Of a stretch of DNA of 64,000 nucleotides, positions 1-64,000 are shown piece by piece. The position numbers were made by a program, and so were the translations under genes. Source of the DNA: Pseudomonadota bacterium (GTDB lineage: Bacteria; Pseudomonadota; Gammaproteobacteria; UBA5335); NCBI GenBank assembly GCA_034189865.1, contig JAXHTV010000002.1, positions 1 to 64,000 on the forward strand, in the 5' to 3' direction. The notes beneath the pieces are model-generated. The model was not told the DNA's origin and ran no database searches. It saw only the letters and a list, made by a program, of their open reading frames with translations. Positions within the stretch are counted from its first letter, which is position 1, and each line of letters opens with the position of its first letter.

Positions 1-137
1 GCCACTGTGGCGGCAGTGCCCCAGGTTGCCGTGCGTGCGTAGGCAGGTAACAAGCTGCCATAAGCGGCGATAACGCCGCCGGAGGCGAGCCCCGCCACAA
101 AACGGCGACGGGTTAATTTTGGTCTTCGAAAAGTCAT
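1..137 (-). CDS. Copper resistance multicopper oxidase (CopA-like), N-terminal fragment
   Basis: Only the first 45 codons are in the window; the gene continues past the left edge. The peptide starts MTFRRPKLTRRRFVAG and continues into a glycine/alanine-rich hydrophobic stretch. This is a twin-arginine (Tat) export signal, with RRRF at residues 10-13. The wording of the RRRFVAGLASGG part resembles the leader of periplasmic CopA-type multicopper oxidases (TIGR01480), which oxidise Cu(I) in the periplasm. Tat export is seen directly. The CopA assignment rests on signal-peptide likeness only, since no copper-binding motif lies inside the window, so another Tat substrate is possible. Confidence 0.5.
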   Translation of the reverse strand, partial: MTFRRPKLTRRRFVAGLASGGVIAAYGSLLPAYARTATWGTAATV

Positions 138-609
138 GATCTATTGGCCTAGAAAGCATGAGTATCGCCAACTCATGGTAAAACTTGTACCTAACGCACA
201 GGTCAAGTCATATGTCGTGCTCGCCCTAGGATATGACGCTAGCGCAGCCGATTAGTCAATCGGCCAAAGCGGAAAACCAGGGCGGCCGAAGAGGTGCTCC
301 GCAGAGCTGGGGTATGGTCCGTGTCCGGGTAGTCTCGCAACCGACGGATCACGGATAGTCGCCGCAACGCATATTCCGCGCGTTTCACTTGTTGGAATAA
401 AAAAACACGACCATATTCTTATCATTCGGACGGAGATGATACCGCCGCCCGAGATCAAGAATTAAGAAACGACGACGATTTAAAAGTTTGAAGCCCGCCC
501 GACCCGAAACGCATTGGCGCGAACGTTTGCGTGACAATATCACCGTATAAACTCGAGCACGACGAGAAGAACACATGACGTTGACCATCGAGCGAAGCAT
601 CTGAGTGCG
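138..609. other. Intergenic region between copA-like gene and the GGDEF/EAL gene, with two inverted repeats
   Basis: No convincing gene is seen here; the short ORFs lack ribosome binding sites and family likeness. Two perfect inverted repeats stand out. One is GTCATAT at 207-213 with ATATGAC at 231-237. The other is GCCGATT at 247-253 with AATCGGC at 258-264, with a four-base loop. Both lie upstream of the minus-strand copA-like gene and could be operators. Neither is followed by a T run, so they are poor terminator candidates. Confidence 0.4.
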
Positions 610-3231
610 ATGAAGGCTAGTAACAATAGACCTGCGAAAGCAACCGAAAAAAGCCTCGAACACGATCGCTTGTACGAAGCGACGTTTGAGCTGGCACCGG
701 AAGCGATGGCGCTGATCGATATCGATCGTGCCCTGGTGGTCAAAGGCAACGCCCGTGCGCGGCAGTTGTTGCAGGCCGAGAAAGGCTCGGATTGGCCGGA
801 ACCACCGCTTTACTCGCTATTCCCTAAATTCCAACCGGACGGCAGCTTGTCCAGAAGCCATGTGGCACGGGTGTTCGAAACCGCGCTCGACGGACGCACT
901 CAAATACTGAGTTGCTGGCTAAAAGATCTCACCGGACGAATTTTCCCGAGCGAAGTACGCTTGGTGAAACTCCCTGTTTCCGGCCGCGAATTACTTCAAG
1001 CGACGATCCGTGATGTTTCTGAACAATATCGCGAGGAAACGCTGCGTTCGGGTGAAAATAAAATTCTCGCCAGCATTTCTTCGCCCACGCCATTGGCTGA
1101 TGTGTTAGATCAGATCAATCAGTTGGTAGAAGAAGTCGTCGCGCGATCAATTTCTTCAATCGTGCTGGTCTCCGAGGACGGAGGCTACATGATTCATGGC
1201 TCGGCGCCCTACCTCCCTGACGAATACAATCAAGTCGTGGACGGCACGGCAGTCGGCCCCGCCGTCGGTTCGTGCGGAACAGCGATCTTTCGGCGAGAGC
1301 GGGTGGTGGTTACCGACATCCGTTCGGACCCGCTCTGGGCGGACTATCAAGAGCTCGCCGAGCTGGCCCGTGTGCGGGCGTGCTGGTCGACACCGGTTAT
1401 CGCCGCCGATGGTCGAGTTCTGGCCAGCTTTGCGGTGTATTTTCGCGAACCCAAATCGCCAACCGCAGACGAACTGGCGCTCCTCGATCGCCTGGGACAT
1501 CTGGTTCGAATCGCGATCGAGCGGGTTCGCTCGGCCGAGGCCTTACAGCGAAGCGTCACCCTTTACGAAGCGACCTTCGAACAAGCCGGCGTGGGAATCT
1601 CCCACCTGAGCACCGATGGTCGATGGTTGCACAGCAACCAAAAGATGCGCGAGATCACCGGCTTCGACGACGCCGAACTTCTGGCCAAACACATTCAGGA
1701 AATTACGCATTCCGACGACACCCCGGCACTACTGGACGCGCTCGCTACCCTGGCACGTAAGCCACAAACCCGTTATCACGCTGAGATTCGCTGCTACAAA
1801 AAAACGGGGGAAACGGTTTGGGTAAATCTTGCGCTAACGCCGATCAGCAGCCTGGATGGGCAGAGCGCCCACTACATCTGTGTGATGGAAGACATCTCCG
1901 AGCAACACCGCCTCTCCGAGCAACTGTCCTACCAGGCAAGCCACGACGCGGTCACCGGACTCATCAATCGATACGAGTTTGAGAATCGACTACGAAAAAT
2001 CCTGCAAAATGCCTCCGCCGCTCCTAACCAGGCGGCCTTGTGCTATCTGGATTTGGATCAGTTCAAACTGGTCAATGACACGGTGGGTCACATTGCCGGC
2101 GACGAACTGTTACGGCAACTCAGCCGGGAGTTGACCCAAATCATCCCTGGCAGTGCCACGCTCGCTCGTCTCGGCGGTGACGAGTTTGGGGTCATCCTCC
2201 GGGATTACCCACTCAACGAAGCAGTGGAACTCGCCGAGCAACTGCGCGAAACGGTTGCGGAATTCCGCTTCAATTGGGACAGCAAAAACTTTCGTCTCGG
2301 CGCCAGTATTGGCGTGGTTGCGATTTCAGAACCCGAGTTCACCAGCGTCACCGACGTTCTTCGAGCAGCCGATGCCGCTTGCTACACCGCAAAGGATCAA
2401 GGCCGGAACCGAGTTTGTGTTTATCGGTCTGACGATAGCGACATTTTCCAGCGTCACGGTGAGATGGAGTGGGTGCAGCGCCTGACGCGGGCGCTGGATC
2501 ATAACCTGTTCGTACTGGAAGCGCAGCCGATTGTGACAACCGATCAGCCGTCCGGAGATCCCCACCACTACGAATTGCTGATCCGGCTGCGCGACGGCAA
2601 CGACCTGATTCCGCCCGGTGCATTTCTTCCAGCCGCCGAGCGCTATGCGATGTCGCCCCATATTGATCGCTGGGTTCTAAACAACGCGCTTAACTGGTTG
2701 GAGCGTTATCCCCACGCGATACCGCTGAGCGGATTCATGACCATCAATCTGTCTGGCGTGACGGTGGGCGATCCGAGATTTCACGATTTCCTGAGGGACG
2801 CCATGCGTGAGCGGATTCAACTGGCGCGGAAGATCTGTTTTGAGATTACCGAAACGGCCGCCATATCGAATTTGGCCATCGCGACCCAGTTGATCGACGC
2901 CCTACGAAAGCTCGGCTGTTCTTTTGCTTTGGACGATTTTGGCAGTGGCTTGTCTTCGTTCGGTTACTTGAAAACCCTTCCGGTCGACTACCTTAAAATT
3001 GATGGTTTGTTCGTCAAAGATATCGGGGACGATCCTCTGGACCGCGCGATTGTCCGGTCGATCAATGAAATCGGCCATGTGATGGGCAAGAAGACCATTG
3101 CGGAATTCGTCGAATCGGCGGAGATTCTGAACCATCTTCAACAAATCGGCGTCGACTACGCACAGGGCTATCACACTGGGCGCCCAAAACCGCTCATCCA
3201 GCTCGCTCCGGCGGAACACCGCAACCGCTAA
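610..3231 (+). CDS. PAS-GAF-PAS-GGDEF-EAL cyclic-di-GMP signalling protein
   Basis: 873 residues. Domains in order: PAS (about 20-130), GAF (about 150-320), second PAS (about 320-435, LYEATFEQAGVGI), GGDEF (about 440-605) and EAL (about 620-865). There is no transmembrane segment, so it is a cytosolic sensor. The cyclase motif RLGGDEFG is intact. The bases coding for the usual inhibitory-site RxxD read PGSA, so product inhibition through the I-site is not expected. The phosphodiesterase half keeps its catalytic set: E of ELLIRL, N of NLSG, E of FEITE, both D of DDFG, K of LKID, E of AEFVES and the final Q. It may therefore make or degrade c-di-GMP, gated by the PAS/GAF sensors. The gene is monocistronic. 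Confidence 0.93.
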   Translation: MKASNNRPAKATEKSLEHDRLYEATFELAPEAMALIDIDRALVVKGNARARQLLQAEKGSDWPEPPLYSLFPKFQPDGSLSRSHVARVFETALDGRTQILSCWLKDLTGRIFPSEVRLVKLPVSGRELLQATIRDVSEQYREETLRSGENKILASISSPTPLADVLDQINQLVEEVVARSISSIVLVSEDGGYMIHGSAPYLPDEYNQVVDGTAVGPAVGSCGTAIFRRERVVVTDIRSDPLWADYQELAELARVRACWSTPVIAADGRVLASFAVYFREPKSPTADELALLDRLGHLVRIAIERVRSAEALQRSVTLYEATFEQAGVGISHLSTDGRWLHSNQKMREITGFDDAELLAKHIQEITHSDDTPALLDALATLARKPQTRYHAEIRCYKKTGETVWVNLALTPISSLDGQSAHYICVMEDISEQHRLSEQLSYQASHDAVTGLINRYEFENRLRKILQNASAAPNQAALCYLDLDQFKLVNDTVGHIAGDELLRQLSRELTQIIPGSATLARLGGDEFGVILRDYPLNEAVELAEQLRETVAEFRFNWDSKNFRLGASIGVVAISEPEFTSVTDVLRAADAACYTAKDQGRNRVCVYRSDDSDIFQRHGEMEWVQRLTRALDHNLFVLEAQPIVTTDQPSGDPHHYELLIRLRDGNDLIPPGAFLPAAERYAMSPHIDRWVLNNALNWLERYPHAIPLSGFMTINLSGVTVGDPRFHDFLRDAMRERIQLARKICFEITETAAISNLAIATQLIDALRKLGCSFALDDFGSGLSSFGYLKTLPVDYLKIDGLFVKDIGDDPLDRAIVRSINEIGHVMGKKTIAEFVESAEILNHLQQIGVDYAQGYHTGRPKPLIQLAPAEHRNR

Positions 3232-3343
3232 CCGATTGAATAGGTGGAGGGTACCGCCTTAGTCGGACCACGCCGAATCAGCAACAGATAAACTACGAAT
3301 AATGCGCCACGCGTGCCGGCGCCAACGAAGCCATGGCGGGAAC

Positions 3344-3913
3344 ATGGGAAAGAAATTCGACACCATCAACGAGCGGCTGAAAGCTTTTATCGAAGCGCAA
3401 AAAATATTCTTTGTCGCTACCGCCGCTTGGGACGGGCGGGTCAACGTCTCGCCCAAAGGCTGCGATTCGCTCAGGATTCTCAACGGAAATCGATTGATCT
3501 GGCTTAATCTGACGGGTAGCGGAAACGAAACCGCAGCTCATGTGCAAGAAAACCCTCGGATGACGCTCATGTTTACCGCGTTTAGCGGCAACCCACTGAT
3601 CGTTCGCCTGTACGGACAGGCCGAATGTGTACACGCCTACGACGCGAAGTGGTCCGAGCTCTATCCTTTATTCCCAGAGATACCCGGCGCACGGCAGATA
3701 TTTGACGTTACGGTTGATTTCGTCCAATCGTCATGCGGTTTCGCCGTACCCTACTTCGACTACGTTTCCGAGCGCGACCAGTTAACGAAATGGGCCGACA
3801 AGAAAGGCGAGTCGGGTATTCGGGAATATTGGCGTGAACGGAATACTCATAGTATTGACGGGAAGCCAACGTACGTTTTGGAAGCCAAAGACGAACCCCC
3901 ACTATCCGATTAG
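3344..3913 (+). CDS. Pyridoxamine 5'-phosphate oxidase family protein
   Basis: 189 residues. The start is the ATG at 3344 with GGCGGGA just before it; an upstream in-frame ATG at 3302 gives an arginine-rich extension with no family likeness. The sequence is of the split-barrel FMN-binding type (IFFVATAAWDGRVNVSPKG, then NPRMTLMFTAFSGNPLIVRLYG), the pattern of small pyridoxamine-phosphate-oxidase-related proteins. The substrate cannot be read from the sequence. It is distinct from the true PdxH at 28146-28781. It is read in the same direction as the c-di-GMP gene, 112 bases after it. Confidence 0.85.
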   Translation: MGKKFDTINERLKAFIEAQKIFFVATAAWDGRVNVSPKGCDSLRILNGNRLIWLNLTGSGNETAAHVQENPRMTLMFTAFSGNPLIVRLYGQAECVHAYDAKWSELYPLFPEIPGARQIFDVTVDFVQSSCGFAVPYFDYVSERDQLTKWADKKGESGIREYWRERNTHSIDGKPTYVLEAKDEPPLSD

Positions 3914-4005
3914 TCTGGCAATCCGGATGCGAAACCGCTTCAGGATTGGGTCGGAAACCCACCATACCGCCTTAAAAACGTCATTTGGACGAAGAGACCC
4001 TTAGC

Positions 4006-4428
4006 ATGTCGAAAACAATAAAGCCTGTCGTCCAAGAAGAGAAAACGGGATGTGCAATCGCGGCCTCCGCAGCCTTGGCCGGCCTCTCCTATGCGCGTGC
4101 CAAGGAGATTGCGAATCGCCTCGGCATCTATGCCGAAGATTCGGCGTTGTGGTCCCAGACACATCCCATTCGCAGATTGTTGACCGAACTCGGAATCCGC
4201 ACGGCACCCGACGAATCAACATTCGTCAGCTGGACGTCTCTACCGGATTGCGCGCTACTGGCGACCAAATGGCGTTTGATCAAAGAGAAACCCTTTTGGC
4301 ATTGGGCGGTATTTGTGCGGGAAGGCCAGCACAGCTATGTGCTGGACTCAAGCAAAACACTTAAAACCCACATCCGAACCGACTTGGGGAGAATCGAACC
4401 CCGCTGGTACATCGAAATCATCCGCTAA
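4006..4428 (+). CDS. Small papain-like (C39-type) cysteine peptidase family protein
   Basis: 140 residues and no signal peptide. The N-terminus has the papain-like pattern Q10...TGC16AIAA, where the cysteine caps a helix. His99 lies in FWHWAVFV and Asp114 in YVLDSSK, giving a Cys-His-Asp set with an upstream glutamine for the oxyanion hole. This order fits C39-like peptidases, but there is no ABC transporter or bacteriocin precursor nearby, so the substrate is unknown. ATG 4006 is preferred over the TTG at 3985, which would add seven residues. The protein could be a peptidase, a transglutaminase-like enzyme or an inactive fold member. Confidence 0.65.
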   Translation: MSKTIKPVVQEEKTGCAIAASAALAGLSYARAKEIANRLGIYAEDSALWSQTHPIRRLLTELGIRTAPDESTFVSWTSLPDCALLATKWRLIKEKPFWHWAVFVREGQHSYVLDSSKTLKTHIRTDLGRIEPRWYIEIIR

Positions 4429-4656
4429 AGTGCGCTCCAAAAACCATCACGAGACACCCCGATCCGTCGGATTTACGCGGTTTCCACGCCGCTAAAGCCT
4501 CTGTTTTTAACCGGACGCGGGGTCAGCTTTCTGAAACACTGGCGAGATGTCGCGCCGTATTGACGTTGTTTACGTGTCCAAAAAGAGGTAATACCCGTGG
4601 CCCGGCTATGGTATTTTCTCTCATCTCACGGAAGGACCAACAACACGAGCGGGCCT
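4429..4656 (+). other. Intergenic leader upstream of pterin dehydratase
   Basis: This is a 228-base gap. It contains a strong ribosome binding site (AGAGG at 4584-4588) eight bases before a GTG at 4597 that is in frame with the downstream dehydratase. Starting there would add 20 residues absent from the family. No terminator or RNA motif was recognised. Confidence 0.4.
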
Positions 4657-5001
4657 ATGACCAACTTTCGAAACAAACGATGTAAACCCTGCGAAGGCGG
4701 CGTGCCACCATTGGACGACGCCACGGCTCGCGAATATCTGGCGCAGCTCGACAGCGGCTGGACGCGTAGTGCCGACGGTACGCGCATCCAACGGACATTC
4801 AAGTTTAGAAACTACTATCAAACCACCGCTTTCGTGAATGCCGTGGTGTGGATTGCACATCAGGAAGATCACCACCCCGACATCGCTTTTACGTACAACA
4901 AGGCGGATATCAGTTACTCAACGCATGCCGTGGGCGGATTGACGGAGAACGATTTCATCTGTGCGGCAAAGGTAGACGCCTTGATTCCGAAAGACGAGTA
5001 G
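4657..5001 (+). CDS. phhB: Pterin-4a-carbinolamine dehydratase
   Basis: 114 residues. It dehydrates 4a-hydroxytetrahydropterin to quinonoid dihydropterin, regenerating the pterin cofactor used by aromatic amino acid hydroxylases; in bacteria without phenylalanine hydroxylase the role is less clear. The family signature EDHHPDI is intact, and the N-terminal CEGGVPPL box is typical. The ATG at 4657 matches the normal family start. A GTG at 4597 has the better ribosome binding site but adds a non-conserved tail. The stop is three bases before rsgA, so the two are probably co-transcribed. Confidence 0.9.
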   Translation: MTNFRNKRCKPCEGGVPPLDDATAREYLAQLDSGWTRSADGTRIQRTFKFRNYYQTTAFVNAVVWIAHQEDHHPDIAFTYNKADISYSTHAVGGLTENDFICAAKVDALIPKDE

Positions 5002-5004
5002 TTC

Positions 5005-5907
5005 ATGGCGCCAGTGCAAAACTCGGGGGCGACCAACCGGGCACGGGTGGTTGTCAACTTTGGCGCCGAATTACTGATCGAGACCACCCAAGGTGAATTG
5101 ATACGCGCCAAGCCACGCAGAGGCGCGACGCTGCCGGTGTGTGGCGACTGGGTGAGCTACCAAATGGCGGATACACAAACCGCCCGAATCGACTCCATCG
5201 AGCCCCGTGCGAGCGCACTCTATCGCCCCCAGGGGCGTCATCGGAAACGCGTCATGGCCGCCAATGTCAACCAACTGTTGGTGGTGATTGCGCCAGAGCC
5301 GGCCCCGGATGCATTTCTGATCGACCGCTATCTGGTTGCCGCGGAAGTGGAAGGCATCAGTGCGCGGCTCGTCCTGAACAAATGGGATCTTGTGACCTCG
5401 GAGCAAGCTCCATACTACGAGTCGCTGCTGAATGAATACGAATCATTGGGGTACGCCGTCCACAGGGTCTCCGTACCCAGAGAGATCGGTCTGCAGAGGC
5501 TCAAAGAAGCGATCGACGAACATCTCAGCATTCTGGTGGGACAATCGGGTGTCGGTAAGTCCAGCTTGACCCGCATACTGATTGCCAGCAGCGAGGTGAA
5601 GGTCGGCGCTTTGTCCGAGGCCACGGGGACCGGTCAGCACACCACCACTGCTACCACTCTGTATCACGTTCCGAGCGGTGGCGATATTCTGGACTCTCCG
5701 GGAGTCCGGGACTTTAAGCTTTGGACCATGCCCATCTCGGACATTGCTCAGGGGTTTATTGAATTCTGCTCCCAACGTCCTTGTCGATTTCACAACTGCA
5801 CCCACCGCGACGAGCCGGAATGTGGCATACGGGATGCCGCGCAATCCGGGGACATATCACCCCGCCGTTATGAGAGTTACCTGCGCTTGGTACGCGAGCT
5901 AACCTGA
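5005..5907 (+). CDS. rsgA: Ribosome small-subunit GTPase RsgA (YjeQ)
   Basis: 300 residues. RsgA is a GTPase that checks late 30S subunit assembly and releases maturation factors. The domain order shows the family's circular permutation: an N-terminal OB fold (about 10-70), then G4 NKWD, then the P-loop GQSGVGKSS, then G3 DSPGVRDF. A C-terminal zinc knuckle follows (C-x5-C-x4-C...C near FCSQRPCRFHNC and PEC). The start follows directly on phhB with a three-base gap. Its 3' end faces the HIT gene. Confidence 0.96.
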   Translation: MAPVQNSGATNRARVVVNFGAELLIETTQGELIRAKPRRGATLPVCGDWVSYQMADTQTARIDSIEPRASALYRPQGRHRKRVMAANVNQLLVVIAPEPAPDAFLIDRYLVAAEVEGISARLVLNKWDLVTSEQAPYYESLLNEYESLGYAVHRVSVPREIGLQRLKEAIDEHLSILVGQSGVGKSSLTRILIASSEVKVGALSEATGTGQHTTTATTLYHVPSGGDILDSPGVRDFKLWTMPISDIAQGFIEFCSQRPCRFHNCTHRDEPECGIRDAAQSGDISPRRYESYLRLVRELT

Positions 5908-5999
5908 CCGGTGAACGGCCCCCGCCAAAAGGCTTAATCGCACCCACGGCGAGGCACGCAAAGTCCCTACCGCCTATCAGTGAATAACTCGCGTCCTAC

Positions 6000-6344
6000 T
6001 TAGCCCGGCGGCCAAGTCATCTGCCGACCGCCCAACAGGTGCAGATGAAGGTGGTACACCGTTTGCCCTGCAGCCAAATTGCAGTTCATGACCGTGCGAA
6101 AACCTCGATCGGCGATGCCGACTTCCTGCGCGATGTGTCGCGCGGCCAAGTACAGTTTCCCCACCAATTCGCCATCTTGGGGCGTCAAATCGTTGATCGT
6201 TGGGATGTGTTTGCGCGGAATCACCAGAATATGCGTCGGCGCTTGGGGGTTGATGTCATGAAAGGCGAACACATCTTCATCTTCGTAGGCCACCTTGGCA
6301 GGTATCTCACCGCTTAGCATTTTGCAAAAAATACAGTCAGCCAT
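6000..6344 (-). CDS. HIT family nucleotide hydrolase (HinT-like)
   Basis: 114 residues, the usual size of HinT purine nucleoside phosphoramidases. The histidine triad HLHLHLLGG lies near residues 97-105, and CIFCKMLSGEIPA near the N-terminus carries the paired cysteines common in bacterial members. The enzyme hydrolyses AMP-linked phosphoramidates; its physiological substrate is unsettled for the family. A GAGGGG ribosome binding site precedes the ATG. It lies downstream of recR with a 35-base gap and the same orientation. Confidence 0.93.
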   Translation of the reverse strand: MADCIFCKMLSGEIPAKVAYEDEDVFAFHDINPQAPTHILVIPRKHIPTINDLTPQDGELVGKLYLAARHIAQEVGIADRGFRTVMNCNLAAGQTVYHLHLHLLGGRQMTWPPG

Positions 6345-6379
6345 GTAGGCACCCCTCTCCCTGCTGTACCTGAGGTCTA

Positions 6380-6994
6380 TTACGAAACCGGATCGCGGTG
6401 GATGGTTTGTCTTCCGCTGAAAGCGTGTGACAGCGTCCCGCCGTCGACATATTCCAGTTCACCCCCCATCGGGACGCCATGCGCGATTCGCGACGCTTTG
6501 ACGTCATGTCGGGGGGCGATCTCGGCGATGTATTGTGCTGTCGCCTCACCCTCGACCGTCGGATTGGTGGCGATGATCACTTCGGATACCGGACCAGCGA
6601 ATCGCTGCTCCAACAGATCCAGGCCAAGCTCGGTCGGCCCAATGCCATCCAGTGGTGATAAATGCCCCATCAACACAAAATATCGCCCTTGATAAAATCC
6701 GGCATTCTCGATGGCCAAGACGTCTGCTGGCGTCTCCACCACGCAGATCATGGAAGCATCCCGACGCTCATTGCTACAGATCGGACACAAATCGTTCTCG
6801 CTGAACATCCGGCAGGACTGACAATGACCGATGGTATCAACAGCCGTCGACAAGGCCGTGGCCAACGCTTTGGCCCCATCTCGGTTGCGTTCGAGCAGGT
6901 AAAAGGCCATGCGCTGGGCCGACTTGGGACCCACGCCGGGTAATAGCCTTAAGGCTTCGATCAGTTGAGCCAGACGAGGCGAAAACACACTCAC
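6380..6994 (-). CDS. recR: Recombination mediator protein RecR
   Basis: 204 residues. RecR acts with RecF/RecO to load RecA on SSB-coated gaps. Seen in order: a helix-hairpin-helix ([15 protein letters not shown]), a C4 zinc finger (CQSC...CPIC, about 57-72), and a Toprim domain starting [13 protein letters not shown]. It ends in a Walker-like tail. It starts with GTG at 6994, six bases after the ybaB stop. The dnaX-ybaB-recR order is the classical gammaproteobacterial operon. Confidence 0.97.
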
Positions 6995-7000
6995 CGGTCG

Positions 7001-7309
7001 CTAGCTCCCACTGGGTCCGCCAAACCCGCGGGCCATACCACCGACCTTCTGACTGAGCATCTTGTCCGCCTTATGGACGGCGTCGTTAAAGGCAGCGGCA
7101 ATCAAATCCTCCAGCATCGACTTGTCGTCCATCACGCTGTCGTCGATTTGGACTCGACGCACTTCTCGGCGGGCGTTGATCACCACCTCGACCAGTCCGC
7201 CAGCCGCTTCGCCGGTGACTTCCAGGTTATAGAGATCTTTGGCTGCCTGCTGCATGTCTTGGCCCATCTGCTGGGCTTGCTTGAACAATTTGTCAAAAGG
7301 GCTACTCAT
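7001..7309 (-). CDS. ybaB: Nucleoid-associated protein YbaB/EbfC
   Basis: 102 residues. The YbaB family forms tweezer-like dimers that bind DNA. It starts MSSPFDKLFKQAQQMG and has the conserved TGEAAGGLVEV strand and a helical C-terminal half. It sits between dnaX and recR, as in most gammaproteobacteria, with a 28-base gap to dnaX. Confidence 0.96.
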   Translation of the reverse strand: MSSPFDKLFKQAQQMGQDMQQAAKDLYNLEVTGEAAGGLVEVVINARREVRRVQIDDSVMDDKSMLEDLIAAAFNDAVHKADKMLSQKVGGMARGFGGPSGS

Positions 7310-7337
7310 TGGTGTTTTCTCCGTCAGCGCCGGGGCG

Positions 7338-8972
7338 CTAATCGATGGGTTTTACCCGTTTTACTTCCGCACCCATGTGTTCTTGCAACAGCTGAACGTT
7401 GGGGTCGTGTTCCGCCGCCTCCCGGGCTTCCAGTTCGTGCTGCGCACGGGCGGCGGCTTCGACGCGAGCCGGTGTCGACTCCAGCGTAGCCAGTTCAATT
7501 TTCAAAGCCAGGTTTGGTCGTTTGAAGTGCGTCCGTAGCGCCGACTGTAAGCGCTCCACTGCGACCGGGGTCTGCAGCTGCGAAAATTCCTGATCCAGTT
7601 GAAGAACGATGTGATCGCCTTGCATCGATTTCAAGGTGCTGTTCATCGCCAACTGCTGGGTCATGCCCCCCAACCGCAGTTTTTCGAGCTGCGATGACCA
7701 GTTGTCATCGCCGGCGGCATCTCCTACTGGAGACTTGGTCATCGGTTGCGGTAGGTCGTCGGGTCGCTCAGCAGCCGACTGACGTTGTTCGCCCTTGCCC
7801 GGGATACGCCGTCTGGAAGTGGGGTCTGGCTGGGGCGCCTTGGGCGCAACCGGAGCCGATGGCGACGCGGTGTGTGTCTGCGTCGTGTTCTTCATCGGGT
7901 GAAAAGCGAACAAGCGAAGGGCCGTCATTTCGAAACCCACAGCAGGGTCAGGCGCGAGCGGCAACTCACGCTTTCCGATCAGACAGAGTTGATAGAAGAC
8001 TTGAATATCTTCCGGCGAAATAGCCGCTGCCAGATCGTCAATCAGGCCCGATTCCATTACAGCATCCGAACCTTGACCCAGTGTTTTAATAAACGCCATT
8101 TGCTGGAGCGTACTGGCGATTTCGTCCAGCAGACCGGAATAGTCAACGGCTTGTTCGCGCAGCCGCGTCAACAAATCGCGCAAAGCTTTCGCATCGCGCC
8201 GGATCAGTGCGTCCAGAAATCCGCGGACCTGCGTTTGGTCAATCGCCCCCAACATGCTGCCCACCTCTTCCGCCACCAGCCTTCCGGCGCCGAAGGCGAT
8301 GGCCTGATCGAGCAGACTCAATGCATCACGCATGCTGCCATCGGCCGATTTGGCAATCAGCGCCAAAGCCTGCGGCTCGGCTGAAACGTTTTCTGCATCA
8401 GTGATTTTCTTGAGCTGCGTTTGAATAAGATCGGGCGGTAGTCGTTTGAGATGAAACTGAAGACACCGCGAGAGTACCGTGATGGGTAACTTACGGGGGT
8501 CTGTCGTACAAAGCAGAAACTTCACATGTTCCGGGGGTTCCTCCAACGTCTTCAACAACGCGTTGAAAGAATGCGTCGATAACATGTGCACTTCGTCGAT
8601 GAGATAAATCTTGTAGCGCCCCCGCGTGGGTGCGTACTGCACGTTGTCAAGCAACGTCCGGGTATCATCGACTTTGGTGCGGGAAGCCGCATCGACTTCG
8701 ATCAAATCGATAAAACGTCCCGCGTCGACATCCTGGCAGGCTGCACACTCGCCGCACGGTGTGGCGGTCATGCCCTGCTCACAGTTCAAACACTTGGCCA
8801 GGATGCGGGCAATGGTGGTTTTACCCACCCCACGGGTGCCGGTGAATAGAAAAGCGTGATGGAGTCGCTGCTGTTCCAGACCGTTGGACAAGGCACGCGC
8901 AACATGCTCCTGCCCGACCAATTCGGCAAAACTGCGGGGACGCCATTTGCGCGCAAGAACCGTATAACTCAT
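7338..8972 (-). CDS. dnaX: DNA polymerase III subunit gamma/tau
   Basis: 544 residues. This is the clamp-loader ATPase of the replicative polymerase. The start is the ATG at 8972 giving MSYTVLARKWRP, the universal N-terminus; the upstream GTG at 9023 adds 17 unrelated residues. Motifs: Walker A GTRGVGKTT, zinc-binding cysteines (CLNC...CGEC...C), DEVH Walker B, and sensor SRC. Domain III is followed by a proline/serine-rich linker and the tau-type C-terminus. I saw no A-rich slippery run near the domain III boundary like the E. coli frameshift site, so a short gamma form is not supported here. Confidence 0.96.
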   Translation of the reverse strand: MSYTVLARKWRPRSFAELVGQEHVARALSNGLEQQRLHHAFLFTGTRGVGKTTIARILAKCLNCEQGMTATPCGECAACQDVDAGRFIDLIEVDAASRTKVDDTRTLLDNVQYAPTRGRYKIYLIDEVHMLSTHSFNALLKTLEEPPEHVKFLLCTTDPRKLPITVLSRCLQFHLKRLPPDLIQTQLKKITDAENVSAEPQALALIAKSADGSMRDALSLLDQAIAFGAGRLVAEEVGSMLGAIDQTQVRGFLDALIRRDAKALRDLLTRLREQAVDYSGLLDEIASTLQQMAFIKTLGQGSDAVMESGLIDDLAAAISPEDIQVFYQLCLIGKRELPLAPDPAVGFEMTALRLFAFHPMKNTTQTHTASPSAPVAPKAPQPDPTSRRRIPGKGEQRQSAAERPDDLPQPMTKSPVGDAAGDDNWSSQLEKLRLGGMTQQLAMNSTLKSMQGDHIVLQLDQEFSQLQTPVAVERLQSALRTHFKRPNLALKIELATLESTPARVEAAARAQHELEAREAAEHDPNVQLLQEHMGAEVKRVKPID

Positions 8973-9110
8973 CGGTGAACAACTATGAGGCAGCCCGATG
9001 CCGCCGTGTGACCAAACCGACATTCTAGCCCAATCGATAGGTCACGGTATGCAGTGAGCACGGATTTGCACCGCTGGTGCGTAATCAGACCAACCAAACT
9101 CGGCTATTTG

Positions 9111-9227
9111 GGGAGGCAGCCCCGACCAGCCACACCCCGGCGCCCGAATCCACTGCTGCCGCTGCTCCCTTCCGGGCCTGACGGGGTTCACAGTTTATCG
9201 TCGCGAGGGGACCAATCGGAGCCACCA
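9111..9227 (-). ncRNA. ffs: 4.5S signal recognition particle RNA
   Basis: The minus strand carries the SRP core: the tetraloop helix GTCAGGCCCGGAAGGGAG followed by AGCAGC, and the distal CGCCGGGGTGTGGCTGG. The ends pair: GGTGGCTCCGA at the 5' end pairs with TCGGGGCTGCC at the 3' end over 11 positions including G-U pairs. The short bacterial form has no Alu domain. It lies upstream of dnaX, as often seen. The ends are estimated from the pairing and may be off by a few bases. Confidence 0.95.
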
Positions 9228-9322
9228 TAGAACAGTGAAATGTCAATTTTTCGTTAATATTGGCCGAGCCAAATAGCCGCGAATATCGATCTCCGCTCTT
9301 CTCGGCAGCTCGCGGCGAGATA

Positions 9323-9413
9323 TGGCGGAGAGAGAGGGATTCGAACCCTCGATACGGTATTACCGTATACACGATTTCCAGTCGTGCGCCTTCAACCGCT
9401 CGGCCATCTCTCC
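9323..9413 (-). tRNA. tRNA-Ser (anticodon GGA)
   Basis: 91 bases with CCA encoded. The acceptor stem GGAGAGA pairs with TCTCTCC. The anticodon stem CACGA/TCGTG carries the loop CTGGAAA with anticodon GGA, reading UCC and UCU. A long variable arm (ATACGGTAATACCGTAT) is typical of class II serine tRNAs. The T arm is GAGGGTTCGAATCCCTC. It lies upstream of the SRP RNA on the same strand. Confidence 0.97.
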
Positions 9414-9510
9414 ACGCGGGTTTCGTCGTCGCCAGGGCATTAACGAGGGCGCAAGATTAACGCACACCGTGCGCCCGGCGCAATGTATGGCTCTCCCTGT
9501 CGCGAAAGGT

Positions 9511-9786
9511 TCAGGGGCTGGCCGGTTCATCCAAAAACGGCGGCGGCTCGTCCAGACATCGCCCATCGGCGCGCTTGCGGATGTCAGCTCCCTCGGCCAC
9601 CGGCCGAGCGGGTGGGATATCCCAGGTCGTGTCCGGTGCCGGAAAACTGGCATTTTCCGGAATTACCATGGGCGGATATTCTCGAGCGTCGAGATAGATA
9701 TCGCCATTGTTACATTCGGGCGTGCTCGCACAGCCGACGAGTAGCAAACCGATGGACGACGGGATCAACAGTTTCAATCGACTCAC
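9511..9786 (-). CDS. Very short lipoprotein in the BamC position
   Basis: 91 residues. The lipobox LLLVGC ends at Cys19, so it is a predicted lipoprotein; +2 is Ala, which does not signal inner-membrane retention. It starts with GTG overlapping the dapA stop (GTGA). Mature residues YLDAREYPPMVIPE...YDIPPARP-like text recall the unstructured N-terminal tail of BamC, which threads along BamD. The two folded BamC domains are absent and the ORF ends normally, with no sign of a frameshift in the region downstream. This could be a reduced BamC or an unrelated small lipoprotein. The gene position after dapA supports the first reading. Confidence 0.75.
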   Translation of the reverse strand: MSRLKLLIPSSIGLLLVGCASTPECNNGDIYLDAREYPPMVIPENASFPAPDTTWDIPPARPVAEGADIRKRADGRCLDEPPPFLDEPASP

Positions 9787-10661
9787 ACTTCAATTCCAGC
9801 TTGTTGTAATGCCGCCACGACTTTAGGTCGGGATTCCGCGGTCAACGGCGTTAAGGGCAATCTGATTCCCTCTTCGATCAGCCCCATTTTGTGTAAGGCC
9901 CATTTCACCGGAATGGGGCTGGGTTCGACGAACAAATCCCGGTGAAGCCCCCGCAGTGATTGATCAATACCCATTGCGGTCTCCCGATCACCGGTCATGG
10001 CCGCAGCGCAAAGATCGTGCATCGACCGGGGCGCCACGTTGGCCGTGACGGAAATATCGCCTTTCGCGCCGGACAATATGGCCTCGGCCGCCGTCGCATC
10101 GTCACCGGAGTACACGATGAAACCATCACGACTGCGACTCAGAATTTCCCCGACACGCGAGATGTCTCCGGTGGCTTCTTTGACACCGAAGATATGGGCG
10201 ACCTGCGACAGGCGGACAATGGTCTCAGGCTTCATATCCACGGCGGTGCGGCCGGGCACGTTGTACAGTATTTGCGGGACCGCGACCGCTTCGGCGACCG
10301 CCCGATGATGGCGATAGATGCCTTCCTGGGTCGGTTTGATGTAATACGGGCAGACCAGCAAGCAGGCGTCCACACCGGCTTCTTTCGCACCCCGCGTCAA
10401 TTCGATGGCCTCGGTGGTCGAATTGGCGCCGGTTCCGCCGATGACGGGTATTCGTCCCTTCACCAGTTCGACTGTTCGCCGGATCACCTCCAGGTGTTCA
10501 ACGAAATTGAGCGTGGCGGACTCTCCAGTCGTACCGACCGAGACAATTGCATCGGTGTGGTTTTCTATGTGAAATTCGACCAGTCGCGCCAAGCCATCCC
10601 AATCCACACCGCCATCGGCGTGCATGGGTGTGACCAATGCGACGATGCTGCCTTGAATCAT
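9783..10661 (-). CDS. dapA: 4-hydroxy-tetrahydrodipicolinate synthase
   Basis: 292 residues, the normal length. It condenses pyruvate with aspartate semialdehyde, the first committed step of lysine and diaminopimelate synthesis. Schiff-base lysine is in GVKEATGD, the catalytic tyrosine in LYNVPGRT, and the pyruvate-binding threonines in GTTGESATL. The ATG at 10661 follows GGGAG and gives the family start MIQGSIVALVTPM; the upstream ORF extension is not conserved. It is divergent from the peroxiredoxin gene and overlaps the lipoprotein gene by four bases. Confidence 0.96.
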   Translation of the reverse strand: MIQGSIVALVTPMHADGGVDWDGLARLVEFHIENHTDAIVSVGTTGESATLNFVEHLEVIRRTVELVKGRIPVIGGTGANSTTEAIELTRGAKEAGVDACLLVCPYYIKPTQEGIYRHHRAVAEAVAVPQILYNVPGRTAVDMKPETIVRLSQVAHIFGVKEATGDISRVGEILSRSRDGFIVYSGDDATAAEAILSGAKGDISVTANVAPRSMHDLCAAAMTGDRETAMGIDQSLRGLHRDLFVEPSPIPVKWALHKMGLIEEGIRLPLTPLTAESRPKVVAALQQAGIEV

Positions 10662-10801
10662 CACGGGCTCCCTGGGAAAGAGTGCCATGTTACCTTGGGG
10701 GTCTGACGCCCCACAAGCGGGCAGAGCCCATCGGATGGGTTGTGCGTCTTATCGGTCACTAATGGGCGCAACCCCTCCCCAGCCAAGGAGTGCGAATCGC
10801 C

Positions 10802-11275
10802 ATGAGCCAAATCGATGTCGGAGATCAACTACCCTCGTTTTCCGTCACCGCCACCGGCGGACAAACCATCACGGAAGAGAATCTGAAAGGAAAATTCACC
10901 GTGATTTATTTCTACCCCAAGGACAACACCCCTGGCTGCACCACGGAAGGACAAGAATTCCGCGACCTGCATGATCAGTTCCAGGCGCTCAACAGCCAAG
11001 TCTTTGGCGTCAGCCGCGACAGTATAAAATCACACGAGAACTTCAAGACCAAACAGATGTTCCCGTTCGATCTGTTGTCGGATCCCGACGAGGTGCTTTG
11101 CCAGGTGTTCGATGTCATCCGTGAAAAGAACATGTACGGGAAGAAGGTGCTCGGTATTGAGCGCAGCACCTTTCTCATCAACCCCGAAGGCGCCGTCGCG
11201 CAGATCTGGCGTAAGGTAAAAGCCAAAGGTCACGCCAAGGAGGTGCTCGACACCATCGCTGATATCAATACCTAG
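10802..11275 (+). CDS. bcp: Thioredoxin-dependent peroxiredoxin, Bcp/PrxQ type
   Basis: 157 residues. It reduces hydrogen peroxide and organic hydroperoxides. The peroxidatic cysteine is Cys46 in TPGCTTEG. The resolving cysteine normally five residues later is Gln51 here, and the only other cysteine is Cys100, matching a non-resolving cysteine of E. coli Bcp. It therefore probably works as a 1-Cys type or resolves through a partner thiol. ATG 10802 follows AAGGAG at 10785-10790. The phoH-like gene follows 54 bases later. Confidence 0.93.
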   Translation: MSQIDVGDQLPSFSVTATGGQTITEENLKGKFTVIYFYPKDNTPGCTTEGQEFRDLHDQFQALNSQVFGVSRDSIKSHENFKTKQMFPFDLLSDPDEVLCQVFDVIREKNMYGKKVLGIERSTFLINPEGAVAQIWRKVKAKGHAKEVLDTIADINT

Positions 11276-11329
11276 AGTGAAAAACACGACCCTGTTCTCC
11301 GTGCACTGCATATCGACTTAGAGGCCGTT

Positions 11330-12742
11330 GTGAAAAAAACCAAGATTCCGCATCTTCGCCTGTTTGTTCTGGACACCAATATCTTAATGCACGATCCCAC
11401 AGCGCTGTTTCGTTTCGAAGAGCACGCTGTGTATATCCCCATGGTGGTACTCGAAGAACTCGACGCCGCCAAGAAAGGCATGTCTGAATTGGCGCGCAAC
11501 GTCCGCCAGGTCAGTCGCTTCCTGGACGATTTGATCCGCGGCAAGGGGCGAGAAGAAATCAGCGACGGGATCGATCTCAGCCAATCACCGCTCACCGGCA
11601 ACGGCTTTACGGTGGGCGGCGGGCGGTTGTTTTTTCAAACCGAACCCTTACTCGCGGAGTTACCGGGAAACCTGCCGGGCAACAAGCCGGACAATAGCAT
11701 TCTCGCGACCGTGATGGGTCTTCAGGCGCAGCATCCCGACAGCCGCGTGACGCTGGTCTCGAAAGACATCAATTTGCGCATCAAAGCCACGGTGATGGGG
11801 ATCGACGCCGAAGACTACTACAACGATCAGGTGCTGGACGACGTCAATTTGCTGTACACCGGCTGGGAAGCTTTGCCGCCGGATTTCTGGGATACGCACA
11901 GCAAGGACATGGATTCCTGGCATGAGGAAGGACGGACCTTCTATCGCGTTAACGGTCCCGGGTGTGGCGGATGGTTCCCTAACCAATGTCTATATCTGGA
12001 GGGTGACCAAGGGTTCGAAGCTGTGGTCCGCGAGGCTGGCGAAGATCAGGTCACCATCGAGATGCTCCGGGATTATCGTCAACAAAATCCGGTCTGGGGC
12101 ATTCATGCGCGAAATCGAGAGCAGAACTTCGCCTTGAATCTGCTGATGGACCCCGATGTGGACTTCGTCACCCTGCTCGGCTCGGCCGGCACGGGAAAGA
12201 CCCTTCTGGCCTTGGCCGCCGGTCTCACACAATGTCTGGAGATGAATCGTTTCCGCGAAATCATCATGACCCGGGTTACCATTCCAGTAGGAGAAGATAT
12301 CGGCTTTCTACCGGGCACGGAAGAAGAAAAAATGACGCCGTGGATGGGTGCGTTGATGGATAACTTGGAAGTGCTCACTCACACCGATCAAGCCGGGGAA
12401 TGGGGACGGGCGGCGACCAACGACCTGCTCAGCCATCGAGTGAAAATCCGGTCGCTGAATTTTATGCGGGGGCGTACTTTTCTCGACCGCTACATCATCG
12501 TCGACGAAGCGCAAAACCTGACTGCCAAACAGATGAAAACCTTGATTACCCGCGCCGGACCAGGGACCAAAATCGTCTGTTTGGGCAACATCGCTCAGAT
12601 CGACACGCCCTATCTGACCGAAACCAGTTCAGGACTCACCTACGTGGTGGATCATTTTCGCAGTTGGTCCCACAGCGGACATATCACCTTGCTGCGGGGC
12701 GAAAGATCACGCTTGGCAGATTTCGCCTCTGACGCACTTTGA
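11330..12742 (+). CDS. PIN-PhoH family ATPase (PhoH2-type)
   Basis: 470 residues. The N-terminal PIN nuclease domain (about 8-150) starts FVLDTNILMHDP with conserved Asp and the later acidic positions (EELD, NKPDNSI, DINLRIK). The C-terminal PhoH ATPase domain has Walker A GSAGTGKTLL (about 283-292) and Walker B IIVDEAQNL (about 388-396). Such fusions act as ATP-dependent RNA helicase/nucleases in studied bacteria; the role here is inferred. The start is GTG at 11330 after GAGGCC. No separate antitoxin-like gene lies upstream. Confidence 0.93.
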   Translation: MKKTKIPHLRLFVLDTNILMHDPTALFRFEEHAVYIPMVVLEELDAAKKGMSELARNVRQVSRFLDDLIRGKGREEISDGIDLSQSPLTGNGFTVGGGRLFFQTEPLLAELPGNLPGNKPDNSILATVMGLQAQHPDSRVTLVSKDINLRIKATVMGIDAEDYYNDQVLDDVNLLYTGWEALPPDFWDTHSKDMDSWHEEGRTFYRVNGPGCGGWFPNQCLYLEGDQGFEAVVREAGEDQVTIEMLRDYRQQNPVWGIHARNREQNFALNLLMDPDVDFVTLLGSAGTGKTLLALAAGLTQCLEMNRFREIIMTRVTIPVGEDIGFLPGTEEEKMTPWMGALMDNLEVLTHTDQAGEWGRAATNDLLSHRVKIRSLNFMRGRTFLDRYIIVDEAQNLTAKQMKTLITRAGPGTKIVCLGNIAQIDTPYLTETSSGLTYVVDHFRSWSHSGHITLLRGERSRLADFASDAL

Positions 12743-12750
12743 TTTCGTCT

Positions 12751-12807
12751 GTTCCCACCCAACGGTGCTGCTAAGCCGACAGCGGGCTCGCAGCACCGAT
12801 TGGGAAC
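12751..12807. terminator. Inverted repeat between convergent genes
   Basis: GTTCCCA and CGGTGCTGC on the left pair with GCAGCACCG and TGGGAAC on the right, around an 18-base loop and a small internal mismatch. It lies eight bases after the phoH-like stop and before the perM-like stop, so it could end both transcripts. There is no T run, so intrinsic termination is uncertain. Confidence 0.35.
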
Positions 12808-12852
12808 CAGGATTGCCGCAGACCAAAGCACGGCGGGTTATTCTTGAGCTCA

Positions 12853-13932
12853 CTAGGGGGCCGTTTCGTCGGTCACGACACCCGATGCAATGTGATGAGG
12901 CCAGGCTTTGAGTATCGCTTGGACCAAGGTAGCCAAGGGAATGGCGAAAAAAATGCCCCAAAATCCCCATACACCGCCAAAGAACAGCACGGCGATAATA
13001 ATGGCTACCGGATGCATGTTCACTGCCTCGGAAAATATCAGCGGCACCAGGATATTGCCATCCAGAAACTGAATGATGCCGTAAGCCAAGGTGACGTAAA
13101 ACAGCTCGACGCTCCACCCCCACTGGAACCAAGCCACAGCGCATACCGGAATGGTCGCCACGGCTGCCCCGATGTAGGGTATCAGCACGGAAAAACCCAC
13201 CAGGGTTCCTAGCAGCATGGCGTAGTCCAAGCCCAATATTCGGAACGTTGCGAAGGCGATAAATCCTACGATCACGATTTCGGCGATCTTACCTCTGATG
13301 TAGTTCGCCATCTGAGTATCCACCTCTCGCCAGACGGTGACCGCCAGCCCCCGATTGGAGGGCAAATAACTTTGAAACCAGCTTAAGATTCTGTCTTTGT
13401 CTTTCAGTAAGAAGAACACCAGAACAGGCACCAAGACCGTATAGACCATCATGGTGATCAGGCCGAAACCGAACGAGAGCGTGCGGGCCAACACATACTG
13501 CCGGAAGCTATTGACGTCCTCGCCAATTTCCGCGATGAGCGCTTGAACTTGCGCATCAGTGAAAAGGTTCGGATAACGTTGGGGTAAATTAATCAGCAAC
13601 TGCTGTCCCTGTTCAATCATTCCCGGGAGCTGCTGAACCAGCTGAGTGATCTGGCGGATCAGAATGGGCACCAACGCCAAAGTGATGAAAAGCAGCGCCA
13701 GAACGAAGGCAAGAATAACGGCGGATACTGCGAGCAAGCGGGGTGTTTTGAGCCGCTCCAGAATTCCGACCAAACCCTCAAGCAAATAAGCGATCACAAT
13801 GCTGGCCAGCACCGGCCCCATAATGTCGCCGAAAAAGAGCACGATGGTCATCCCGACCACCAAACTCAAGATCAGAAAAACCACCTGAGGGTCGGAGCTG
13901 AGCCGAGAAAACCACGCCCTTATAGATTCCAT
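12853..13932 (-). CDS. AI-2E family transporter (PerM-like permease)
   Basis: 359 residues with about eight hydrophobic segments: two near the N-terminus (VVFLILSLVVGMTIVLFF), a long pair near 70-100, then a cluster from about 215 to 350. The signature GKIAEIVIVGFIAF and the LIPYIG motif are those of the PerM/TqsA family. Members export diverse small molecules or ions, so the substrate is not assigned. ATG 13932 follows AGGA; the longer ORF extends to 14001 without family likeness. Confidence 0.88.
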   Translation of the reverse strand: MESIRAWFSRLSSDPQVVFLILSLVVGMTIVLFFGDIMGPVLASIVIAYLLEGLVGILERLKTPRLLAVSAVILAFVLALLFITLALVPILIRQITQLVQQLPGMIEQGQQLLINLPQRYPNLFTDAQVQALIAEIGEDVNSFRQYVLARTLSFGFGLITMMVYTVLVPVLVFFLLKDKDRILSWFQSYLPSNRGLAVTVWREVDTQMANYIRGKIAEIVIVGFIAFATFRILGLDYAMLLGTLVGFSVLIPYIGAAVATIPVCAVAWFQWGWSVELFYVTLAYGIIQFLDGNILVPLIFSEAVNMHPVAIIIAVLFFGGVWGFWGIFFAIPLATLVQAILKAWPHHIASGVVTDETAP

Positions 13933-14026
13933 AATTTCCTGGCCGATTGAACCTATCGCCGGTTGTAACGTTCCAAGGCTCATACAGATAAGCAGTGCCA
14001 TTGAAACGCTTTGAGTGACCGGTATC

Positions 14027-14257
14027 CTAACGCTTCAGCATGACCAGGTGAAACTTGTTGGCCAATGCGTGTTTCTCCAGTAGGGTGTTACCCGAGTGCT
14101 CCGCCCATAATTCGAAGTCCTTGATGGCGGTTGGCACTGTGGTCATGACACTCAGGGTTTGGCCGACTTCCATCGACTCGAGCGCTCTGCGGGCACGCAG
14201 CAAGTGAGCTGGCGCGGGGATGTTGCATAAATCAAGTTCGGCATCGTAATTAGCCAT
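14027..14257 (-). CDS. TusA-like protein lacking the catalytic cysteine
   Basis: 76 residues, the TusA (SirA) domain size. TusA proteins pass persulfide sulfur from a Cys in a C-P motif near the N-terminus. Aligning on LD at residues 8-9, that position is Ala15-Pro16; the only cysteine is Cys11, four residues early. The rest fits (HLLRARRALESMEVGQTL, then VPTAIKDFELWAEHSGN). It cannot use the standard chemistry unless Cys11 substitutes. ATG 14257 follows GAGGT. A TusA-like gene next to the M48 peptidase gene bepA is a known arrangement in Pseudomonas (PA1006-PA1005). Confidence 0.82.
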   Translation of the reverse strand: MANYDAELDLCNIPAPAHLLRARRALESMEVGQTLSVMTTVPTAIKDFELWAEHSGNTLLEKHALANKFHLVMLKR

Positions 14258-14318
14258 TAATATGACCTCTCCTATAGTCCAACTTTTTATTCGGCAGAGT
14301 CCATGGAAACCCGTCATC

Positions 14319-15818
14319 GTGAATCGTGACAAGTCTTCCGGACAGCCCGCCAGCACATCGGGAATCGTTCGGCACCCCATATCTCGCTTTCGCGTGACGC
14401 TGTTAGCCTTACTCACGCTAATTCTAGCCACACCCGCGGTGGTTTTTTCTCAAAATGACGCGCTGCCCGATATGGGGACGGCCTCCGACAACATCCTCTC
14501 ACCACAAGAAGAGGAACAACTTGGCCGGCAAGTGGTCGAGCAACTTCACCGTCAGGGTGTGATCGTCCAAGACCCGCTCATCGCGGCCTATATCACAGAT
14601 ATCGGCCGCCAGTTGGCAGCATACAGCGGAACCAATCAAGGGCCTTTCTTCTTTTTCGTCACACGTGATCAGAGCATTAACGCTTTTGCCCTACCCGGTG
14701 GGTATGTGGGGGTAAATGCAGGGCTGTTTCTCACTTCGACTAACGAGAGCGAGCTCGCCGGCGTTTTGGCTCATGAAATCGCCCATGTCACTCAACGGCA
14801 CATCGCACGCCGGATCGAAGCCACGCGCACAGCCAACATTGCCACCACGGCAGCTGTCCTAGCGGCCATCTTGGCCAGCAGCGGCGATGCGCAAGTGACG
14901 GAAGCTGCTATTTCCGCCGGTATGGCGGCGACTACCGAAAACGCAATTCGTTTTACCCTGCAAAATGAGTACGAAGCTGACCGCATTGGTATTCGAACGC
15001 TGGAAGAAGCTGGCTATAACCCGAGCGGTATGGCGAGCTTTTTCAAGCGGCTACAACAGTACAATCGGTTGTACGAATCGGCCGATAGCGGCTTTCTGAG
15101 AACTCACCCGGTGACATCGGATCGTATCAGCGAGGCGCAAAATCGCGCCGCCAACTATGGCTCCTCCTTCGAAGAGAGCAGCGACGCCTATCTGATCACG
15201 AAAGCACGGTTACGTGTCTTGACTACGCGCGAATTGACGCCCGTCATCGCCCATTTCGACGAAGAGCGTCAAACGACAACCGGCGCGCAATGGCAGGCGG
15301 CAACTTATGGTCAGGCCTTGGCGTTGAAGGCGCGCGGAAACAATGCCGCCGCCCTGCCGCTCTTGATCGCCCTGGTGGAACAGGCGCCCACGGTTCCGGC
15401 CTACCGGCTCGCCCTCGCGGAATCACAGCTATCGTCCCGCGAAATAACCGAATCATTAGACACATATGAGAAATCGTTAAAGTTATTTCCAATTAACTAT
15501 CCGCTAACCCTGTCCTATGCTCGCGCGCTATTGGATACTGGCAACGCCCAAAAGGCCCGTGACCAGCTTCTGCAGCTGCCGTCTGATCAACCCGGCCACG
15601 CAGACCGCCTTCGGTTGCTGGCCCAGGCAGCGGAAGCTTTGGGACAGCAAGCGGACAGCCAATATTATCTAGCGGAATACTATTTGCTGCAGGGTCAACG
15701 TAGCTTAGCCATCGAACAACTTCAGATTTCCTTGACAAGAGCGGATATAAACGAAATACAGAAGGCGCGTGCACAGTCGCGCTTGAACACACTCATCGAC
15801 AAGCCTGCACCACCATAA
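14319..15818 (+). CDS. bepA: Periplasmic M48 metalloprotease with TPR repeats (BepA/YfgC)
   Basis: About 499 residues. BepA guards outer membrane assembly, helping LptD maturation and degrading stalled substrates. Seen: an export signal (RFRVTLLALLTLILA, cleaved near VFSQ), the zinc motif HEIAHVTQRH, the third ligand in NEYEADRIG, and a C-terminal TPR region from about residue 290. The start is uncertain. GTG 14319 gives a tolerable signal peptide. ATG 14262 lies further upstream but has no ribosome binding site, starts only five bases from the divergent tusA-like start, and makes the n-region too long. Confidence 0.9.
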   Translation: MNRDKSSGQPASTSGIVRHPISRFRVTLLALLTLILATPAVVFSQNDALPDMGTASDNILSPQEEEQLGRQVVEQLHRQGVIVQDPLIAAYITDIGRQLAAYSGTNQGPFFFFVTRDQSINAFALPGGYVGVNAGLFLTSTNESELAGVLAHEIAHVTQRHIARRIEATRTANIATTAAVLAAILASSGDAQVTEAAISAGMAATTENAIRFTLQNEYEADRIGIRTLEEAGYNPSGMASFFKRLQQYNRLYESADSGFLRTHPVTSDRISEAQNRAANYGSSFEESSDAYLITKARLRVLTTRELTPVIAHFDEERQTTTGAQWQAATYGQALALKARGNNAAALPLLIALVEQAPTVPAYRLALAESQLSSREITESLDTYEKSLKLFPINYPLTLSYARALLDTGNAQKARDQLLQLPSDQPGHADRLRLLAQAAEALGQQADSQYYLAEYYLLQGQRSLAIEQLQISLTRADINEIQKARAQSRLNTLIDKPAPP

Positions 15819-15870
15819 CATCGGTGTCGTTTGGTGTAGGGATGGCATCGCTGTTGGAGAGGATATCGCA

Positions 15871-18549
15871 ATGGCACAGCACTATCTCAGCAAGCTCTTT
15901 AAACCGGAATCCATCGCGGTATTCGGCGCCAGTGACAGAACCAATTCGGTAGGGCAATTGGTTTTCTCCAATCTCCTCTCCAACTGGAACCGAGATCGGC
16001 TCTATCCGATTAACCCCAGTCATCCGCAAATTGCCGGCGTTGCAGCTCACGCCTCCCTCGATACGGTCGATCAGAATGTCGATCTGGCCGTCATCACCAC
16101 GCCCGCCTCCAGTGTTCCATCCATCATTCAGCAATGCGGAGAGCACGGCGTATCGAATGCGGTGATTCTCTCGGCGGGGTTCCGAGAAATCGGAAAAGAT
16201 GGCGAACAGTTGGAACAGGACGTGATCAAAACCGCCCGAAAGTACGGGATTCGGTTCATTGGCCCGAACTGCCTGGGTGTCATGCGACCCGAATGTGGTT
16301 TGAACGCGACCTTCTACAAGGGTACGGCCCAACCGGGAAAACTCGCCCTAGTGTCTCAATCAGGCGCTCTGTGCACCGCCATTCTCGACTGGGCGGATGC
16401 AAACTCCGTCGGCTTCTCTACCGTGGTCTCGATGGGTATTTCAGCCGACATCGACTTCGGCGAGGTTCTGGACTTCTTAATCCATGACCCCGAAACGGAA
16501 AGTATTCTGCTGTACATAGAAGGCATTCACGATGCCCGCCGGTTCATGAGTGGCCTGCGGGCCGCCGCCCGGGTCAAACCGGTGATTGCCCTGAAGGTGG
16601 GCCGTCACGCAGCCGCCGGCCGCGCTGCCATGTCTCATACCGGCGCGCTGGTTGGCAGCGACGATGTCTTCGAGGCGGCATTACAGCGAGCCGGCGTGGT
16701 CCGAGGCCGGCGAATCTCTCATCTTTTTGCTGCTGCCAAAGCCCTGGCTTCCCCCGGGAGGCCGGAAGGAGACGCCCTCGCAATCGTCACCAACGGTGGC
16801 GGGCCAGGCGCGATTGCCAGCGATACCGCTTCCGATCTGGACATTCCGCTGGCCGAGCTGTCTCCACAGACGATCCGCGCTTTGGATGCCGTTCTACCTC
16901 CAACGTGGTCGCGAGCCAATCCGGTGGACATCATTGGCGACGCCACACCAGACCGATACCGGCAAGCGGTTGAAATCTGCTTAAACGATTCGAAAGTTCA
17001 AGGCTTGCTCGTTTTGCTCACCCCGCAAGCCATGACACAGCCCACCGAAGTGGCCGAAGCCGTGATCGCCGCCAGCCAAAACCAAACGAAGCCGGTGTTT
17101 GTCTGCTGGATGGGACAAAGCCAAGTTGACGAAGCCCGAGAGCGATTTACCGCCGCGGGGCTCCCCAGTTTCCACACACCTGAAACCGCGGTGGAAGCAT
17201 TTCATTTTCTGGTCAGGCATCGACAAACTCGACAACAGCTCTTGCAAACACCGGCACCTTTGGGTGAATGGGAGCCGGCTGATGTGGACGGGGCCCGCTT
17301 GATCGTTGAGGGCGTACTTTCCGAGGGCCGCACCGTTTTAAGCGAAACCGAATCCAAGGCGTTACTCAGGGCATTTCGCATCCCCACCGCCCCGGCGCTT
17401 GTCGTCCGCTCTCCCAACGAAGCATTGGTTCAGGCAGAGGCCATTGGTTTTCCCGTGGCGATGAAGATCAACTCACCCGACATCACCCATAAATCGGATG
17501 TCGGCGGCGTGAAGTTAAACATTCTCAACGCCCAAAGCGTTCGTTCAGCCTACCAGGAACTGCTGCGCGAAGTGGCAAAACGCCGCCCGGAAGCGCGCTT
17601 GGACGGCGTGACGGTAGAGCCCATGGTCAAACGGCGCCATGGTCGGGAACTGTTGGTCGGTGTGGTGTCCGACCCGGTATTTGGGCCCGTGGTCACCTTC
17701 GGTGCGGGCGGCACCGCGGTGGAAGTGATGGGTGATCGTGCAGTCGCTCTTCCACCATTGAACCGGTTTCTGGTACGCGAACTGGTCAGCCGCACCCGGG
17801 TTGCCAAAATGTTGGGACCTTTCCGCGATATGCCAGCAGCCCACCGTGGCGCCCTGGAAGAGGTTTTACTGCGTGTCTCGGAGTTGGTTTGCGAACTGCC
17901 CACGGTGGACGAATTGGACATCAATCCACTCATTCTGGACGAGACGGGGGCCGTCGCAGTGGACGCCCGCGTGGTGGTGAAGCACGCGCGCACCACCGCC
18001 CAGCGCTATTCGCACATGGCCATCTACCCCTATCCGACGCATCTGGTTCAACGTTGGCAGTTGCCGGACGGAACCAATCTGACCGTCCGCCCTGTTCGGC
18101 CTGAGGATGCGGAATTGGAGCAAGCGTTCGTGCGAGAACTTTCCGAACGCTCTCGCTACTTCCGTTTTATGCAGGCACTAACCGAGCTCAGCCCGGATCT
18201 TTTGGCCCGGTTCACGCAACTCGACTACGACCGGGAAATGGCCTTGATCGCGGTGGCTCGCGAACAGGGTAAAGAGCGGGAAATCGGCGTCGCACGGTAC
18301 GTGATCAACCCCGACTGGAGAAGTTGCGAGTTCGCCGTCGCAGTGGCCGATGCCTGGCAGGGGCGTGGTGTCGCTCATCACCTGATGGAGCAAATTATCG
18401 CCTCGGCACGTAGTCAGGGTCTTCGGCGGATGACGGGGCAGATATTGGCCGACAACCGGGAAATGCTCGAGCTGGCCAGCACGCTGGGCTTCGAGATCTC
18501 TCGAAATCCGGAAGACGCTAACCTGATGGAGGCGAACCTGGCACTTTGA
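15871..18549 (+). CDS. Acyl-CoA ligase/GNAT fusion, Pat-type protein lysine acetyltransferase
   Basis: 892 residues. Domains: CoA-binding Rossmann fold (about 8-135, GASDRTNSVG), succinyl-CoA-ligase-like flavodoxin folds (about 145-460), ATP-grasp (about 480-700), and GNAT acetyltransferase (about 725-885, with the acetyl-CoA loop near QGRGVAHHLM). Enzymes of this build (Pat/YfiQ) acetylate and switch off acetyl-CoA synthetase. The motif SHTGALVG keeps the histidine that is phosphorylated in ADP-forming acyl-CoA synthetases, so ligase activity is not excluded. A GGAGAGGA ribosome binding site precedes the ATG. Confidence 0.92.
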   Translation: MAQHYLSKLFKPESIAVFGASDRTNSVGQLVFSNLLSNWNRDRLYPINPSHPQIAGVAAHASLDTVDQNVDLAVITTPASSVPSIIQQCGEHGVSNAVILSAGFREIGKDGEQLEQDVIKTARKYGIRFIGPNCLGVMRPECGLNATFYKGTAQPGKLALVSQSGALCTAILDWADANSVGFSTVVSMGISADIDFGEVLDFLIHDPETESILLYIEGIHDARRFMSGLRAAARVKPVIALKVGRHAAAGRAAMSHTGALVGSDDVFEAALQRAGVVRGRRISHLFAAAKALASPGRPEGDALAIVTNGGGPGAIASDTASDLDIPLAELSPQTIRALDAVLPPTWSRANPVDIIGDATPDRYRQAVEICLNDSKVQGLLVLLTPQAMTQPTEVAEAVIAASQNQTKPVFVCWMGQSQVDEARERFTAAGLPSFHTPETAVEAFHFLVRHRQTRQQLLQTPAPLGEWEPADVDGARLIVEGVLSEGRTVLSETESKALLRAFRIPTAPALVVRSPNEALVQAEAIGFPVAMKINSPDITHKSDVGGVKLNILNAQSVRSAYQELLREVAKRRPEARLDGVTVEPMVKRRHGRELLVGVVSDPVFGPVVTFGAGGTAVEVMGDRAVALPPLNRFLVRELVSRTRVAKMLGPFRDMPAAHRGALEEVLLRVSELVCELPTVDELDINPLILDETGAVAVDARVVVKHARTTAQRYSHMAIYPYPTHLVQRWQLPDGTNLTVRPVRPEDAELEQAFVRELSERSRYFRFMQALTELSPDLLARFTQLDYDREMALIAVAREQGKEREIGVARYVINPDWRSCEFAVAVADAWQGRGVAHHLMEQIIASARSQGLRRMTGQILADNREMLELASTLGFEISRNPEDANLMEANLAL

Positions 18550-18550
18550 A

Positions 18551-19243
18551 TCAAATTGGCGCGCGCGCGGCAAAAAATGCCAGACAACCCTGAACCGACA
18601 GCTCATAGTTATCGAAGCGATCCGCCAAGGCCGTCTGCAGTCTATCTTCCGTGTCGGACGTGTTGTGGAATACCCCTTTCCGGTTGTAGAACGACATCAA
18701 CCGCCGCGACAGGGCATTTTGCTGCGCCGGAGAATGCAGCAAGGTGGTACCGAACAGCACGCCACCGCTGGCCAAATAAGGCCGGAGATTGTCGAAAACC
18801 ACCGCCTTATGAGACATATCGCCCGGCAGACAGTGCAGCAGATAGTTCAAACCGATCGATTCAAAAGAACGGGTTAAACCGCTGTCAGCCACGCTCTGGG
18901 GATCCAATACATTGGCTTGATGAACCGAGGGGCGATAGCGGACGATCCGCTGTGCCGTGACAGCCAGGCTGTTGGGATTCAAATCCAACAGGGCAATTCG
19001 CGGTTGCGGCGTGGGAAAATTAGCCCGGTCGAGAAACAAGCCGGTGCCCACGCCGACGTCCAAGTGAGATGAACTTAAATGTCTTTGGTAATGTGCGGCG
19101 ATATCCTGGGTACGGACACGCCAAATGAAAGGTGTGGGAAAACGATAGACGAACCCATCGTAGCACGCCAAAACCCAACGCGAGTAGATGGCCTGCCCTT
19201 CGCGAACCGCCTCCGCCATCGATTCCGATTGCCGAATGTCCAC
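18551..19243 (-). CDS. Class I SAM-dependent methyltransferase
   Basis: About 230 residues. SAM-binding motif I is LDVGVGTGLFLDR, followed by the acidic motif LLDLNPNSL and a hydrophobic strand (GGVLFGTTLLH). The substrate is unknown. The start is unclear: GTG 19243 has AAGG upstream; ATG 19219 begins MAEAVREGQ; a GTG at 19312 would overlap the preceding gene by 40 bases. It follows the kinase-like ATPase in the same orientation and ends one base after the Pat-type gene on the other strand. Confidence 0.82.
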   Translation of the reverse strand: MDIRQSESMAEAVREGQAIYSRWVLACYDGFVYRFPTPFIWRVRTQDIAAHYQRHLSSSHLDVGVGTGLFLDRANFPTPQPRIALLDLNPNSLAVTAQRIVRYRPSVHQANVLDPQSVADSGLTRSFESIGLNYLLHCLPGDMSHKAVVFDNLRPYLASGGVLFGTTLLHSPAQQNALSRRLMSFYNRKGVFHNTSDTEDRLQTALADRFDNYELSVQGCLAFFAARAPI

Positions 19244-19272
19244 TTTCTCAGTCGCCTTTTCGTATTGTTTTG

Positions 19273-20874
19273 TTACGATATCGCCGGTTGTCGCGTTGGC
19301 GCAGCGGCGCACATGCGGTGAATTTGCTCACCGATTGATTCCAAATCAACCGGTTTCGAGGTATCAACTGCCACCGCATGCTGACTTTCTACTTCTCCCA
19401 GAGGTTCGCGAGCCGTCAATTGTGCCTGAAGGACCGCCAAGCCGGCGTCTGACACAGACTGACCACTGCGCTCCCGGTCAATCACTCGCCGCCGCAGTTC
19501 GGCCGCTGGTGCGGTGAAACTCAAGATCACATGCGGAACGCCTTCCGGCTCTGCCACTGCCTCAACGAACCGCTGTCGTTCCGCCTGGCGAAGGAAGCTT
19601 GCGTCCACAACGACGGTGCGACCGGTTCGTAAGATTGCTCGCGCAAGGTTCCGAAGTCGGGCATAGGTTTGCTCGCTCGCTTGCGCGCTGTAGATCGACT
19701 CACCCACTCCAGCTGCCGCTCGGGTCTGCGGCCGTAACCCGAACAATCGTTTTCGCTCCACATCCGATCGTAAACGGATCGCCGGCAACCGCTCGACCAA
19801 GCGCTCAGTCCAGTAGGATTTCCCACTGCCGGAAACCCCATAGGTCAAGATCAGGATGCCGCCTGGCCGATCAGAGCACTGCCCTGCGAATTCGAGATAA
19901 TCCCGGCATCGCGCATGAAACTCGGCATCGTCTTGCGATTGCGCCCGGGCTTGGGCGACGCCGATGGCAGCAACCTTCGCTCGAACCATGGCGCGGTAGG
20001 CTTGGTAGAAATCCAACACCGCCAGTCCTTCATAGTCGCCGCACAAGGCAAGGTATTGATCGAGGAATCGATGCGCCAATCCATTTTGCCCCTTGACCGA
20101 CAAGTCCATGATCAGGAAGGCAATATCGTTGACGGTGTCGATCCATCGAAGGGCCGGATTGAACTCAATCGCATCGAAAGGCACGACGTGGCCCTGCCAA
20201 CGAACAATGTTGCCCAAATGTAAATCGCCGTGCAGCTCCCGAACCCACCCCGCGGCTTTTCGGTCGCAAAAGGTCTCAAACAACGCATCGTGCCACGCTG
20301 CGCTATCCACTTGCATGCTCGACAGCTTTATCTGAAGTTCCGAATCTTGCCCCAAACAAAGTCTGACCGTTCTGAAGTTCTCCAATACATCATGAAGGAT
20401 TTGATCGGGTTCTCCCCAGGGAGTCGATGGCAATGCCTGCGTGGCATCGATATGAAACTGTGCGACCTCCTTGGCCAGCGAATCCACAAGCTCGCCATGC
20501 AACGCACCGCGCATGGCCAATTGATCCAAGGTCTGATCCGGATCGAACTGCCGCATTTTTACCGCGTACTCGATCACCGGGCCTTTGCCGTCAAGCTCCG
20601 GGGCGGATACCTGCCCGGTGATGGCGACAACCCCAACGTACAAATCCGGCGCCATACGGCGATTGATCCGAATCTCTTCCTCACAGGCGTACCGGCGTTT
20701 TTCCAGGCTCGAGAAGTCCAGGAAACCCAGTTCAACCGGTTTTTTAAATTTGTAAACGTAGCTTCCGGTCAACAACAACCAGGAGATATGCGTTTCGATA
20801 ATCTGAAAATCACTGACCGGGTGAGGGAAACGGGCCGCTGTCTGAAGCCGTTGCAAAAATGCAGGAAAACTCAT
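19273..20874 (-). CDS. Aminoglycoside-phosphotransferase-like kinase fused to a P-loop ATPase
   Basis: 533 residues. The N-terminal half (about 20-320) is kinase-like: ATP lysine region YVYKFKKPVELGFLD, catalytic HGDLHLGNI and metal site FDAIEFN. The C-terminal half (about 335-510) is a small nucleotide kinase fold with P-loop GVSGSGKS and a zeta-toxin/gluconate-kinase-like layout. This fusion family is widespread and uncharacterised; its substrate is not known. It is not evidence of drug resistance. The methyltransferase gene overlaps or abuts its 3' end. Confidence 0.88.
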   Translation of the reverse strand: MSFPAFLQRLQTAARFPHPVSDFQIIETHISWLLLTGSYVYKFKKPVELGFLDFSSLEKRRYACEEEIRINRRMAPDLYVGVVAITGQVSAPELDGKGPVIEYAVKMRQFDPDQTLDQLAMRGALHGELVDSLAKEVAQFHIDATQALPSTPWGEPDQILHDVLENFRTVRLCLGQDSELQIKLSSMQVDSAAWHDALFETFCDRKAAGWVRELHGDLHLGNIVRWQGHVVPFDAIEFNPALRWIDTVNDIAFLIMDLSVKGQNGLAHRFLDQYLALCGDYEGLAVLDFYQAYRAMVRAKVAAIGVAQARAQSQDDAEFHARCRDYLEFAGQCSDRPGGILILTYGVSGSGKSYWTERLVERLPAIRLRSDVERKRLFGLRPQTRAAAGVGESIYSAQASEQTYARLRNLARAILRTGRTVVVDASFLRQAERQRFVEAVAEPEGVPHVILSFTAPAAELRRRVIDRERSGQSVSDAGLAVLQAQLTAREPLGEVESQHAVAVDTSKPVDLESIGEQIHRMCAAAPTRQPAIS

Positions 20875-20970
20875 AACAGGCCCTTAGCCGAGGAGGCGAA
20901 CCAGGTTATCCCAACCGAATAATCCCTGGCTGCGCGTCCGGGAGGAACTGTCTCGCCGTGCTAATCAGAC

Positions 20971-22179
20971 CTATGGGGTTCGGTTCCTAATGTCTATATG
21001 TAGCACAGTTTCAGACCAGTTCGACACCGGGCCAATTTGACCGTAAGGATCGCCCGTCTGCGCTTGTGCCGAATGGGTCCGGGAAATCCTTGCCGTGACC
21101 AGCACCTCCTCGAAATTAGAGAGACGAAGGCCGTCCGTCATCGCCATGCTATCGTCCAGGCGGACGTTGAGTGGCAAATCCCGAACCCGAACGCGAGCAA
21201 CGGCTAAAGGCATCGGCGGACCCTCAACCGCTCGGGCGAAAACAAACACGGTATCGTTCGGTTGAACCGCATCGGCAATGGAAGGATCCAGGCTTACGGC
21301 CACCTCCAGACCCGTTTCGACACGTGTATCCAAGGCCGGATCGGCCGGAGCCGAAAGCCCACCCTTCTCCCGCGCGATGGCAATCTGCTCCCGAAGCAAC
21401 TCATTCGCCTCTGGATCCAGCGTGTTCTGGGTAATCAGCGCTTGCCAACGGGAAACGGCAGTCTGGTACTCCCCGGCTTGCGAGGCAGCCAAACCGCCTA
21501 ACCACAACGCCTTGGGCAAATCCGGTGTCATCGTCAACGCCTGCTCGATCAACGCCCGTGGCCGGCCCTCAAAGGCGTACAGCTCCCCGCGGATCGCAGA
21601 GACCTCGGCCAGGTCCGTCAGGAGCGCTGCATCATCGCCAAGGATCTCCCGCGCGTTCTCGTAAGCCGATTTGGCATCTTCATAGCGTGCCATCGCGAAA
21701 TATGATCGGCCGAGCAAATACCAACCTCTGCCGTCGGAAGGATCCTGCGCCAAGCGGTCCGCCAGTGACTGAACCATCGCAGCCACCTCGGAAGAGGACA
21801 CAGACGGTTGCGTACCGGCATTAAGCGCACCCGCACCCCCACCGAGTTGTGCGTAAAAGAACACGGCAACCACTGAAAACAGTGACGCAACCAACACTGC
21901 TGCAATCGGCGCTTTACCGGACTTCGCCGCCCTGCCCGCCATGTCTAAATCGTTGAGCAATTGCCGAGAAAGCTCATCGCGTAGTTCGTCGGCGGCGGCG
22001 GGATCGAACAAACCCGATTCGGCATCTTCGGCCAGCTCCGCCAAGCGTCGGCGATGGACGTCCGTATTGGTTTGGTCGGCTGATCTCACCCGCGTCACGC
22101 CCCGCCAGAGCGGCCAGGCCGCAAACAATAGCGCAACAATGAGCAGCGACAAAAGAAGTAAGTAAAATACCAAATCCAT
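20971..22179 (-). CDS. ccmI: Cytochrome c maturation protein CcmI (CycH)
   Basis: 402 residues. CcmI is an inner-membrane chaperone that presents apocytochrome c to the heme ligation complex. It has two membrane segments (YLLLLSLLIVALLFAAWPLW near the N-terminus, and about 95-115), then TPR repeats in the periplasmic part (about 130-270, GWYLLGRSYFAMARYEDA) and a C-terminal beta-rich domain. Its ATG shares bases with the ccmH stop. It is the last gene of the ccm operon. Confidence 0.93.
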   Translation of the reverse strand: MDLVFYLLLLSLLIVALLFAAWPLWRGVTRVRSADQTNTDVHRRRLAELAEDAESGLFDPAAADELRDELSRQLLNDLDMAGRAAKSGKAPIAAVLVASLFSVVAVFFYAQLGGGAGALNAGTQPSVSSSEVAAMVQSLADRLAQDPSDGRGWYLLGRSYFAMARYEDAKSAYENAREILGDDAALLTDLAEVSAIRGELYAFEGRPRALIEQALTMTPDLPKALWLGGLAASQAGEYQTAVSRWQALITQNTLDPEANELLREQIAIAREKGGLSAPADPALDTRVETGLEVAVSLDPSIADAVQPNDTVFVFARAVEGPPMPLAVARVRVRDLPLNVRLDDSMAMTDGLRLSNFEEVLVTARISRTHSAQAQTGDPYGQIGPVSNWSETVLHIDIRNRTP

Positions 22180-22646
22180 CAGTTGTTTTCGTCGCTATCT
22201 GAAAGTATTTTATTAGCCAGTTCTCGCTCGGAATCGGACAGCGCCGTTACCTCGGCGCCCGATTGCCGCCGCACTGTCATCAAAAGCGCGATAACGCCCA
22301 GCAATAGTAGTGCGCCAGGACCGAACCACAGCAGGTAGGTACTCCCTTTGACGGGTGGCCGATAGAGCACGAAATCGCCATAGCGGCTGACGAGAAATTC
22401 ACGGATTTGTTCGTCGTCATGCCCGGCTATCACCATTTCATAAACCTCGCGGCGAAGATCTTCGGCCAGCTCGGCGTTGGATTCCGACAAGGTTTCGTTC
22501 TGACAGACCAGGCATCGCATGGATTCGATGAGTTGCTCATAGCGAACCCGCTCTTTTGGATCGTCGAACTCTCGCGGCAATATGGCATCAACGGTATGAG
22601 CAAGCAAAATCAAACACAGCAAGATCCCAGCGCGAATGTAGTTCAT
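22179..22646 (-). CDS. ccmH: Cytochrome c maturation protein CcmH
   Basis: 155 residues. CcmH is a membrane-anchored thiol oxidoreductase that reduces the CxxCH heme motif of apocytochromes. The redox motif RCLVCQNETL follows the signal peptide (cleaved after VDA), and there is a C-terminal membrane segment (FGPGALLLLGVIALL). The length matches the short, unfused form. It overlaps ccmG by four bases. Confidence 0.96.
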   Translation of the reverse strand: MNYIRAGILLCLILLAHTVDAILPREFDDPKERVRYEQLIESMRCLVCQNETLSESNAELAEDLRREVYEMVIAGHDDEQIREFLVSRYGDFVLYRPPVKGSTYLLWFGPGALLLLGVIALLMTVRRQSGAEVTALSDSERELANKILSDSDENN

Positions 22647-23179
22647 GAGAACTCCTCACGAATCTCCCGCAACAGGGGAATGATCTGATCCTCGACAATA
22701 TCCTCCGTCAGCGGGCCGACGTGCTTATAGCGGATGACTCCGCGCCGGTCGATGACAAAGGTTTCCGGAACGCCATAGACGCCCCAATCAATTCCCACCC
22801 GACCCGAGAGATCATGTGCATTGGCCTTATAGGGGTTGCCAAAATGTTCCAGCCAAGCCAGCGCATCGACGCGCTGATCCTTGTAATTCAAGCCAAAGAC
22901 GGGGGCCACTCTGCGGTCCGCGAGGCTTGAAAGCACCGCGTGTTCAGCACGACAGGCCACACACCAGGAAGCCCACACGTTCAGTACAGAAACAGGCGCT
23001 GCGCGTAAATCCTGTTCCGTAACGTGTCGATCAGGATTCGCTAAATCAGCCAATGTGAACGCGGGTGCCGGTTTTCCGATCAATGGCGAATGAATGCGGG
23101 AAGGATCACGCCCCAGACCCACGTACAAAAGCACGACAAGAGCGAGAAACAACACCAGCGGAACGAGAAAACGTCCCAT
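22643..23179 (-). CDS. ccmG: Thiol:disulfide interchange protein CcmG/DsbE
   Basis: 178 residues. It is a membrane-anchored thioredoxin-fold protein that keeps apocytochrome c or CcmH reduced. The N-terminal anchor is residues 5-22. The active site reads WASWCVACRAEH, with Ala where Pro is most common (WCxPC). The CcmG acidic/insert region (GLNYKDQRVDALAWL) is present. ccmF ends three bases upstream. Confidence 0.95.
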   Translation of the reverse strand: MGRFLVPLVLFLALVVLLYVGLGRDPSRIHSPLIGKPAPAFTLADLANPDRHVTEQDLRAAPVSVLNVWASWCVACRAEHAVLSSLADRRVAPVFGLNYKDQRVDALAWLEHFGNPYKANAHDLSGRVGIDWGVYGVPETFVIDRRGVIRYKHVGPLTEDIVEDQIIPLLREIREEFS

Positions 23180-23182
23180 TCG

Positions 23183-25165
23183 CTAAGCCGCCGCACCGCT
23201 CTCGGGTGTTTTTTTCTTCAAAGCCGACTGCCGACCGCTGACCCGCCGATAGCGCCGGTCTGTTGCTGCCAGAATACCGCCCAGCGCCATGAGCCAGGCT
23301 CCGAACCAGATCCAGCGGACCATGGGCTTGTGATGAATCCGCACGCTCCAGGCACCCCCGCCCAAAGGCTCTCCCAAAGCGGCGAACACGTCGCGGAGAA
23401 ATCCCGGGTCGAAGGCTACTTGGGTCATGGTCTGTTGACGCACTGTATAAACCCGCTTTTGCGGCCGGAGCTCAGCCACGAAATCGCCGCCTCGGCTCAC
23501 CACGAACAGCCCTTCTGCGGCTTCATAGTTGGGTCCGGATACCGCTCTCACGCCCTCAAACCGGTAGTGGTATCCGGCAACCTCAACCTCATCTCCGGGC
23601 TCCATTCTGAGGTTCCGCTCAATATCGAAGGTACTGACAACGCCGGCACCGATCATGAACACTGCGATGCCTATATGGGCCAGCTGCATCCCATAGTAAC
23701 TTCTCGGCAAGGCACCGAAGGCGGCCAAACCACCGCCCCGCCGGCGAATTCGATCATAGATTCCCTGAAGCGCCGAACCCACGACCCAGAGCGCGAGAAA
23801 CACAGTCAGGCCCAAAACGTAGTGTTCAAAGCCCACCCAAAACACGACGGTAATGGCCGCGAGAGCCACCGATACCAGGAATACGCCTTGCAAACGCGAC
23901 ATCAACTGCTTCGGTTCGGCCCGGCGCCATGCGACCAAGGGCCCCACGCCAATGAGAAAAACCAGAGGCAACATGATCGGCACAAAAACCGTGTTGAAAT
24001 AAGGCGGGCCCACAGAAATGTTACCCAGTCCCATCGCGTCCACGGCCAAGGGATAGAGAGTGCCGAGAAGCACCGAGCCGCAGGCCACCACCAACAACAC
24101 ATTGTTGGCCAACAACAAACTTTCCCGTGAGAGCAAACTGAAACGACCGAAACTTTGCAGCGTTGGTGCCCGCCAAGCGTATAGCAGTAGTGATCCCCCA
24201 ATCACGATCACGAGGAAGATCAATATAAACACACCGCGAGTCGGATCGGTGGCGAACGCGTGAACCGAGGTCAGCACGCCGGAACGAACGAGAAACGTCC
24301 CCAACAGACTCAACGAGAACGCCGCAATCGCCAGCAACACCGTCCAGGCCTTAAAGGTTCCGCGCTTTTCCGTGGCCGCCAGCGAGTGAATCAATGCCGT
24401 ACCGACCAACCACGGCATGAACGAAGCATTTTCCACCGGATCCCAAAACCACCATCCACCCCAACCCAGCTCGTAGTAAGCCCAGCGACTTCCCAGGGCG
24501 ATGCCGACGGTCAGGAACATCCAGGCGATCGTGGTCCAAGGCCGTGACCAGCGCGCCCAAGTGGCGTCCAGTCGGCCACCAAGCATGGCCGCGACAGCTA
24601 AACTGAAGGCTACCGAGAACCCCACGTATCCCATGTACAGCATGGGCGGGTGAATCACCATTCCGGGATCCTGCAACAGCGGATTGAGATCCCGACCGTC
24701 CGCAGGAACCGGAAACAGGCGATGAAAGGGGTTGGAAGTGAATAGGGTAAACAGCAAAAAGCCGACACTCACCAATCCCATGACGCCCAGTACCCGCGCC
24801 GCAAAAACAGTCGGTAGGCTGCGACTGGCGATGGCGACCGCCAAAGTCCAAAGCGCCAGGATCCAGATCCACAGCAGCATCGATCCCTCGTGACCGCCCC
24901 ACACAGCCGTGACGCGATAGATCCAAGGCAGTTGGCTATTGGAATTTTGGGCGACGTAGTAAACGCTAAAGTCGTTGCTGAAGAAGCTGTAGGTTAGACA
25001 GCCGAGCGCCAGGGTGACGAAGACAAATTGACCGGCAGCGGCCGGCCGTGCGACACCCATCCAGCTAGCACGGCCAAGGGCTGCCCCAAGCAATGGCAAA
25101 ACACCCTGCACCACCGCCAAACAACAGCTCAGTATCAATGTGAAATGACCGATCTCCGGAATCAT
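23183..25165 (-). CDS. ccmF: Heme lyase subunit CcmF
   Basis: 660 residues. CcmF is a large polytopic membrane protein that ligates heme to apocytochrome c. The WWD domain reads WGGWWFWDPVENASFMPW (about 235-252). About 14-15 hydrophobic segments are spread over the length, and a periplasmic domain (about 515-610) precedes the last membrane helix. It overlaps ccmE by four bases, in standard operon order. Confidence 0.97.
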   Translation of the reverse strand: MIPEIGHFTLILSCCLAVVQGVLPLLGAALGRASWMGVARPAAAGQFVFVTLALGCLTYSFFSNDFSVYYVAQNSNSQLPWIYRVTAVWGGHEGSMLLWIWILALWTLAVAIASRSLPTVFAARVLGVMGLVSVGFLLFTLFTSNPFHRLFPVPADGRDLNPLLQDPGMVIHPPMLYMGYVGFSVAFSLAVAAMLGGRLDATWARWSRPWTTIAWMFLTVGIALGSRWAYYELGWGGWWFWDPVENASFMPWLVGTALIHSLAATEKRGTFKAWTVLLAIAAFSLSLLGTFLVRSGVLTSVHAFATDPTRGVFILIFLVIVIGGSLLLYAWRAPTLQSFGRFSLLSRESLLLANNVLLVVACGSVLLGTLYPLAVDAMGLGNISVGPPYFNTVFVPIMLPLVFLIGVGPLVAWRRAEPKQLMSRLQGVFLVSVALAAITVVFWVGFEHYVLGLTVFLALWVVGSALQGIYDRIRRRGGGLAAFGALPRSYYGMQLAHIGIAVFMIGAGVVSTFDIERNLRMEPGDEVEVAGYHYRFEGVRAVSGPNYEAAEGLFVVSRGGDFVAELRPQKRVYTVRQQTMTQVAFDPGFLRDVFAALGEPLGGGAWSVRIHHKPMVRWIWFGAWLMALGGILAATDRRYRRVSGRQSALKKKTPESGAAA

Positions 25166-25626
25166 TTCTGGAATTGTTCCAGCATTTCGTGGGGTGGCAT
25201 CGCACCTTGGGCACGCAGGGACTCAGCAACTTCAGGCGGCATGTAGTTCTCGTCGTGCTTAGCCAACACCTGTGTTGCCTTCATGATACCCTCGGCGTTC
25301 AAGCGGCCCTTTGCGATCACACCCTGGCCTTCCTTGAACAGGTCGGGAAGGATGCCGTCGTATTCGATGGTCAACGTCTGTGCGGTATCGGTGATATCGA
25401 AGCGTACCGTGACACCCTCAGTCATTCGCTCAATCGTACTGGGAACCACCAGTCCACCCACACGAATGGGTTTGTCGACTGGCGCCTCTCCCGCCATAAC
25501 TTGACTGGGGCTAAAGAAAAACATGAGGTTATCGCGGAAAGCGAAGCTGATCAGTAACACCGCCACGCCGACGCCAGCGGCGATCACAGTGGCGGCAATC
25601 AGGCGGTTTCTACGTCGTCGATTCAT
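25162..25626 (-). CDS. ccmE: Heme chaperone CcmE
   Basis: 154 residues. CcmE carries heme covalently from CcmC to CcmF in the periplasm. An N-terminal RRRRNR stretch and one membrane anchor precede an OB fold. The heme-attachment motif HDENY is present (LAKHDENYMPP). ATG 25626 is chosen because it gives the usual MNRRRRNR start; the ORF extends 19 residues upstream into ccmD. Confidence 0.96.
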   Translation of the reverse strand: MNRRRRNRLIAATVIAAGVGVAVLLISFAFRDNLMFFFSPSQVMAGEAPVDKPIRVGGLVVPSTIERMTEGVTVRFDITDTAQTLTIEYDGILPDLFKEGQGVIAKGRLNAEGIMKATQVLAKHDENYMPPEVAESLRAQGAMPPHEMLEQFQK

Positions 25627-25798
25627 TTTGTGCTTTCTGTAGTTTTCGGTTTCGCTCCGAAAGACGGGCGATATCCCGGACAATACGCCGATGGCGGAAC
25701 ACCGGTAAGGCGGCCTGAAGGGTCAATAGGACGGCCGCGAGACCATAAGCCGACCACACATAAAGCCCGTATCCCCCCATCGCGAAATACTCAGCCAT
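25610..25798 (-). CDS. ccmD: Heme exporter protein CcmD
   Basis: 62 residues, a single membrane helix (YGLYVWSAYGLAAVLLTLQ) followed by a basic cytoplasmic tail. CcmD supports release of holo-CcmE from CcmABC. The N-terminal MAEYFAMGGYG is typical. It overlaps ccmE by 17 bases; an adjoining GTG at 25801 is an alternative start. Confidence 0.93.
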   Translation of the reverse strand: MAEYFAMGGYGLYVWSAYGLAAVLLTLQAALPVFRHRRIVRDIARLSERNRKLQKAQNESTT

Positions 25799-26540
25799 CA
25801 CTCAGGGACTCTCCTATGACTTCCTTAACCCAATGTCGGTTCCGCTCGCGCTCCAGGATCTCGCAGCGCGAGCGACTCAATACCGCCGCGGCAAAATAGG
25901 CCATAAAACCTGCGGCCATGAGTAACAATGGAGTCAGCATATCCGCAGTCATCGAGGGCGCCGATGCCTTACTGACGGTTGCACCTTGGTGCAAGGTGTT
26001 CCACCAGACCACCGAGTAGTGAATGATCGGAATGTTCACAATGCCGACCAACGCCAGAATGGCGCCGGCCCGTGCCGCTTTTCTCCGATCCTCGATCGCC
26101 AGTTGCAGGGCCATGAAGCCGATATACAAGAAAAACAGAATGAGGACGGATGTCAGGCGCGCATCCCAGACCCACCAAGCCCCCCAAGTTCGCGCTCCCC
26201 ACAATGAACCACTGGCCAAGGCCAATGCCGTAAACGCAGCGCCCAGCGGCGCGCTCTCCCGCGCCACCACTTCCGCCAGCTTGACCCGCCACACGAAGCC
26301 GATGGCGGCTGCTCCGGCCATAAACGAATAAACAAACATGCCCATCCATGCACTGGGCACGTGGACATAGATGATCCGGTAGACTTCACCTTGCTCATAA
26401 TGGGTCGGCGCCAGGATGAGGCCGCCCACAAGACCGGCGCCCAACAGGCAGGCCGCCAGCAACCACAGCCAGGGGATCAACCGGCCGGCGCGACGATAAA
26501 AAATGGCTGGAGAAGCCCACTCGTGAAGATATCGATGCAT
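25791..26540 (-). CDS. ccmC: Heme exporter protein CcmC
   Basis: 249 residues. CcmC is a six-helix membrane protein that loads heme onto CcmE. The tryptophan-rich WWD motif reads TWGAWWVWDARLT, flanked by conserved histidines (HVPSAWMGMF and HYSVVWWNTLHQG). The ATG at 26540 (MHRYLHEW) lies two bases after the ccmB stop; the much longer ORF to 26906 is an out-of-frame shadow of ccmB. Confidence 0.96.
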   Translation of the reverse strand: MHRYLHEWASPAIFYRRAGRLIPWLWLLAACLLGAGLVGGLILAPTHYEQGEVYRIIYVHVPSAWMGMFVYSFMAGAAAIGFVWRVKLAEVVARESAPLGAAFTALALASGSLWGARTWGAWWVWDARLTSVLILFFLYIGFMALQLAIEDRRKAARAGAILALVGIVNIPIIHYSVVWWNTLHQGATVSKASAPSMTADMLTPLLLMAAGFMAYFAAAVLSRSRCEILERERNRHWVKEVIGESLSDG

Positions 26541-26542
26541 CG

Positions 26543-27220
26543 TTAACCCAGGCTGACGCGAAGCGCGGCAGCGGTCGCGAACGGTGCCAAACTGGCCGCT
26601 AAAGCGAAAAGAGCACCCAAGATATAAAGTTGCGGTGCCGCTGAAAGCCCCTCCAGGGCCGCTCCAACGGCGCCTGCGCCAAACACCAAGACGGGCACAT
26701 ACAACGGAAGTAACAAAACCGACAGAAGGACACCGCCGCGCCCCAATCCAACGGTCAGTGCAACCCCGATCGCGCCCACCAGGCTCAACACAGGTGTACC
26801 CAGCAGCAAGCTCAACAGAAGCACCGGCAACACGTCGGGCGACAAGTTTAACAGGATGCCTAGGACCGGTGCGAGTAGAAGCAGCGGAAGCCCCGCCACC
26901 AACCAATGCGCCAAAACTTTTGCCGCGACCAATAGCGCAGCAGGATAAACGCTAAGCAACATTTGCTCGAGGGACCCATCTTCGAAATCGGCCCGAAACA
27001 CGCTGTCCATCGATATGAGGCTGGCCAACAGCGCCGCCACCCAGATCACCCCGGGCGCAATACGGCGCAACACGTCCGGGTCAGCGCCAAGCGCCAGCGG
27101 AAACAGAGAAACGACGATCACGAAAAAAACCAGCGGATTGGCCAATTCGCCCCGACGGCGCACGGCCAAGCGTAAATCACGCTGAAGTAGCCCGAAAAAT
27201 GCGCTGACCCCGTTACCCAC
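26543..27220 (-). CDS. ccmB: Heme exporter protein CcmB
   Basis: 225 residues with six membrane helices. It is the permease partner of the CcmA ATPase. The N-terminal LLQRDLRLAVRRRGE and the FADFEDGSLEQMLL-type segment after helix two are family features. It is 62 bases downstream of ccmA, the only sizeable gap in the operon. Confidence 0.95.
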   Translation of the reverse strand: MGNGVSAFFGLLQRDLRLAVRRRGELANPLVFFVIVVSLFPLALGADPDVLRRIAPGVIWVAALLASLISMDSVFRADFEDGSLEQMLLSVYPAALLVAAKVLAHWLVAGLPLLLLAPVLGILLNLSPDVLPVLLLSLLLGTPVLSLVGAIGVALTVGLGRGGVLLSVLLLPLYVPVLVFGAGAVGAALEGLSAAPQLYILGALFALAASLAPFATAAALRVSLG

Positions 27221-27282
27221 TCGAATGACAACCTCTACAACATACCGATGGTGTTCACAAACCGATTTCGATGCGTTAACCG

Positions 27283-27954
27283 CTAGCCCAAGCGCAAGCG
27301 GGACACCCGCGCATCGGCCTCGTAGTCTAGCCCCCCATGAGTGCTACTGACGACGATACCCCCTTGCGACAGATGATCGTTGACCAGCCTCGCAACCATG
27401 GCTTGTCCGCGGACATCCAACGCCGTCAACGGCTCGTCCAGAATCCACAGCGAAGCCGATGCAAGCAGCAAGTGGGCCAGGGCCACCCTTCGACGCTGCC
27501 CCGCGGACAGGCGACGGACCAGCACATCTTCAAAACCGAGCAGACCGACCCGATGCAGAGCCGCCTCGAAATCAATATCTGCGCGACCATCGCCCAAAGA
27601 ACCAGCGAACTGAAGATTTTCGACCGCGGTCAAATCCGAGCTCACGCCATTCAGGTGACCAACGTAAGCGAGTTCACCGTGAAAAGATGACTGCCAACTC
27701 CGAATATCGCGGTCACGCCAACGCACGGCGCCCTCTTCCGGCTCCGATAGCCCGGCAAGGATTCGGAGCAAACTGGTTTTACCGCTACCGTTCCTGCCCT
27801 CGATCTCCAACGCATCCCCCGGATAGAGTTGGAAGCTCAAGCCCTCAAACAACACCCGTTCATCTCGAATACAGATCAACTCGTCCGCACAAAGCCTCGG
27901 CTGCATGTCATCAGGTTGTGGTAGGTCCGGTGGAGTCAGGCGGAAGGACGACAT
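27283..27954 (-). CDS. ccmA: Cytochrome c biogenesis ATP-binding protein CcmA
   Basis: 223 residues. It is the ABC ATPase that drives release of heme-loaded CcmE. Walker A GRNGSGKTSL, signature LSAGQRRRVALAH, Walker B LWILDEPLTALD and switch His in SSTHGG are all intact. It is the first gene of ccmABCDEFGHI. An internal ATG at 27906 would give a shorter, more usual N-terminus, so the first 16 residues are uncertain. It is divergent from pdxH. Confidence 0.95.
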   Translation of the reverse strand: MSSFRLTPPDLPQPDDMQPRLCADELICIRDERVLFEGLSFQLYPGDALEIEGRNGSGKTSLLRILAGLSEPEEGAVRWRDRDIRSWQSSFHGELAYVGHLNGVSSDLTAVENLQFAGSLGDGRADIDFEAALHRVGLLGFEDVLVRRLSAGQRRRVALAHLLLASASLWILDEPLTALDVRGQAMVARLVNDHLSQGGIVVSSTHGGLDYEADARVSRLRLG

Positions 27955-28145
27955 CTTTTAAGACGCTTTTCCCCGAGTGATTGCTGTGGGGTGGAATCGG
28001 CGGATACGTTAATGGCCGTCCGCCAATAGGTCAATGCTGCACGCGGGCGTTTCAGCGCAGGTCGAGGAGCCGTATAATCTCGGCGTTCCGACACCAACTG
28101 TGCCCGAAAGGGCAGAAATCCTCCACCTGACAAGCAAACGCACCC

Positions 28146-28781
28146 ATGGCGAATATTCAGGACTCACATAAAGACTCTATGGCCCTCAACGAGCGTAACG
28201 CGCCAAAAGATCCCTTCATATTGTTCACACAGTGGTACGCGATGAGCCAAACGCTCGGGTTAAGCGAACCGACCGCGATGACGGTTGTCACCGTTGACAC
28301 GGCCGGACAACCGTCCGCCCGAGTAGTGTTGTTGAAAGAGTATGACTCGCGCGGATTTGTTTTTTTTACCAACTATAACAGTCGCAAAGGCTCGGATATT
28401 TGCGACAACGCGAAATGCGCCCTGCTGTTCTATTGGGGCCCGGTGGCGCGGCAAATCCGTATCGAGGGGGTTATCGAAAAAGTAGACCCCGCTGAATCGG
28501 ATACCTATTTCGCCACTCGCCCGCGTAACAGCCAACTCGGTGCTTGGGCATCACCGCAAAGTCAGCCCATCGAAAACCGGCGCCAACTGACGGATCAATT
28601 CGAAGAGTTACGGCAGAAATATGAAGGCCGCCCCATTCCGCGGCCGCCCCACTGGGGTGGATATCGCGTCGTTCCCACCGTGATGGAGTTTTGGCAGGGC
28701 ATGCCTGACCGTCTGCATGATCGCTTGCAATATGATGTTCTGGCATCGGGCGAGTGGTCGATGAAAAGGCTTGCCCCCTGA
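28146..28781 (+). CDS. pdxH: Pyridoxamine/pyridoxine 5'-phosphate oxidase
   Basis: 211 residues. It uses FMN to oxidise PNP or PMP to pyridoxal 5'-phosphate. FMN and substrate motifs: SARVVLLKEYD, FFTNYNSRKG, WASPQSQPI and the C-terminal RLAP. Length and ends match E. coli PdxH, which separates it from the looser PNPOx-like protein at 3344-3913. Confidence 0.97.
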   Translation: MANIQDSHKDSMALNERNAPKDPFILFTQWYAMSQTLGLSEPTAMTVVTVDTAGQPSARVVLLKEYDSRGFVFFTNYNSRKGSDICDNAKCALLFYWGPVARQIRIEGVIEKVDPAESDTYFATRPRNSQLGAWASPQSQPIENRRQLTDQFEELRQKYEGRPIPRPPHWGGYRVVPTVMEFWQGMPDRLHDRLQYDVLASGEWSMKRLAP

Positions 28782-28934
28782 CGACACTAAGGATATTAAC
28801 GGTTGCCAATCGCTTGGTCATCGGAGATCATGCCCATCGGCAAGTTGGCATAGAACCCTCACGGGCCTTGCGATTCGTCAACAGAATTCAAGAAAACCGA
28901 GCTTTCTATGCACGTAAAATCAATGGGGTATTGA

Positions 28935-29441
28935 GTGGAAAGACGCCAGAGCTTCAACTACGATGATCTGCTGGCCTGTGGGCGCGGCGAACTGTTTGGT
29001 CCTGGCAATGCCCAATTGCCATTACCGCCGATGCTGATGTTCGACCGCATCACCCATGTATCGGATAAGGGCGGCGTCTATGACAAAGGACATATGGTCG
29101 CCGAATTGGACATCCGCCCGGAACTGTGGTTTTTCGAGTGTCATTTCCGCAATGATCCTGTCATGCCCGGATGTTTGGGTCTGGATGCCATGTGGCAGCT
29201 GATCGGATTCCACTTGGCTTGGCTGGGTGCCCCCGGCCGTGGCCGTGCCTTGGGTGTTGGTGAAGTCAAATTCACCGGACAAGTGCTGCCCGATGCCAAA
29301 CGCGTCACTTACAAAATCGATATGAAGCGGGTGATATTACGCAAGCTCGTGATGGGCATCAGCGACGCCACAATGGAAGTTGATGGAAAAACAATTTATG
29401 AAGCCAAGGATTTACGGGCCGGTTTGTTCACTTCCACCTGA
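28935..29441 (+). CDS. fabA: 3-hydroxydecanoyl-ACP dehydratase/isomerase FabA
   Basis: 168 residues. It dehydrates 3-hydroxydecanoyl-ACP and isomerises trans-2 to cis-3-decenoyl-ACP, starting unsaturated fatty acid synthesis. The active-site histidine is in [18 protein letters not shown] with the catalytic aspartate at the end. GTG start at 28935 gives the normal [13 protein letters not shown]. fabB follows, as in the usual anaerobic unsaturation pair. Confidence 0.97.
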
Positions 29442-29636
29442 TTACCAGAATTGCCACGAAAACACCTCAGACGCGATCATTGAAGGCGCCGTCGGAGTGA
29501 GCACCATGGCATCCGAGCCAACGATAATAAAACAGATGTACCCTTAGGCGAATAAGGCCAGATCATCGGTAGGTTGTGCGGCCGCACCGTACACCCCTAC
29601 CCTAACAGGTAAGAGTATTTCCCAGGAGTTGCCACT
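29442..29636 (+). promoter_or_regulatory. fabA-fabB intergenic region
   Basis: A 195-base gap, large for a fabAB operon. A TACC...GGTA dyad lies in the CCCTACCCTAACAGGTAAG stretch near 29597-29615, and CAGGAG precedes the fabB ATG. No E. coli FabR-type palindrome was recognised. fabB may have its own promoter here. Confidence 0.3.
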
Positions 29637-30854
29637 ATGCGAAGAGTCGTCGTGACCGGAATGGGCGTCGTGTCCAGCATCGGGAACAATAAGCAAGATG
29701 TGCTGAACTCGCTACGCAACGGAACCAGTGGAATCGCACGAAACGAAACGTATCAGGAATTGGGCTTTCGTTCCCATGTGGACGGCCCGCTTCGCATAGA
29801 TCCGAAAGAGCTGATCGATCGGAAACTGTTTCGTTTCATGGGCGATGCCGCCGCCTACGCCTATATCGCGATGCGTGAGGCCATCGAAGATGCCGGCTTG
29901 CCGGCGGAGATCGTTTCAAATCCGCGCACCGGACTCATCTGCGGAAGCGGCGGAGCATCGCCAAGGAATCAAGTCGATGCAGTTGATATTCTCCGGGAAA
30001 AAGGAATTCGGCGGGTCGGGCCGTATATGGTCCCGCGGACCATGGCCAGCACCACATCGGCTTGCCTAGCGACCTCCTATCAGATTCAAGGGATCAACTA
30101 CTCCATCAGCTCAGCCTGCGCCACCAGCGCGCACTGCATCGGAAACGCCTGCGAGCAAATCCAACTTGGCAAGCAGGACGTCGTCTTCGCCGGGGGCGGC
30201 GAAGAACTGCATTGGTCGTTGAGCATGATGTTCGACGCCATGGGTGCGTTATCCAGCAAGTACAATGACCACCCCACGACCGCCTCCCGAACATTCGATG
30301 CCGACCGCGATGGGTTTGTCATTTCCGGTGGCGGCGGAATGCTCGTTTTGGAAGAGTTGGAGCACGCGCTCGAACGCGGTGCCCCGATTTATGCCGAGAT
30401 CGTTGGCTACGGTGCGACCTCCGACGGTTTTGATATGGTGGCACCCTCCGGAGAAGGCGCGATACGCTGCATGCGCCGAGCGCTGGAAACAACCGATGGG
30501 CCTATTGACTACATCAACACCCACGGAACCAGTACTCCGGTTGGTGACGTCAAGGAACTGCAAGCGATTCGCGAGGTTTTCGGCGATTCGATCCCCGCCC
30601 TCACATCGACGAAATCGCTCACGGGACACGCGTTGGGGGCTGCCGGCGCACACGAAGCGATTTACTCTATCCTCATGATGAAAAACGATTTCATCGCCGC
30701 ATCCGCCAACATCGAAACACTGGATCCGGAAGCGGAAGGCTTCCCGATCGTGCGTGAACGACGCGATGGCGTTCGATTGGATCGGATTCTGTCTAACAGC
30801 TTTGGTTTCGGCGGCACCAATGCTTGCCTGGTACTACAACGTTTCGAGCGCTGA
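29637..30854 (+). CDS. fabB: 3-oxoacyl-ACP synthase I FabB
   Basis: 405 residues. It elongates cis-3-decenoyl-ACP and later acyl-ACPs. The Cys-His-His set is present: Cys in [10 protein letters not shown], His in [11 protein letters not shown] and His in [10 protein letters not shown] with the preceding Lys (STKS). It begins [16 protein letters not shown], the FabB-type start. A hairpin terminator follows. Confidence 0.97.
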
Positions 30855-30895
30855 TCACCGATATTCGCCAGAGAACGCGTCGCGAAAATTAGTTG

Positions 30896-30926
30896 CCTCG
30901 GTGGTTTTGCCTTCACCGAGGTTTTT
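30896..30926 (+). terminator. Rho-independent terminator after fabB
   Basis: Stem CCTCGGTG at 30896-30903 pairs perfectly with CACCGAGG at 30914-30921 around a 10-base loop, followed directly by TTTTT. It separates fabAB from the next transcription unit. Confidence 0.9.
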
Positions 30927-30943
30927 AGCATCGTTCACAGCCG

Positions 30944-30984
30944 TTGATGTACGTCAATGCGCTTTCCGCACTAACCATTAGAGT
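30944..30984 (+). promoter_or_regulatory. FNR box and predicted class II promoter of the hemN-like gene
   Basis: TTGAT-GTAC-GTCAA at 30944-30957 differs at one base from the FNR/Anr consensus TTGAT-N4-ATCAA. A -10-like TAGAGT is at 30979-30984, placing the box centre about 41 bases before the expected start site, the class II activator position. The hemN-like ATG is at 31033. The regulator itself is encoded next door (33179). Activity is inferred from spacing. Confidence 0.75.
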
Positions 30985-31032
30985 AAGCCCATAAGGGATG
31001 AATCGACCGGGTTCGAGTGCGGTGGGCGCGGC

Positions 31033-32412
31033 ATGGATGGCGGAGTTGAATTTGACGAGCGGCTCATTCAACACTACGACGCGGCCCGGTCCCGTTACAC
31101 TTTCTACCCGACTCCGAGACACTTTCATCCCCTCTTCAACGGAACGACGTTCCGCCGGGCTCTTCTAACCAGTAACAACAATGCGCCGACCCGCTCCCTC
31201 TCCCTTCTGATTTACATCCCGTTTTACAAGGCGCCGGACGACCGCGCCAGCGGCCATCGCACCGACCCGAGTCAGACCCCGCACTATTTCGCGTGCTTGA
31301 AACGTGAAGTCGAATTGCTCGGCCAGCTGCTGCGCCCGGATCGGAGAGTCGCGGAGCTGACCGTGGTCGGTGGAACGCCAAGTGCCCTTGCGTCGGCGCA
31401 ACTCGACCCGTTCTTCCCGTGTATTCACCGTGTGTTTTCACTGCCCCCCGAGGCCGACCGCGAATGGGCAGTCGACCTGGATTCGTCCGATCGGTGTGCC
31501 CGTGTTTTTTCGGACTTAGTCAATCTCGGCTTCAACCGGGTTCGCCTACGCCCGAGAAATTTCCAGCCGCAGAAACCATCCCTCGGATCACGACGAGTCA
31601 ATTCGGATATACGCACCGCAGTAGTAGCGGCGCGGCGCGCCGGCTTGGGTTCCGTCGGTGTCGAGATTTTTTCCACATCGCTGATGCAACAATCAAAATA
31701 CGTCAGCGTGGCACTGGATCAAGTGATCGAAGCGCGGCCGGATCGCGTGTTCCTCTTTCGGCCCCCGCAAAAGTTCCATTGTGCCAGTGGTACGGACTAT
31801 TACCGTGATCTGGAGTTTGTCGGATCGAAAAACAATTTCGCAGTTTTCAAGCGATTTGCCGAACAGCTGCGCGATGCCGGTTATGTTTATGTCGGCCCAG
31901 ATGTTTTTGCGCTTCCTTGCGATGCGCTGGTTCAAGCGCTGCAGACCGGTCAGCTATACCAGAATTGCTACGGCTATACCGCACACGGTCATTGCGACTT
32001 AATAGGATTGGGGTTGGGTGCAATCAGCCGAATCGGAACCAGTCTCTCCCAGAACACTCGGGACCCTCACGTCTACGAAAACCAATTGAACAGCGGCGCA
32101 CTCCCGGTGGAATGTGGTATCGAATTAACACGGGTTGATCTGCTTCGCGAAGATATCATCTCCGACATCATGTGCCAGGGATGGGTCGATTACGCGTCAA
32201 TTCAGGCCCGTCATGGCATTGAATTCGAGGATTATTTCCAAGAGGAGCTCGTGAATCTCAGAGCCATGGAAACCGACGGCCTGCTAAAAATGTCGGCTGA
32301 TCATTTCGAGATTACCGCCCGCGGTAAACCACTACTGCCGGTCATCGCGGAGGTATTCGATACGGAGGCGTCGAGCCAGAACCGGAAGAGACCTCACTTT
32401 CATGCCGTATAG
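31033..32412 (+). CDS. HemN-like protein lacking the radical-SAM cluster cysteines
   Basis: 459 residues, the length of HemN (oxygen-independent coproporphyrinogen III oxidase), colinear with it over the whole length. The N-terminus (LIQHYDAARSRYTFYPT) and the HemN C-terminal domain (YGYTAHGHCDLIGLGLGAIS, ELTRVDLLREDII, FEITARGKPLLPVI) are clear. The cluster motif CxxxCxxC is gone: IPFC is IPFY (Tyr65), and the other two positions are Asp69 and Ala72. E. coli Tyr56 corresponds to Leu59, His58 to Tyr61 and Glu145 to Asp148. The GGGTP loop is VGGTP. The frame is fully open, so it looks maintained. HemN chemistry is not expected; a heme-related binding or regulatory role is possible. FNR box upstream. 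Confidence 0.9.
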   Translation: MDGGVEFDERLIQHYDAARSRYTFYPTPRHFHPLFNGTTFRRALLTSNNNAPTRSLSLLIYIPFYKAPDDRASGHRTDPSQTPHYFACLKREVELLGQLLRPDRRVAELTVVGGTPSALASAQLDPFFPCIHRVFSLPPEADREWAVDLDSSDRCARVFSDLVNLGFNRVRLRPRNFQPQKPSLGSRRVNSDIRTAVVAARRAGLGSVGVEIFSTSLMQQSKYVSVALDQVIEARPDRVFLFRPPQKFHCASGTDYYRDLEFVGSKNNFAVFKRFAEQLRDAGYVYVGPDVFALPCDALVQALQTGQLYQNCYGYTAHGHCDLIGLGLGAISRIGTSLSQNTRDPHVYENQLNSGALPVECGIELTRVDLLREDIISDIMCQGWVDYASIQARHGIEFEDYFQEELVNLRAMETDGLLKMSADHFEITARGKPLLPVIAEVFDTEASSQNRKRPHFHAV

Positions 32413-32435
32413 ATGTAAGCCGGGGAATGGTCAAA

Positions 32436-33179
32436 TCAAACAAATCGGGTCACACACCGCGCGGTGTGCGCCAGAGCAGCCATGTCGAGTAGCTTGACAT
32501 CTCTGCGGTTGACCTCAATCAAACCTTCTTTCTCAAATCGCGTAAACACTCGACTAACGGTTTCCGTCGCAAGACGCAAAAAGTTTGCGATATCCCGCCG
32601 CGACATCGCCAGAACAAATTCTCGATCCGAGTAGCCCCGCTCCCGAAACCGATTAGACAGGTCTATTAGAAAACCGGCCAGTCTTTCCTCCGCGTGACTA
32701 TCGCCCGCCAGCCACACATGGTTAGACAAATCTTTACTTAGCAGCCGCATAATCTGGTCTTGAAGACGGGGAATCTGGGATGCCAGAAGCGTTAGTTCTT
32801 CATAGGGCAAGGCGCACACTGAGCCGGTATCCAATGACACCGCGTCGGATTGGTAAGTGCCCGGGTAAATGGCGTCCAAGCCCATGATCTCGCCGGGTAA
32901 GAAAAACCCGAGGACGCGGTCGCGACCCTCGCTATCAACACGGTAATTCTTGAAACAGCCGGAACGAACCACAAACAGCGTGTGAAACTGTTCGCCCACC
33001 CGATAAAGGTGGTCACCGGTGTGCTTCGGACCGGAACGCTCAACGACGCTCTCCAAACGTTCGACATCGTTGCGGTTCAAACCGACCGGAACGCATAACT
33101 CGCTGAGCGAACAGTTAATGCAGGCACGACGAATCTGACGCTCCAACGAGGCATTGTTCGAATTCGTCACGGAGGGCAC
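32436..33179 (-). CDS. fnr: FNR/Anr oxygen-sensing transcription regulator
   Basis: 247 residues. It is an oxygen-labile [4Fe-4S] activator of anaerobic genes. Starting at GTG 33179, preceded by AGGAG at 33186-33190 with a six-base spacer, the cluster cysteines fall at 20, 23, 29 and 122, identical to E. coli FNR numbering, which decides the start; the ORF runs 40 codons further upstream. Domains: cNMP-binding fold (about 35-145), dimer helix, and helix-turn-helix with ETVSRVFTRF, the ExxSR half-site reader of TTGAT boxes. It is convergent with the hemN-like gene. Confidence 0.97.
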   Translation of the reverse strand: MPSVTNSNNASLERQIRRACINCSLSELCVPVGLNRNDVERLESVVERSGPKHTGDHLYRVGEQFHTLFVVRSGCFKNYRVDSEGRDRVLGFFLPGEIMGLDAIYPGTYQSDAVSLDTGSVCALPYEELTLLASQIPRLQDQIMRLLSKDLSNHVWLAGDSHAEERLAGFLIDLSNRFRERGYSDREFVLAMSRRDIANFLRLATETVSRVFTRFEKEGLIEVNRRDVKLLDMAALAHTARCVTRFV

Positions 33180-33557
33180 ATCAAACTCCTGGAGCAACTG
33201 GGTAACGAGGAAACTCCGACTAATCGGATCGTCATGTCGATGCTTGGTTTTATTGCGGCGTTGGGAAATCCCCATTCGGACAGGTCCGTCCACCCGCACG
33301 CCAACCTGCCACTATTGTCCCAATCTATGCTCATGCTTGGATTGACCTGGGTCAATCCATCCGGGTTAATCGATCGAATCGACAAGCCCCAGATCCCCTG
33401 TCGCGGTCGACGGACCAAAGGGAACATTAGCCTATGGCCCAAGCATCGTCACCGCTATATAAATTACAGGGCATCAACCTGGTGTGTTTCATACGCCCAC
33501 CGTATGATGTCGCCATAGGTCTCTCCCCGTTCGCCCCACAACTCAGGGAGTTCGTCC
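33180..33557. other. Divergent fnr-pyk intergenic region
   Basis: A 378-base gap holding the FNR box at 33342-33355 and promoters for two divergent genes. The minus strand shows GACAAT (33314-33319) as a possible -10 for fnr, placing the box centre at about -41.5. On the plus strand GGGAG precedes the pyk ATG. No gene was recognised in the gap. Confidence 0.6.
33342..33355. promoter_or_regulatory. FNR/Anr box between fnr and pyk
   Basis: TTGAC-CTGG-GTCAA is a perfect palindrome close to the TTGAT-N4-ATCAA consensus. Its centre (33348.5) is about 41.5 bases from the start site predicted from the minus-strand -10 at 33314-33319, so it may autoregulate fnr. It could also act on pyk, although no strong plus-strand -10 is seen at matching spacing. 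Confidence 0.7.
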
Positions 33558-34985
33558 ATGTCAAAATTTTTTCCCAAACACAAAACTAAAATTGTCTGCA
33601 CCGTCGGCCCGGCGTCGTGGCAACCAGCGACGCTCAAGCGGATGGTGAGTGCGGGTATGAATATCGCTCGACTCAACTTGGCGCATGGCAGTCCTGATGA
33701 TCACGTGAGGATGATCCGAGACATTCGTGCGGCCGCGAAATCACTGAACCGCCGTGTTGCCATTTTGGCTGATCTTCCCGGACCCAAAATGCGGGTAGGT
33801 CAAATCCCAAACGCACCGATCCATCTACGCCGAGACCAGAAAATCTGTCTGACAGACGACCCGAAAAACAAAACCGAGATCAATATTCCGCTGGATTGCG
33901 AAGGCTTGCGGAATTCGATCAGAACCGGCGCAACGATTTATTTAAACGACGGATTTATTCAACTCAAGGTCACCCGAATCGACGGCCACGACATTCACTG
34001 TCGGGTGATAGTCGGCGGGTCATTGTACTCCCACAACGGGCTGAACATTCCAGGCATTGATCTAGGTATCGCAGCATTCACCGAAGAGGATCGAAAACTA
34101 ATGTCTTTCGCGCTGGATGCCGGTGTCGATGCCTTGAGCGTCTCATTCGTGCAACGTGCAGCAGACATTCATGCCGCGCGTGCGGCCGCGGCTGAACGTG
34201 GTTTTTCGCCTTTTATCATCGGGAAAATCGAACGCGGTCTTGCGGTTGAGAATATCGATGAAATACTCAGCGCGGCCGACGGCATCATGGTCGCACGCGG
34301 AGACCTGGGTGTGGAAACGCCGATTGAAGCCATCGCAGTAACGCAAAAGGCGTTGATCAGAAAAGCGAATTTGCGCGGACGCCCCGTGATCACGGCCACG
34401 CAAATGTTGGAATCGATGACAGAAAATCGGCGACCGACCCGAGCTGAAGCGACAGATGTCGCCAATGCCATTTTGGACGGCACCGACTGCGTGATGTTGT
34501 CAGGAGAATCGGCGATGGGGAGCTATCCCGTCGATGCTGTGAGGATGATGGCTCGGATCGCCAGCACTGTGGAACCCTCTCGCTCCCGCGATGACGTCCA
34601 CGCCAAACTGCTGAAATCGAATGCGCAGGGAAAAGCCCGGGTAGAAGACGTGATGGCGATGGATATGTCAACGGCGGTAGATCGGTTAAAACCTCGCATC
34701 GTGGTCGCGCCCACCGACAGCGGTGCGACAGCCAGGCGGCTGAGCCGCTTCAAGTTTCCTCATTGGATCGTCGCCTTCACCAGTTCCCACCAAGTCTGCC
34801 AAAACCTCTGTTTTTCCTACGGTGTATACCCGGAGATGATCGAGCCCGGCGACTACAGCTGGCGAGAACTCAGCCGCCAATGGTGTGCCGATCACGACAT
34901 ATCTAGCGGAAGGGTCGTAATGACCCACGGCCCATCACGCGCGCAGCCCGATGCCAGTAGTTTCGTGGAAATCTTCGAGTTATAG
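33558..34985 (+). CDS. pyk: Pyruvate kinase, predicted K+-independent type
   Basis: 475 residues. It converts PEP and ADP to pyruvate and ATP. Active-site motifs: KIVCTVGPAS, GKIERGLAVENIDEI, MVARGDLGVE and TATQMLESM. The usual K+ ligands are altered: NFSHG is NLAHG (Ala42 for Ser) and LDTKGPEIR is ADLPGPKMR, with Leu73 for Thr and Lys77 where K+-dependent enzymes carry Glu (rabbit Glu117). Lys at that site marks K+-independent pyruvate kinases. GGGAG ribosome binding site upstream. It is divergent from fnr. Confidence 0.94.
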   Translation: MSKFFPKHKTKIVCTVGPASWQPATLKRMVSAGMNIARLNLAHGSPDDHVRMIRDIRAAAKSLNRRVAILADLPGPKMRVGQIPNAPIHLRRDQKICLTDDPKNKTEINIPLDCEGLRNSIRTGATIYLNDGFIQLKVTRIDGHDIHCRVIVGGSLYSHNGLNIPGIDLGIAAFTEEDRKLMSFALDAGVDALSVSFVQRAADIHAARAAAAERGFSPFIIGKIERGLAVENIDEILSAADGIMVARGDLGVETPIEAIAVTQKALIRKANLRGRPVITATQMLESMTENRRPTRAEATDVANAILDGTDCVMLSGESAMGSYPVDAVRMMARIASTVEPSRSRDDVHAKLLKSNAQGKARVEDVMAMDMSTAVDRLKPRIVVAPTDSGATARRLSRFKFPHWIVAFTSSHQVCQNLCFSYGVYPEMIEPGDYSWRELSRQWCADHDISSGRVVMTHGPSRAQPDASSFVEIFEL

Positions 34986-34986
34986 T

Positions 34987-35015
34987 CAGGTCCGATAGTG
35001 ACCTGCGCTCTTTTT
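34987..35015 (+). terminator. Hairpin with T run after pyk
   Basis: CAGGTC at 34987-34992 pairs with GACCTG at 35000-35005 around a seven-base loop. A CGCTC spacer then leads into TTTTT at 35011-35015. It lies two bases after the pyk stop and faces the flgZ stop. The stem is short and the T run is set back, so strength is uncertain. Confidence 0.5.
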
Positions 35016-35037
35016 GGTCCCGTCTGATGCGAGTAGT

Positions 35038-35778
35038 TCAGTCGCCGGTATGGGTTCTGACCCGAATCATCCTTCGCTGCAAATCGGCAACGAACCGGCG
35101 GATCATGGCGCGTTGCTTGGGTTCCAGAGAAACGAATCGGGCGCCAACACGGGTTTGCCTGCAGATCTCAATTTGTCCTTTAAATCGCAGTTCGACATCG
35201 GTTATCAGATCCCCGTCCGGCAGACGGAGGATGATCGGATAAGCGGCATCCCCCACGTCGACACTCAAATGATCTGGAAAACTCACTCCAAGTCCCTCTT
35301 CTGACAAGTCTTCCAGTTTGCCGACGACTTGACGCTCAAAGCCATCGTCGTACAGAACTAAACCCGCATCGACCGTGGAGCCGACAGGCACACGATGACA
35401 ACCGCGTTGTTGTAAATACCGCAGCCATTCGGGAAAGGATATCCGTAACAACAACCGCTCCGCTCCCTGCGAAGAGTTGACCAAACGAGATGCGAAGAGA
35501 ATTTCTTGACCACCCATCGCCCCCATCACGCTGAGACGCCTTGCCTCCAGCAGCCGATCATTGCCCGATGCAGGACGAAGGCCGTCTATAACGATTTCAT
35601 GCTGGTACTCATCGATGTCGACCAAGGTGGTGCTATAACGGTCGTCGGTATCGGGAATCGAGACATTCAGAGGAATACGATTCTCCACCATCTGGCGGAG
35701 AATCTGCCTCACGCGACGCTTATCGCAAATCATCTCGTATCGGGTGAGAGAATCCGAATCAACAGGCATCGAAGACAA
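35038..35778 (-). CDS. flgZ: PilZ-domain flagellar brake protein (YcgR/FlgZ)
   Basis: 246 residues. An N-terminal YcgR domain (about 10-115) precedes a C-terminal PilZ domain (about 120-240). The c-di-GMP motifs are present: RGCHR (RxxxR, near 124-128) and DLSEEG (D/NxSxxG). When bound to c-di-GMP such proteins slow the flagellar motor. It follows flgN, the same order as flgA-flgM-flgN-flgZ in Pseudomonas. It may respond to the c-di-GMP enzyme at 610-3231, which is inference. Confidence 0.92.
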   Translation of the reverse strand: MSSMPVDSDSLTRYEMICDKRRVRQILRQMVENRIPLNVSIPDTDDRYSTTLVDIDEYQHEIVIDGLRPASGNDRLLEARRLSVMGAMGGQEILFASRLVNSSQGAERLLLRISFPEWLRYLQQRGCHRVPVGSTVDAGLVLYDDGFERQVVGKLEDLSEEGLGVSFPDHLSVDVGDAAYPIILRLPDGDLITDVELRFKGQIEICRQTRVGARFVSLEPKQRAMIRRFVADLQRRMIRVRTHTGD

Positions 35779-35839
35779 GATAGGGTCTCCCTTGTTGTCC
35801 GATTACAGACGTCTCGTGAGATTCTCGGAGCGCTGGCGT

Positions 35840-36337
35840 CTAAGCCGCGCCAAAACTACGGGATGCTGGGGCCGTCCAAGCGGATGGGTCTCCCGCGGGC
35901 CCATAGACAGGCTGATCCGCGTGTCCGCTCAATAGGGCGAGGGCTTGTTTCGCTTGGCGTTGCCGGAGGTTCAAGGCGACGCCGTTTACCGCGTTGGCCC
36001 GTTGGACGTGCCTCAGTAAATCGAGCATTTCTTTCCAAGCCGGGGTCACACGTTCGGACTCCGGCTGACCGCTGTCCAGGTGACCGAGCAAGGCATCGAT
36101 TGACAAAGGTGAGGCATCATCAGACCACGTTGCCGTCAGCCTTTTTTGCGCGATATCGACGTTTTCCAACGCTTCAACACACACGCGTTTTTTTCCAACA
36201 ACCACCTCCAGGGCGTCCCAATCGTTCCGGGTCAACATGACCCGCTCCCGTTCGATCAGGCCCAGAAGCGTTTGAGCGTGTTGCGTACCCTCTTCAAAGA
36301 GGGCACGCAACTGGTGGCGCATATCATTTATGTCCAT
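35840..36337 (-). CDS. flgN: Flagellar chaperone FlgN
   Basis: 165 residues, mostly helical (LRALFEEGTQHAQTLLGLI, then ALEVVVGKKR). FlgN chaperones the hook-associated proteins FlgK and FlgL for export. The C-terminal VYGPAGD is the YGP-G tail seen in Pseudomonas FlgN. It lies just downstream of flgM (23-base gap), the usual pairing. Confidence 0.88.
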   Translation of the reverse strand: MDINDMRHQLRALFEEGTQHAQTLLGLIERERVMLTRNDWDALEVVVGKKRVCVEALENVDIAQKRLTATWSDDASPLSIDALLGHLDSGQPESERVTPAWKEMLDLLRHVQRANAVNGVALNLRQRQAKQALALLSGHADQPVYGPAGDPSAWTAPASRSFGAA

Positions 36338-36360
36338 ATTCTCTCGCCGAAAGTAAACCT

Positions 36361-36687
36361 TTACCCACGGTCACCCAGCATCTGCTCCAGTGCGATCAAT
36401 CGATCGGCTACCCGTTCCGAGTCAACGCGATATTGCCCACTGTCCACGAGCTGTTTGATTTGCTCGACGCGTTGAGTATCGACGACCGGTACTTTCTCAA
36501 CGGCGGCGGCAAGCTCGTTAAGCTGCCTGGCCGTATCAGTGAAGGTGACCGAATCAGAAATCCGACTACCTGCCGCTCCGTCTTTCGGTGCGGCATCTTG
36601 CTTGCTATCTGTCTGAAACTTGGATTGCGAAACGCGATTGAGCGCCTCGGTAATTTGAGGTCCCAGACCATCGATTTTGTCGGGCAT
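36361..36687 (-). CDS. flgM: Anti-sigma-28 factor FlgM
   Basis: 108 residues. The N-terminus is disordered, and the C-terminal half (VTFTDTARQLNELAAAVEKV...VDTQRVEQIKQLVDSGQY) is the FliA-binding region. FlgM holds FliA inactive until it is exported through the finished hook. The FliA it binds is encoded at 45657-46388. A near-perfect sigma-28 promoter lies upstream, so its synthesis is under FliA control. Confidence 0.93.
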   Translation of the reverse strand: MPDKIDGLGPQITEALNRVSQSKFQTDSKQDAAPKDGAAGSRISDSVTFTDTARQLNELAAAVEKVPVVDTQRVEQIKQLVDSGQYRVDSERVADRLIALEQMLGDRG

Positions 36688-36729
36688 ATTCCGTGCTCCC
36701 TAAAAGGTGTTCCCCGTGACTCGGTACGT

Positions 36730-36756
36730 GTATCGGTCGGCCTAATCGAAACTTTA
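36730..36756 (-). promoter_or_regulatory. Sigma-28 (FliA) promoter of flgM
   Basis: On the minus strand TAAAGTTT (36749-36756), an 11-base spacer, then ACCGATAC (36730-36737). The consensus is TAAAGTTT-N11-GCCGATAA: the -35 is a perfect match and the -10 matches at six of eight. The flgM ATG is 43 bases downstream. Confidence 0.88.
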
Positions 36757-36841
36757 GATCACACCACGAACACCTTTCCTCGGGCGACTCGACATGTGAT
36801 CCATGTTTGCCCCCCCCAATCCTTGTGTTGTCCGAGTTAAT

Positions 36842-37561
36842 CTACATCTGCACCTCCACTTCCGATTCCGATCGCACGACACCTTCAATGACCCGGCCCG
36901 AAGACTGATTTTTTACTTTGATGTAATCGCCGATCGCGCCTTCGGTGATCGCCTCCCCTCCCATGCGAATCAGGGCAGAGCCGTAACGTGCCATGATGCG
37001 AACGCGCTGACCTCGATGTATGACCACCGTCGAGGCTAATGCGTTGGCCGTCAGCGGTGTACCTTTGGCAACCGCCCGCGTGACCGTGCGACCCAATATC
37101 GCTTGCTCAGAACGGATATATCCATGCGGGATGGCGTTGAGATCACGCCGGATACGCATCAGATCGCCCGGTTCGACCACCGTACCCACAGCCAACGGTC
37201 TTGCCGCTACGAAAACGTGGCCAAACTCGGAAACTCGCACGGGAACGAACAAACGCCATGGACGATCTCCTTCACATTGCACCGAGACGGTCGTTTGCGC
37301 CCGAATATCACCGCCGTACGGGACCGATGCGATCAAGGGATACCCGCAGGCCGGTAGGCGTAATCGTTTATCCAGCTTGCCTGCGACCACGCTCACATCG
37401 GCCGAAGACGGCAACTGACTGGCCACGTAGCGTTCTGCGGCCTGACGAATCGCATCTAACGACTCAATGGCCTGATCCGCTTGAGATGGCGAGGCGATCG
37501 CGCCCAAGAGCACGAGACATAGCACGAACGATATCCGACGAACCAAACCCTGATCGGCCAT
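36842..37561 (-). CDS. flgA: Flagellar P-ring assembly chaperone FlgA
   Basis: 239 residues. The Sec signal peptide (LVRRISFVLCLVLLGAIA, cleaved near SQA) gives a periplasmic protein. An SAF domain lies near the middle (RPLAVGTVVEPGDLMRIRRDLN) and the C-terminal RVRIMARYGSALIRMGGEA is typical. It helps assemble FlgI into the P ring. ATG 37561 fits the signal peptide; the ORF extends to 37627. It is divergent from cheV. Confidence 0.92.
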   Translation of the reverse strand: MADQGLVRRISFVLCLVLLGAIASPSQADQAIESLDAIRQAAERYVASQLPSSADVSVVAGKLDKRLRLPACGYPLIASVPYGGDIRAQTTVSVQCEGDRPWRLFVPVRVSEFGHVFVAARPLAVGTVVEPGDLMRIRRDLNAIPHGYIRSEQAILGRTVTRAVAKGTPLTANALASTVVIHRGQRVRIMARYGSALIRMGGEAITEGAIGDYIKVKNQSSGRVIEGVVRSESEVEVQM

Positions 37562-37785
37562 CGATATCTGTACGGACAGCGGCACCGGCCGTATCCGGTG
37601 AATCCCATGGCGTCGGCTTTTTGACATACGTCAGAATTCCGTAACGTTCGACAAAATTTTCGTGTGGTTCGTGCGGTCGACCAAATGCCTCGTTCATTCA
37701 GCGACTTAGGGAGCCCCCATCTGAGTCACGGGTGAGGGTGCTTCGGGAACGAGGATTCGGCCTACCGACGATCCGAAAGACTTTA

Positions 37786-37801
37786 TGCAAAACACATACC
37801 A
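37786..37801 (-). promoter_or_regulatory. Predicted sigma-54 promoter of flgA
   Basis: On the minus strand TGGTAT-GTGTT-TTGCA against the consensus TGGCAC-N5-TTGCA. GG (37799-37800) and GC (37787-37788) are separated by exactly 10 bases. The start site would be near 37775. Confidence 0.6.
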
Positions 37802-37822
37802 ACTTGAGTAAACGTCAGAAAT

Positions 37823-37849
37823 TTAAGATCCCCTCGGAAACGTCGATAT
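37823..37849 (+). promoter_or_regulatory. Predicted sigma-28 (FliA) promoter of cheV
   Basis: TTAAG (37823-37827), 14 bases, then GTCGATAT (37842-37849). The consensus is TAAAG-N14-GCCGATAA. The cheV TTG start lies about 73 bases downstream. Confidence 0.7.
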
Positions 37850-37921
37850 TCTTTGATGCAAATTGGGCACCTGGCCCGTCACTCAGGTCTCCGATCGATC
37901 TGAACTAAGGGAGAAATTTCC

Positions 37922-38854
37922 TTGGCAACACGGTTGCAAAGCGTCGACGAACGAACCCGACTCGCCGGCAGTAATCGGCTCGAGTTGTTATTGTTTCACT
38001 TGGGCGGACGGCAACGTTTCGGTATTAATGTTTTCAAAGTGCAGGAAGTCGTTCACTGCCCGCCCTTGAACAGCATGCCGAAAACCCATCCGCATATTAG
38101 TGGTGTTGCCCATTTTCGTGGGCGAACCATTCCATTTATCCGGCTCTCGGAGGCCATAGGGGCCCGAACCGACCCGTTTCAAGACGGCGAGATATTCGCG
38201 ATCATTACGGAGTACAACCGAAAGGTTCAGGGCTTTCTCGTCAGCTCCGTGGATAGGATCGTCAATATCAATTGGCGGGACATTCACCCTCCACCACGCG
38301 GCAGTGGCCACCAACACTACCTCACCGCTGTCACCGAAATCGAAGATGAACTGATCGAGATTCTAGACGTCGAAAAAGTCCTATTCGATCTGGAAGGAAA
38401 ACCTGAAAGCGAATGGACTCCAGACCTGACGTCTGATGGTTGTGCTTCCACTCCGTGTCAGAGAGAGGTTCTCGTCGTTGACGACTCTTCCGTGGCGCGC
38501 GCCCAGATTTGTCGGACCTTAGATCGCGTCGACGTGAAACACTCCGTCGCACGCAACGGCGACGAAGCGTGGAAGTTGCTGAAGAACCTGGCCGAAGAAG
38601 GTACACGTCCGAGTGATCGGTTCTTTCTTGTCATCTCCGATATCGAAATGCCGGAAATGGATGGTTATACGCTAACAAAATCCATTCGAGCGGATAAGCG
38701 GATGGACGATCTGCATGTCCTTCTGCACACGTCTTTGAGCGGCTCTTTCAATAAGGCCATGGTGGAACGGGTTGGCGCGAATAGCTTCATCGCCAAGTTC
38801 GATGCAGAAGAACTGGGCCGGTATGTCATCGACGTAATGCCGAGGGATCACTAA
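37922..38854 (+). CDS. cheV: Chemotaxis protein CheV
   Basis: 310 residues: a CheW domain (about 15-170, LLLFHLGGRQRFGINVFKVQEV) followed by a receiver domain (about 182-305). The receiver has the acidic pair VVDDSS, phospho-site LVISDIEMPEMDG and the lysine in FIAKFDAE. CheV couples receptors to CheA and may act as a phosphate sink or adaptation factor. It starts at TTG 37922 after AAGGGAG. In Pseudomonas cheR follows cheV; here the next gene is on the other strand and cheR is absent. Confidence 0.93.
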   Translation: MATRLQSVDERTRLAGSNRLELLLFHLGGRQRFGINVFKVQEVVHCPPLNSMPKTHPHISGVAHFRGRTIPFIRLSEAIGARTDPFQDGEIFAIITEYNRKVQGFLVSSVDRIVNINWRDIHPPPRGSGHQHYLTAVTEIEDELIEILDVEKVLFDLEGKPESEWTPDLTSDGCASTPCQREVLVVDDSSVARAQICRTLDRVDVKHSVARNGDEAWKLLKNLAEEGTRPSDRFFLVISDIEMPEMDGYTLTKSIRADKRMDDLHVLLHTSLSGSFNKAMVERVGANSFIAKFDAEELGRYVIDVMPRDH

Positions 38855-38938
38855 TCAGAACAGTGCCGATTCAACCGCGCAACTGGCCAGATAGCAGCGG
38901 GCGCAACGGACAATAATCGCCCCAATCCGGCGGAGCGA

Positions 38939-39328
38939 TCAACCTCGTTGGGCACGGTGCAGTTGTACAATCAGCTCCGCTTCGCCCTGACTCAACCCAT
39001 AAGTCCTCACGAGATGCTGCGCGTCCGCGCCTTGATCGACCAGCCGGACCGCCTGCTCATAGAAGCGATCGCCTCCCATACGCCCACCGTCGGTCCGCTC
39101 CTGCCATTGGCCGAGTTTTTCCAAACGCTGCTCGATAGCTTCCAATCGCTTCTCCATCATTACCAAAGCCTTCCGCTGAGCTTGAGATTCTTTTTGCCAA
39201 GCTTGGATCAGATCGAAGTTCTTGCTGCTGGAAGACGATTTGATCTGGTTGAAGCGAATGACTGCCAGCACGACCAGAATGGCACTTCCCACCAGTAGCG
39301 TGGCTATCGTCAGTGTCGTTAACATCAC
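38939..39328 (-). CDS. DUF2802 domain protein of the flagellar cluster
   Basis: 129 residues. One N-terminal membrane segment (LTIATLLVGSAILVVLAVI) is followed by a coiled coil (about 45-75, QRKALVMMEKRLEAIEQRLEKL) and a C-terminal DUF2802 region ending YGLSQGEAELIVQLH, which resembles a helix-turn-helix. Such genes end the che operon in Pseudomonas and relatives. Their role is unknown. Confidence 0.85.
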   Translation of the reverse strand: MMLTTLTIATLLVGSAILVVLAVIRFNQIKSSSSSKNFDLIQAWQKESQAQRKALVMMEKRLEAIEQRLEKLGQWQERTDGGRMGGDRFYEQAVRLVDQGADAQHLVRTYGLSQGEAELIVQLHRAQRG

Positions 39329-39372
39329 TACCTCTTCGAAGCGAATTCTATCCGCAACGCCGCATGAACGGA

Positions 39373-39531
39373 TCAGACGTATTCATCAACCCGCGCATCA
39401 TCGTCCGGCGGTCGTTGATCGTGGGGCCGAGACGGTTGCTTCCGCTGTCGCCTACGGTCCTTTGAATCGTCTCCTTTCACCGGGCGCGTGGGCGCAACAG
39501 GCGAGAGTGGATTCAGCCGGTCAATCGCCAT
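39373..39531 (-). CDS. Small basic/proline-rich protein between cheW and DUF2802 gene
   Basis: 52 residues: MAIDRLNPLSPVAPTRPV, then a strongly basic stretch (DRRRQRKQ), then PPDDDARVDEYV. It is predicted to be disordered. The acidic-then-DEYV ending is, from memory, similar to short proteins encoded at this position in other polar flagellates. The start is uncertain: ATG 39531 has no good ribosome binding site, and ATG 39582 would overlap the cheW end by 23 bases. Function unknown. Confidence 0.55.
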   Translation of the reverse strand: MAIDRLNPLSPVAPTRPVKGDDSKDRRRQRKQPSRPHDQRPPDDDARVDEYV

Positions 39532-39559
39532 CGATTGCGTATGCGAGCCCTCTGTTTTC

Positions 39560-40108
39560 TCACGGGGAAAACGCCATCTCATTGAGATCGGTCTCCGTTA
39601 AAATCCGAGTCAGATCAACCAAAATCACCAACTCGTCATTCACGCTGGCGACGCCTTCTATGTAAGCAGAGGTCTCTTCATTGCCGAGGTGTGGAGCGCC
39701 TTCGATGATCGAAATGGGAATATCACGTACTTCAGAGATACTGTCCACCATAAAACCGATCACTTGATCGTTCGCTTCCATGACGACGATGCGCGTCATT
39801 TCATCGGGATCTTCGGCTACCAGGCCAAATCGGGTACGGGTGTCGATTACCGTCACCACGTTACCGCGCAAGTTGATGATTCCCAATACATAGTTGGGAG
39901 ACCCTGGGACCGGTGCAATCTCGGTATAACGCAGTACCTCTTTGACATGCATGACATCAACACCGTAAACCTCGTCGTCCAGACGAAATGTCACACACCG
40001 ACGTAAACCGTCGTCGTTTTGCTGTTCGCTGGCGTCCAAGTGATTGTCCTCCGGAATTCGTCCAAACAGATTGCTCTGTGTGTCGGGAATCGTTTCGTTC
40101 GAGTTCAT
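39560..40108 (-). CDS. cheW: Chemotaxis coupling protein CheW
   Basis: 182 residues. The CheW domain (about 40-175) carries CVTFRLDDEVYGVDVMHVKEV, NLRGNVVTVIDTR and the late GVASVNDELVILVDL. The about 35-residue N-terminal extension is acidic and probably disordered. It links CheA to chemoreceptors. ATG 40108 lies 12 bases after the upstream cheW-like stop; a TTG at 40117 is an alternative. Confidence 0.95.
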   Translation of the reverse strand: MNSNETIPDTQSNLFGRIPEDNHLDASEQQNDDGLRRCVTFRLDDEVYGVDVMHVKEVLRYTEIAPVPGSPNYVLGIINLRGNVVTVIDTRTRFGLVAEDPDEMTRIVVMEANDQVIGFMVDSISEVRDIPISIIEGAPHLGNEETSAYIEGVASVNDELVILVDLTRILTETDLNEMAFSP

Positions 40109-40120
40109 TTCTAGCAAATT

Positions 40121-40696
40121 TCATACCGATGATCGCGCCGAATCCGCTACCGCACACTCTTCCAACGCAGCGACATCCAATATCGCCAGACGCTCACTGG
40201 GCAGCGTACCCGCCAGCCAGGCGCGTCGACCGTGCTCGCCCCGCCAGCAAACCGCGTCAACATTCACCGTTCGATAGCCTGACGACCGATCGCATAGCAA
40301 AATCAAACCGCTTTTCAGATAAACAGCGTGTGTCGGAAGACCCGGATGATGCGCATAACGTCCTTCAGGCAAGATAGTCTTTGCCGTATCGACCAGCTTT
40401 CCGGCCAACTCCGCCGCGACGGTCGAGTCTGCGTCGGAACCAACATTCGGGGGTGATCCTACCCGGTCAACCGCATCAGCTGGAACGGCCAGGTTAATGT
40501 CGGCGACCACAAAAACCAGATAGCGCGATTCGGATACTATTTGCGAACAATCCGCCGCTTCGGGGATCTCCGATTCCAAAACGGACGGCTGGTACAGGCT
40601 CTCGTTTGTTTGGAGATCTTCTGACGTGGAAAGCACTTCTCTCAGGTACTCCCCCATCGCGATGTCTGAGTCGGTGGTTACCGCGCGGGTCGTCAT
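40121..40696 (-). CDS. CheW-like protein (ParP-type)
   Basis: 191 residues. The C-terminal part (about 58-180, RYLVFVVADINLAVPADAVDRV ... WLAGTLPSERLAILDV) is a diverged CheW fold. The first 55 residues are low-complexity. It lies between parA and cheW, the position of ParP, which ties chemoreceptor arrays to the cell pole with the ParA-like ParC in Vibrio. The assignment is by domain and position. Confidence 0.8.
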   Translation of the reverse strand: MTTRAVTTDSDIAMGEYLREVLSTSEDLQTNESLYQPSVLESEIPEAADCSQIVSESRYLVFVVADINLAVPADAVDRVGSPPNVGSDADSTVAAELAGKLVDTAKTILPEGRYAHHPGLPTHAVYLKSGLILLCDRSSGYRTVNVDAVCWRGEHGRRAWLAGTLPSERLAILDVAALEECAVADSARSSV

Positions 40697-40707
40697 CGTC
40701 CGGTGCC

Positions 40708-41502
40708 TCAGTGATTAACGGCCGCTGCCGGTTGATGGGGATCTCGCTCCATACCCATCAGATCATCGGCCAGACGTGCATAAGCCAACGCACCACGACT
40801 GCCGGCTCGGTACTGAGACAGGGGGGTGGCTGCCTGACTGGCGTCACGAAATTGCGTATCTACCGGGATCACGTCCGACCACAAATTGTCTCCGCAATGA
40901 CGCCGAAGCCAATCCAGGCTGTCCAGTGACGCCCGCGTGCGCCGATCGAACATCGTCGGCACAATTAGATACGAAGGTACAGGGTGGCCGGCGCGCGCCA
41001 GCATCACGAGCGTTTTCTGAAGCCCTTCCAAACCTTTCAGTGCCAGAAATTCCGTTTGAACCGGGACGATCAACCGATCACAGGCAGCTAAAGCGTTCAC
41101 CATCAGCACGCCCAGCAGTGGTGGGCAATCCATTAGAACCACATCAATAGACGAGCTCACTGTCCGAAGGGCCGTCGATAACACGCGGCCGATACCCGGA
41201 CGTTGGCCCAACTGCCGCTCCAACGTCGCCAATGCAGAGCTGGCAGGGAGAAGCTGAACGCCTTCGCAACCGGTATCGAGCAACAGCGACTCGTCGATAC
41301 GGGACGCGGAGCCGAACAACGCATAAGTACCTTCCGACGAGCGATCGTCGGATACGCCGAAATGCGTGCTCAGCCCCGCATGGGGATCAAGGTCAATGGC
41401 CAAAACACGATGGCCCTGTTGAGCCAGAGTTCCGGCCAGGGTCACCACGGTGGTGGTCTTACCCACCCCCCCTTTCTGATTGGCCACGGCCCAGGCTCTC
41501 AT
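40708..41502 (-). CDS. ParA-family ATPase of the chemotaxis cluster (ParC-like)
   Basis: 264 residues. The deviant Walker A is NQKGGVGKTTT near the N-terminus, then IDLDPHAGLS (A') and VLMDCPPLLG (Walker B). It is a MinD/ParA ATPase that would position the chemotaxis array at the flagellated pole. Its ATG overlaps the cheB stop by one base. In P. aeruginosa motC and motD lie between cheB and this gene; here they are absent. Confidence 0.9.
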   Translation of the reverse strand: MRAWAVANQKGGVGKTTTVVTLAGTLAQQGHRVLAIDLDPHAGLSTHFGVSDDRSSEGTYALFGSASRIDESLLLDTGCEGVQLLPASSALATLERQLGQRPGIGRVLSTALRTVSSSIDVVLMDCPPLLGVLMVNALAACDRLIVPVQTEFLALKGLEGLQKTLVMLARAGHPVPSYLIVPTMFDRRTRASLDSLDWLRRHCGDNLWSDVIPVDTQFRDASQAATPLSQYRAGSRGALAYARLADDLMGMERDPHQPAAAVNH

Positions 41503-42569
41503 CAGACTGGTCTCGTCTGGTCGGCCGTTTCCGGCTTCGCCGATGCGGCTCCGGCCAGATCAGGGCCGATTCTGGAAAGCGCCAGGATGCGGTCGGCAAC
41601 TCCGGCATCGATCACGGCCCCAGGCATTCCAAAAATGATACTGGTCTCCTCATCCTGCGCCCACACCGCACCGCCGGCTTGTTTGAGTGCTGTGGCGCCA
41701 TCGCACCCATCGCGCCCCATACCGGTCAGAATCACCGACAAGGCGTGCCCGCCGCACGTTTCGGTCACCGAACGTAAGGTGATATCAGCACACGGCCGGT
41801 AGTAAGTCCGACTGCCAGGATCATCATAAACGTGGACGTGCAGAAAGCCCTTGACGCTCACGACCGAAGTTTGCCGCCCGCCAGGTGCGATCAAGGCCTT
41901 ACCGGGCAACAACGAGTCGCCGGCACGCGCTTCGCAGACCTGTATCGCACACAAATCATTGAGCCGTTCAGCGAAAGGTCCGGTAAAACTGGCGGGCATA
42001 TGCTGGACCACCAAAATAGGGACGCGGAAATCTGCCGGTAAAGCCAACAAAATTTGTTGGACGGCCGCTGGCCCACCGGTTGAGGCAACCAGTACCGCCA
42101 AGCGAAACGGATTGTGCGACAGGGCTCGGGACACCGGCGTTTTGATCGGTGCCGCAGTCGTTGCAAACAACCGCCGCCCACCCAGTACGCGCAAGCGCTC
42201 GCGCAACTTGTTTTTGGCCACGCTTTCATCGGCACAGATTTCACTGAGCCGTTTTGGCAAAAAATCCACCGCGCCGGCGTTGAGCGCGTTCAATGTCGCG
42301 GTCGCCCCTTCGTGGGTCAGGGAAGAGAACATGAGAATCGGCGTGGGATGAGACCGCATGATTTCCCGCGTCGCTTGGATGCCGTCCATCACCGGCATTT
42401 CGATATCCATGGTGATGACATCCGGCCGCAGGAGCAGCGTTTTCTGGACCGCATCGCGACCGTTCTCCGCCATCCCGACCACCTCCAGGGCGGGATCTGC
42501 GGAAACGATCTCGGCGATGCGACGGCGGAAGAAGCCGGAGTCATCGGCGATCAGAACTTTAACTGGCAC
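41502..42569 (-). CDS. cheB: Chemotaxis methylesterase CheB
   Basis: 355 residues. A receiver domain (about 1-120, LIADDSG, phospho-site ITMDIEMPVMDG) is joined to the methylesterase domain (about 165-350). The catalytic serine is in VASTGGPAA, the histidine in QHMPASFTG and the aspartate in TGMGRDGCDG. GTG 42569 follows GGAG and overlaps the end of cheA by 11 bases. CheB needs CheR to add the methyl groups; no cheR is in the window. Confidence 0.94.
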   Translation of the reverse strand: MPVKVLIADDSGFFRRRIAEIVSADPALEVVGMAENGRDAVQKTLLLRPDVITMDIEMPVMDGIQATREIMRSHPTPILMFSSLTHEGATATLNALNAGAVDFLPKRLSEICADESVAKNKLRERLRVLGGRRLFATTAAPIKTPVSRALSHNPFRLAVLVASTGGPAAVQQILLALPADFRVPILVVQHMPASFTGPFAERLNDLCAIQVCEARAGDSLLPGKALIAPGGRQTSVVSVKGFLHVHVYDDPGSRTYYRPCADITLRSVTETCGGHALSVILTGMGRDGCDGATALKQAGGAVWAQDEETSIIFGMPGAVIDAGVADRILALSRIGPDLAGAASAKPETADQTRPV

Positions 42570-44541
42570 GCAGAAACTCCCGTCGGCTTTTCGCCAAACG
42601 GCCAAGTAACCCAGGTACGTCGAGAATCAGTGCGATATATCCGTCACCGGTGATGGTGGCGCCCGCGTAACCTGACATGCCATGCAACAAAGCTCCGAGC
42701 GGTTTGATGACGACTTCTTCCTGGCCGAGCACGTCATCGACCGAAAGCCCGAGCCGGGTGTTGCCGACGTGAATGGTCACCACATGGGAATCCCCATGAG
42801 CGCCTTTTGGAGTCCGCTCCATGCCGAGGCACTCGCTTAAATGCATCAGTGGGAGCGGCCGTTCCCGAACCATGACTACTTCCTGGCCATCCACTACTGA
42901 CATATCGAGTTCGCTCAAGGGAAGAATTTCTTCGACGTTCGAGAGCGGAAGTGCAAACGGCTTGCCCTGCACCTTGATCATCAACGTGGGCAAGATAGCC
43001 AACGTCAGCGGGACGCGGAGAATCAGCTTGGTGCCTTTGCCAAGTTCCGAATCGATATCGACCGACCCGTTCAGTTGGCTGATGCGGGTTTTGACAACAT
43101 CCATGCCCACACCACGGCCTGACACATCGGATATCTGTTGGGCCGTGCTGAATCCGGGTGCGAAGATGAGATTGAAACACTCTCGCTCGTCAAGCCGCGC
43201 CGCTGCTTCGGCTGTCATAAGCTCTTTTTCGATCGCTTTTTGCCGCAATACCTCTGGATCCATACCGGCGCCGTCGTCGGATATGGTCAAAAGGATGTTG
43301 TCACCCTCATTCTCTGCGGAAAGCAACACCCGACCGGCTCGTGGCTTGCCGTTTCGAATTCTCACATCGGGTCGCTCGATGCCATGGTCCACCGCATTTC
43401 GCACCAGATGGACCATCGGATCAGCCAGAGCCTCGACCAAATTTTTGTCGAGACCTGTCTCCTCTCCGGTCATCTCCAGGTTAATTTCTTTCCCCATACT
43501 ACGAGCGAGATCCCGAACCACGCGGGGAAACCGGCTGAAGATTTTCTTGATCGGTTGCATGCGCGTTTTCATCACCGCGCTTTGCAGATCTGAGGTCACT
43601 AAATCCAAATTCGATGCGACCTGCTGGATGTATTCATTGCCAATGCTATCGCGAAGCGTCTGCAAACGATTGCGAACCAAGACCAACTCGCCCACCAGGT
43701 TCATGATGGTATCGAGGCTTCGGGTATCTACTCGAACCGTGGTTTCCTGGGCGCTGACATGAGAAGACGGTCGAGGAGCGGCTTTTGTTGTCTCTGGGGG
43801 CCGCGACGGCGCGGCAGAGGCTTGGCTTCCGGCAGTGGTGGATTGTTCGGGAACCGGCGCGACCGATTGCGTCTCCGGCGTTTTCTGATCGGACGGGGCA
43901 CTCGGCCCGGAACTATTCGAACCCGGAGCGCCGGTGCCGTGCAGTTCATCGAGCAGCGCCTCGAATTCGTCGTCTGTCATCACATCACTGCCGTCACCGC
44001 CGGGAGAGACCGGTGGCGTTTGCGAGCCGGCCAGATCTGCGTCTGACGTTGTCTCCGCCAACAGCGCATCGAATGCGCGGTCGGCGGGATCTTCCGCCAC
44101 GGCCGGGGACGATGCGAGGGCTTCCTCAGTGGCGGGTGGAGTCCCGGCATCTTCCTCGGTCAAGTAACTGGACAGTTGACTCAGAAGATCGGGGTCGGCC
44201 GGCGCCGGCAAGGTTTTCTGCGAAAGCGTTTCCAGCATGGCTCGAACGGTATCGACCACGCTCAGAATCGTGTCCATCAAGTCTGGTGTGATGGTCCTAT
44301 CGCCTTGGCGCAGCAGATTGAATACGTCTTCAGCGTGATGGCAAATTTCAACTAAGTGATCGGCGCCGACGAATCCGGCACCACCTTTCACCGTGTGGAA
44401 ACCGCGGAAAACGGCATTCAATAATTCTGTATCGTCGGGTTTTTGCTCGAGTTCGACCAGCTGTTCACCCAGCTGCTCGACGAGCTCACCCGCCTCGATC
44501 AGAAAATCTTGAAGAATGTCGTAGTCCACGTCTAGACCCAT
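42559..44541 (-). CDS. cheA: Chemotaxis histidine kinase CheA
   Basis: 660 residues. The Hpt domain has phospho-histidine in HTVKGGAGFVG (about 48-58). A long acidic/proline-rich linker (about 130-265) follows, then the dimerisation domain, the HATPase with N box VRNAVDHGIE, G1 DDGAGMD and G2 GRGVGMDVV, and a C-terminal CheW domain. It receives signals from chemoreceptors and phosphorylates CheY and CheB. Nine-base gap from cheZ. Confidence 0.97.
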   Translation of the reverse strand: MGLDVDYDILQDFLIEAGELVEQLGEQLVELEQKPDDTELLNAVFRGFHTVKGGAGFVGADHLVEICHHAEDVFNLLRQGDRTITPDLMDTILSVVDTVRAMLETLSQKTLPAPADPDLLSQLSSYLTEEDAGTPPATEEALASSPAVAEDPADRAFDALLAETTSDADLAGSQTPPVSPGGDGSDVMTDDEFEALLDELHGTGAPGSNSSGPSAPSDQKTPETQSVAPVPEQSTTAGSQASAAPSRPPETTKAAPRPSSHVSAQETTVRVDTRSLDTIMNLVGELVLVRNRLQTLRDSIGNEYIQQVASNLDLVTSDLQSAVMKTRMQPIKKIFSRFPRVVRDLARSMGKEINLEMTGEETGLDKNLVEALADPMVHLVRNAVDHGIERPDVRIRNGKPRAGRVLLSAENEGDNILLTISDDGAGMDPEVLRQKAIEKELMTAEAAARLDERECFNLIFAPGFSTAQQISDVSGRGVGMDVVKTRISQLNGSVDIDSELGKGTKLILRVPLTLAILPTLMIKVQGKPFALPLSNVEEILPLSELDMSVVDGQEVVMVRERPLPLMHLSECLGMERTPKGAHGDSHVVTIHVGNTRLGLSVDDVLGQEEVVIKPLGALLHGMSGYAGATITGDGYIALILDVPGLLGRLAKSRREFLRAS

Positions 44542-44549
44542 GGATTGTT

Positions 44550-45239
44550 CTAAATTCCTAACTGCTTGATGATCTGGTCCACTTCTTCCTGGTCGACACG
44601 ATCAATGGACTCCTCTTCGCCCGATGCCACAGGATGAGCACGATCATCGATATCGCATCCGGCCATCCGGCTCAGTTCCGATTCGAGTTCTTCGAACAGG
44701 CCGACGACCCGTCGGATCAACTGTCCGGTCAGATCCTGGAACGCTTGTGCCTCGGTGATTTCCACCAAATACCGATGAAGTTTCGGCAGCACCTCATCGA
44801 CTTCGTCTATGTAAGTTTCTGCTTGTTTTTGCCGTCGTTCCTCGTCTTGCGCGTTACCATCCGGTAGGTCGCCTTTCATCTCGGCGGACGCTTTCGTCAA
44901 ATGACCGACGTGAGACAAACCTTTTTCGACCAGACTCAACGTTCGGTGAGCCGCTTGATCGGTTAGGGCAATGACGTAGTCGAGTCGTGTTCGTGCCGTA
45001 GGGAGGTCGCGCTCGGTCAACGCGGCGATACGAGACTCCTGCCAGGCCGATTCCAATCGTTCGTCTATATTTTCAGCCAAGTCCCGAACGGTGCGGAAAA
45101 CTTCATCACTGCGCTCGCGGGTCAATTCGTCCAACTCTTTGGCGAACGCCCGCTCTTGGCCCGCCTCCAAATGGGCGACCATGCGATGGAGCTTGGCCAA
45201 GTATTTTTGGTTCATGGAGTCCGGCGTAGATTCAGACAT
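44550..45239 (-). CDS. cheZ: CheY-P phosphatase CheZ
   Basis: 229 residues, long helical hairpin. The catalytic Asp and Gln lie in QDLTGQLIRR (about 165-174). The C-terminal CheY-binding peptide is EEVDQIIKQLGI. It speeds CheY-P loss. Eleven-base gap to cheY. Confidence 0.95.
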   Translation of the reverse strand: MSESTPDSMNQKYLAKLHRMVAHLEAGQERAFAKELDELTRERSDEVFRTVRDLAENIDERLESAWQESRIAALTERDLPTARTRLDYVIALTDQAAHRTLSLVEKGLSHVGHLTKASAEMKGDLPDGNAQDEERRQKQAETYIDEVDEVLPKLHRYLVEITEAQAFQDLTGQLIRRVVGLFEELESELSRMAGCDIDDRAHPVASGEEESIDRVDQEEVDQIIKQLGI

Positions 45240-45250
45240 GTCGAACTCCT

Positions 45251-45646
45251 TTAACCCGCGTTGGCGGCCAAACGCTCGAAGATTTTTTCGAGTTTTTCTT
45301 TCAATGTGGCGGCAGTGAAGGGCTTAATGATGTAACCGTTAACCCCCGCCTGGGCGGCGTTCACGATCTGTTCCCGCTTCGCTTCCGCCGTCACCATCAG
45401 AACCGGTATTGCGGTCAACGATGGATCCGAACGAATGGATTTGAGCAATTCGATCCCCGTGACACCCGGCATATTCCAGTCCGTGATGACCAGGTCAATG
45501 CGCGATGACTGCAAGATAGGCAAAGCGGTTTTGCCGTCATCCGCTTCAACGACATTGGTCAGCCCAAGCTCGCCAAGGAGGTTCTTGACGATCCGGCGCA
45601 TGGTGGAAAAATCATCCACCACGAGGATCTTCATGTTCTTGTCCAA
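45251..45646 (-). CDS. cheY: Chemotaxis response regulator CheY
   Basis: 131 residues, single receiver domain: VVDDF, phospho-Asp in [10 protein letters not shown], Thr in MVTAEA and Lys in IIKPFT. CheY-P binds FliM and reverses the motor. TTG 45646 is chosen because AGGGG stands seven bases before it and the resulting [13 protein letters not shown] matches other polar-flagellate CheY starts; ATG 45634 (MKIL) is the alternative. Confidence 0.96.
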
Positions 45647-45656
45647 AACGATTCCC

Positions 45657-46388
45657 CTAGTTCCCACTCACCCAATCAGACATGCGGGCACGAATTCGAA
45701 CCAGTGCCTGACCGTGGATCTGACAAGCGCGCGACTCACTGACGCCGAGAACAGCCCCGATTTCGCGCAAATTAAGTTCCTGGTCGTAGTAAAGCGACAT
45801 CACCAAACGTTCTTTTTCCGGCAAACCGTTGATGGCTTTGGCCAACGATTCTTTAAACCCGTAATCCTGCAGATTTGCGAACGGATCGGCGCTACCGTCG
45901 GCGGGAATATCGCCGGGTTCGGTCACGCCGGTCTCTGGTTGATCAAGACTGAGAACACGGCAACCCGCTGCGTCGTTCACGATCTTGTAGTATTCATCGA
46001 CCGAAATGCCCATGGCATCGGCCACTTCGATCGGCATCACCTCGCGCCCCGTTTCGTGCTCGAGCTTTCGTATCGCCTCCGCCACTTCCCGTGCTTTTCG
46101 GTGGACGGATCGCGGCGCCCAATCGGACTTGCGCGTCTCGTCCAGCATGGCACCGCGAATGCGAATGCCGGCATAGGTCTCAAAACTGGCACCCTGCTCC
46201 GGATCGTAGTTCCGGGCTGCCTCTAACAGTCCGATCATGCCGGACTGAATCAAATCCTCGATCTGAACGCTGGCTGGCAGACGACTGATCAAGTGCTGCG
46301 CGATGCGGCGAACGAGTTCAGCGTGATCTCTAACCAGTTGTTCTTGGTCAATTACTCGGTCTTCTGCGTAGGCTGCCTGGCCCCTCAT
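45657..46388 (-). CDS. fliA: RNA polymerase sigma-28 factor FliA
   Basis: 243 residues. Sigma regions 2 ([20 protein letters not shown]), 3 and 4 ([21 protein letters not shown]) are present. It directs late flagellar and chemotaxis genes. Two likely targets in the window have matching promoters (flgM and cheV). Its ATG overlaps the fleN stop by four bases. Confidence 0.97.
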
Positions 46389-47266
46389 GGTATCGCTCCC
46401 ACTGGTTGTCTATGCGCGCCAATGAGCCGCTCTACAAAGAATTCCAGGCGACCACGAGCTCCCCGTGGTACAGGCCAATTATCGGCTTGAGCGGCCAAAG
46501 ACTTGAATGCCCGCGCCGAGGGACTGCTGGGAAAGATATCCACAACCGCCCGCTGACGCTGAAGCGCTTTTCTTAAATATTCGTCGTAGGGGACTGCCCC
46601 CATGTATTGGAGGCAGACGTCCAGATAACGATCGGTGACCTTTGCGATCTTGTTATAAAGCTCCCTCCCCTCGAGCGAGCTCGACACCATGTTCGCTAGC
46701 ACACGAAAATGCGTTACACCAAAATCCCGGCTGAGCACCTTGATCAATGCATAAGCATCGGTGATGGAAGCCGGCTCGTCGCAGACCACCACCACAACTT
46801 CTTGTGCGGCCTGCGTCATATCCAGAACGCTGTTCGAAATCCCGGCGGCGACATCCACAATCAACGCATCGACGGGCTGACGCAATGAACTAAAGGCCCG
46901 GATTAGGCCCGCATGTTCCGCGGAGGTCAGTGCCGCCATTTGGCGCGTACCGGACGATGCGGGTACAACGCGGACGCCATGCGGTGCGTCGATCAGAATG
47001 TCATCCAGGGCGCACGTGCCTTGGAGCACGTGGGTGATGTTGTAGCGCGGTTGCAATCCGAGCATCACATCGACGTTGGCCAATCCGAGATCCGCATCCA
47101 TCAACACGACCCGGCGGCCCGAGCGGCCCATGGACATGGCGAGGTTGACCGAAACACTGGTTTTACCAACGCCACCCTTGCCACTGGTAACTGCCACCAC
47201 ACGCACGGCACGGCGTTCCTGTATGTCCCGCAAACCAGCGGCCTGATCCGTGAGCTGGTTAGCCAT
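46385..47266 (-). CDS. fleN: Flagellar number regulator FleN/FlhG (MinD-like ATPase)
   Basis: 293 residues. The deviant Walker A is TSGKGGVGKTS, followed by LMDADLGLANVDVML and VDVAAGIS. FleN antagonises FleQ and limits polar flagellar number. ATG 47266 follows GGGAGGG and overlaps flhF by eight bases; the ORF continues to 47584 only as a shadow of flhF. Confidence 0.95.
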   Translation of the reverse strand: MANQLTDQAAGLRDIQERRAVRVVAVTSGKGGVGKTSVSVNLAMSMGRSGRRVVLMDADLGLANVDVMLGLQPRYNITHVLQGTCALDDILIDAPHGVRVVPASSGTRQMAALTSAEHAGLIRAFSSLRQPVDALIVDVAAGISNSVLDMTQAAQEVVVVVCDEPASITDAYALIKVLSRDFGVTHFRVLANMVSSSLEGRELYNKIAKVTDRYLDVCLQYMGAVPYDEYLRKALQRQRAVVDIFPSSPSARAFKSLAAQADNWPVPRGARGRLEFFVERLIGAHRQPVGAIP

Positions 47267-48566
47267 GGTCCCTCCCGCCGGCTTGGACAAAGACGGCATC
47301 GGGCTGATCGGCTGCTTGTTGACGCGCCAGCTTGGCGGCCCGCGCCACCAGCGCATGCGCACGCGCAACCTCGATGTCTTCAGGCACCCGCTGCCCGTCA
47401 GTGGTATACGCAACGGGTAAGCCGCCGCGCGCCAACTCGGAGAGCGCCGGCCCAAGGCTGGCCGCCTCGTCCAGTTTCGTGACGATGCAACCGGCCAACG
47501 CGACACAGCGAAATGCCTCCACGGTAGCCCGAACAGCCTCCGCCTGAGCGGTAGCTGGCAACACCAGATAGGGCTTGACGGCATCGCCTACCGTTCGCAG
47601 CCACGAGAGTTGATCGGCGGTTTGAACCTTGCGCTGGCACAGACCAACGCTGTCAATCAACACCAACGAACGATCACTGAGTGAAGCCAAAGTACGGAGT
47701 AGCTGAGGGCCGTCCTCGACCAAGCGGACGGGGACGCCAAGAATTCTTCCGTAGGTGAGCAATTGATCGTGGGCACCGATGCGGTAATTGTCGGTGCTGA
47801 TCAGCGCCACCGAATTTGGTCCGTGCTGCAATGCATAGTGCGCAGCCAGTTTGGCCAAGGTTGTGGTTTTACCAACGCCCGTGGTTCCGACCAGCGCGAT
47901 CACACCACCATTTGAGAGAATTTCATCACCGGCAATGGGCAGGCGGCGCGCCAGCGCAGCCAACGCCATCCGCCGCGCATTTTCCTTATCGAGTGCGCCA
48001 CTTAAACTGGACACCAAATCGCGAGCGAGCGATTCGGATATTCCCAAAGACAACAGCTTCTGAAACGCTGCACCCAGGGCCGGATCCCGACGGACCATGT
48101 CGTTCCAGCCAAGGCGCGTGAGCTGTTGTTCCAACAGTTCGCGAACCGCCGACAACTCTTCGCGCATGGCCATCATGGCCGGATCCTGAGACCAAACAAT
48201 CTGTGGACGTTTCTCTGACGATGGGGGCGTCAGCCCGGCGAGATCATGCTCGTCGTCCTGTTCACCGAACACCTCTTCGATGTCCGTATCTTCTTCGCCC
48301 TGCTGGCCGCTTTCACGGGCCGCAGCAGCCTCATAGGTCTCTATCGCACCTCGCGGCTGCGCCGCTTCATTCGCGCGTTGTGAGGCACTCATGCTTCGGT
48401 CGACCGCTTCGTGCACCAGCGCCTCGTCATAATCAATGGCGGTGATGACTTCCACGCCACCGTCGACTCTTCGGTTTGACAGAATCACCGCATCAGGACC
48501 CTGGCTCTCGCGAACCTCCTGGATTACCGAACGCATATCGGAACCGAAGAAACGTTTGATTTTCAT
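47259..48566 (-). CDS. flhF: Flagellar biosynthesis GTPase FlhF
   Basis: 435 residues. The N-terminal B domain (MKIKRFFGSDMRSVIQEVRE) precedes an N domain and SRP-type G domain with P-loop VGTTGVGKTTTLAKLA (about 228-243) and DSVG and TKLDE motifs. FlhF sets the polar site of flagellar assembly. The gap to flhA (121 bases) contains no promoter I could match to sigma-54. Confidence 0.96.
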   Translation of the reverse strand: MKIKRFFGSDMRSVIQEVRESQGPDAVILSNRRVDGGVEVITAIDYDEALVHEAVDRSMSASQRANEAAQPRGAIETYEAAAARESGQQGEEDTDIEEVFGEQDDEHDLAGLTPPSSEKRPQIVWSQDPAMMAMREELSAVRELLEQQLTRLGWNDMVRRDPALGAAFQKLLSLGISESLARDLVSSLSGALDKENARRMALAALARRLPIAGDEILSNGGVIALVGTTGVGKTTTLAKLAAHYALQHGPNSVALISTDNYRIGAHDQLLTYGRILGVPVRLVEDGPQLLRTLASLSDRSLVLIDSVGLCQRKVQTADQLSWLRTVGDAVKPYLVLPATAQAEAVRATVEAFRCVALAGCIVTKLDEAASLGPALSELARGGLPVAYTTDGQRVPEDIEVARAHALVARAAKLARQQAADQPDAVFVQAGGRDHG

Positions 48567-48687
48567 AATGGCAGTGCCCTGCGCGACCGAGACACGTGAT
48601 CAGCACAACGCAACTCGGGTTCGAAGTAGCTGTGGCGTTTATCGAATTTCATTATTATTTTTCTGCTCGTTTCGTAGCCGGTTTGTT

Positions 48688-50772
48688 TTATCCACCGATG
48701 GTCGCGACCAAGCGAAGTTGACGGTCCTCCGGTACTTCGTTGTATGACAAGACATGCAATCCCTCGATGCTATAACGCGTCAGTTTCGCCAACGCTCGCC
48801 TGAGAACAGGTGGAACCAAAAGCACGGCCGGCTGCGCATTGGACTCCTGACGCTTGACCGCATCTTTCAGAGAGCCCAGTAGTCGTTCCGCCAAGCTGGG
48901 CTCCAAGCCAGGACCGCCGCTATCGGCCTGAAAGGCATTTTGCAAGATCTGTTCCAAGGCGGGATCTAGCGTCATCACGGGAAGCTCATCTTCCATCCCA
49001 TTGATTTTTTGGATAATTTGTGGGGAGAGCGCAATGCGAACGGCCGCGGCTAAATCGCCAGATTCTTGACTCTTCGGCGCCTGCTCCGCCAATGTTTCGG
49101 CGATGGTCCGGATATCCCGAACGGGAATCCCTTCCTCCAGAAGGTTGCGCATCACCTTCACAATGACCGCCAGGGGTAGCAATTTCGGAACCAGTTCTTC
49201 CACCAACTTGGGCGCTGTTCGCGCCAGCGCGTCCAACATGAGTTGAGCTTCTTCGTGTCCCAGCAACTGGGCGGCGTTCGTTTCCAACAAGTGGCTGAGG
49301 TGGGTGGCCACCACCGTGCTTGGGTCCACAACGGTGTAACCCAATGTTTGGGCGTGTTCGCGATTGGTTGGATCAATCCACAAAGCATCCATGCCGAAAG
49401 CCGGATCCTTGGTCGGTGTTCCATCCAGGGTGCCGAACACCCGTCCGGGGTTGATGGCCATATCCCGCTCCGGATGGATCTGTCCCTGACCGACGGGGAC
49501 CCCTCTCAACAGAATGCGGTAACCATCGGGCGGAAGTTCCAAATTGTCTTTGATGTGAACAGACGGAATGAGAAATCCCATTTCTTGGGACAGCTTTTTG
49601 CGGACCCCTTTGATGCGACCCATGAGTTCGCCACCCTGATTGCGGTCGACCAACGGAATCAGCCGGTACCCCACCTCTAAACCGATCATGTCCACTGGTT
49701 GGACGTCATCCCAGCTGATATCCCGTTGTTCGGGCGGTGTGGGCGGCGGTTCCGACTCCATCATGTGCTCGGTTTCCGGGGACTGATCTTTGCTGCGATT
49801 GCTGAGCCAATACGCGGCACCGAGACTGGCGCCCGCTAAGGCAAGAAAAATCACGTTGGGCATGCCGGGAATCAAGCCCAATGCACCAATAACACCGCCG
49901 GTGACCCCCAAGGCACGCGGTTTGGCGAACAACTGCGCCACCACCTGTTGCCCCATGTCTTCTGCCTGGGACATGCGGGTCACGATAATGGCGGTGGCCG
50001 TGGACAACAGCAGTGAAGGAATTTGAGCCACGAGGCCATCGCCGATGGTCAACAGTGTGTAGTTTCGCAAGGCCTCGGCCACGGGCAATTGGTGCTGCAA
50101 GGTGCCGATGGCCAAACCGCCAATAATATTGATGAACAAAATCAGAATGCCGGCGATGGCATCGCCGCGGACGAACTTACTTGCGCCGTCCATGGAGCCG
50201 TAAAAATCGGCCTCCATCCGGACTTCCTGGCGTAATTGCCGCGCCTCCTCCTGGCTGATCAGCCCAGCGTTCACATCAGCGTCGATGGCCATCTGTTTGC
50301 CGGGCATGGCATCCAGCGTGAAACGGGCACTGACTTCCGAGATCCGTCCTGCACCTTTGGTCACCACCACGAAATTGATGATCACCAAAATCGCGAAAAC
50401 GACCAATCCGACAGCGTAGTTCCCACCGATCACGAAATCGCCGAATGACTCAATCACCCGTCCCGCGGCATCGGTACCCGTATGTCCCTCAAGTAATACC
50501 ACCCGGGTGGAGGCCACATTGAGCGCCAAACGGAGCAAGGTCGAGACCAACAGCACCGTGGGGAATACCCCGAGCTCTAGTGGCCTCAAGGCGTAGATGG
50601 TGGCCAATAACACCACGAGCGAAAGCGAGATATTGAAGGTAAACAGACCGTCTAACGCAATGGGCGGCAAAGGTAGAACCATCATGGCGAGCACCATGAC
50701 GACCAGCAACGGTGCACCAAGACCGCCACGCATAATCTCTCGAGCTATAGTAACAAGTTGATTGAGGTTCAT
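48688..50772 (-). CDS. flhA: Flagellar export gate protein FlhA
   Basis: 694 residues. Eight membrane helices occupy the first 330 residues, with the FHIPEP signature region RFTLDAMPGKQMAIDADVNAGL near 150-170. The C-terminal half is the cytosolic ring that docks export chaperones. Three-base gap after flhB. Confidence 0.97.
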   Translation of the reverse strand: MNLNQLVTIAREIMRGGLGAPLLVVMVLAMMVLPLPPIALDGLFTFNISLSLVVLLATIYALRPLELGVFPTVLLVSTLLRLALNVASTRVVLLEGHTGTDAAGRVIESFGDFVIGGNYAVGLVVFAILVIINFVVVTKGAGRISEVSARFTLDAMPGKQMAIDADVNAGLISQEEARQLRQEVRMEADFYGSMDGASKFVRGDAIAGILILFINIIGGLAIGTLQHQLPVAEALRNYTLLTIGDGLVAQIPSLLLSTATAIIVTRMSQAEDMGQQVVAQLFAKPRALGVTGGVIGALGLIPGMPNVIFLALAGASLGAAYWLSNRSKDQSPETEHMMESEPPPTPPEQRDISWDDVQPVDMIGLEVGYRLIPLVDRNQGGELMGRIKGVRKKLSQEMGFLIPSVHIKDNLELPPDGYRILLRGVPVGQGQIHPERDMAINPGRVFGTLDGTPTKDPAFGMDALWIDPTNREHAQTLGYTVVDPSTVVATHLSHLLETNAAQLLGHEEAQLMLDALARTAPKLVEELVPKLLPLAVIVKVMRNLLEEGIPVRDIRTIAETLAEQAPKSQESGDLAAAVRIALSPQIIQKINGMEDELPVMTLDPALEQILQNAFQADSGGPGLEPSLAERLLGSLKDAVKRQESNAQPAVLLVPPVLRRALAKLTRYSIEGLHVLSYNEVPEDRQLRLVATIGG

Positions 50773-50775
50773 TTG

Positions 50776-51915
50776 TTATTGCTCTGTTTTATCGATGAAT
50801 TCTTTTGGAACCTGAGGACTAGGAACGGCGGGTGGCGAGGTGCCCTTGGTTTGGGCTTCTTTGAACTGGTAGACATACGCCAGTATTTGAGCAACGCCCA
50901 AATACAACTCTGCCGGTATGGCATCGCCCAACTCCGTGCTGTGGAAAACGGCCCTTGCCAAGGGTGGTGAGGACACCACCGGTACTTCGTTTTCACGTGC
51001 GATTCGGCGAATCTGAGCGGCCACGAGCTCAGCCCCTTTGGCAACAACCACGGGGGCCCCCATCTGGTCCGGGTCGTAGCGCAAGGCGACCGCGACGTGG
51101 GTGGGGTTGGTAATCACCGCATCCGCCGTCGGGATAGCCTCCATCATGCGGCGTTGGGCCATTTCTCGCTGGATGCTTCGAATCTTGGCGCGAACCTCGG
51201 GACGGCCGTCCGTTTCTTTCATTTCATCTTTGACTTCCTGGCGGGTCATCCTGAGCTGTTTACCGTGATCCCAGAGCTGAAAAGGAACATCCACCATCGC
51301 GATGACGATAAGGCCGGCGCTGATGTACAAGAATGCCTGCAGGTACAACGATCCGGTTTGGGCGAGACCGGTCGCGCTGGGCTGCAGGCCGAGGTGCAGC
51401 AGCTCATCGGACATGGACCACAACACCACCGCTGCCACGCCACCCACGACCAGGAACTTGGCCAACGCTTTAGCAAGTTCCATTAATCCCCGCGCTGAGA
51501 AAATCCGGCCCAGCCCTTTGATGGGATCGAGCTTTTCGGGCTTAAACGCCATGGCCTTGGCGCTGAAACTCCATCCGCCCAGTGCGGCAGGACCCAGAAC
51601 CGCCGCCGCAGCCAACACCAACAACAGCGGAATCAACAACCGGACGCTGTCCCAGAGCGCGACCCCCAGGATGACCGGAAGCTGGGAAGGATGTGCCAGA
51701 CCGCGCGGGTCGATAGACAGGTAACGGGCAAACAGGCCGCTGCCCTCCCGCATCATCTGTTCGCCGAGAAACATCAAACCCACGGCCGCTGATATCATCA
51801 CCGCGGCGGTGGCCAGCTCTCTGGAACGAGGAATCTGTCCTTGCTCCCGTGCCTCTTGCAGGCGCTTGGGCGTTGCGCGTTCTGTGCGCTCCTGGGCGTT
51901 GTCACGTTCGGCCAT
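50776..51915 (-). CDS. flhB: Flagellar export switch protein FlhB
   Basis: 379 residues. Four membrane helices are followed by a cytosolic domain with the self-cleavage motif NPTH (ITNPTHVAVALRYD). Cleavage switches export from hook to filament proteins. The N-terminal AQERTERATPKRLQEAREQGQI is characteristic. Confidence 0.97.
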   Translation of the reverse strand: MAERDNAQERTERATPKRLQEAREQGQIPRSRELATAAVMISAAVGLMFLGEQMMREGSGLFARYLSIDPRGLAHPSQLPVILGVALWDSVRLLIPLLLVLAAAAVLGPAALGGWSFSAKAMAFKPEKLDPIKGLGRIFSARGLMELAKALAKFLVVGGVAAVVLWSMSDELLHLGLQPSATGLAQTGSLYLQAFLYISAGLIVIAMVDVPFQLWDHGKQLRMTRQEVKDEMKETDGRPEVRAKIRSIQREMAQRRMMEAIPTADAVITNPTHVAVALRYDPDQMGAPVVVAKGAELVAAQIRRIARENEVPVVSSPPLARAVFHSTELGDAIPAELYLGVAQILAYVYQFKEAQTKGTSPPAVPSPQVPKEFIDKTEQ

Positions 51916-51921
51916 GTTGAA

Positions 51922-52698
51922 TCACCGTTCTCCGATCAAAAGAGCCCAAATCAACTCAAAGCTATCGTTGGTTAGTGTCATCAGGACGGGCTGTAGATTG
52001 GGAATGCTCCACATCAGGACCAGAAATCCCAACAACATAGAAACCGGAAAACCGACAGCGAACAGATTCAGGGTCGGCGCGGCGCGGCTGGTGATTCCGA
52101 AAGCAAGGTTGACGATCAGAATCGCGGCCAGCGCCGGTAGTGCGATCTGGACAGCTCCGGAAAACATGCGGGCACCAAAAGTCACGATCAGCCATAAGCC
52201 CTCTTTGGTGAGGGCCATTGCGGTGACGGGAAGCACTTGAAAACTCTCGGCCAACACGCGAATTAAAATCAGATGTCCGTTCAAGGCCAGAAACAGCAGA
52301 GTTCCGATCATCAGATAAAATTGACTGAGCACCGGCACACTGACCCCGTTTTGTTGGTCGATGGAAAAGGCGAAACCCAAGCCCATCGACATGGCGATGG
52401 CCTGCCCGCCAATGACGATGGCGTTAAAGACCAACTGCACAACGAAGCCCATAGCCACCCCCAACATGAGCTGCTGAACGATCATCAGCACCCACACTGA
52501 ATCGCTGTAGCTGGGTTGAGAAGAAGGCAGCATCGGTGCAATAACGACCGTCAAAGCCACGGCCAGGCCGAGACGAACCCGAATCGGAATAAACGCGGCG
52601 GAGAAGATCGGCGCCACCAACAATAATCCGGTGATGCGGCAAAACGGCCCGAAGTAGTTCATTAACAAGGCCTGAATTTCCGCCGCCGATAGGGTCAT
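51922..52698 (-). CDS. fliR: Flagellar export protein FliR
   Basis: 258 residues, six hydrophobic segments. ATG 52698 gives the usual MTLSAAEIQALL; the longer ORF runs back through fliQ. FliP, FliQ and FliR form the export gate core. Five-base gap after fliQ. Confidence 0.95.
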   Translation of the reverse strand: MTLSAAEIQALLMNYFGPFCRITGLLLVAPIFSAAFIPIRVRLGLAVALTVVIAPMLPSSQPSYSDSVWVLMIVQQLMLGVAMGFVVQLVFNAIVIGGQAIAMSMGLGFAFSIDQQNGVSVPVLSQFYLMIGTLLFLALNGHLILIRVLAESFQVLPVTAMALTKEGLWLIVTFGARMFSGAVQIALPALAAILIVNLAFGITSRAAPTLNLFAVGFPVSMLLGFLVLMWSIPNLQPVLMTLTNDSFELIWALLIGER

Positions 52699-52703
52699 GA
52701 CCG

Positions 52704-52973
52704 TTACCCGATCAGCATCGGGATGTTGGTAATCAATCGGCGTGTGAAATCCATGATCACGGTCAGCATCCACGCGCCAAAGATAAACAATGAGAGCGCC
52801 AGGACCGCCAACTTGGGGATAAAACTCAAGGTCATCTCATTGATTTGGGTCGCCGCTTGCAACATGCCGATGAGGACACCGATCGCCAAGGCGGAAACCA
52901 ATAACGGCGTCGCCAGGAGCACCGTGACCCACAGTGCCTGATAACCGATTTCCAGTACCGTCTCCGGCCCCAT
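52704..52973 (-). CDS. fliQ: Flagellar export protein FliQ
   Basis: 89 residues, two membrane helices (ALWVTVLLATPLLVSALAIG and LAVLALSLFIFGAWMLTV). The normal FliQ size, between fliP and fliR. Confidence 0.96.
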   Translation of the reverse strand: MGPETVLEIGYQALWVTVLLATPLLVSALAIGVLIGMLQAATQINEMTLSFIPKLAVLALSLFIFGAWMLTVIMDFTRRLITNIPMLIG

Positions 52974-52982
52974 GGCGGCTCC

Positions 52983-53729
52983 TTATACGTAGAAACTCGT
53001 GGCCAGCGTCCCCATGACCAACACCCAACCGTCCACCAGAACAAACAACATCACTTTGAACGGTAGGGAAATCAGCATGGGAGAAAGCATCATCATGCCC
53101 ATGGCCATCAACACACTGGCCACGACCAGATCGATGATGACGAACGGTATGAACACCAGAAAGCCAATTTGAAATGCCGTCTTCAGCTCGCTCGTTACGA
53201 ATGCCGGTGCCAGGATCGAAAGCGGCACGTCATCAGCAGTTTCGAACGCACTGGCGCCGGCCATGTCGGCGAAGAGCATCAAGTCCGCCTCCCGGGTCTG
53301 CGCCAACATGAACTCACGGACCGGTGCCATGCCGGCGGTCAGTGCATCGGCAGCCGCCACCTCTTCATCGAGATACGGCTCGACTCCATCGGAGTAAACT
53401 TGCTGCCAAACAGGCGTCATGATGAAAAATGTCAGAAACAACGCCAAGCCGAGCAAGACTTGGTTGGGCGGAGTCTGTGGCGTGCCCAGAGCCTGTCGAA
53501 GCAATGCCAGGACGATGATGATCCGGGTAAAACCGGTCATCATCAGCAGCAGTGCGGGTAACAGCGTCAGGGCCGTCATCAGCGCGAGTATCTGAATACT
53601 CAGCGTGACGTTCTGTCCGCCATCGTCACCCGTTTGCAGCGTCAGAGCCGGAATACCCGGCTCAGCCCACGCCGCACCGCAGCACACCAGCAACAAGAAG
53701 GCCCCGACTGCAATAGAAAGATCTTTCAT
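52983..53729 (-). CDS. fliP: Flagellar export protein FliP
   Basis: 248 residues. A cleavable signal peptide (ends AWA) precedes four membrane helices. Family motifs include FTRIIIVLALLRQALGTPQTPPNQVL and a C-terminal LPFKVMLFVLVDGW. Four-base overlap with fliO. Confidence 0.97.
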   Translation of the reverse strand: MKDLSIAVGAFLLLVCCGAAWAEPGIPALTLQTGDDGGQNVTLSIQILALMTALTLLPALLLMMTGFTRIIIVLALLRQALGTPQTPPNQVLLGLALFLTFFIMTPVWQQVYSDGVEPYLDEEVAAADALTAGMAPVREFMLAQTREADLMLFADMAGASAFETADDVPLSILAPAFVTSELKTAFQIGFLVFIPFVIIDLVVASVLMAMGMMMLSPMLISLPFKVMLFVLVDGWVLVMGTLATSFYV

Positions 53730-54259
53730 GACCGGCCCGCCCGAATGACGTCTTTGAGGCGTACGGCGAAGCTCTCACCTTCTGCCGTCGCACGGCTCGC
53801 GGTGATTAAGGGCTCGTCCAAGACCTGCAGAGTATTGACCCGGCCGGGCGCAACTCCGAGTAGAAGTTGGCGGTTTCCGACCTTCAACAGGACAACCCGT
53901 TCTCTTTGTCCCACCGCCAAGCCCCCGAGTATTTGTAAATGACCGTCGGCGGTGCCACTAAACCCGGTAAATCGTCGCATCAGCCAAGCCAGTGCAAAGA
54001 TCAAGACGACGATCAACACGAGGCTACCCACCAAGCTCAGTAACTGCCCCGAGCCCAAGGCGGCGGGTGTCCCGATTCCATCCGGAAGCACCGGTGGCGA
54101 GACATCCGCTTGCTCCCCCCAAGCGTTGGAGCCCGGCATACCGATCGCCATCGCCGCGACCCAGATCAATGCCAACCACGACTTCCGAGTGCGCTCTGAA
54201 TCAGCGCGGCACCAACAACAAACACGAGAACCGAGAATGCTCACGTTCGCACACTCCAT
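53726..54259 (-). CDS. fliO: Flagellar protein FliO
   Basis: 177 residues. One membrane anchor (LLSLVGSLVLIVVLIFALAW, about 73-92) precedes a cytosolic domain (ILGGLAVGQRERVVLLKVGNRQLLLG). FliO stabilises FliP assembly. The first 45 residues include a hydrophobic stretch and may be a signal or a too-long start; the ATG overlaps the fliN stop. Confidence 0.9.
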   Translation of the reverse strand: MECANVSILGSRVCCWCRADSERTRKSWLALIWVAAMAIGMPGSNAWGEQADVSPPVLPDGIGTPAALGSGQLLSLVGSLVLIVVLIFALAWLMRRFTGFSGTADGHLQILGGLAVGQRERVVLLKVGNRQLLLGVAPGRVNTLQVLDEPLITASRATAEGESFAVRLKDVIRAGRS

Positions 54260-54729
54260 CAGCGAAGTTTCTTCACCCGCTCTGCCGGACTGATCACGTC
54301 CGTCAGTCGGATGCCGTAGCGCTCGTTCAATACCACGACCTCGCCATGGGCGATCAAAGTCCCATTGACCAACACGTCCAGCGACTCGCCGGCCAGGCGA
54401 TCCAATTCCAGCACCGAACCTTGGTTGAGTTGCAACAGATTCCGGATACTGATTCGCGTGCGGCCAATTTCCATTGACAACGTCACCGGAACATCCAAGA
54501 TGACATCGAGATTGACCGGGGAATCATCGTCACCCCCGTCGTCCGTCAAGGAATCGAAGGTGGCTGTGGGCAAGGGGTCAGCCTGTGGGGCGGCATCGGC
54601 CGGCCCCTCGGTCGCGACCGTCGCTGCCTCCTCAGTGGCTTTCTTATCGCCTGCTTGTTCGGCCATCGCTTCGGCCCAGGCATCCTCGGCTTGGGCTTGG
54701 CTTTGATCCGAATCGTTGGCATCAGTCAT
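54259..54729 (-). CDS. fliN: Flagellar motor switch protein FliN
   Basis: 156 residues. An acidic, alanine-rich N-terminal extension (about 1-70) precedes the SpoA domain (LDVILDVPVTLSMEIGRTRI to LTDVISPAERVKKL). It builds the lower C ring with FliM. ATG 54729 fits MTDANDSDQ; upstream ORF sequence is a shadow of fliM. Confidence 0.96.
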   Translation of the reverse strand: MTDANDSDQSQAQAEDAWAEAMAEQAGDKKATEEAATVATEGPADAAPQADPLPTATFDSLTDDGGDDDSPVNLDVILDVPVTLSMEIGRTRISIRNLLQLNQGSVLELDRLAGESLDVLVNGTLIAHGEVVVLNERYGIRLTDVISPAERVKKLR

Positions 54730-54739
54730 GTTTGTGCTC

Positions 54740-55786
54740 CTAGACAGGCTTTCTGTCCGAGTTCTGTTTCTCTTCTTGGGTCGCAGCGCCACGGGCAAGG
54801 AGTTCGCGTCTTTCAACTTTCTCGACGATCTTGATCGCGTTCGATCCCCTGAAGACGCCAAATTTCCCTCTCAGCACCGGCACATCTTCGGCGATGACAC
54901 TGACCAGCTCCGGCAACTCAATGGGAATCACATCACCGGCCCTCAGCTCCAATACATCCCGCAAGGTCAGGTCCGCAGAAGCAAGCGTGCTCGAGATCGC
55001 GACCGAGGCGTCCTTGATCTCCTCCTGCAACGCAGTGGCCCACAGATCGTCCACCGTATTGCGATCGGCTTGGACACCTGCCTCCAGTAGCTGCCGCAAC
55101 GGGTCTACCATGGTCATGGGCATGGTGACGTGCAGTTCCCCAATATCGCTGAAGCCCTCAACCTCAATCTGGAAAACACTGATCACCACCAGCTCGTTGT
55201 GGGTGGTGATATTCGCGAAAGAGGGGTTCATCTCCGATTGGAGAAATTCATGTTTCAGTGCCAAGATCGGCGCCCATGCCTCGGCCATATCCGCGAACGC
55301 GCGGTTGAGAACCAGTTGAACCACGCGGTTCTCCGACGGGGTAAAGTCGCGCCCCTCCACCTTGATGGGAAAGCGGCCATCACCGCCGAAAAAACTTTCG
55401 ACCGAGGTGAAAACCAGCTTCGGATCCAGAATAAATAAGGCCGTGCCGTGTAGCGGGTGAACCCGGACCATGTTCAAACTGGTGGGCATCAGCAGGCCAC
55501 TGATATATTCCCCGTATTTTCTGATCTGGACCTTCTCCGCGGTCACTTGCGTGTAACGTCTTAGCATGTTGTACATGCCGGTACGGAACAATCGAACGAA
55601 CCGCTCGTTAATCATCTCGAGCGTGGGCAACCTGCCGCGGAAAATTCTTTCTTGGTTGCTTAGATCGTAGGGTCGTACTTCGCCATCAACCGGCGGCGGT
55701 TCAGATTCGGTATCGACCGCGCCATCTTCCACGCCGTTGAGCAGCGCATCAATCTCGTCCTGACTGAGTATCTCGTCCACGGCCAT
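54740..55786 (-). CDS. fliM: Flagellar motor switch protein FliM
   Basis: 348 residues. The N-terminal CheY-P docking peptide is ILSQDEIDALLNG. The middle CheC-like domain and C-terminal SpoA domain follow. Four bases after fliL. Confidence 0.97.
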   Translation of the reverse strand: MAVDEILSQDEIDALLNGVEDGAVDTESEPPPVDGEVRPYDLSNQERIFRGRLPTLEMINERFVRLFRTGMYNMLRRYTQVTAEKVQIRKYGEYISGLLMPTSLNMVRVHPLHGTALFILDPKLVFTSVESFFGGDGRFPIKVEGRDFTPSENRVVQLVLNRAFADMAEAWAPILALKHEFLQSEMNPSFANITTHNELVVISVFQIEVEGFSDIGELHVTMPMTMVDPLRQLLEAGVQADRNTVDDLWATALQEEIKDASVAISSTLASADLTLRDVLELRAGDVIPIELPELVSVIAEDVPVLRGKFGVFRGSNAIKIVEKVERRELLARGAATQEEKQNSDRKPV

Positions 55787-55790
55787 GGCG

Positions 55791-56297
55791 TTACTGCATT
55801 ACAAAGCTGGTTAGGTATACTTGCGTCACGTCGCGCTCCCCGGTTTTTTCTTCCAGCACACGACCCAACTCTTCCAACATCTCCGCCCGCAAGCTCTCTT
55901 TGCCTTCAAGCGTCCCGAGCTCGCCGAAATCCTGATTGCTCAAAATCAACAATAAATTGTTTCTTATCATTGGGTTATGACTATGAATTACCTCGATGGT
56001 TTCGTCCTTCGTAACCGCAATGCTTATCCCGACCTGAAGGAACCGCGGGCTATCCGGGGAACCGAAATTGACAACAAAGGGGGGTTCCATCGGGTAATAA
56101 ATCGCAGGCGCCTCTACAGGCTCTTGTTCTTCAGCGACGACCGGTTGAGGATCGTCTGCCATCAGCACGAACGCGGCGATTCCTCCGCCGACGAGAAGAA
56201 TCAATACGACGCCGATGATGATCACAATCAACATCATGCGATTGGAACTTTCGGCTGGAGCGTTGTCTTTTCCGTCAGCGGCCTGAGCTTGAGCCAT
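55791..56297 (-). CDS. fliL: Flagellar basal body protein FliL
   Basis: 168 residues. One membrane segment (LIVIIIGVVLILLVGGGIAAFVL) is followed by a periplasmic stomatin-like domain. It supports stator function. ATG 56297 sits six bases after GGAGAG; an ATG at 56303 is too close to that site. It is first in fliLMNOPQR-flhBA, behind a sigma-54 promoter. Confidence 0.95.
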   Translation of the reverse strand: MAQAQAADGKDNAPAESSNRMMLIVIIIGVVLILLVGGGIAAFVLMADDPQPVVAEEQEPVEAPAIYYPMEPPFVVNFGSPDSPRFLQVGISIAVTKDETIEVIHSHNPMIRNNLLLILSNQDFGELGTLEGKESLRAEMLEELGRVLEEKTGERDVTQVYLTSFVMQ

Positions 56298-56332
56298 CAC
56301 CATCTCTCCAAGAATCTGTCTACCAAAGCGAT

Positions 56333-56348
56333 AGCAATTCGTGTGCCA
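56333..56348 (-). promoter_or_regulatory. Sigma-54 promoter of the fliL operon
   Basis: On the minus strand TGGCAC-ACGAA-TTGCT, an exact match to TGGCAC-N5-TTGC(A/T). The start site would be near 56322, about 25 bases before the fliL ATG. This fits FleQ-type sigma-54 control of this operon. Confidence 0.92.
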
Positions 56349-56562
56349 CACAACTTTATGCCGATATAACAATAACTTAGGAGACCGGAGTGAGATGCGA
56401 GACAAAATTTTGACGGTCAGCAAGCCACGCTACACGAACCGCACGCCAAAGAATTGACGAACAACGCACAGTGGCGCGTCGATAGTTTCGGAAACGAGAT
56501 TAACCGGCGGGAATCAACCGAAGTTTGATGCGGAGAGAAGCAGCTAAGGCCGTAAATATCGC

Positions 56563-57714
56563 TTAAGCGTATGTATCGATCAGGCCGTCACGCTCATGAA
56601 CGAGCAAACCGGAGGCCGCTTCCGACTCTTCGGAAACACGGTCGCCAAACCAAGACGATCCGTTGGGGTAGCCGTCTTTTGCGTTCTGGTCCGCGTGTTG
56701 GGAGAAAGGCTCTCCGTCAGAAACGTGGGCCTGACCCAACTGCAGCCCTTGCTCTTGGAACATTTCTCTCAGACGGGGAAGTGTCGCCTCCAAAGCTTCC
56801 CGGGCCGCTGCGTTGCCACTCTGGAACCATACCGAGACCTGATCGTCCACAACCGACAAGCGCACATCGACTGCGCCCAAATCCGGTGGGTTCAGACTGA
56901 GTCGCGCTGCCTGGAGCCCTTCAGTGGACATCCAGACGATGCGGTCGGCCACCCGATTACCCCATTGCGCGTGGTTGACCGGGACATCCAGTGTGAAACT
57001 CGTCGGTGCCATAGAACCGGGACGTGGGTTGTTCGCGGTCCGGGATGATAAAGCACTTAGCGAAATTGATGGCTCGAGTGTGGACGTATCGTCCACTCCC
57101 TCCGGCAGAGATGAACCACCGAGCTCCGTACCCGTGGCCAAGGCCGGACGGTCACCGGCCGACTCTGACAACAAAGCAAATTCCGGCAACTGGATTTTAG
57201 CCGGTGATGGGACATCATCTTGGCTATACACGGAGATGGGTTGCGAGTTGGAATCGGACACGATGGCGGCCGTGGTGTGACTTACGGTTAGCTTATGGTC
57301 CCGACCTGAGTCCACCTTTGAGGCCGCGTTGGCCGGCGCCATCATCGCTTGCGATAAAAGGTTGTTCGCCGCGACCGAAGGATTGGTCAACTGTAAGTCA
57401 GCCGACCCGTCGCCGCTTATGGGCGGCAAGATCTTGCCGCTTGCCGGTAACACGTTGCCGCCCAGAAGTTCCGCCGGCAGCGTTTCTGCCGCTTGGTTGG
57501 ACCGGCCTTCATCGCTTGGGGATCGCAAAAAATCCCTCAAACCGTTCGTTTGCGTGGTCGTTTCGCCGTCAACTGACAGCAATCCCGAGATCAAAACCGC
57601 AAAAAGGCCTTGATCTGCTTCGCCCGTGTTATCAGACACTTGGCTACTTTGATCAAGGCCTATGCTCGTCAGTTGCGAGATTTGCGTAAGAGAACCGAAT
57701 CCTGGCATTGGCAC
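56563..57714 (-). CDS. fliK: Flagellar hook-length control protein FliK
   Basis: 383 residues. A long low-complexity N-terminal ruler (serine-, leucine- and alanine-rich, about 1-270) precedes the C-terminal Flg_hook domain (WGNRVADRIVWMSTEGLQAARLSLNPPDLGAVDVRL). It measures hook length and triggers the FlhB switch. The start is GTG 57714 or ATG 57708; the GTG is at better distance from AAGGGG. It ends the fliE-K run. Confidence 0.92.
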   Translation of the reverse strand: MPMPGFGSLTQISQLTSIGLDQSSQVSDNTGEADQGLFAVLISGLLSVDGETTTQTNGLRDFLRSPSDEGRSNQAAETLPAELLGGNVLPASGKILPPISGDGSADLQLTNPSVAANNLLSQAMMAPANAASKVDSGRDHKLTVSHTTAAIVSDSNSQPISVYSQDDVPSPAKIQLPEFALLSESAGDRPALATGTELGGSSLPEGVDDTSTLEPSISLSALSSRTANNPRPGSMAPTSFTLDVPVNHAQWGNRVADRIVWMSTEGLQAARLSLNPPDLGAVDVRLSVVDDQVSVWFQSGNAAAREALEATLPRLREMFQEQGLQLGQAHVSDGEPFSQHADQNAKDGYPNGSSWFGDRVSEESEAASGLLVHERDGLIDTYA

Positions 57715-57817
57715 GAGGTGATTTGCCCCTTGCTAAATCGTTTTAATTTAAAGCGCCCCGCGACGGGCATGTTTATCAATGCAATCTTTAGGCCAACTCT
57801 CTTCGGGCACCCCGAAT

Positions 57818-58267
57818 TCACGATCGAGGCTGAGGACGGCTGAGCAAACGCAAGGCACATTCGTCGGACTCTCGCTGTTCCTTGCGATTCGCCGCGGCCC
57901 GTTCCTGATCACGTAATCGGTCCACGACTTTATCCAACGCCCGATGGCGCTGATGCTCCGCCACCCATCCCTGACGAACTTGATCGCAACGGGAACGTGC
58001 CGAATCGACAGCTGCTTCTTGTCTTAGAATACTGTCGTTGAGATGACTCAGAAAGGCTCGGTAATTCCGCAATTTGCGGGCGTCCATGACATTGGTGTCG
58101 GGCTGATTGGTTTCCTCCGCGTAGGTCTTCCGATAGTGTCGCAAGGCCTCGAGGTATTCCTGTTGTTTCGCGTAGATGCGTTGTGCTTCCCGCAGCCGAC
58201 GCGCCGCATCTAATTCCCGTGATTCGGCGATATCTTGAATCGGTTTCATACGTTCCGAACGCGTCAT
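57818..58267 (-). CDS. fliJ: Flagellar export chaperone FliJ
   Basis: 149 residues, almost all coiled coil (RRLREAQRIYAKQQEYLEALRHYRKTY). FliJ links the FliI ATPase ring to FlhA. 38 bases after fliI. Confidence 0.92.
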   Translation of the reverse strand: MTRSERMKPIQDIAESRELDAARRLREAQRIYAKQQEYLEALRHYRKTYAEETNQPDTNVMDARKLRNYRAFLSHLNDSILRQEAAVDSARSRCDQVRQGWVAEHQRHRALDKVVDRLRDQERAAANRKEQRESDECALRLLSRPQPRS

Positions 58268-58305
58268 GGGTTGCCTCCCCCGTTTCTTATCGGACGTTAT
58301 CTTCG

Positions 58306-59748
58306 CTATGCATCAGAACCGACACTTGAGGACGCTGCGCTCAATGGCGCGAGCAGGGTCTGCAAACCCTCAAGGCTTTCCCGAAAGCTGACCGCTTCGT
58401 GCACATCCTGCTGGAGAAAAGCGGACATCACCGGAAATTGTAAAATGGCCTCGTCAATGGTGCGGTCGCTGCCTGCTTGGTAGGCTCCCACGCTGATCAA
58501 GTCACGGTTTTGCTGATAGGTCGAATAAATACGACGAAAGCGGCGGACCTGTTCCAAATGCGCGGGTTCGGCCATATCAGTGATGGCGCGACTGACAGAC
58601 GCCTCGATGTCGATGGCAGGGAAATGTCCCGACTCCGCCAAGCGCCTCGAGAGCACCACATGACCGTCTAGAATGGCGCGCGCTGCGTCGGCGATGGGAT
58701 CGTTGTGATCATCACCTTCCGTCAGCACGGTGTAGAAGGCCGTAATCGAACCGTGCCCGTTGGCATCGTTACCCGCACGTTCCACCAATTGGGGGATCTT
58801 GGCGAAAACTGAGGGTGGATACCCTTTGGTTGCTGGCGGCTCCCCGATGGCCAAACCCACCTCGCGTTGGGCCTGGGCCACCCGGGTTAAAGAATCCATC
58901 AGGAGCAGAACCTTGAGCCCTTGGTCGCGAAAATACTCCGCAACCGTGGTCGCTAACCATGCACCCTGTAATCGCATCAGGGGTGGATCGTCTGCCGGCG
59001 TGGCCACTACGACCGCCCGGCCGATACCCTCCTCTCCCAGCGTGCGGCTTACAAAGTCCTGCACTTCCCTCCCCCGTTCGCCGATCAAACCAACCACGAT
59101 GACATCGGCTTCGGTATAGCGGGTCATCATGCCCAGAAGCATGCTCTTACCCACCCCGCTTCCCGCGAACAGACCCATGCGCTGGCCGCGCCCAACGGTC
59201 AATAAGGCATTAATCGCGCGGACACCGACGTCCAGTGGTTCGCGGATAGACTGGCGGCTCAAAGGATTGATGGGCGCACCGGTTAAAGGCATCCGTTGTA
59301 CGCAATGTAACAGACCCCTTCCGTCCAACGGCCGGCCGGCCCCATCAAGCACCCGGCCCAGCAATTCGGGGCCAACAGGAGCATCGGCCACACCGCGGAT
59401 GGGTACCACGCGAGCGTTAGGCATCTGTCCGTGCATCGGGCCGGTGGGCATCAGATAAAGGCGCTCGCCGGCGAATCCCACCACTTCCGCCTCGACGCTG
59501 CGCTGATCGGGCGAAATGATTCGGCAGCGTCCACCCACCGCCGCTTGGCAGCCCACCGCTTCCAAAGTGAGTCCAACACTCCGTTGCAAGGTGCCCTCAA
59601 CGACCAGAGGCGGGACGTTTTTGATGCGCTGATCATAGCGATGAAGACGTCTAATCCAATGGGCTGAGCGATCCGGCGCCAGGGATGTCGTTTCGGTCTG
59701 TTCAGGCCCCGATTCGGTGATATTTTCCATCGCGCCGTCCGCATTCAT
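58306..59748 (-). CDS. fliI: Flagellum-specific ATPase FliI
   Basis: 480 residues, F1-beta-like. Walker A GLFAGSGVGKSMLLG, Walker B LLLMDSLTR and PPATKGYPPSVF are in place. It energises substrate unfolding at the export gate. Four-base overlap with fliH. Confidence 0.97.
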   Translation of the reverse strand: MNADGAMENITESGPEQTETTSLAPDRSAHWIRRLHRYDQRIKNVPPLVVEGTLQRSVGLTLEAVGCQAAVGGRCRIISPDQRSVEAEVVGFAGERLYLMPTGPMHGQMPNARVVPIRGVADAPVGPELLGRVLDGAGRPLDGRGLLHCVQRMPLTGAPINPLSRQSIREPLDVGVRAINALLTVGRGQRMGLFAGSGVGKSMLLGMMTRYTEADVIVVGLIGERGREVQDFVSRTLGEEGIGRAVVVATPADDPPLMRLQGAWLATTVAEYFRDQGLKVLLLMDSLTRVAQAQREVGLAIGEPPATKGYPPSVFAKIPQLVERAGNDANGHGSITAFYTVLTEGDDHNDPIADAARAILDGHVVLSRRLAESGHFPAIDIEASVSRAITDMAEPAHLEQVRRFRRIYSTYQQNRDLISVGAYQAGSDRTIDEAILQFPVMSAFLQQDVHEAVSFRESLEGLQTLLAPLSAASSSVGSDA

Positions 59749-60401
59749 CCGCCGGCACTCACGTCGCGTTCGTCGCCAAATACGGCGCTGATAATAGCGC
59801 CCAGCCGGGATTCAACCCGGGCATCGACGTGGGAGGTAGCCGTTTCGACCCGGCAGCCTCCTCGGGTCAGGACCGGATCTTCCACGATGGTCCAGGCGCC
59901 TTCCATTTCCGGCTGCGTCAGGGATTCACGAACTAGCGCGGCATCTTCGGGATGAAGATAGATTCGGATATCTCGTTGCCCTACCGGAAGGATACCCAGT
60001 GCCTCTCGAACCGCAGCCAGCACCTCTCCCGGCGTGGTTTTGAGTTCTCTCCTCACCAATTGGCGGGTCGCTGCGACAATCAGGGACACGACTTCGCTTT
60101 CCACCGCCTCGTCAAGCTCCTCGAGCGGCCGCGCCAGCTTGTCGAATATCGATACCACCAAGGCCACCTGCTCTTGCATGCGGGCCTTGCCCGCCTCAAT
60201 ACCCGCTTCGTAGCCTTGCGCGTAGGCTTCGGCGTAGGCTTGTTGTTGGATCTCTTGGATTTGCTCGACGGTGGGTAATTCTTGTTCAACCGGCTCGCCT
60301 TGATCGGCCATCTGAACGGTTTTGTGGTGGTCGTCGCCCACGTTCGGTAACTGCCAGCGCGAATATGCGCCACCACGGGCGCCGCGGATCACATTAGACA
60401 T
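59745..60401 (-). CDS. fliH: Flagellar assembly protein FliH
   Basis: 218 residues. A helical middle (QIQEIQQQAYAEAYAQGYEAG, a repeat of alanine/glycine heptads) precedes a C-terminal V-ATPase-E-like domain. It regulates FliI. ATG 60401 sits six bases after AAGGGAG; ATG 60407 is too close to it. Confidence 0.93.
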   Translation of the reverse strand: MSNVIRGARGGAYSRWQLPNVGDDHHKTVQMADQGEPVEQELPTVEQIQEIQQQAYAEAYAQGYEAGIEAGKARMQEQVALVVSIFDKLARPLEELDEAVESEVVSLIVAATRQLVRRELKTTPGEVLAAVREALGILPVGQRDIRIYLHPEDAALVRESLTQPEMEGAWTIVEDPVLTRGGCRVETATSHVDARVESRLGAIISAVFGDERDVSAGG

Positions 60402-61398
60402 AAGCATCTCCCTTGCCGCCTATGGAGATTTCGCCGGCCTCGGCCAAGCGTCGGGTGGCACCCAGAATCTCTTTCTGGGCCGTTTCCACTTCGGAAACGC
60501 GAACGGGCCCCTTGGCCTCGAGATCGTCCCGCAGCATTTCCGATGCCCGTTTAGACATATTGCGAAAGATCTTCTCCCGGACTTCTTCTTCGGCGCCTTT
60601 GAGCGCGATGATGAGAACGTCCGACGAAATCTCGCGCAGCAGAGTTTGAATTCCACGGTCGTCCAGGTCGATCAGGTTGTCGAATACAAACATGCGATCC
60701 TGGATTTCCTGGCCCAAGTCGGGATCTTTTTCTTTTACCTTCTCCATAATCGCGCTTTCGCTGATCCCATCGAGTTGATTGAGCAGGTTGGCGGCCACTT
60801 TGATTCCACCCACGTGGCCCGATTTGACGTTGGACGTCCCCCGGAACTGCTTCTCCATGATTTCGTCGAGCTCCTCGAGCGCTGCCGGTGGAATCCCGTC
60901 CAAAGTCGCCACCCGAAGTACCACATCCGGGCGAATAGCCTCCGGCAGGTTGCTGAGCACTTCGCCGGCCAGGTCCGGCTCCAGATAGGACAACACGATG
61001 GCGATCACTTGGGGGTGCTCAAGGCGCAGGATTTCCGCGATCCCGCGAGGATCCATCCATTTAAGGGCTTCCAAGCGTTTACTGTTCTGTGAGCGGCTGA
61101 TCCGATCCAGCAGTGCGGATGCTTTCGATTCGCCCAAGGCCGCCCTCAGCACACGTTTCAGATAATCTTCCGCGTCAACACCGAGGGACGTTTCCGCCTC
61201 CACCGACTTGACGAAACTTTCCAGCACCATCATCGCCTGTTCGCGCGATACCGGGCCCAGCGAGGCCATCGCACCACCCACGGTTTGAACCTCTTTGGGG
61301 CTCATCAGGCGAAGCACTTCGGCCGCATCGTCTTCACCCAGTGACAGCAGCAGAACGGCAGCCCGATCTGCGCCGGAGATCTTCATTGCCTCACTCAT
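60394..61398 (-). CDS. fliG: Flagellar motor switch protein FliG
   Basis: 334 residues. N, middle and C domains are complete; the middle-domain EHPQ motif is in LEHPQVIAIVLSYL, and charged torque helix residues lie near the C-terminus (LIDLDDRGIQTLLREISSD). The ATG overlaps the fliF stop; ATG 61386 is an alternative. Confidence 0.97.
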   Translation of the reverse strand: MSEAMKISGADRAAVLLLSLGEDDAAEVLRLMSPKEVQTVGGAMASLGPVSREQAMMVLESFVKSVEAETSLGVDAEDYLKRVLRAALGESKASALLDRISRSQNSKRLEALKWMDPRGIAEILRLEHPQVIAIVLSYLEPDLAGEVLSNLPEAIRPDVVLRVATLDGIPPAALEELDEIMEKQFRGTSNVKSGHVGGIKVAANLLNQLDGISESAIMEKVKEKDPDLGQEIQDRMFVFDNLIDLDDRGIQTLLREISSDVLIIALKGAEEEVREKIFRNMSKRASEMLRDDLEAKGPVRVSEVETAQKEILGATRRLAEAGEISIGGKGDAYV

Positions 61399-63124
61399 CT
61401 TTCGCTAACCAGCCCTTTACGACTTGCGCCACCCGTTTCGGGTCTTCGGTCGCCAAGCTTCGAACTGCCTCCATCTTCTTCTCGAAACTCAAAGCCCTTT
61501 GGATAGCCGCGACGGCCTCATCCGGCGTTTCATCTTCCTGGGCCAGCATTTCCGCGGTCACTCCACCCTCGCCTTCCAGATAGGCTTGCGCCGCGGCACT
61601 CGGCTGGCTACCGCCGAGTGCCAGCTGCCCACCAGGAGCGACCCTCGCGGCCGGCGCCGCCAGTGCCCCCGCCGCCGGCTGCAGCAAACTTCGAAGTAAT
61701 GGACGGAGGACACCGAAACCCAGGACCAATAGAACGATCGCAACAATGGCCTGGCGAACCAAGTCCCGTGCCCAAGGCTGCTGCCAAATGGGTGCCGCCG
61801 GCATGGGTTCGAGATCGTCCACCGTACGGAACGACTGGTTGATGACATTCAAACTGTCGCCGCGCTCAGCACTAAAACCGACGGCCTCCTTCACCAGTGT
61901 GGTAATTCGGGACAATTCTTCCTCTGTAAGCGGAACGCGCAATGGTTCCCCTTCGTCGTCGACACGTTCCCAATCGTCCACCACCACGGCTACCGATAGC
62001 CGATTGATGCGGCCGGTGGGTTGCTTGATCCGGCTGATGGTCTTGTCGACTTCGTAGTTACGAACGCTACGAACGCTGGAATTGACAGGTATCCGTGCCG
62101 TCCTGGTGGGGTTGTCATCGGTACCGACCACTTCGTCTAGGGTTTCCGTCACACCCGGCCCCGGCGGCTGATTGCTCAATGCCCCGGGAACGCCTTCTGG
62201 ATTCAGCGGATAGGTGCGGCGCTCTTCGCTTTGTTGCTCGCTACGTATCGCCGATTGATCCGGATTGAACGATTCACGGGTTTCCTCGACTAAGGTGAAG
62301 TCCAATTCCGCGGTCACCTGAGCGCGGGCCTTGTCCGTTCCGAGTATGGGAATCAGCAGACTCTCGATCCGACGCACATAACCTTCTTCCAGGCGGCGGG
62401 TATATTCGAATTGACGCTCGGACATTTGCACGTCACGAAACTGCTCGGGGCTGGTCAACAGATCTCCCAACTGATTCACCACCGTAACGCGGCCCGCTTC
62501 CAATTCTGGAATGCTCGAAGCCACTGTGTGTGTGATTGCGGCAACCTGCCCTTTCTCCAACCGCCGGCCAGGGTAGAGCTGAACTACCACAGTCGCACTG
62601 GGTGTTTTACGATCCCTTACAAAGACCGATTGTTTCGGTAGCGCCAGATGAACCCTCGCCGTCTGTACCGGCTGCAAACTCGCGATGGTTCTCGCCAATT
62701 CTTCTTCCAACGCGCGGTGATAGCGAGCGTTTTCCATGAACTGGGAGGTGCCGATACTTTGACTCTCTTGCAAGGAATCGAAACCGCGTCCAGAGCTCTG
62801 TGGGAGACCCTGCGCGGCCAGTTTCATACGAGACTCGTATACTTTGTCGGGTGGCACCATGACCGCACCCGGACCGGCGCCCATCCGGTATGGGATACCG
62901 CTGCTATCGAGCGCTTGGATGACTTCCGCCGCTTCTTGATCCGTGAGTCCGGCGAACAGCAATCGGTAGTCCGGTTGATTTATCCAAAGCACCAGCATCA
63001 CGCCGGCCGCAATACTGGCCGCCAATCCGACCAACAGACCCGCTTGCCGCACGCCGGGTAGCTGCATTAAGGAGTCCACTTGCATTCGGACCGGTACTTG
63101 TTGTTCTCTTGCGGCCTCAGCCAT
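61391..63124 (-). CDS. fliF: Flagellar MS-ring protein FliF
   Basis: 577 residues. Membrane helices near 28-48 and 455-475 enclose a large periplasmic region with ring-building motifs. The cytosolic tail (about 560-577, VRSLATEDPKRVAQVVKGWL) binds FliG. Confidence 0.97.
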   Translation of the reverse strand: MAEAAREQQVPVRMQVDSLMQLPGVRQAGLLVGLAASIAAGVMLVLWINQPDYRLLFAGLTDQEAAEVIQALDSSGIPYRMGAGPGAVMVPPDKVYESRMKLAAQGLPQSSGRGFDSLQESQSIGTSQFMENARYHRALEEELARTIASLQPVQTARVHLALPKQSVFVRDRKTPSATVVVQLYPGRRLEKGQVAAITHTVASSIPELEAGRVTVVNQLGDLLTSPEQFRDVQMSERQFEYTRRLEEGYVRRIESLLIPILGTDKARAQVTAELDFTLVEETRESFNPDQSAIRSEQQSEERRTYPLNPEGVPGALSNQPPGPGVTETLDEVVGTDDNPTRTARIPVNSSVRSVRNYEVDKTISRIKQPTGRINRLSVAVVVDDWERVDDEGEPLRVPLTEEELSRITTLVKEAVGFSAERGDSLNVINQSFRTVDDLEPMPAAPIWQQPWARDLVRQAIVAIVLLVLGFGVLRPLLRSLLQPAAGALAAPAARVAPGGQLALGGSQPSAAAQAYLEGEGGVTAEMLAQEDETPDEAVAAIQRALSFEKKMEAVRSLATEDPKRVAQVVKGWLAKDE

Positions 63125-63192
63125 GCTTAATTCCTTAGTTTCTCCGCGCCAAGTGCGTTATTCGTTGATCTGTCGCCTGCCGCTCATCGCCG

Positions 63193-63525
63193 CTAAATTG
63201 GCATGCGCATAATTTCTTGATAAGCAGTCACCAGTTGGTTGCGAACCTCCGTCATGGCGCGAAACGACAAGCCTGCCTTTTGCAGTGCGATCATCACTTC
63301 CGCCAGATCCACATCCGATTCCCCACTGGAAAACGCATGTGCCAGCTCGTTAGAATTCTGCTGTAACTCATTGACTTTACTAATTGACTGCTTAAGAAGC
63401 TCGGCGAAATCCGCACCACCTGCCTGGTTCGCTTCAGCCGTCGCTTGGGCATCACTCGTACCAGCAGCCTGCGCCTGCAAAGCCCGCATCTGTGCCAGCA
63501 CGCTTGAAACATCTATTTCGCTCAT
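63193..63525 (-). CDS. fliE: Flagellar hook-basal body complex protein FliE
   Basis: 110 residues, helical. The conserved C-terminal AEVMIALQKAGLSFRAMTEVRNQLVTAYQEIMRM is complete. FliE connects the MS ring to the rod. ATG 63525 gives MSEIDVSSVL; the ORF extends seven residues further. Confidence 0.96.
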   Translation of the reverse strand: MSEIDVSSVLAQMRALQAQAAGTSDAQATAEANQAGGADFAELLKQSISKVNELQQNSNELAHAFSSGESDVDLAEVMIALQKAGLSFRAMTEVRNQLVTAYQEIMRMPI

Positions 63526-63582
63526 AAACTTACCGCTCCATCCCATTCCATGTTTTCATGGTTGTCGGCCATCGAATTTGAA

Positions 63583-63599
63583 GGCACAGATCGGGCCAA
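63583..63599 (-). promoter_or_regulatory. Predicted sigma-54 promoter of fliE
   Basis: On the minus strand TTGGCCCGATCTGTGCC. GG (63596-63597) and GC (63584-63585) are exactly 10 bases apart; TGGC is matched but the -12 is GTGC rather than TTGC. The fliE ATG follows about 58 bases later. Confidence 0.6.
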
Positions 63600-63633
63600 T
63601 GTTTGAAATGGATAGGTCATCGTCGCGGCCAAT

Positions 63634-64000
63634 CTAATCTGGAATCTCAACGCCCGCTTCGCGCAGACGTGCTAACTTGTACCGCAAGGTTCTTGGGCTG
63701 ATGCCCAGATGCTCAGCAGCCCGCTTACGGCTCCCCTTACCCGCTCGTAGCGCGTCCAGAATCAAGCGCTGCTCGGCCTGTCGCAAATCGTCTCCGAGGC
63801 CACCTCGTACGGCGGCCGTGGGCGGTTCCGACTTCGAAGCCGGGGATGCCACCGCGACCGCATCGGGTTCCATACCCAGCATCAAATCCGCGGCCTGTAT
63901 TTCGCTACCCATCTGGAGGATCAGTGCACGCTGCAAGACGTTGTCCAGCTCCCGCACGTTGCCCGGCCATTCGTAGGCCTCAAGCTGGGCGCCGGCTGCT
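63634..64000 (-). CDS. fleR: Sigma-54-dependent flagellar response regulator FleR, C-terminal part
   Basis: About 122 codons in the window, continuing past the right edge. It contains the end of the AAA+ domain (YEWPGNVRELDNVLQRALIL) and a Fis-type helix-turn-helix (RKRAAEHLGISPRTLRYKLARL). The C-terminus and its place directly upstream of fliE match FleR rather than FleQ, though FleQ cannot be excluded without the receiver domain. It would act on sigma-54 promoters such as those before fliE and fliL. Confidence 0.85.
   Translation of the reverse strand, partial: AAGAQLEAYEWPGNVRELDNVLQRALILQMGSEIQAADLMLGMEPDAVAVASPASKSEPPTAAVRGGLGDDLRQAEQRLILDALRAGKGSRKRAAEHLGISPRTLRYKLARLREAGVEIPD

Follow-up and report, generated by a model that had tools for sequence, protein, structure and literature searches.

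The hemN gene that lies beside fnr in the DNA analysed here (the window, a stretch of 64,000 nucleotides from contig JAXHTV010000002.1) is probably a lineage-specific pseudoenzyme, which has been kept for a non-catalytic role. HemN needs a [4Fe-4S] cluster and two molecules of SAM, and since the catalytic centre of the encoded protein has been erased while its overall fold is seemingly preserved, a new, non-catalytic job is probable. The features on which this reading draws are collected in Table 1.

Table 1. Position, strand and basis of assignment of the features discussed in the text (coordinates of the window).
Feature	Start	End	Strand	Basis
fabB-type ketoacyl synthase, upstream syntenic neighbour	29637	30854	+	Pfam; sister-genus synteny
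FNR box TTGATGTACGTCAA	30944	30957	+	pattern search; one mismatch from consensus
TAGAGT, possible -10 hexamer (4/6), weak	30979	30984	+	read from sequence
Cluster-less HemN orthologue, proposed pseudoenzyme, 459 aa	31033	32412	+	TIGR00538, HemN_C above cut-off, 1OLT
Former iron-sulfur loop, residues 65-74, YKAPDDRASG replacing CxxxCxxCxC	31225	31254	+	alignment with 54 HemN rows; AlphaFold pLDDT
C-terminal half, better conserved, residues 271-459 including HemN_C	31843	32409	+	identity, near-invariant residues
fnr, convergent neighbour	32436	33299	-	PRK11161 E=2.3e-65; CxxCxxxxxC sensor motif intact
Pyruvate kinase, downstream syntenic neighbour	33558	34985	+	Pfam; synteny

The original prediction, made from the DNA alone, had described a frame open over 459 codons and colinear with HemN including its C-terminal domain, and this description is confirmed by profile and structure. 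The product matches TIGR00538 in a profile search over residues 5-453 (E=1.6e-74, 251.3 bits) and E. coli HemN (1OLT) over residues 5-451 (E=2.8e-50), and Pfam places HemN_C above its cut-off at residues 365-433. The TIGR00538 score nevertheless stays below the equivalog cut-off of 324.95 bits; for comparison, the sister-genus orthologues score 540-546 bits and the canonical HemN of the same genome 580.8. Pfam Radical_SAM (PF04055) finds no match in the protein at E values up to 1, nor in the whole-genome search. The protein does not read as a HemW either, its score with TIGR00539 being 33.7 bits against a threshold of 205.4 and the HNxxYW motif being absent.

All four cluster cysteines are replaced. 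Cys62, Cys66, Cys69 and Cys71 of E. coli HemN correspond to Tyr65, Asp69, Ala72 and Gly74, the first three as originally predicted and the fourth in addition. The substitutions predicted at the equivalents of Tyr56, His58 and Glu145 are likewise found, as Leu59, Tyr61 and Asp148, and are accompanied, in E. coli numbering, by the changes of Phe68 to Arg71, Gln172 to Arg, Asp209 to Glu, Ala243 to Pro, Phe310 to Cys and Gln311 to Tyr. The four cysteines together with Tyr56, His58, Glu145, Gln172, Asp209 and Ala243 are identical in 54 of the 54 other HemN rows of the alignment. Residues of the two SAM sites are prominent among those altered: Tyr56, as well as His58, Glu145, Phe310 and Gln311, which we take to be the SAM-site residues of 1OLT, read Leu, Tyr, Asp, Cys and Tyr. 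In HemN, Tyr56 stacks on the second SAM (PMC13266988). Similarly, the motifs GPRYTSYPTA and RNFQGYTT, described as needed for HemN activity (PMC10320005), are degenerate, reading RSRYTFYPTP and QNCYGYTA. With no cluster ligand left, radical-SAM chemistry should be impossible, and coproporphyrinogen III dehydrogenase activity is predicted to be absent; judged by the established chemistry of the family, the protein would be unable to act as HemN. The replaced ligands and SAM-site residues, as read in the alignment, thus support the loss of radical-SAM chemistry that had been proposed. A double or compensating frameshift across the cysteine-loop region was considered and rejected: when all three frames are read, the residues HR after the loop stay in register with the sister-genus orthologues, and both halves of the frame have the codon usage of the neighbouring genes.

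The AlphaFold2 model of the protein, built with 64 sequences, has a pLDDT of 82.1 and a pTM of 0.84, and the solved fold that it matches best is 1OLT (TM 0.85/0.90). Its pLDDT drops below 50 at residues 68-75, 116-118, 179-189 and 245-259, as well as at 450-452 near the tail, and, the tail aside, these segments align with the loops bearing the lost invariant residues. Canonical HemN, modelled as a control with the same sequence set, reaches a pLDDT of 94.0 without such segments, and about 90 at the iron-sulfur loop. By this model the HemN fold seems largely retained, with mainly the former active-site loops undefined, which largely bears out the earlier suggestion that the fold has been kept; the low loop confidence may partly mirror the divergence of the protein from its alignment.

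The gene order pdxH-fabA-fabB-hemN-fnr-pyk is common to the window and four sister-genus genomes, in one of which the block is split over two contigs. In all four, hemN is convergent to fnr, the latter being 67-70% identical to the window fnr, and the fnr-linked hemN bears the cysteines in the three genomes with that part sequenced. The cluster-less protein is 36-38% identical to these orthologues. The full-length tree does not place the protein because its branch is too long (5.3 changes per site; median 0.36), so that only the C-terminal half is informative, and there it is sister to the sister-genus orthologues (support 63/91). Position in the synteny block and the C-half tree together indicate that the gene is the orthologue of a normal hemN and, with the match to 1OLT, that it belongs to HemN by common descent and fold. 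Rare residues held in common with the sister genus number 13 of 65; although this ratio is the highest, controls reach 0.17 and the signal is weak. Adjacency of hemN and fnr is itself a common arrangement, an fnr-like gene lying at most 4 kb from hemN in 28 of 80 other-genome loci, these being the best 80 of 571 relatives.

Some further observations concern the surroundings of these genes. Between the stops of the cluster-less hemN and of fnr lie 23 bp (32413-32435) without any terminator-like site, and the same contig encodes a further regulator of the Fnr family, whose identity to the window Fnr is 46% (113793-114476, minus strand). In G005, a sister-genus genome with 7% contamination, there is an additional canonical hemN with an Fnr-like gene after it (L047:1980-4152); the HemN closest to this additional copy is from a distant family, and the copy may therefore be contamination. 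A genome of the same family but another genus (G001, 82% complete) has no hemN match and only a distant fnr.

A set of 97 positions, each at least 95% invariant among the other HemN proteins, was used to look for constraint; the gene has lost 45 of them, as against 0-11 in other HemN proteins. These losses are uneven, 38/62 falling in residues 1-270 and 7/35 beyond (Fisher p=1e-4), such that the C-terminal half keeps 28 of its 35 near-invariant residues. Compared with the sister-genus orthologues, the N half is 29-30% identical and the C half 46-50%, whereas the halves of canonical HemN pairs differ on average by 1.6 points (s.d. 4.5). Within the barrel, or N half, 41 of 46 non-invariant hydrophobic-core sites remain hydrophobic, those lost (77, 154, 174, 185 and 247) lying in or near loops of the low-confidence type; where hydrophobic sites of this half have changed, 22 of 27 are still hydrophobic (0.81, compared with a neutral mean of 0.49 and a maximum of 0.77). 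Neutral simulations from a canonical hemN required about 0.5 changes per site for the same N-half losses and accumulated 8-12 stops; each of the 1800 runs acquired at least one stop, and each lost more C-half residues than the gene itself. The stop-free frame, the few C-half losses and the kept hydrophobicity of the core lead us to reject uniform neutral decay, in agreement with the original argument from the open frame, and the gene has neither the stops, nor the frameshifts, nor the neutral substitution pattern of a pseudogene. A codon model of six sequences returned omega values of 0.04 and 0.01, which are unusable, the synonymous time being saturated or at bounds; in the same model, with its saturated synonymous sites, omega=1 on the window branch fits far worse.

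Recent relaxation of constraint is less easily dismissed than uniform neutral decay. Part of the conservation may be a legacy of the long functional period that the divergence from the sister genus includes, and not the product of continued selection; with synonymous sites saturated as well, constraint after cluster loss may have been of any duration. In the chief alternative, the gene would be a hemN on its way to being lost, whose function went once a second hemN was present, which has acquired no stop or frameshift yet, and whose conservation is mostly inherited. The canonical copy would make it dispensable, and its occurrence in one genome only as well as its exceptionally long branch would suit such a history; we consider this unlikely, however, since the neutral change needed for its N-half losses should have left stops in the frame, the C-half losses are far too few, the hydrophobicity of the core exceeds the neutral expectation, and codon usage and GC3 are like those of the neighbouring genes in both halves. 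The disparity between the halves, close to zero in canonical proteins, could also mean that function resides in the C-terminal half alone, which might for instance bind a protein, and that the barrel is passive ballast, but the barrel core too has been kept above neutral expectation and we regard this as improbable.

That same kept core, with the loops at the barrel mouth rewritten, would also fit a mouth that now hosts non-radical chemistry of another kind or another ligand. Such a neofunctionalised enzyme is distinctly improbable, given that no structure is predicted for the new loops and that a single sequence yields no new conserved motif. The genome being a 72-contig draft, one might also suspect an assembly chimera, a sequencing error or compensating frameshifts; yet the substitutions are spread across the whole barrel half, in a region of conserved synteny, and codon usage is uniform on the 208-kb contig, which leaves this source with a negligible chance. 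Against the pseudoenzyme reading that we prefer stands the fact that it concerns a single genome, with no second copy for an estimate of dN/dS.

A second, canonical hemN, the check for which had been proposed with the original prediction, is present on the same contig (about 131927-133306), where it adjoins a gene for NnrS and an NsrR-like regulator of the Rrf2 family (about 129719-133306). Its setting is that of a nitric-oxide response, as against the fnr setting of the window copy. The genome also encodes hemF and a canonical hemW, whose product scores 383 with TIGR00539, so that with the canonical hemN the chemistry is covered. The trees place this canonical copy with a gene from a distant family (support 97/93), next to which no NnrS gene was recognised; a horizontal origin is not claimed, as the alternative of grouping the copy with the sister-genus genes survives formal testing (p-AU 0.098).

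The FNR box noted originally is real as a sequence, and its centre precedes the start codon of the cluster-less hemN by about 82 nt. Sites with one mismatch occur in 1.6% of 178-bp stretches of the window. Three canonical relatives (L017, L069 and L083) have FNR boxes 72-81 nt upstream of hemN, and none is present at a similar distance upstream of the sister-genus hemN. The hexamer TAGAGT is about 31 nt from the centre of the box, near class II FNR spacing, and a consensus scan upstream of the gene detected no sigma-70 promoter. Since the window Fnr keeps its N-terminal sensor cysteines, the candidate box and the spacing of the hexamer make control of the gene by FNR plausible.

We would therefore picture the course of events, in outline, as one in which the canonical hemN took over anaerobic heme synthesis and the resident, fnr-linked gene, freed from catalysis, was retained as a folded protein, still to be induced by FNR once oxygen runs out. 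Through its C-terminal half this protein might bind a tetrapyrrole (coproporphyrinogen, protoporphyrin or heme) or a protein partner, and it could serve as a carrier or regulator. Tetrapyrrole binding is our best guess by analogy, because HemW and CgdH2, both described without HemN activity, bind heme, and is offered as a tentative possibility. The complete proposal, of a first HemN pseudoenzyme that has shed its cluster and SAM sites and, induced by FNR, now acts without chemistry as a carrier of tetrapyrroles or a regulator of the anaerobic supply of heme, is more of a speculation and, taken as a whole, somewhat doubtful.

A cluster-less HemN is known so far from one genome only. A clade of such homologues beside fnr did not emerge, the other fnr-linked HemN proteins that were read having their cysteines, and a relative sharing the losses was not detected among 9 genomes of the order, 369 of the class and 398 of the phylum, a result which the original prediction had itself named beforehand as weakening it. 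Scanning 84,980 species with the protein alone recovered no relative; with the alignment, 571 relatives were recovered, the best 80 of which all carry CxxxCxxC, and hence no second cluster-less case is among those 80. Cysteines were read in the best-scoring loci, so distant, independently derived cluster-less HemN proteins could exist. No relative closer than the sister genus appeared in the order, class and phylum sets or in the 84,980-species scans, for an order that is sparsely sampled and a genus that is represented by one genome. The open-access full text, most subscription papers being outside its reach, yielded no cluster-less HemN and no HemN or radical-SAM pseudoenzyme.

The protein shares with the oxygen-independent coproporphyrinogen III dehydrogenase HemN of E. 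coli (1OLT) its length, colinearity, predicted fold, HemN_C domain, fnr neighbourhood and FNR box, but differs in lacking CxxxCxxCxC, in its changed SAM-site residues and activity motifs and in its sub-cut-off score. HemW, a heme chaperone with the radical-SAM fold, is a relative of HemN described as heme-binding and without radical-SAM enzyme activity (PMC11442138); it keeps three cluster cysteines and HNxxYW, whereas the present protein has neither and is far closer to HemN than to HemW (251 vs 34 bits). The HemN-like CgdH2 of Campylobacter jejuni, which is devoid of coproporphyrinogen dehydrogenase activity, binds heme that it can receive from ferrochelatase (PMC10320005), and is the model that we propose for how the protein might work. 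Neither a recognisable set of heme ligands nor the HemW motif is there in the window protein to support tetrapyrrole binding. CgdH2, moreover, is a member of the MenK clade with its cluster cysteines in place, unlike the fnr-linked HemN orthologue described here. A gene backed by a second copy has, in a clear case, lost its chemistry in its ancestral place, and a natural HemN that has lost the catalytic centre but seemingly kept the fold distinguishes the scaffold's requirements for folding from those for chemistry. It would also make it possible to test directly what HemW and CgdH2 suggest, namely that the HemN scaffold handles tetrapyrroles with no radical chemistry involved.
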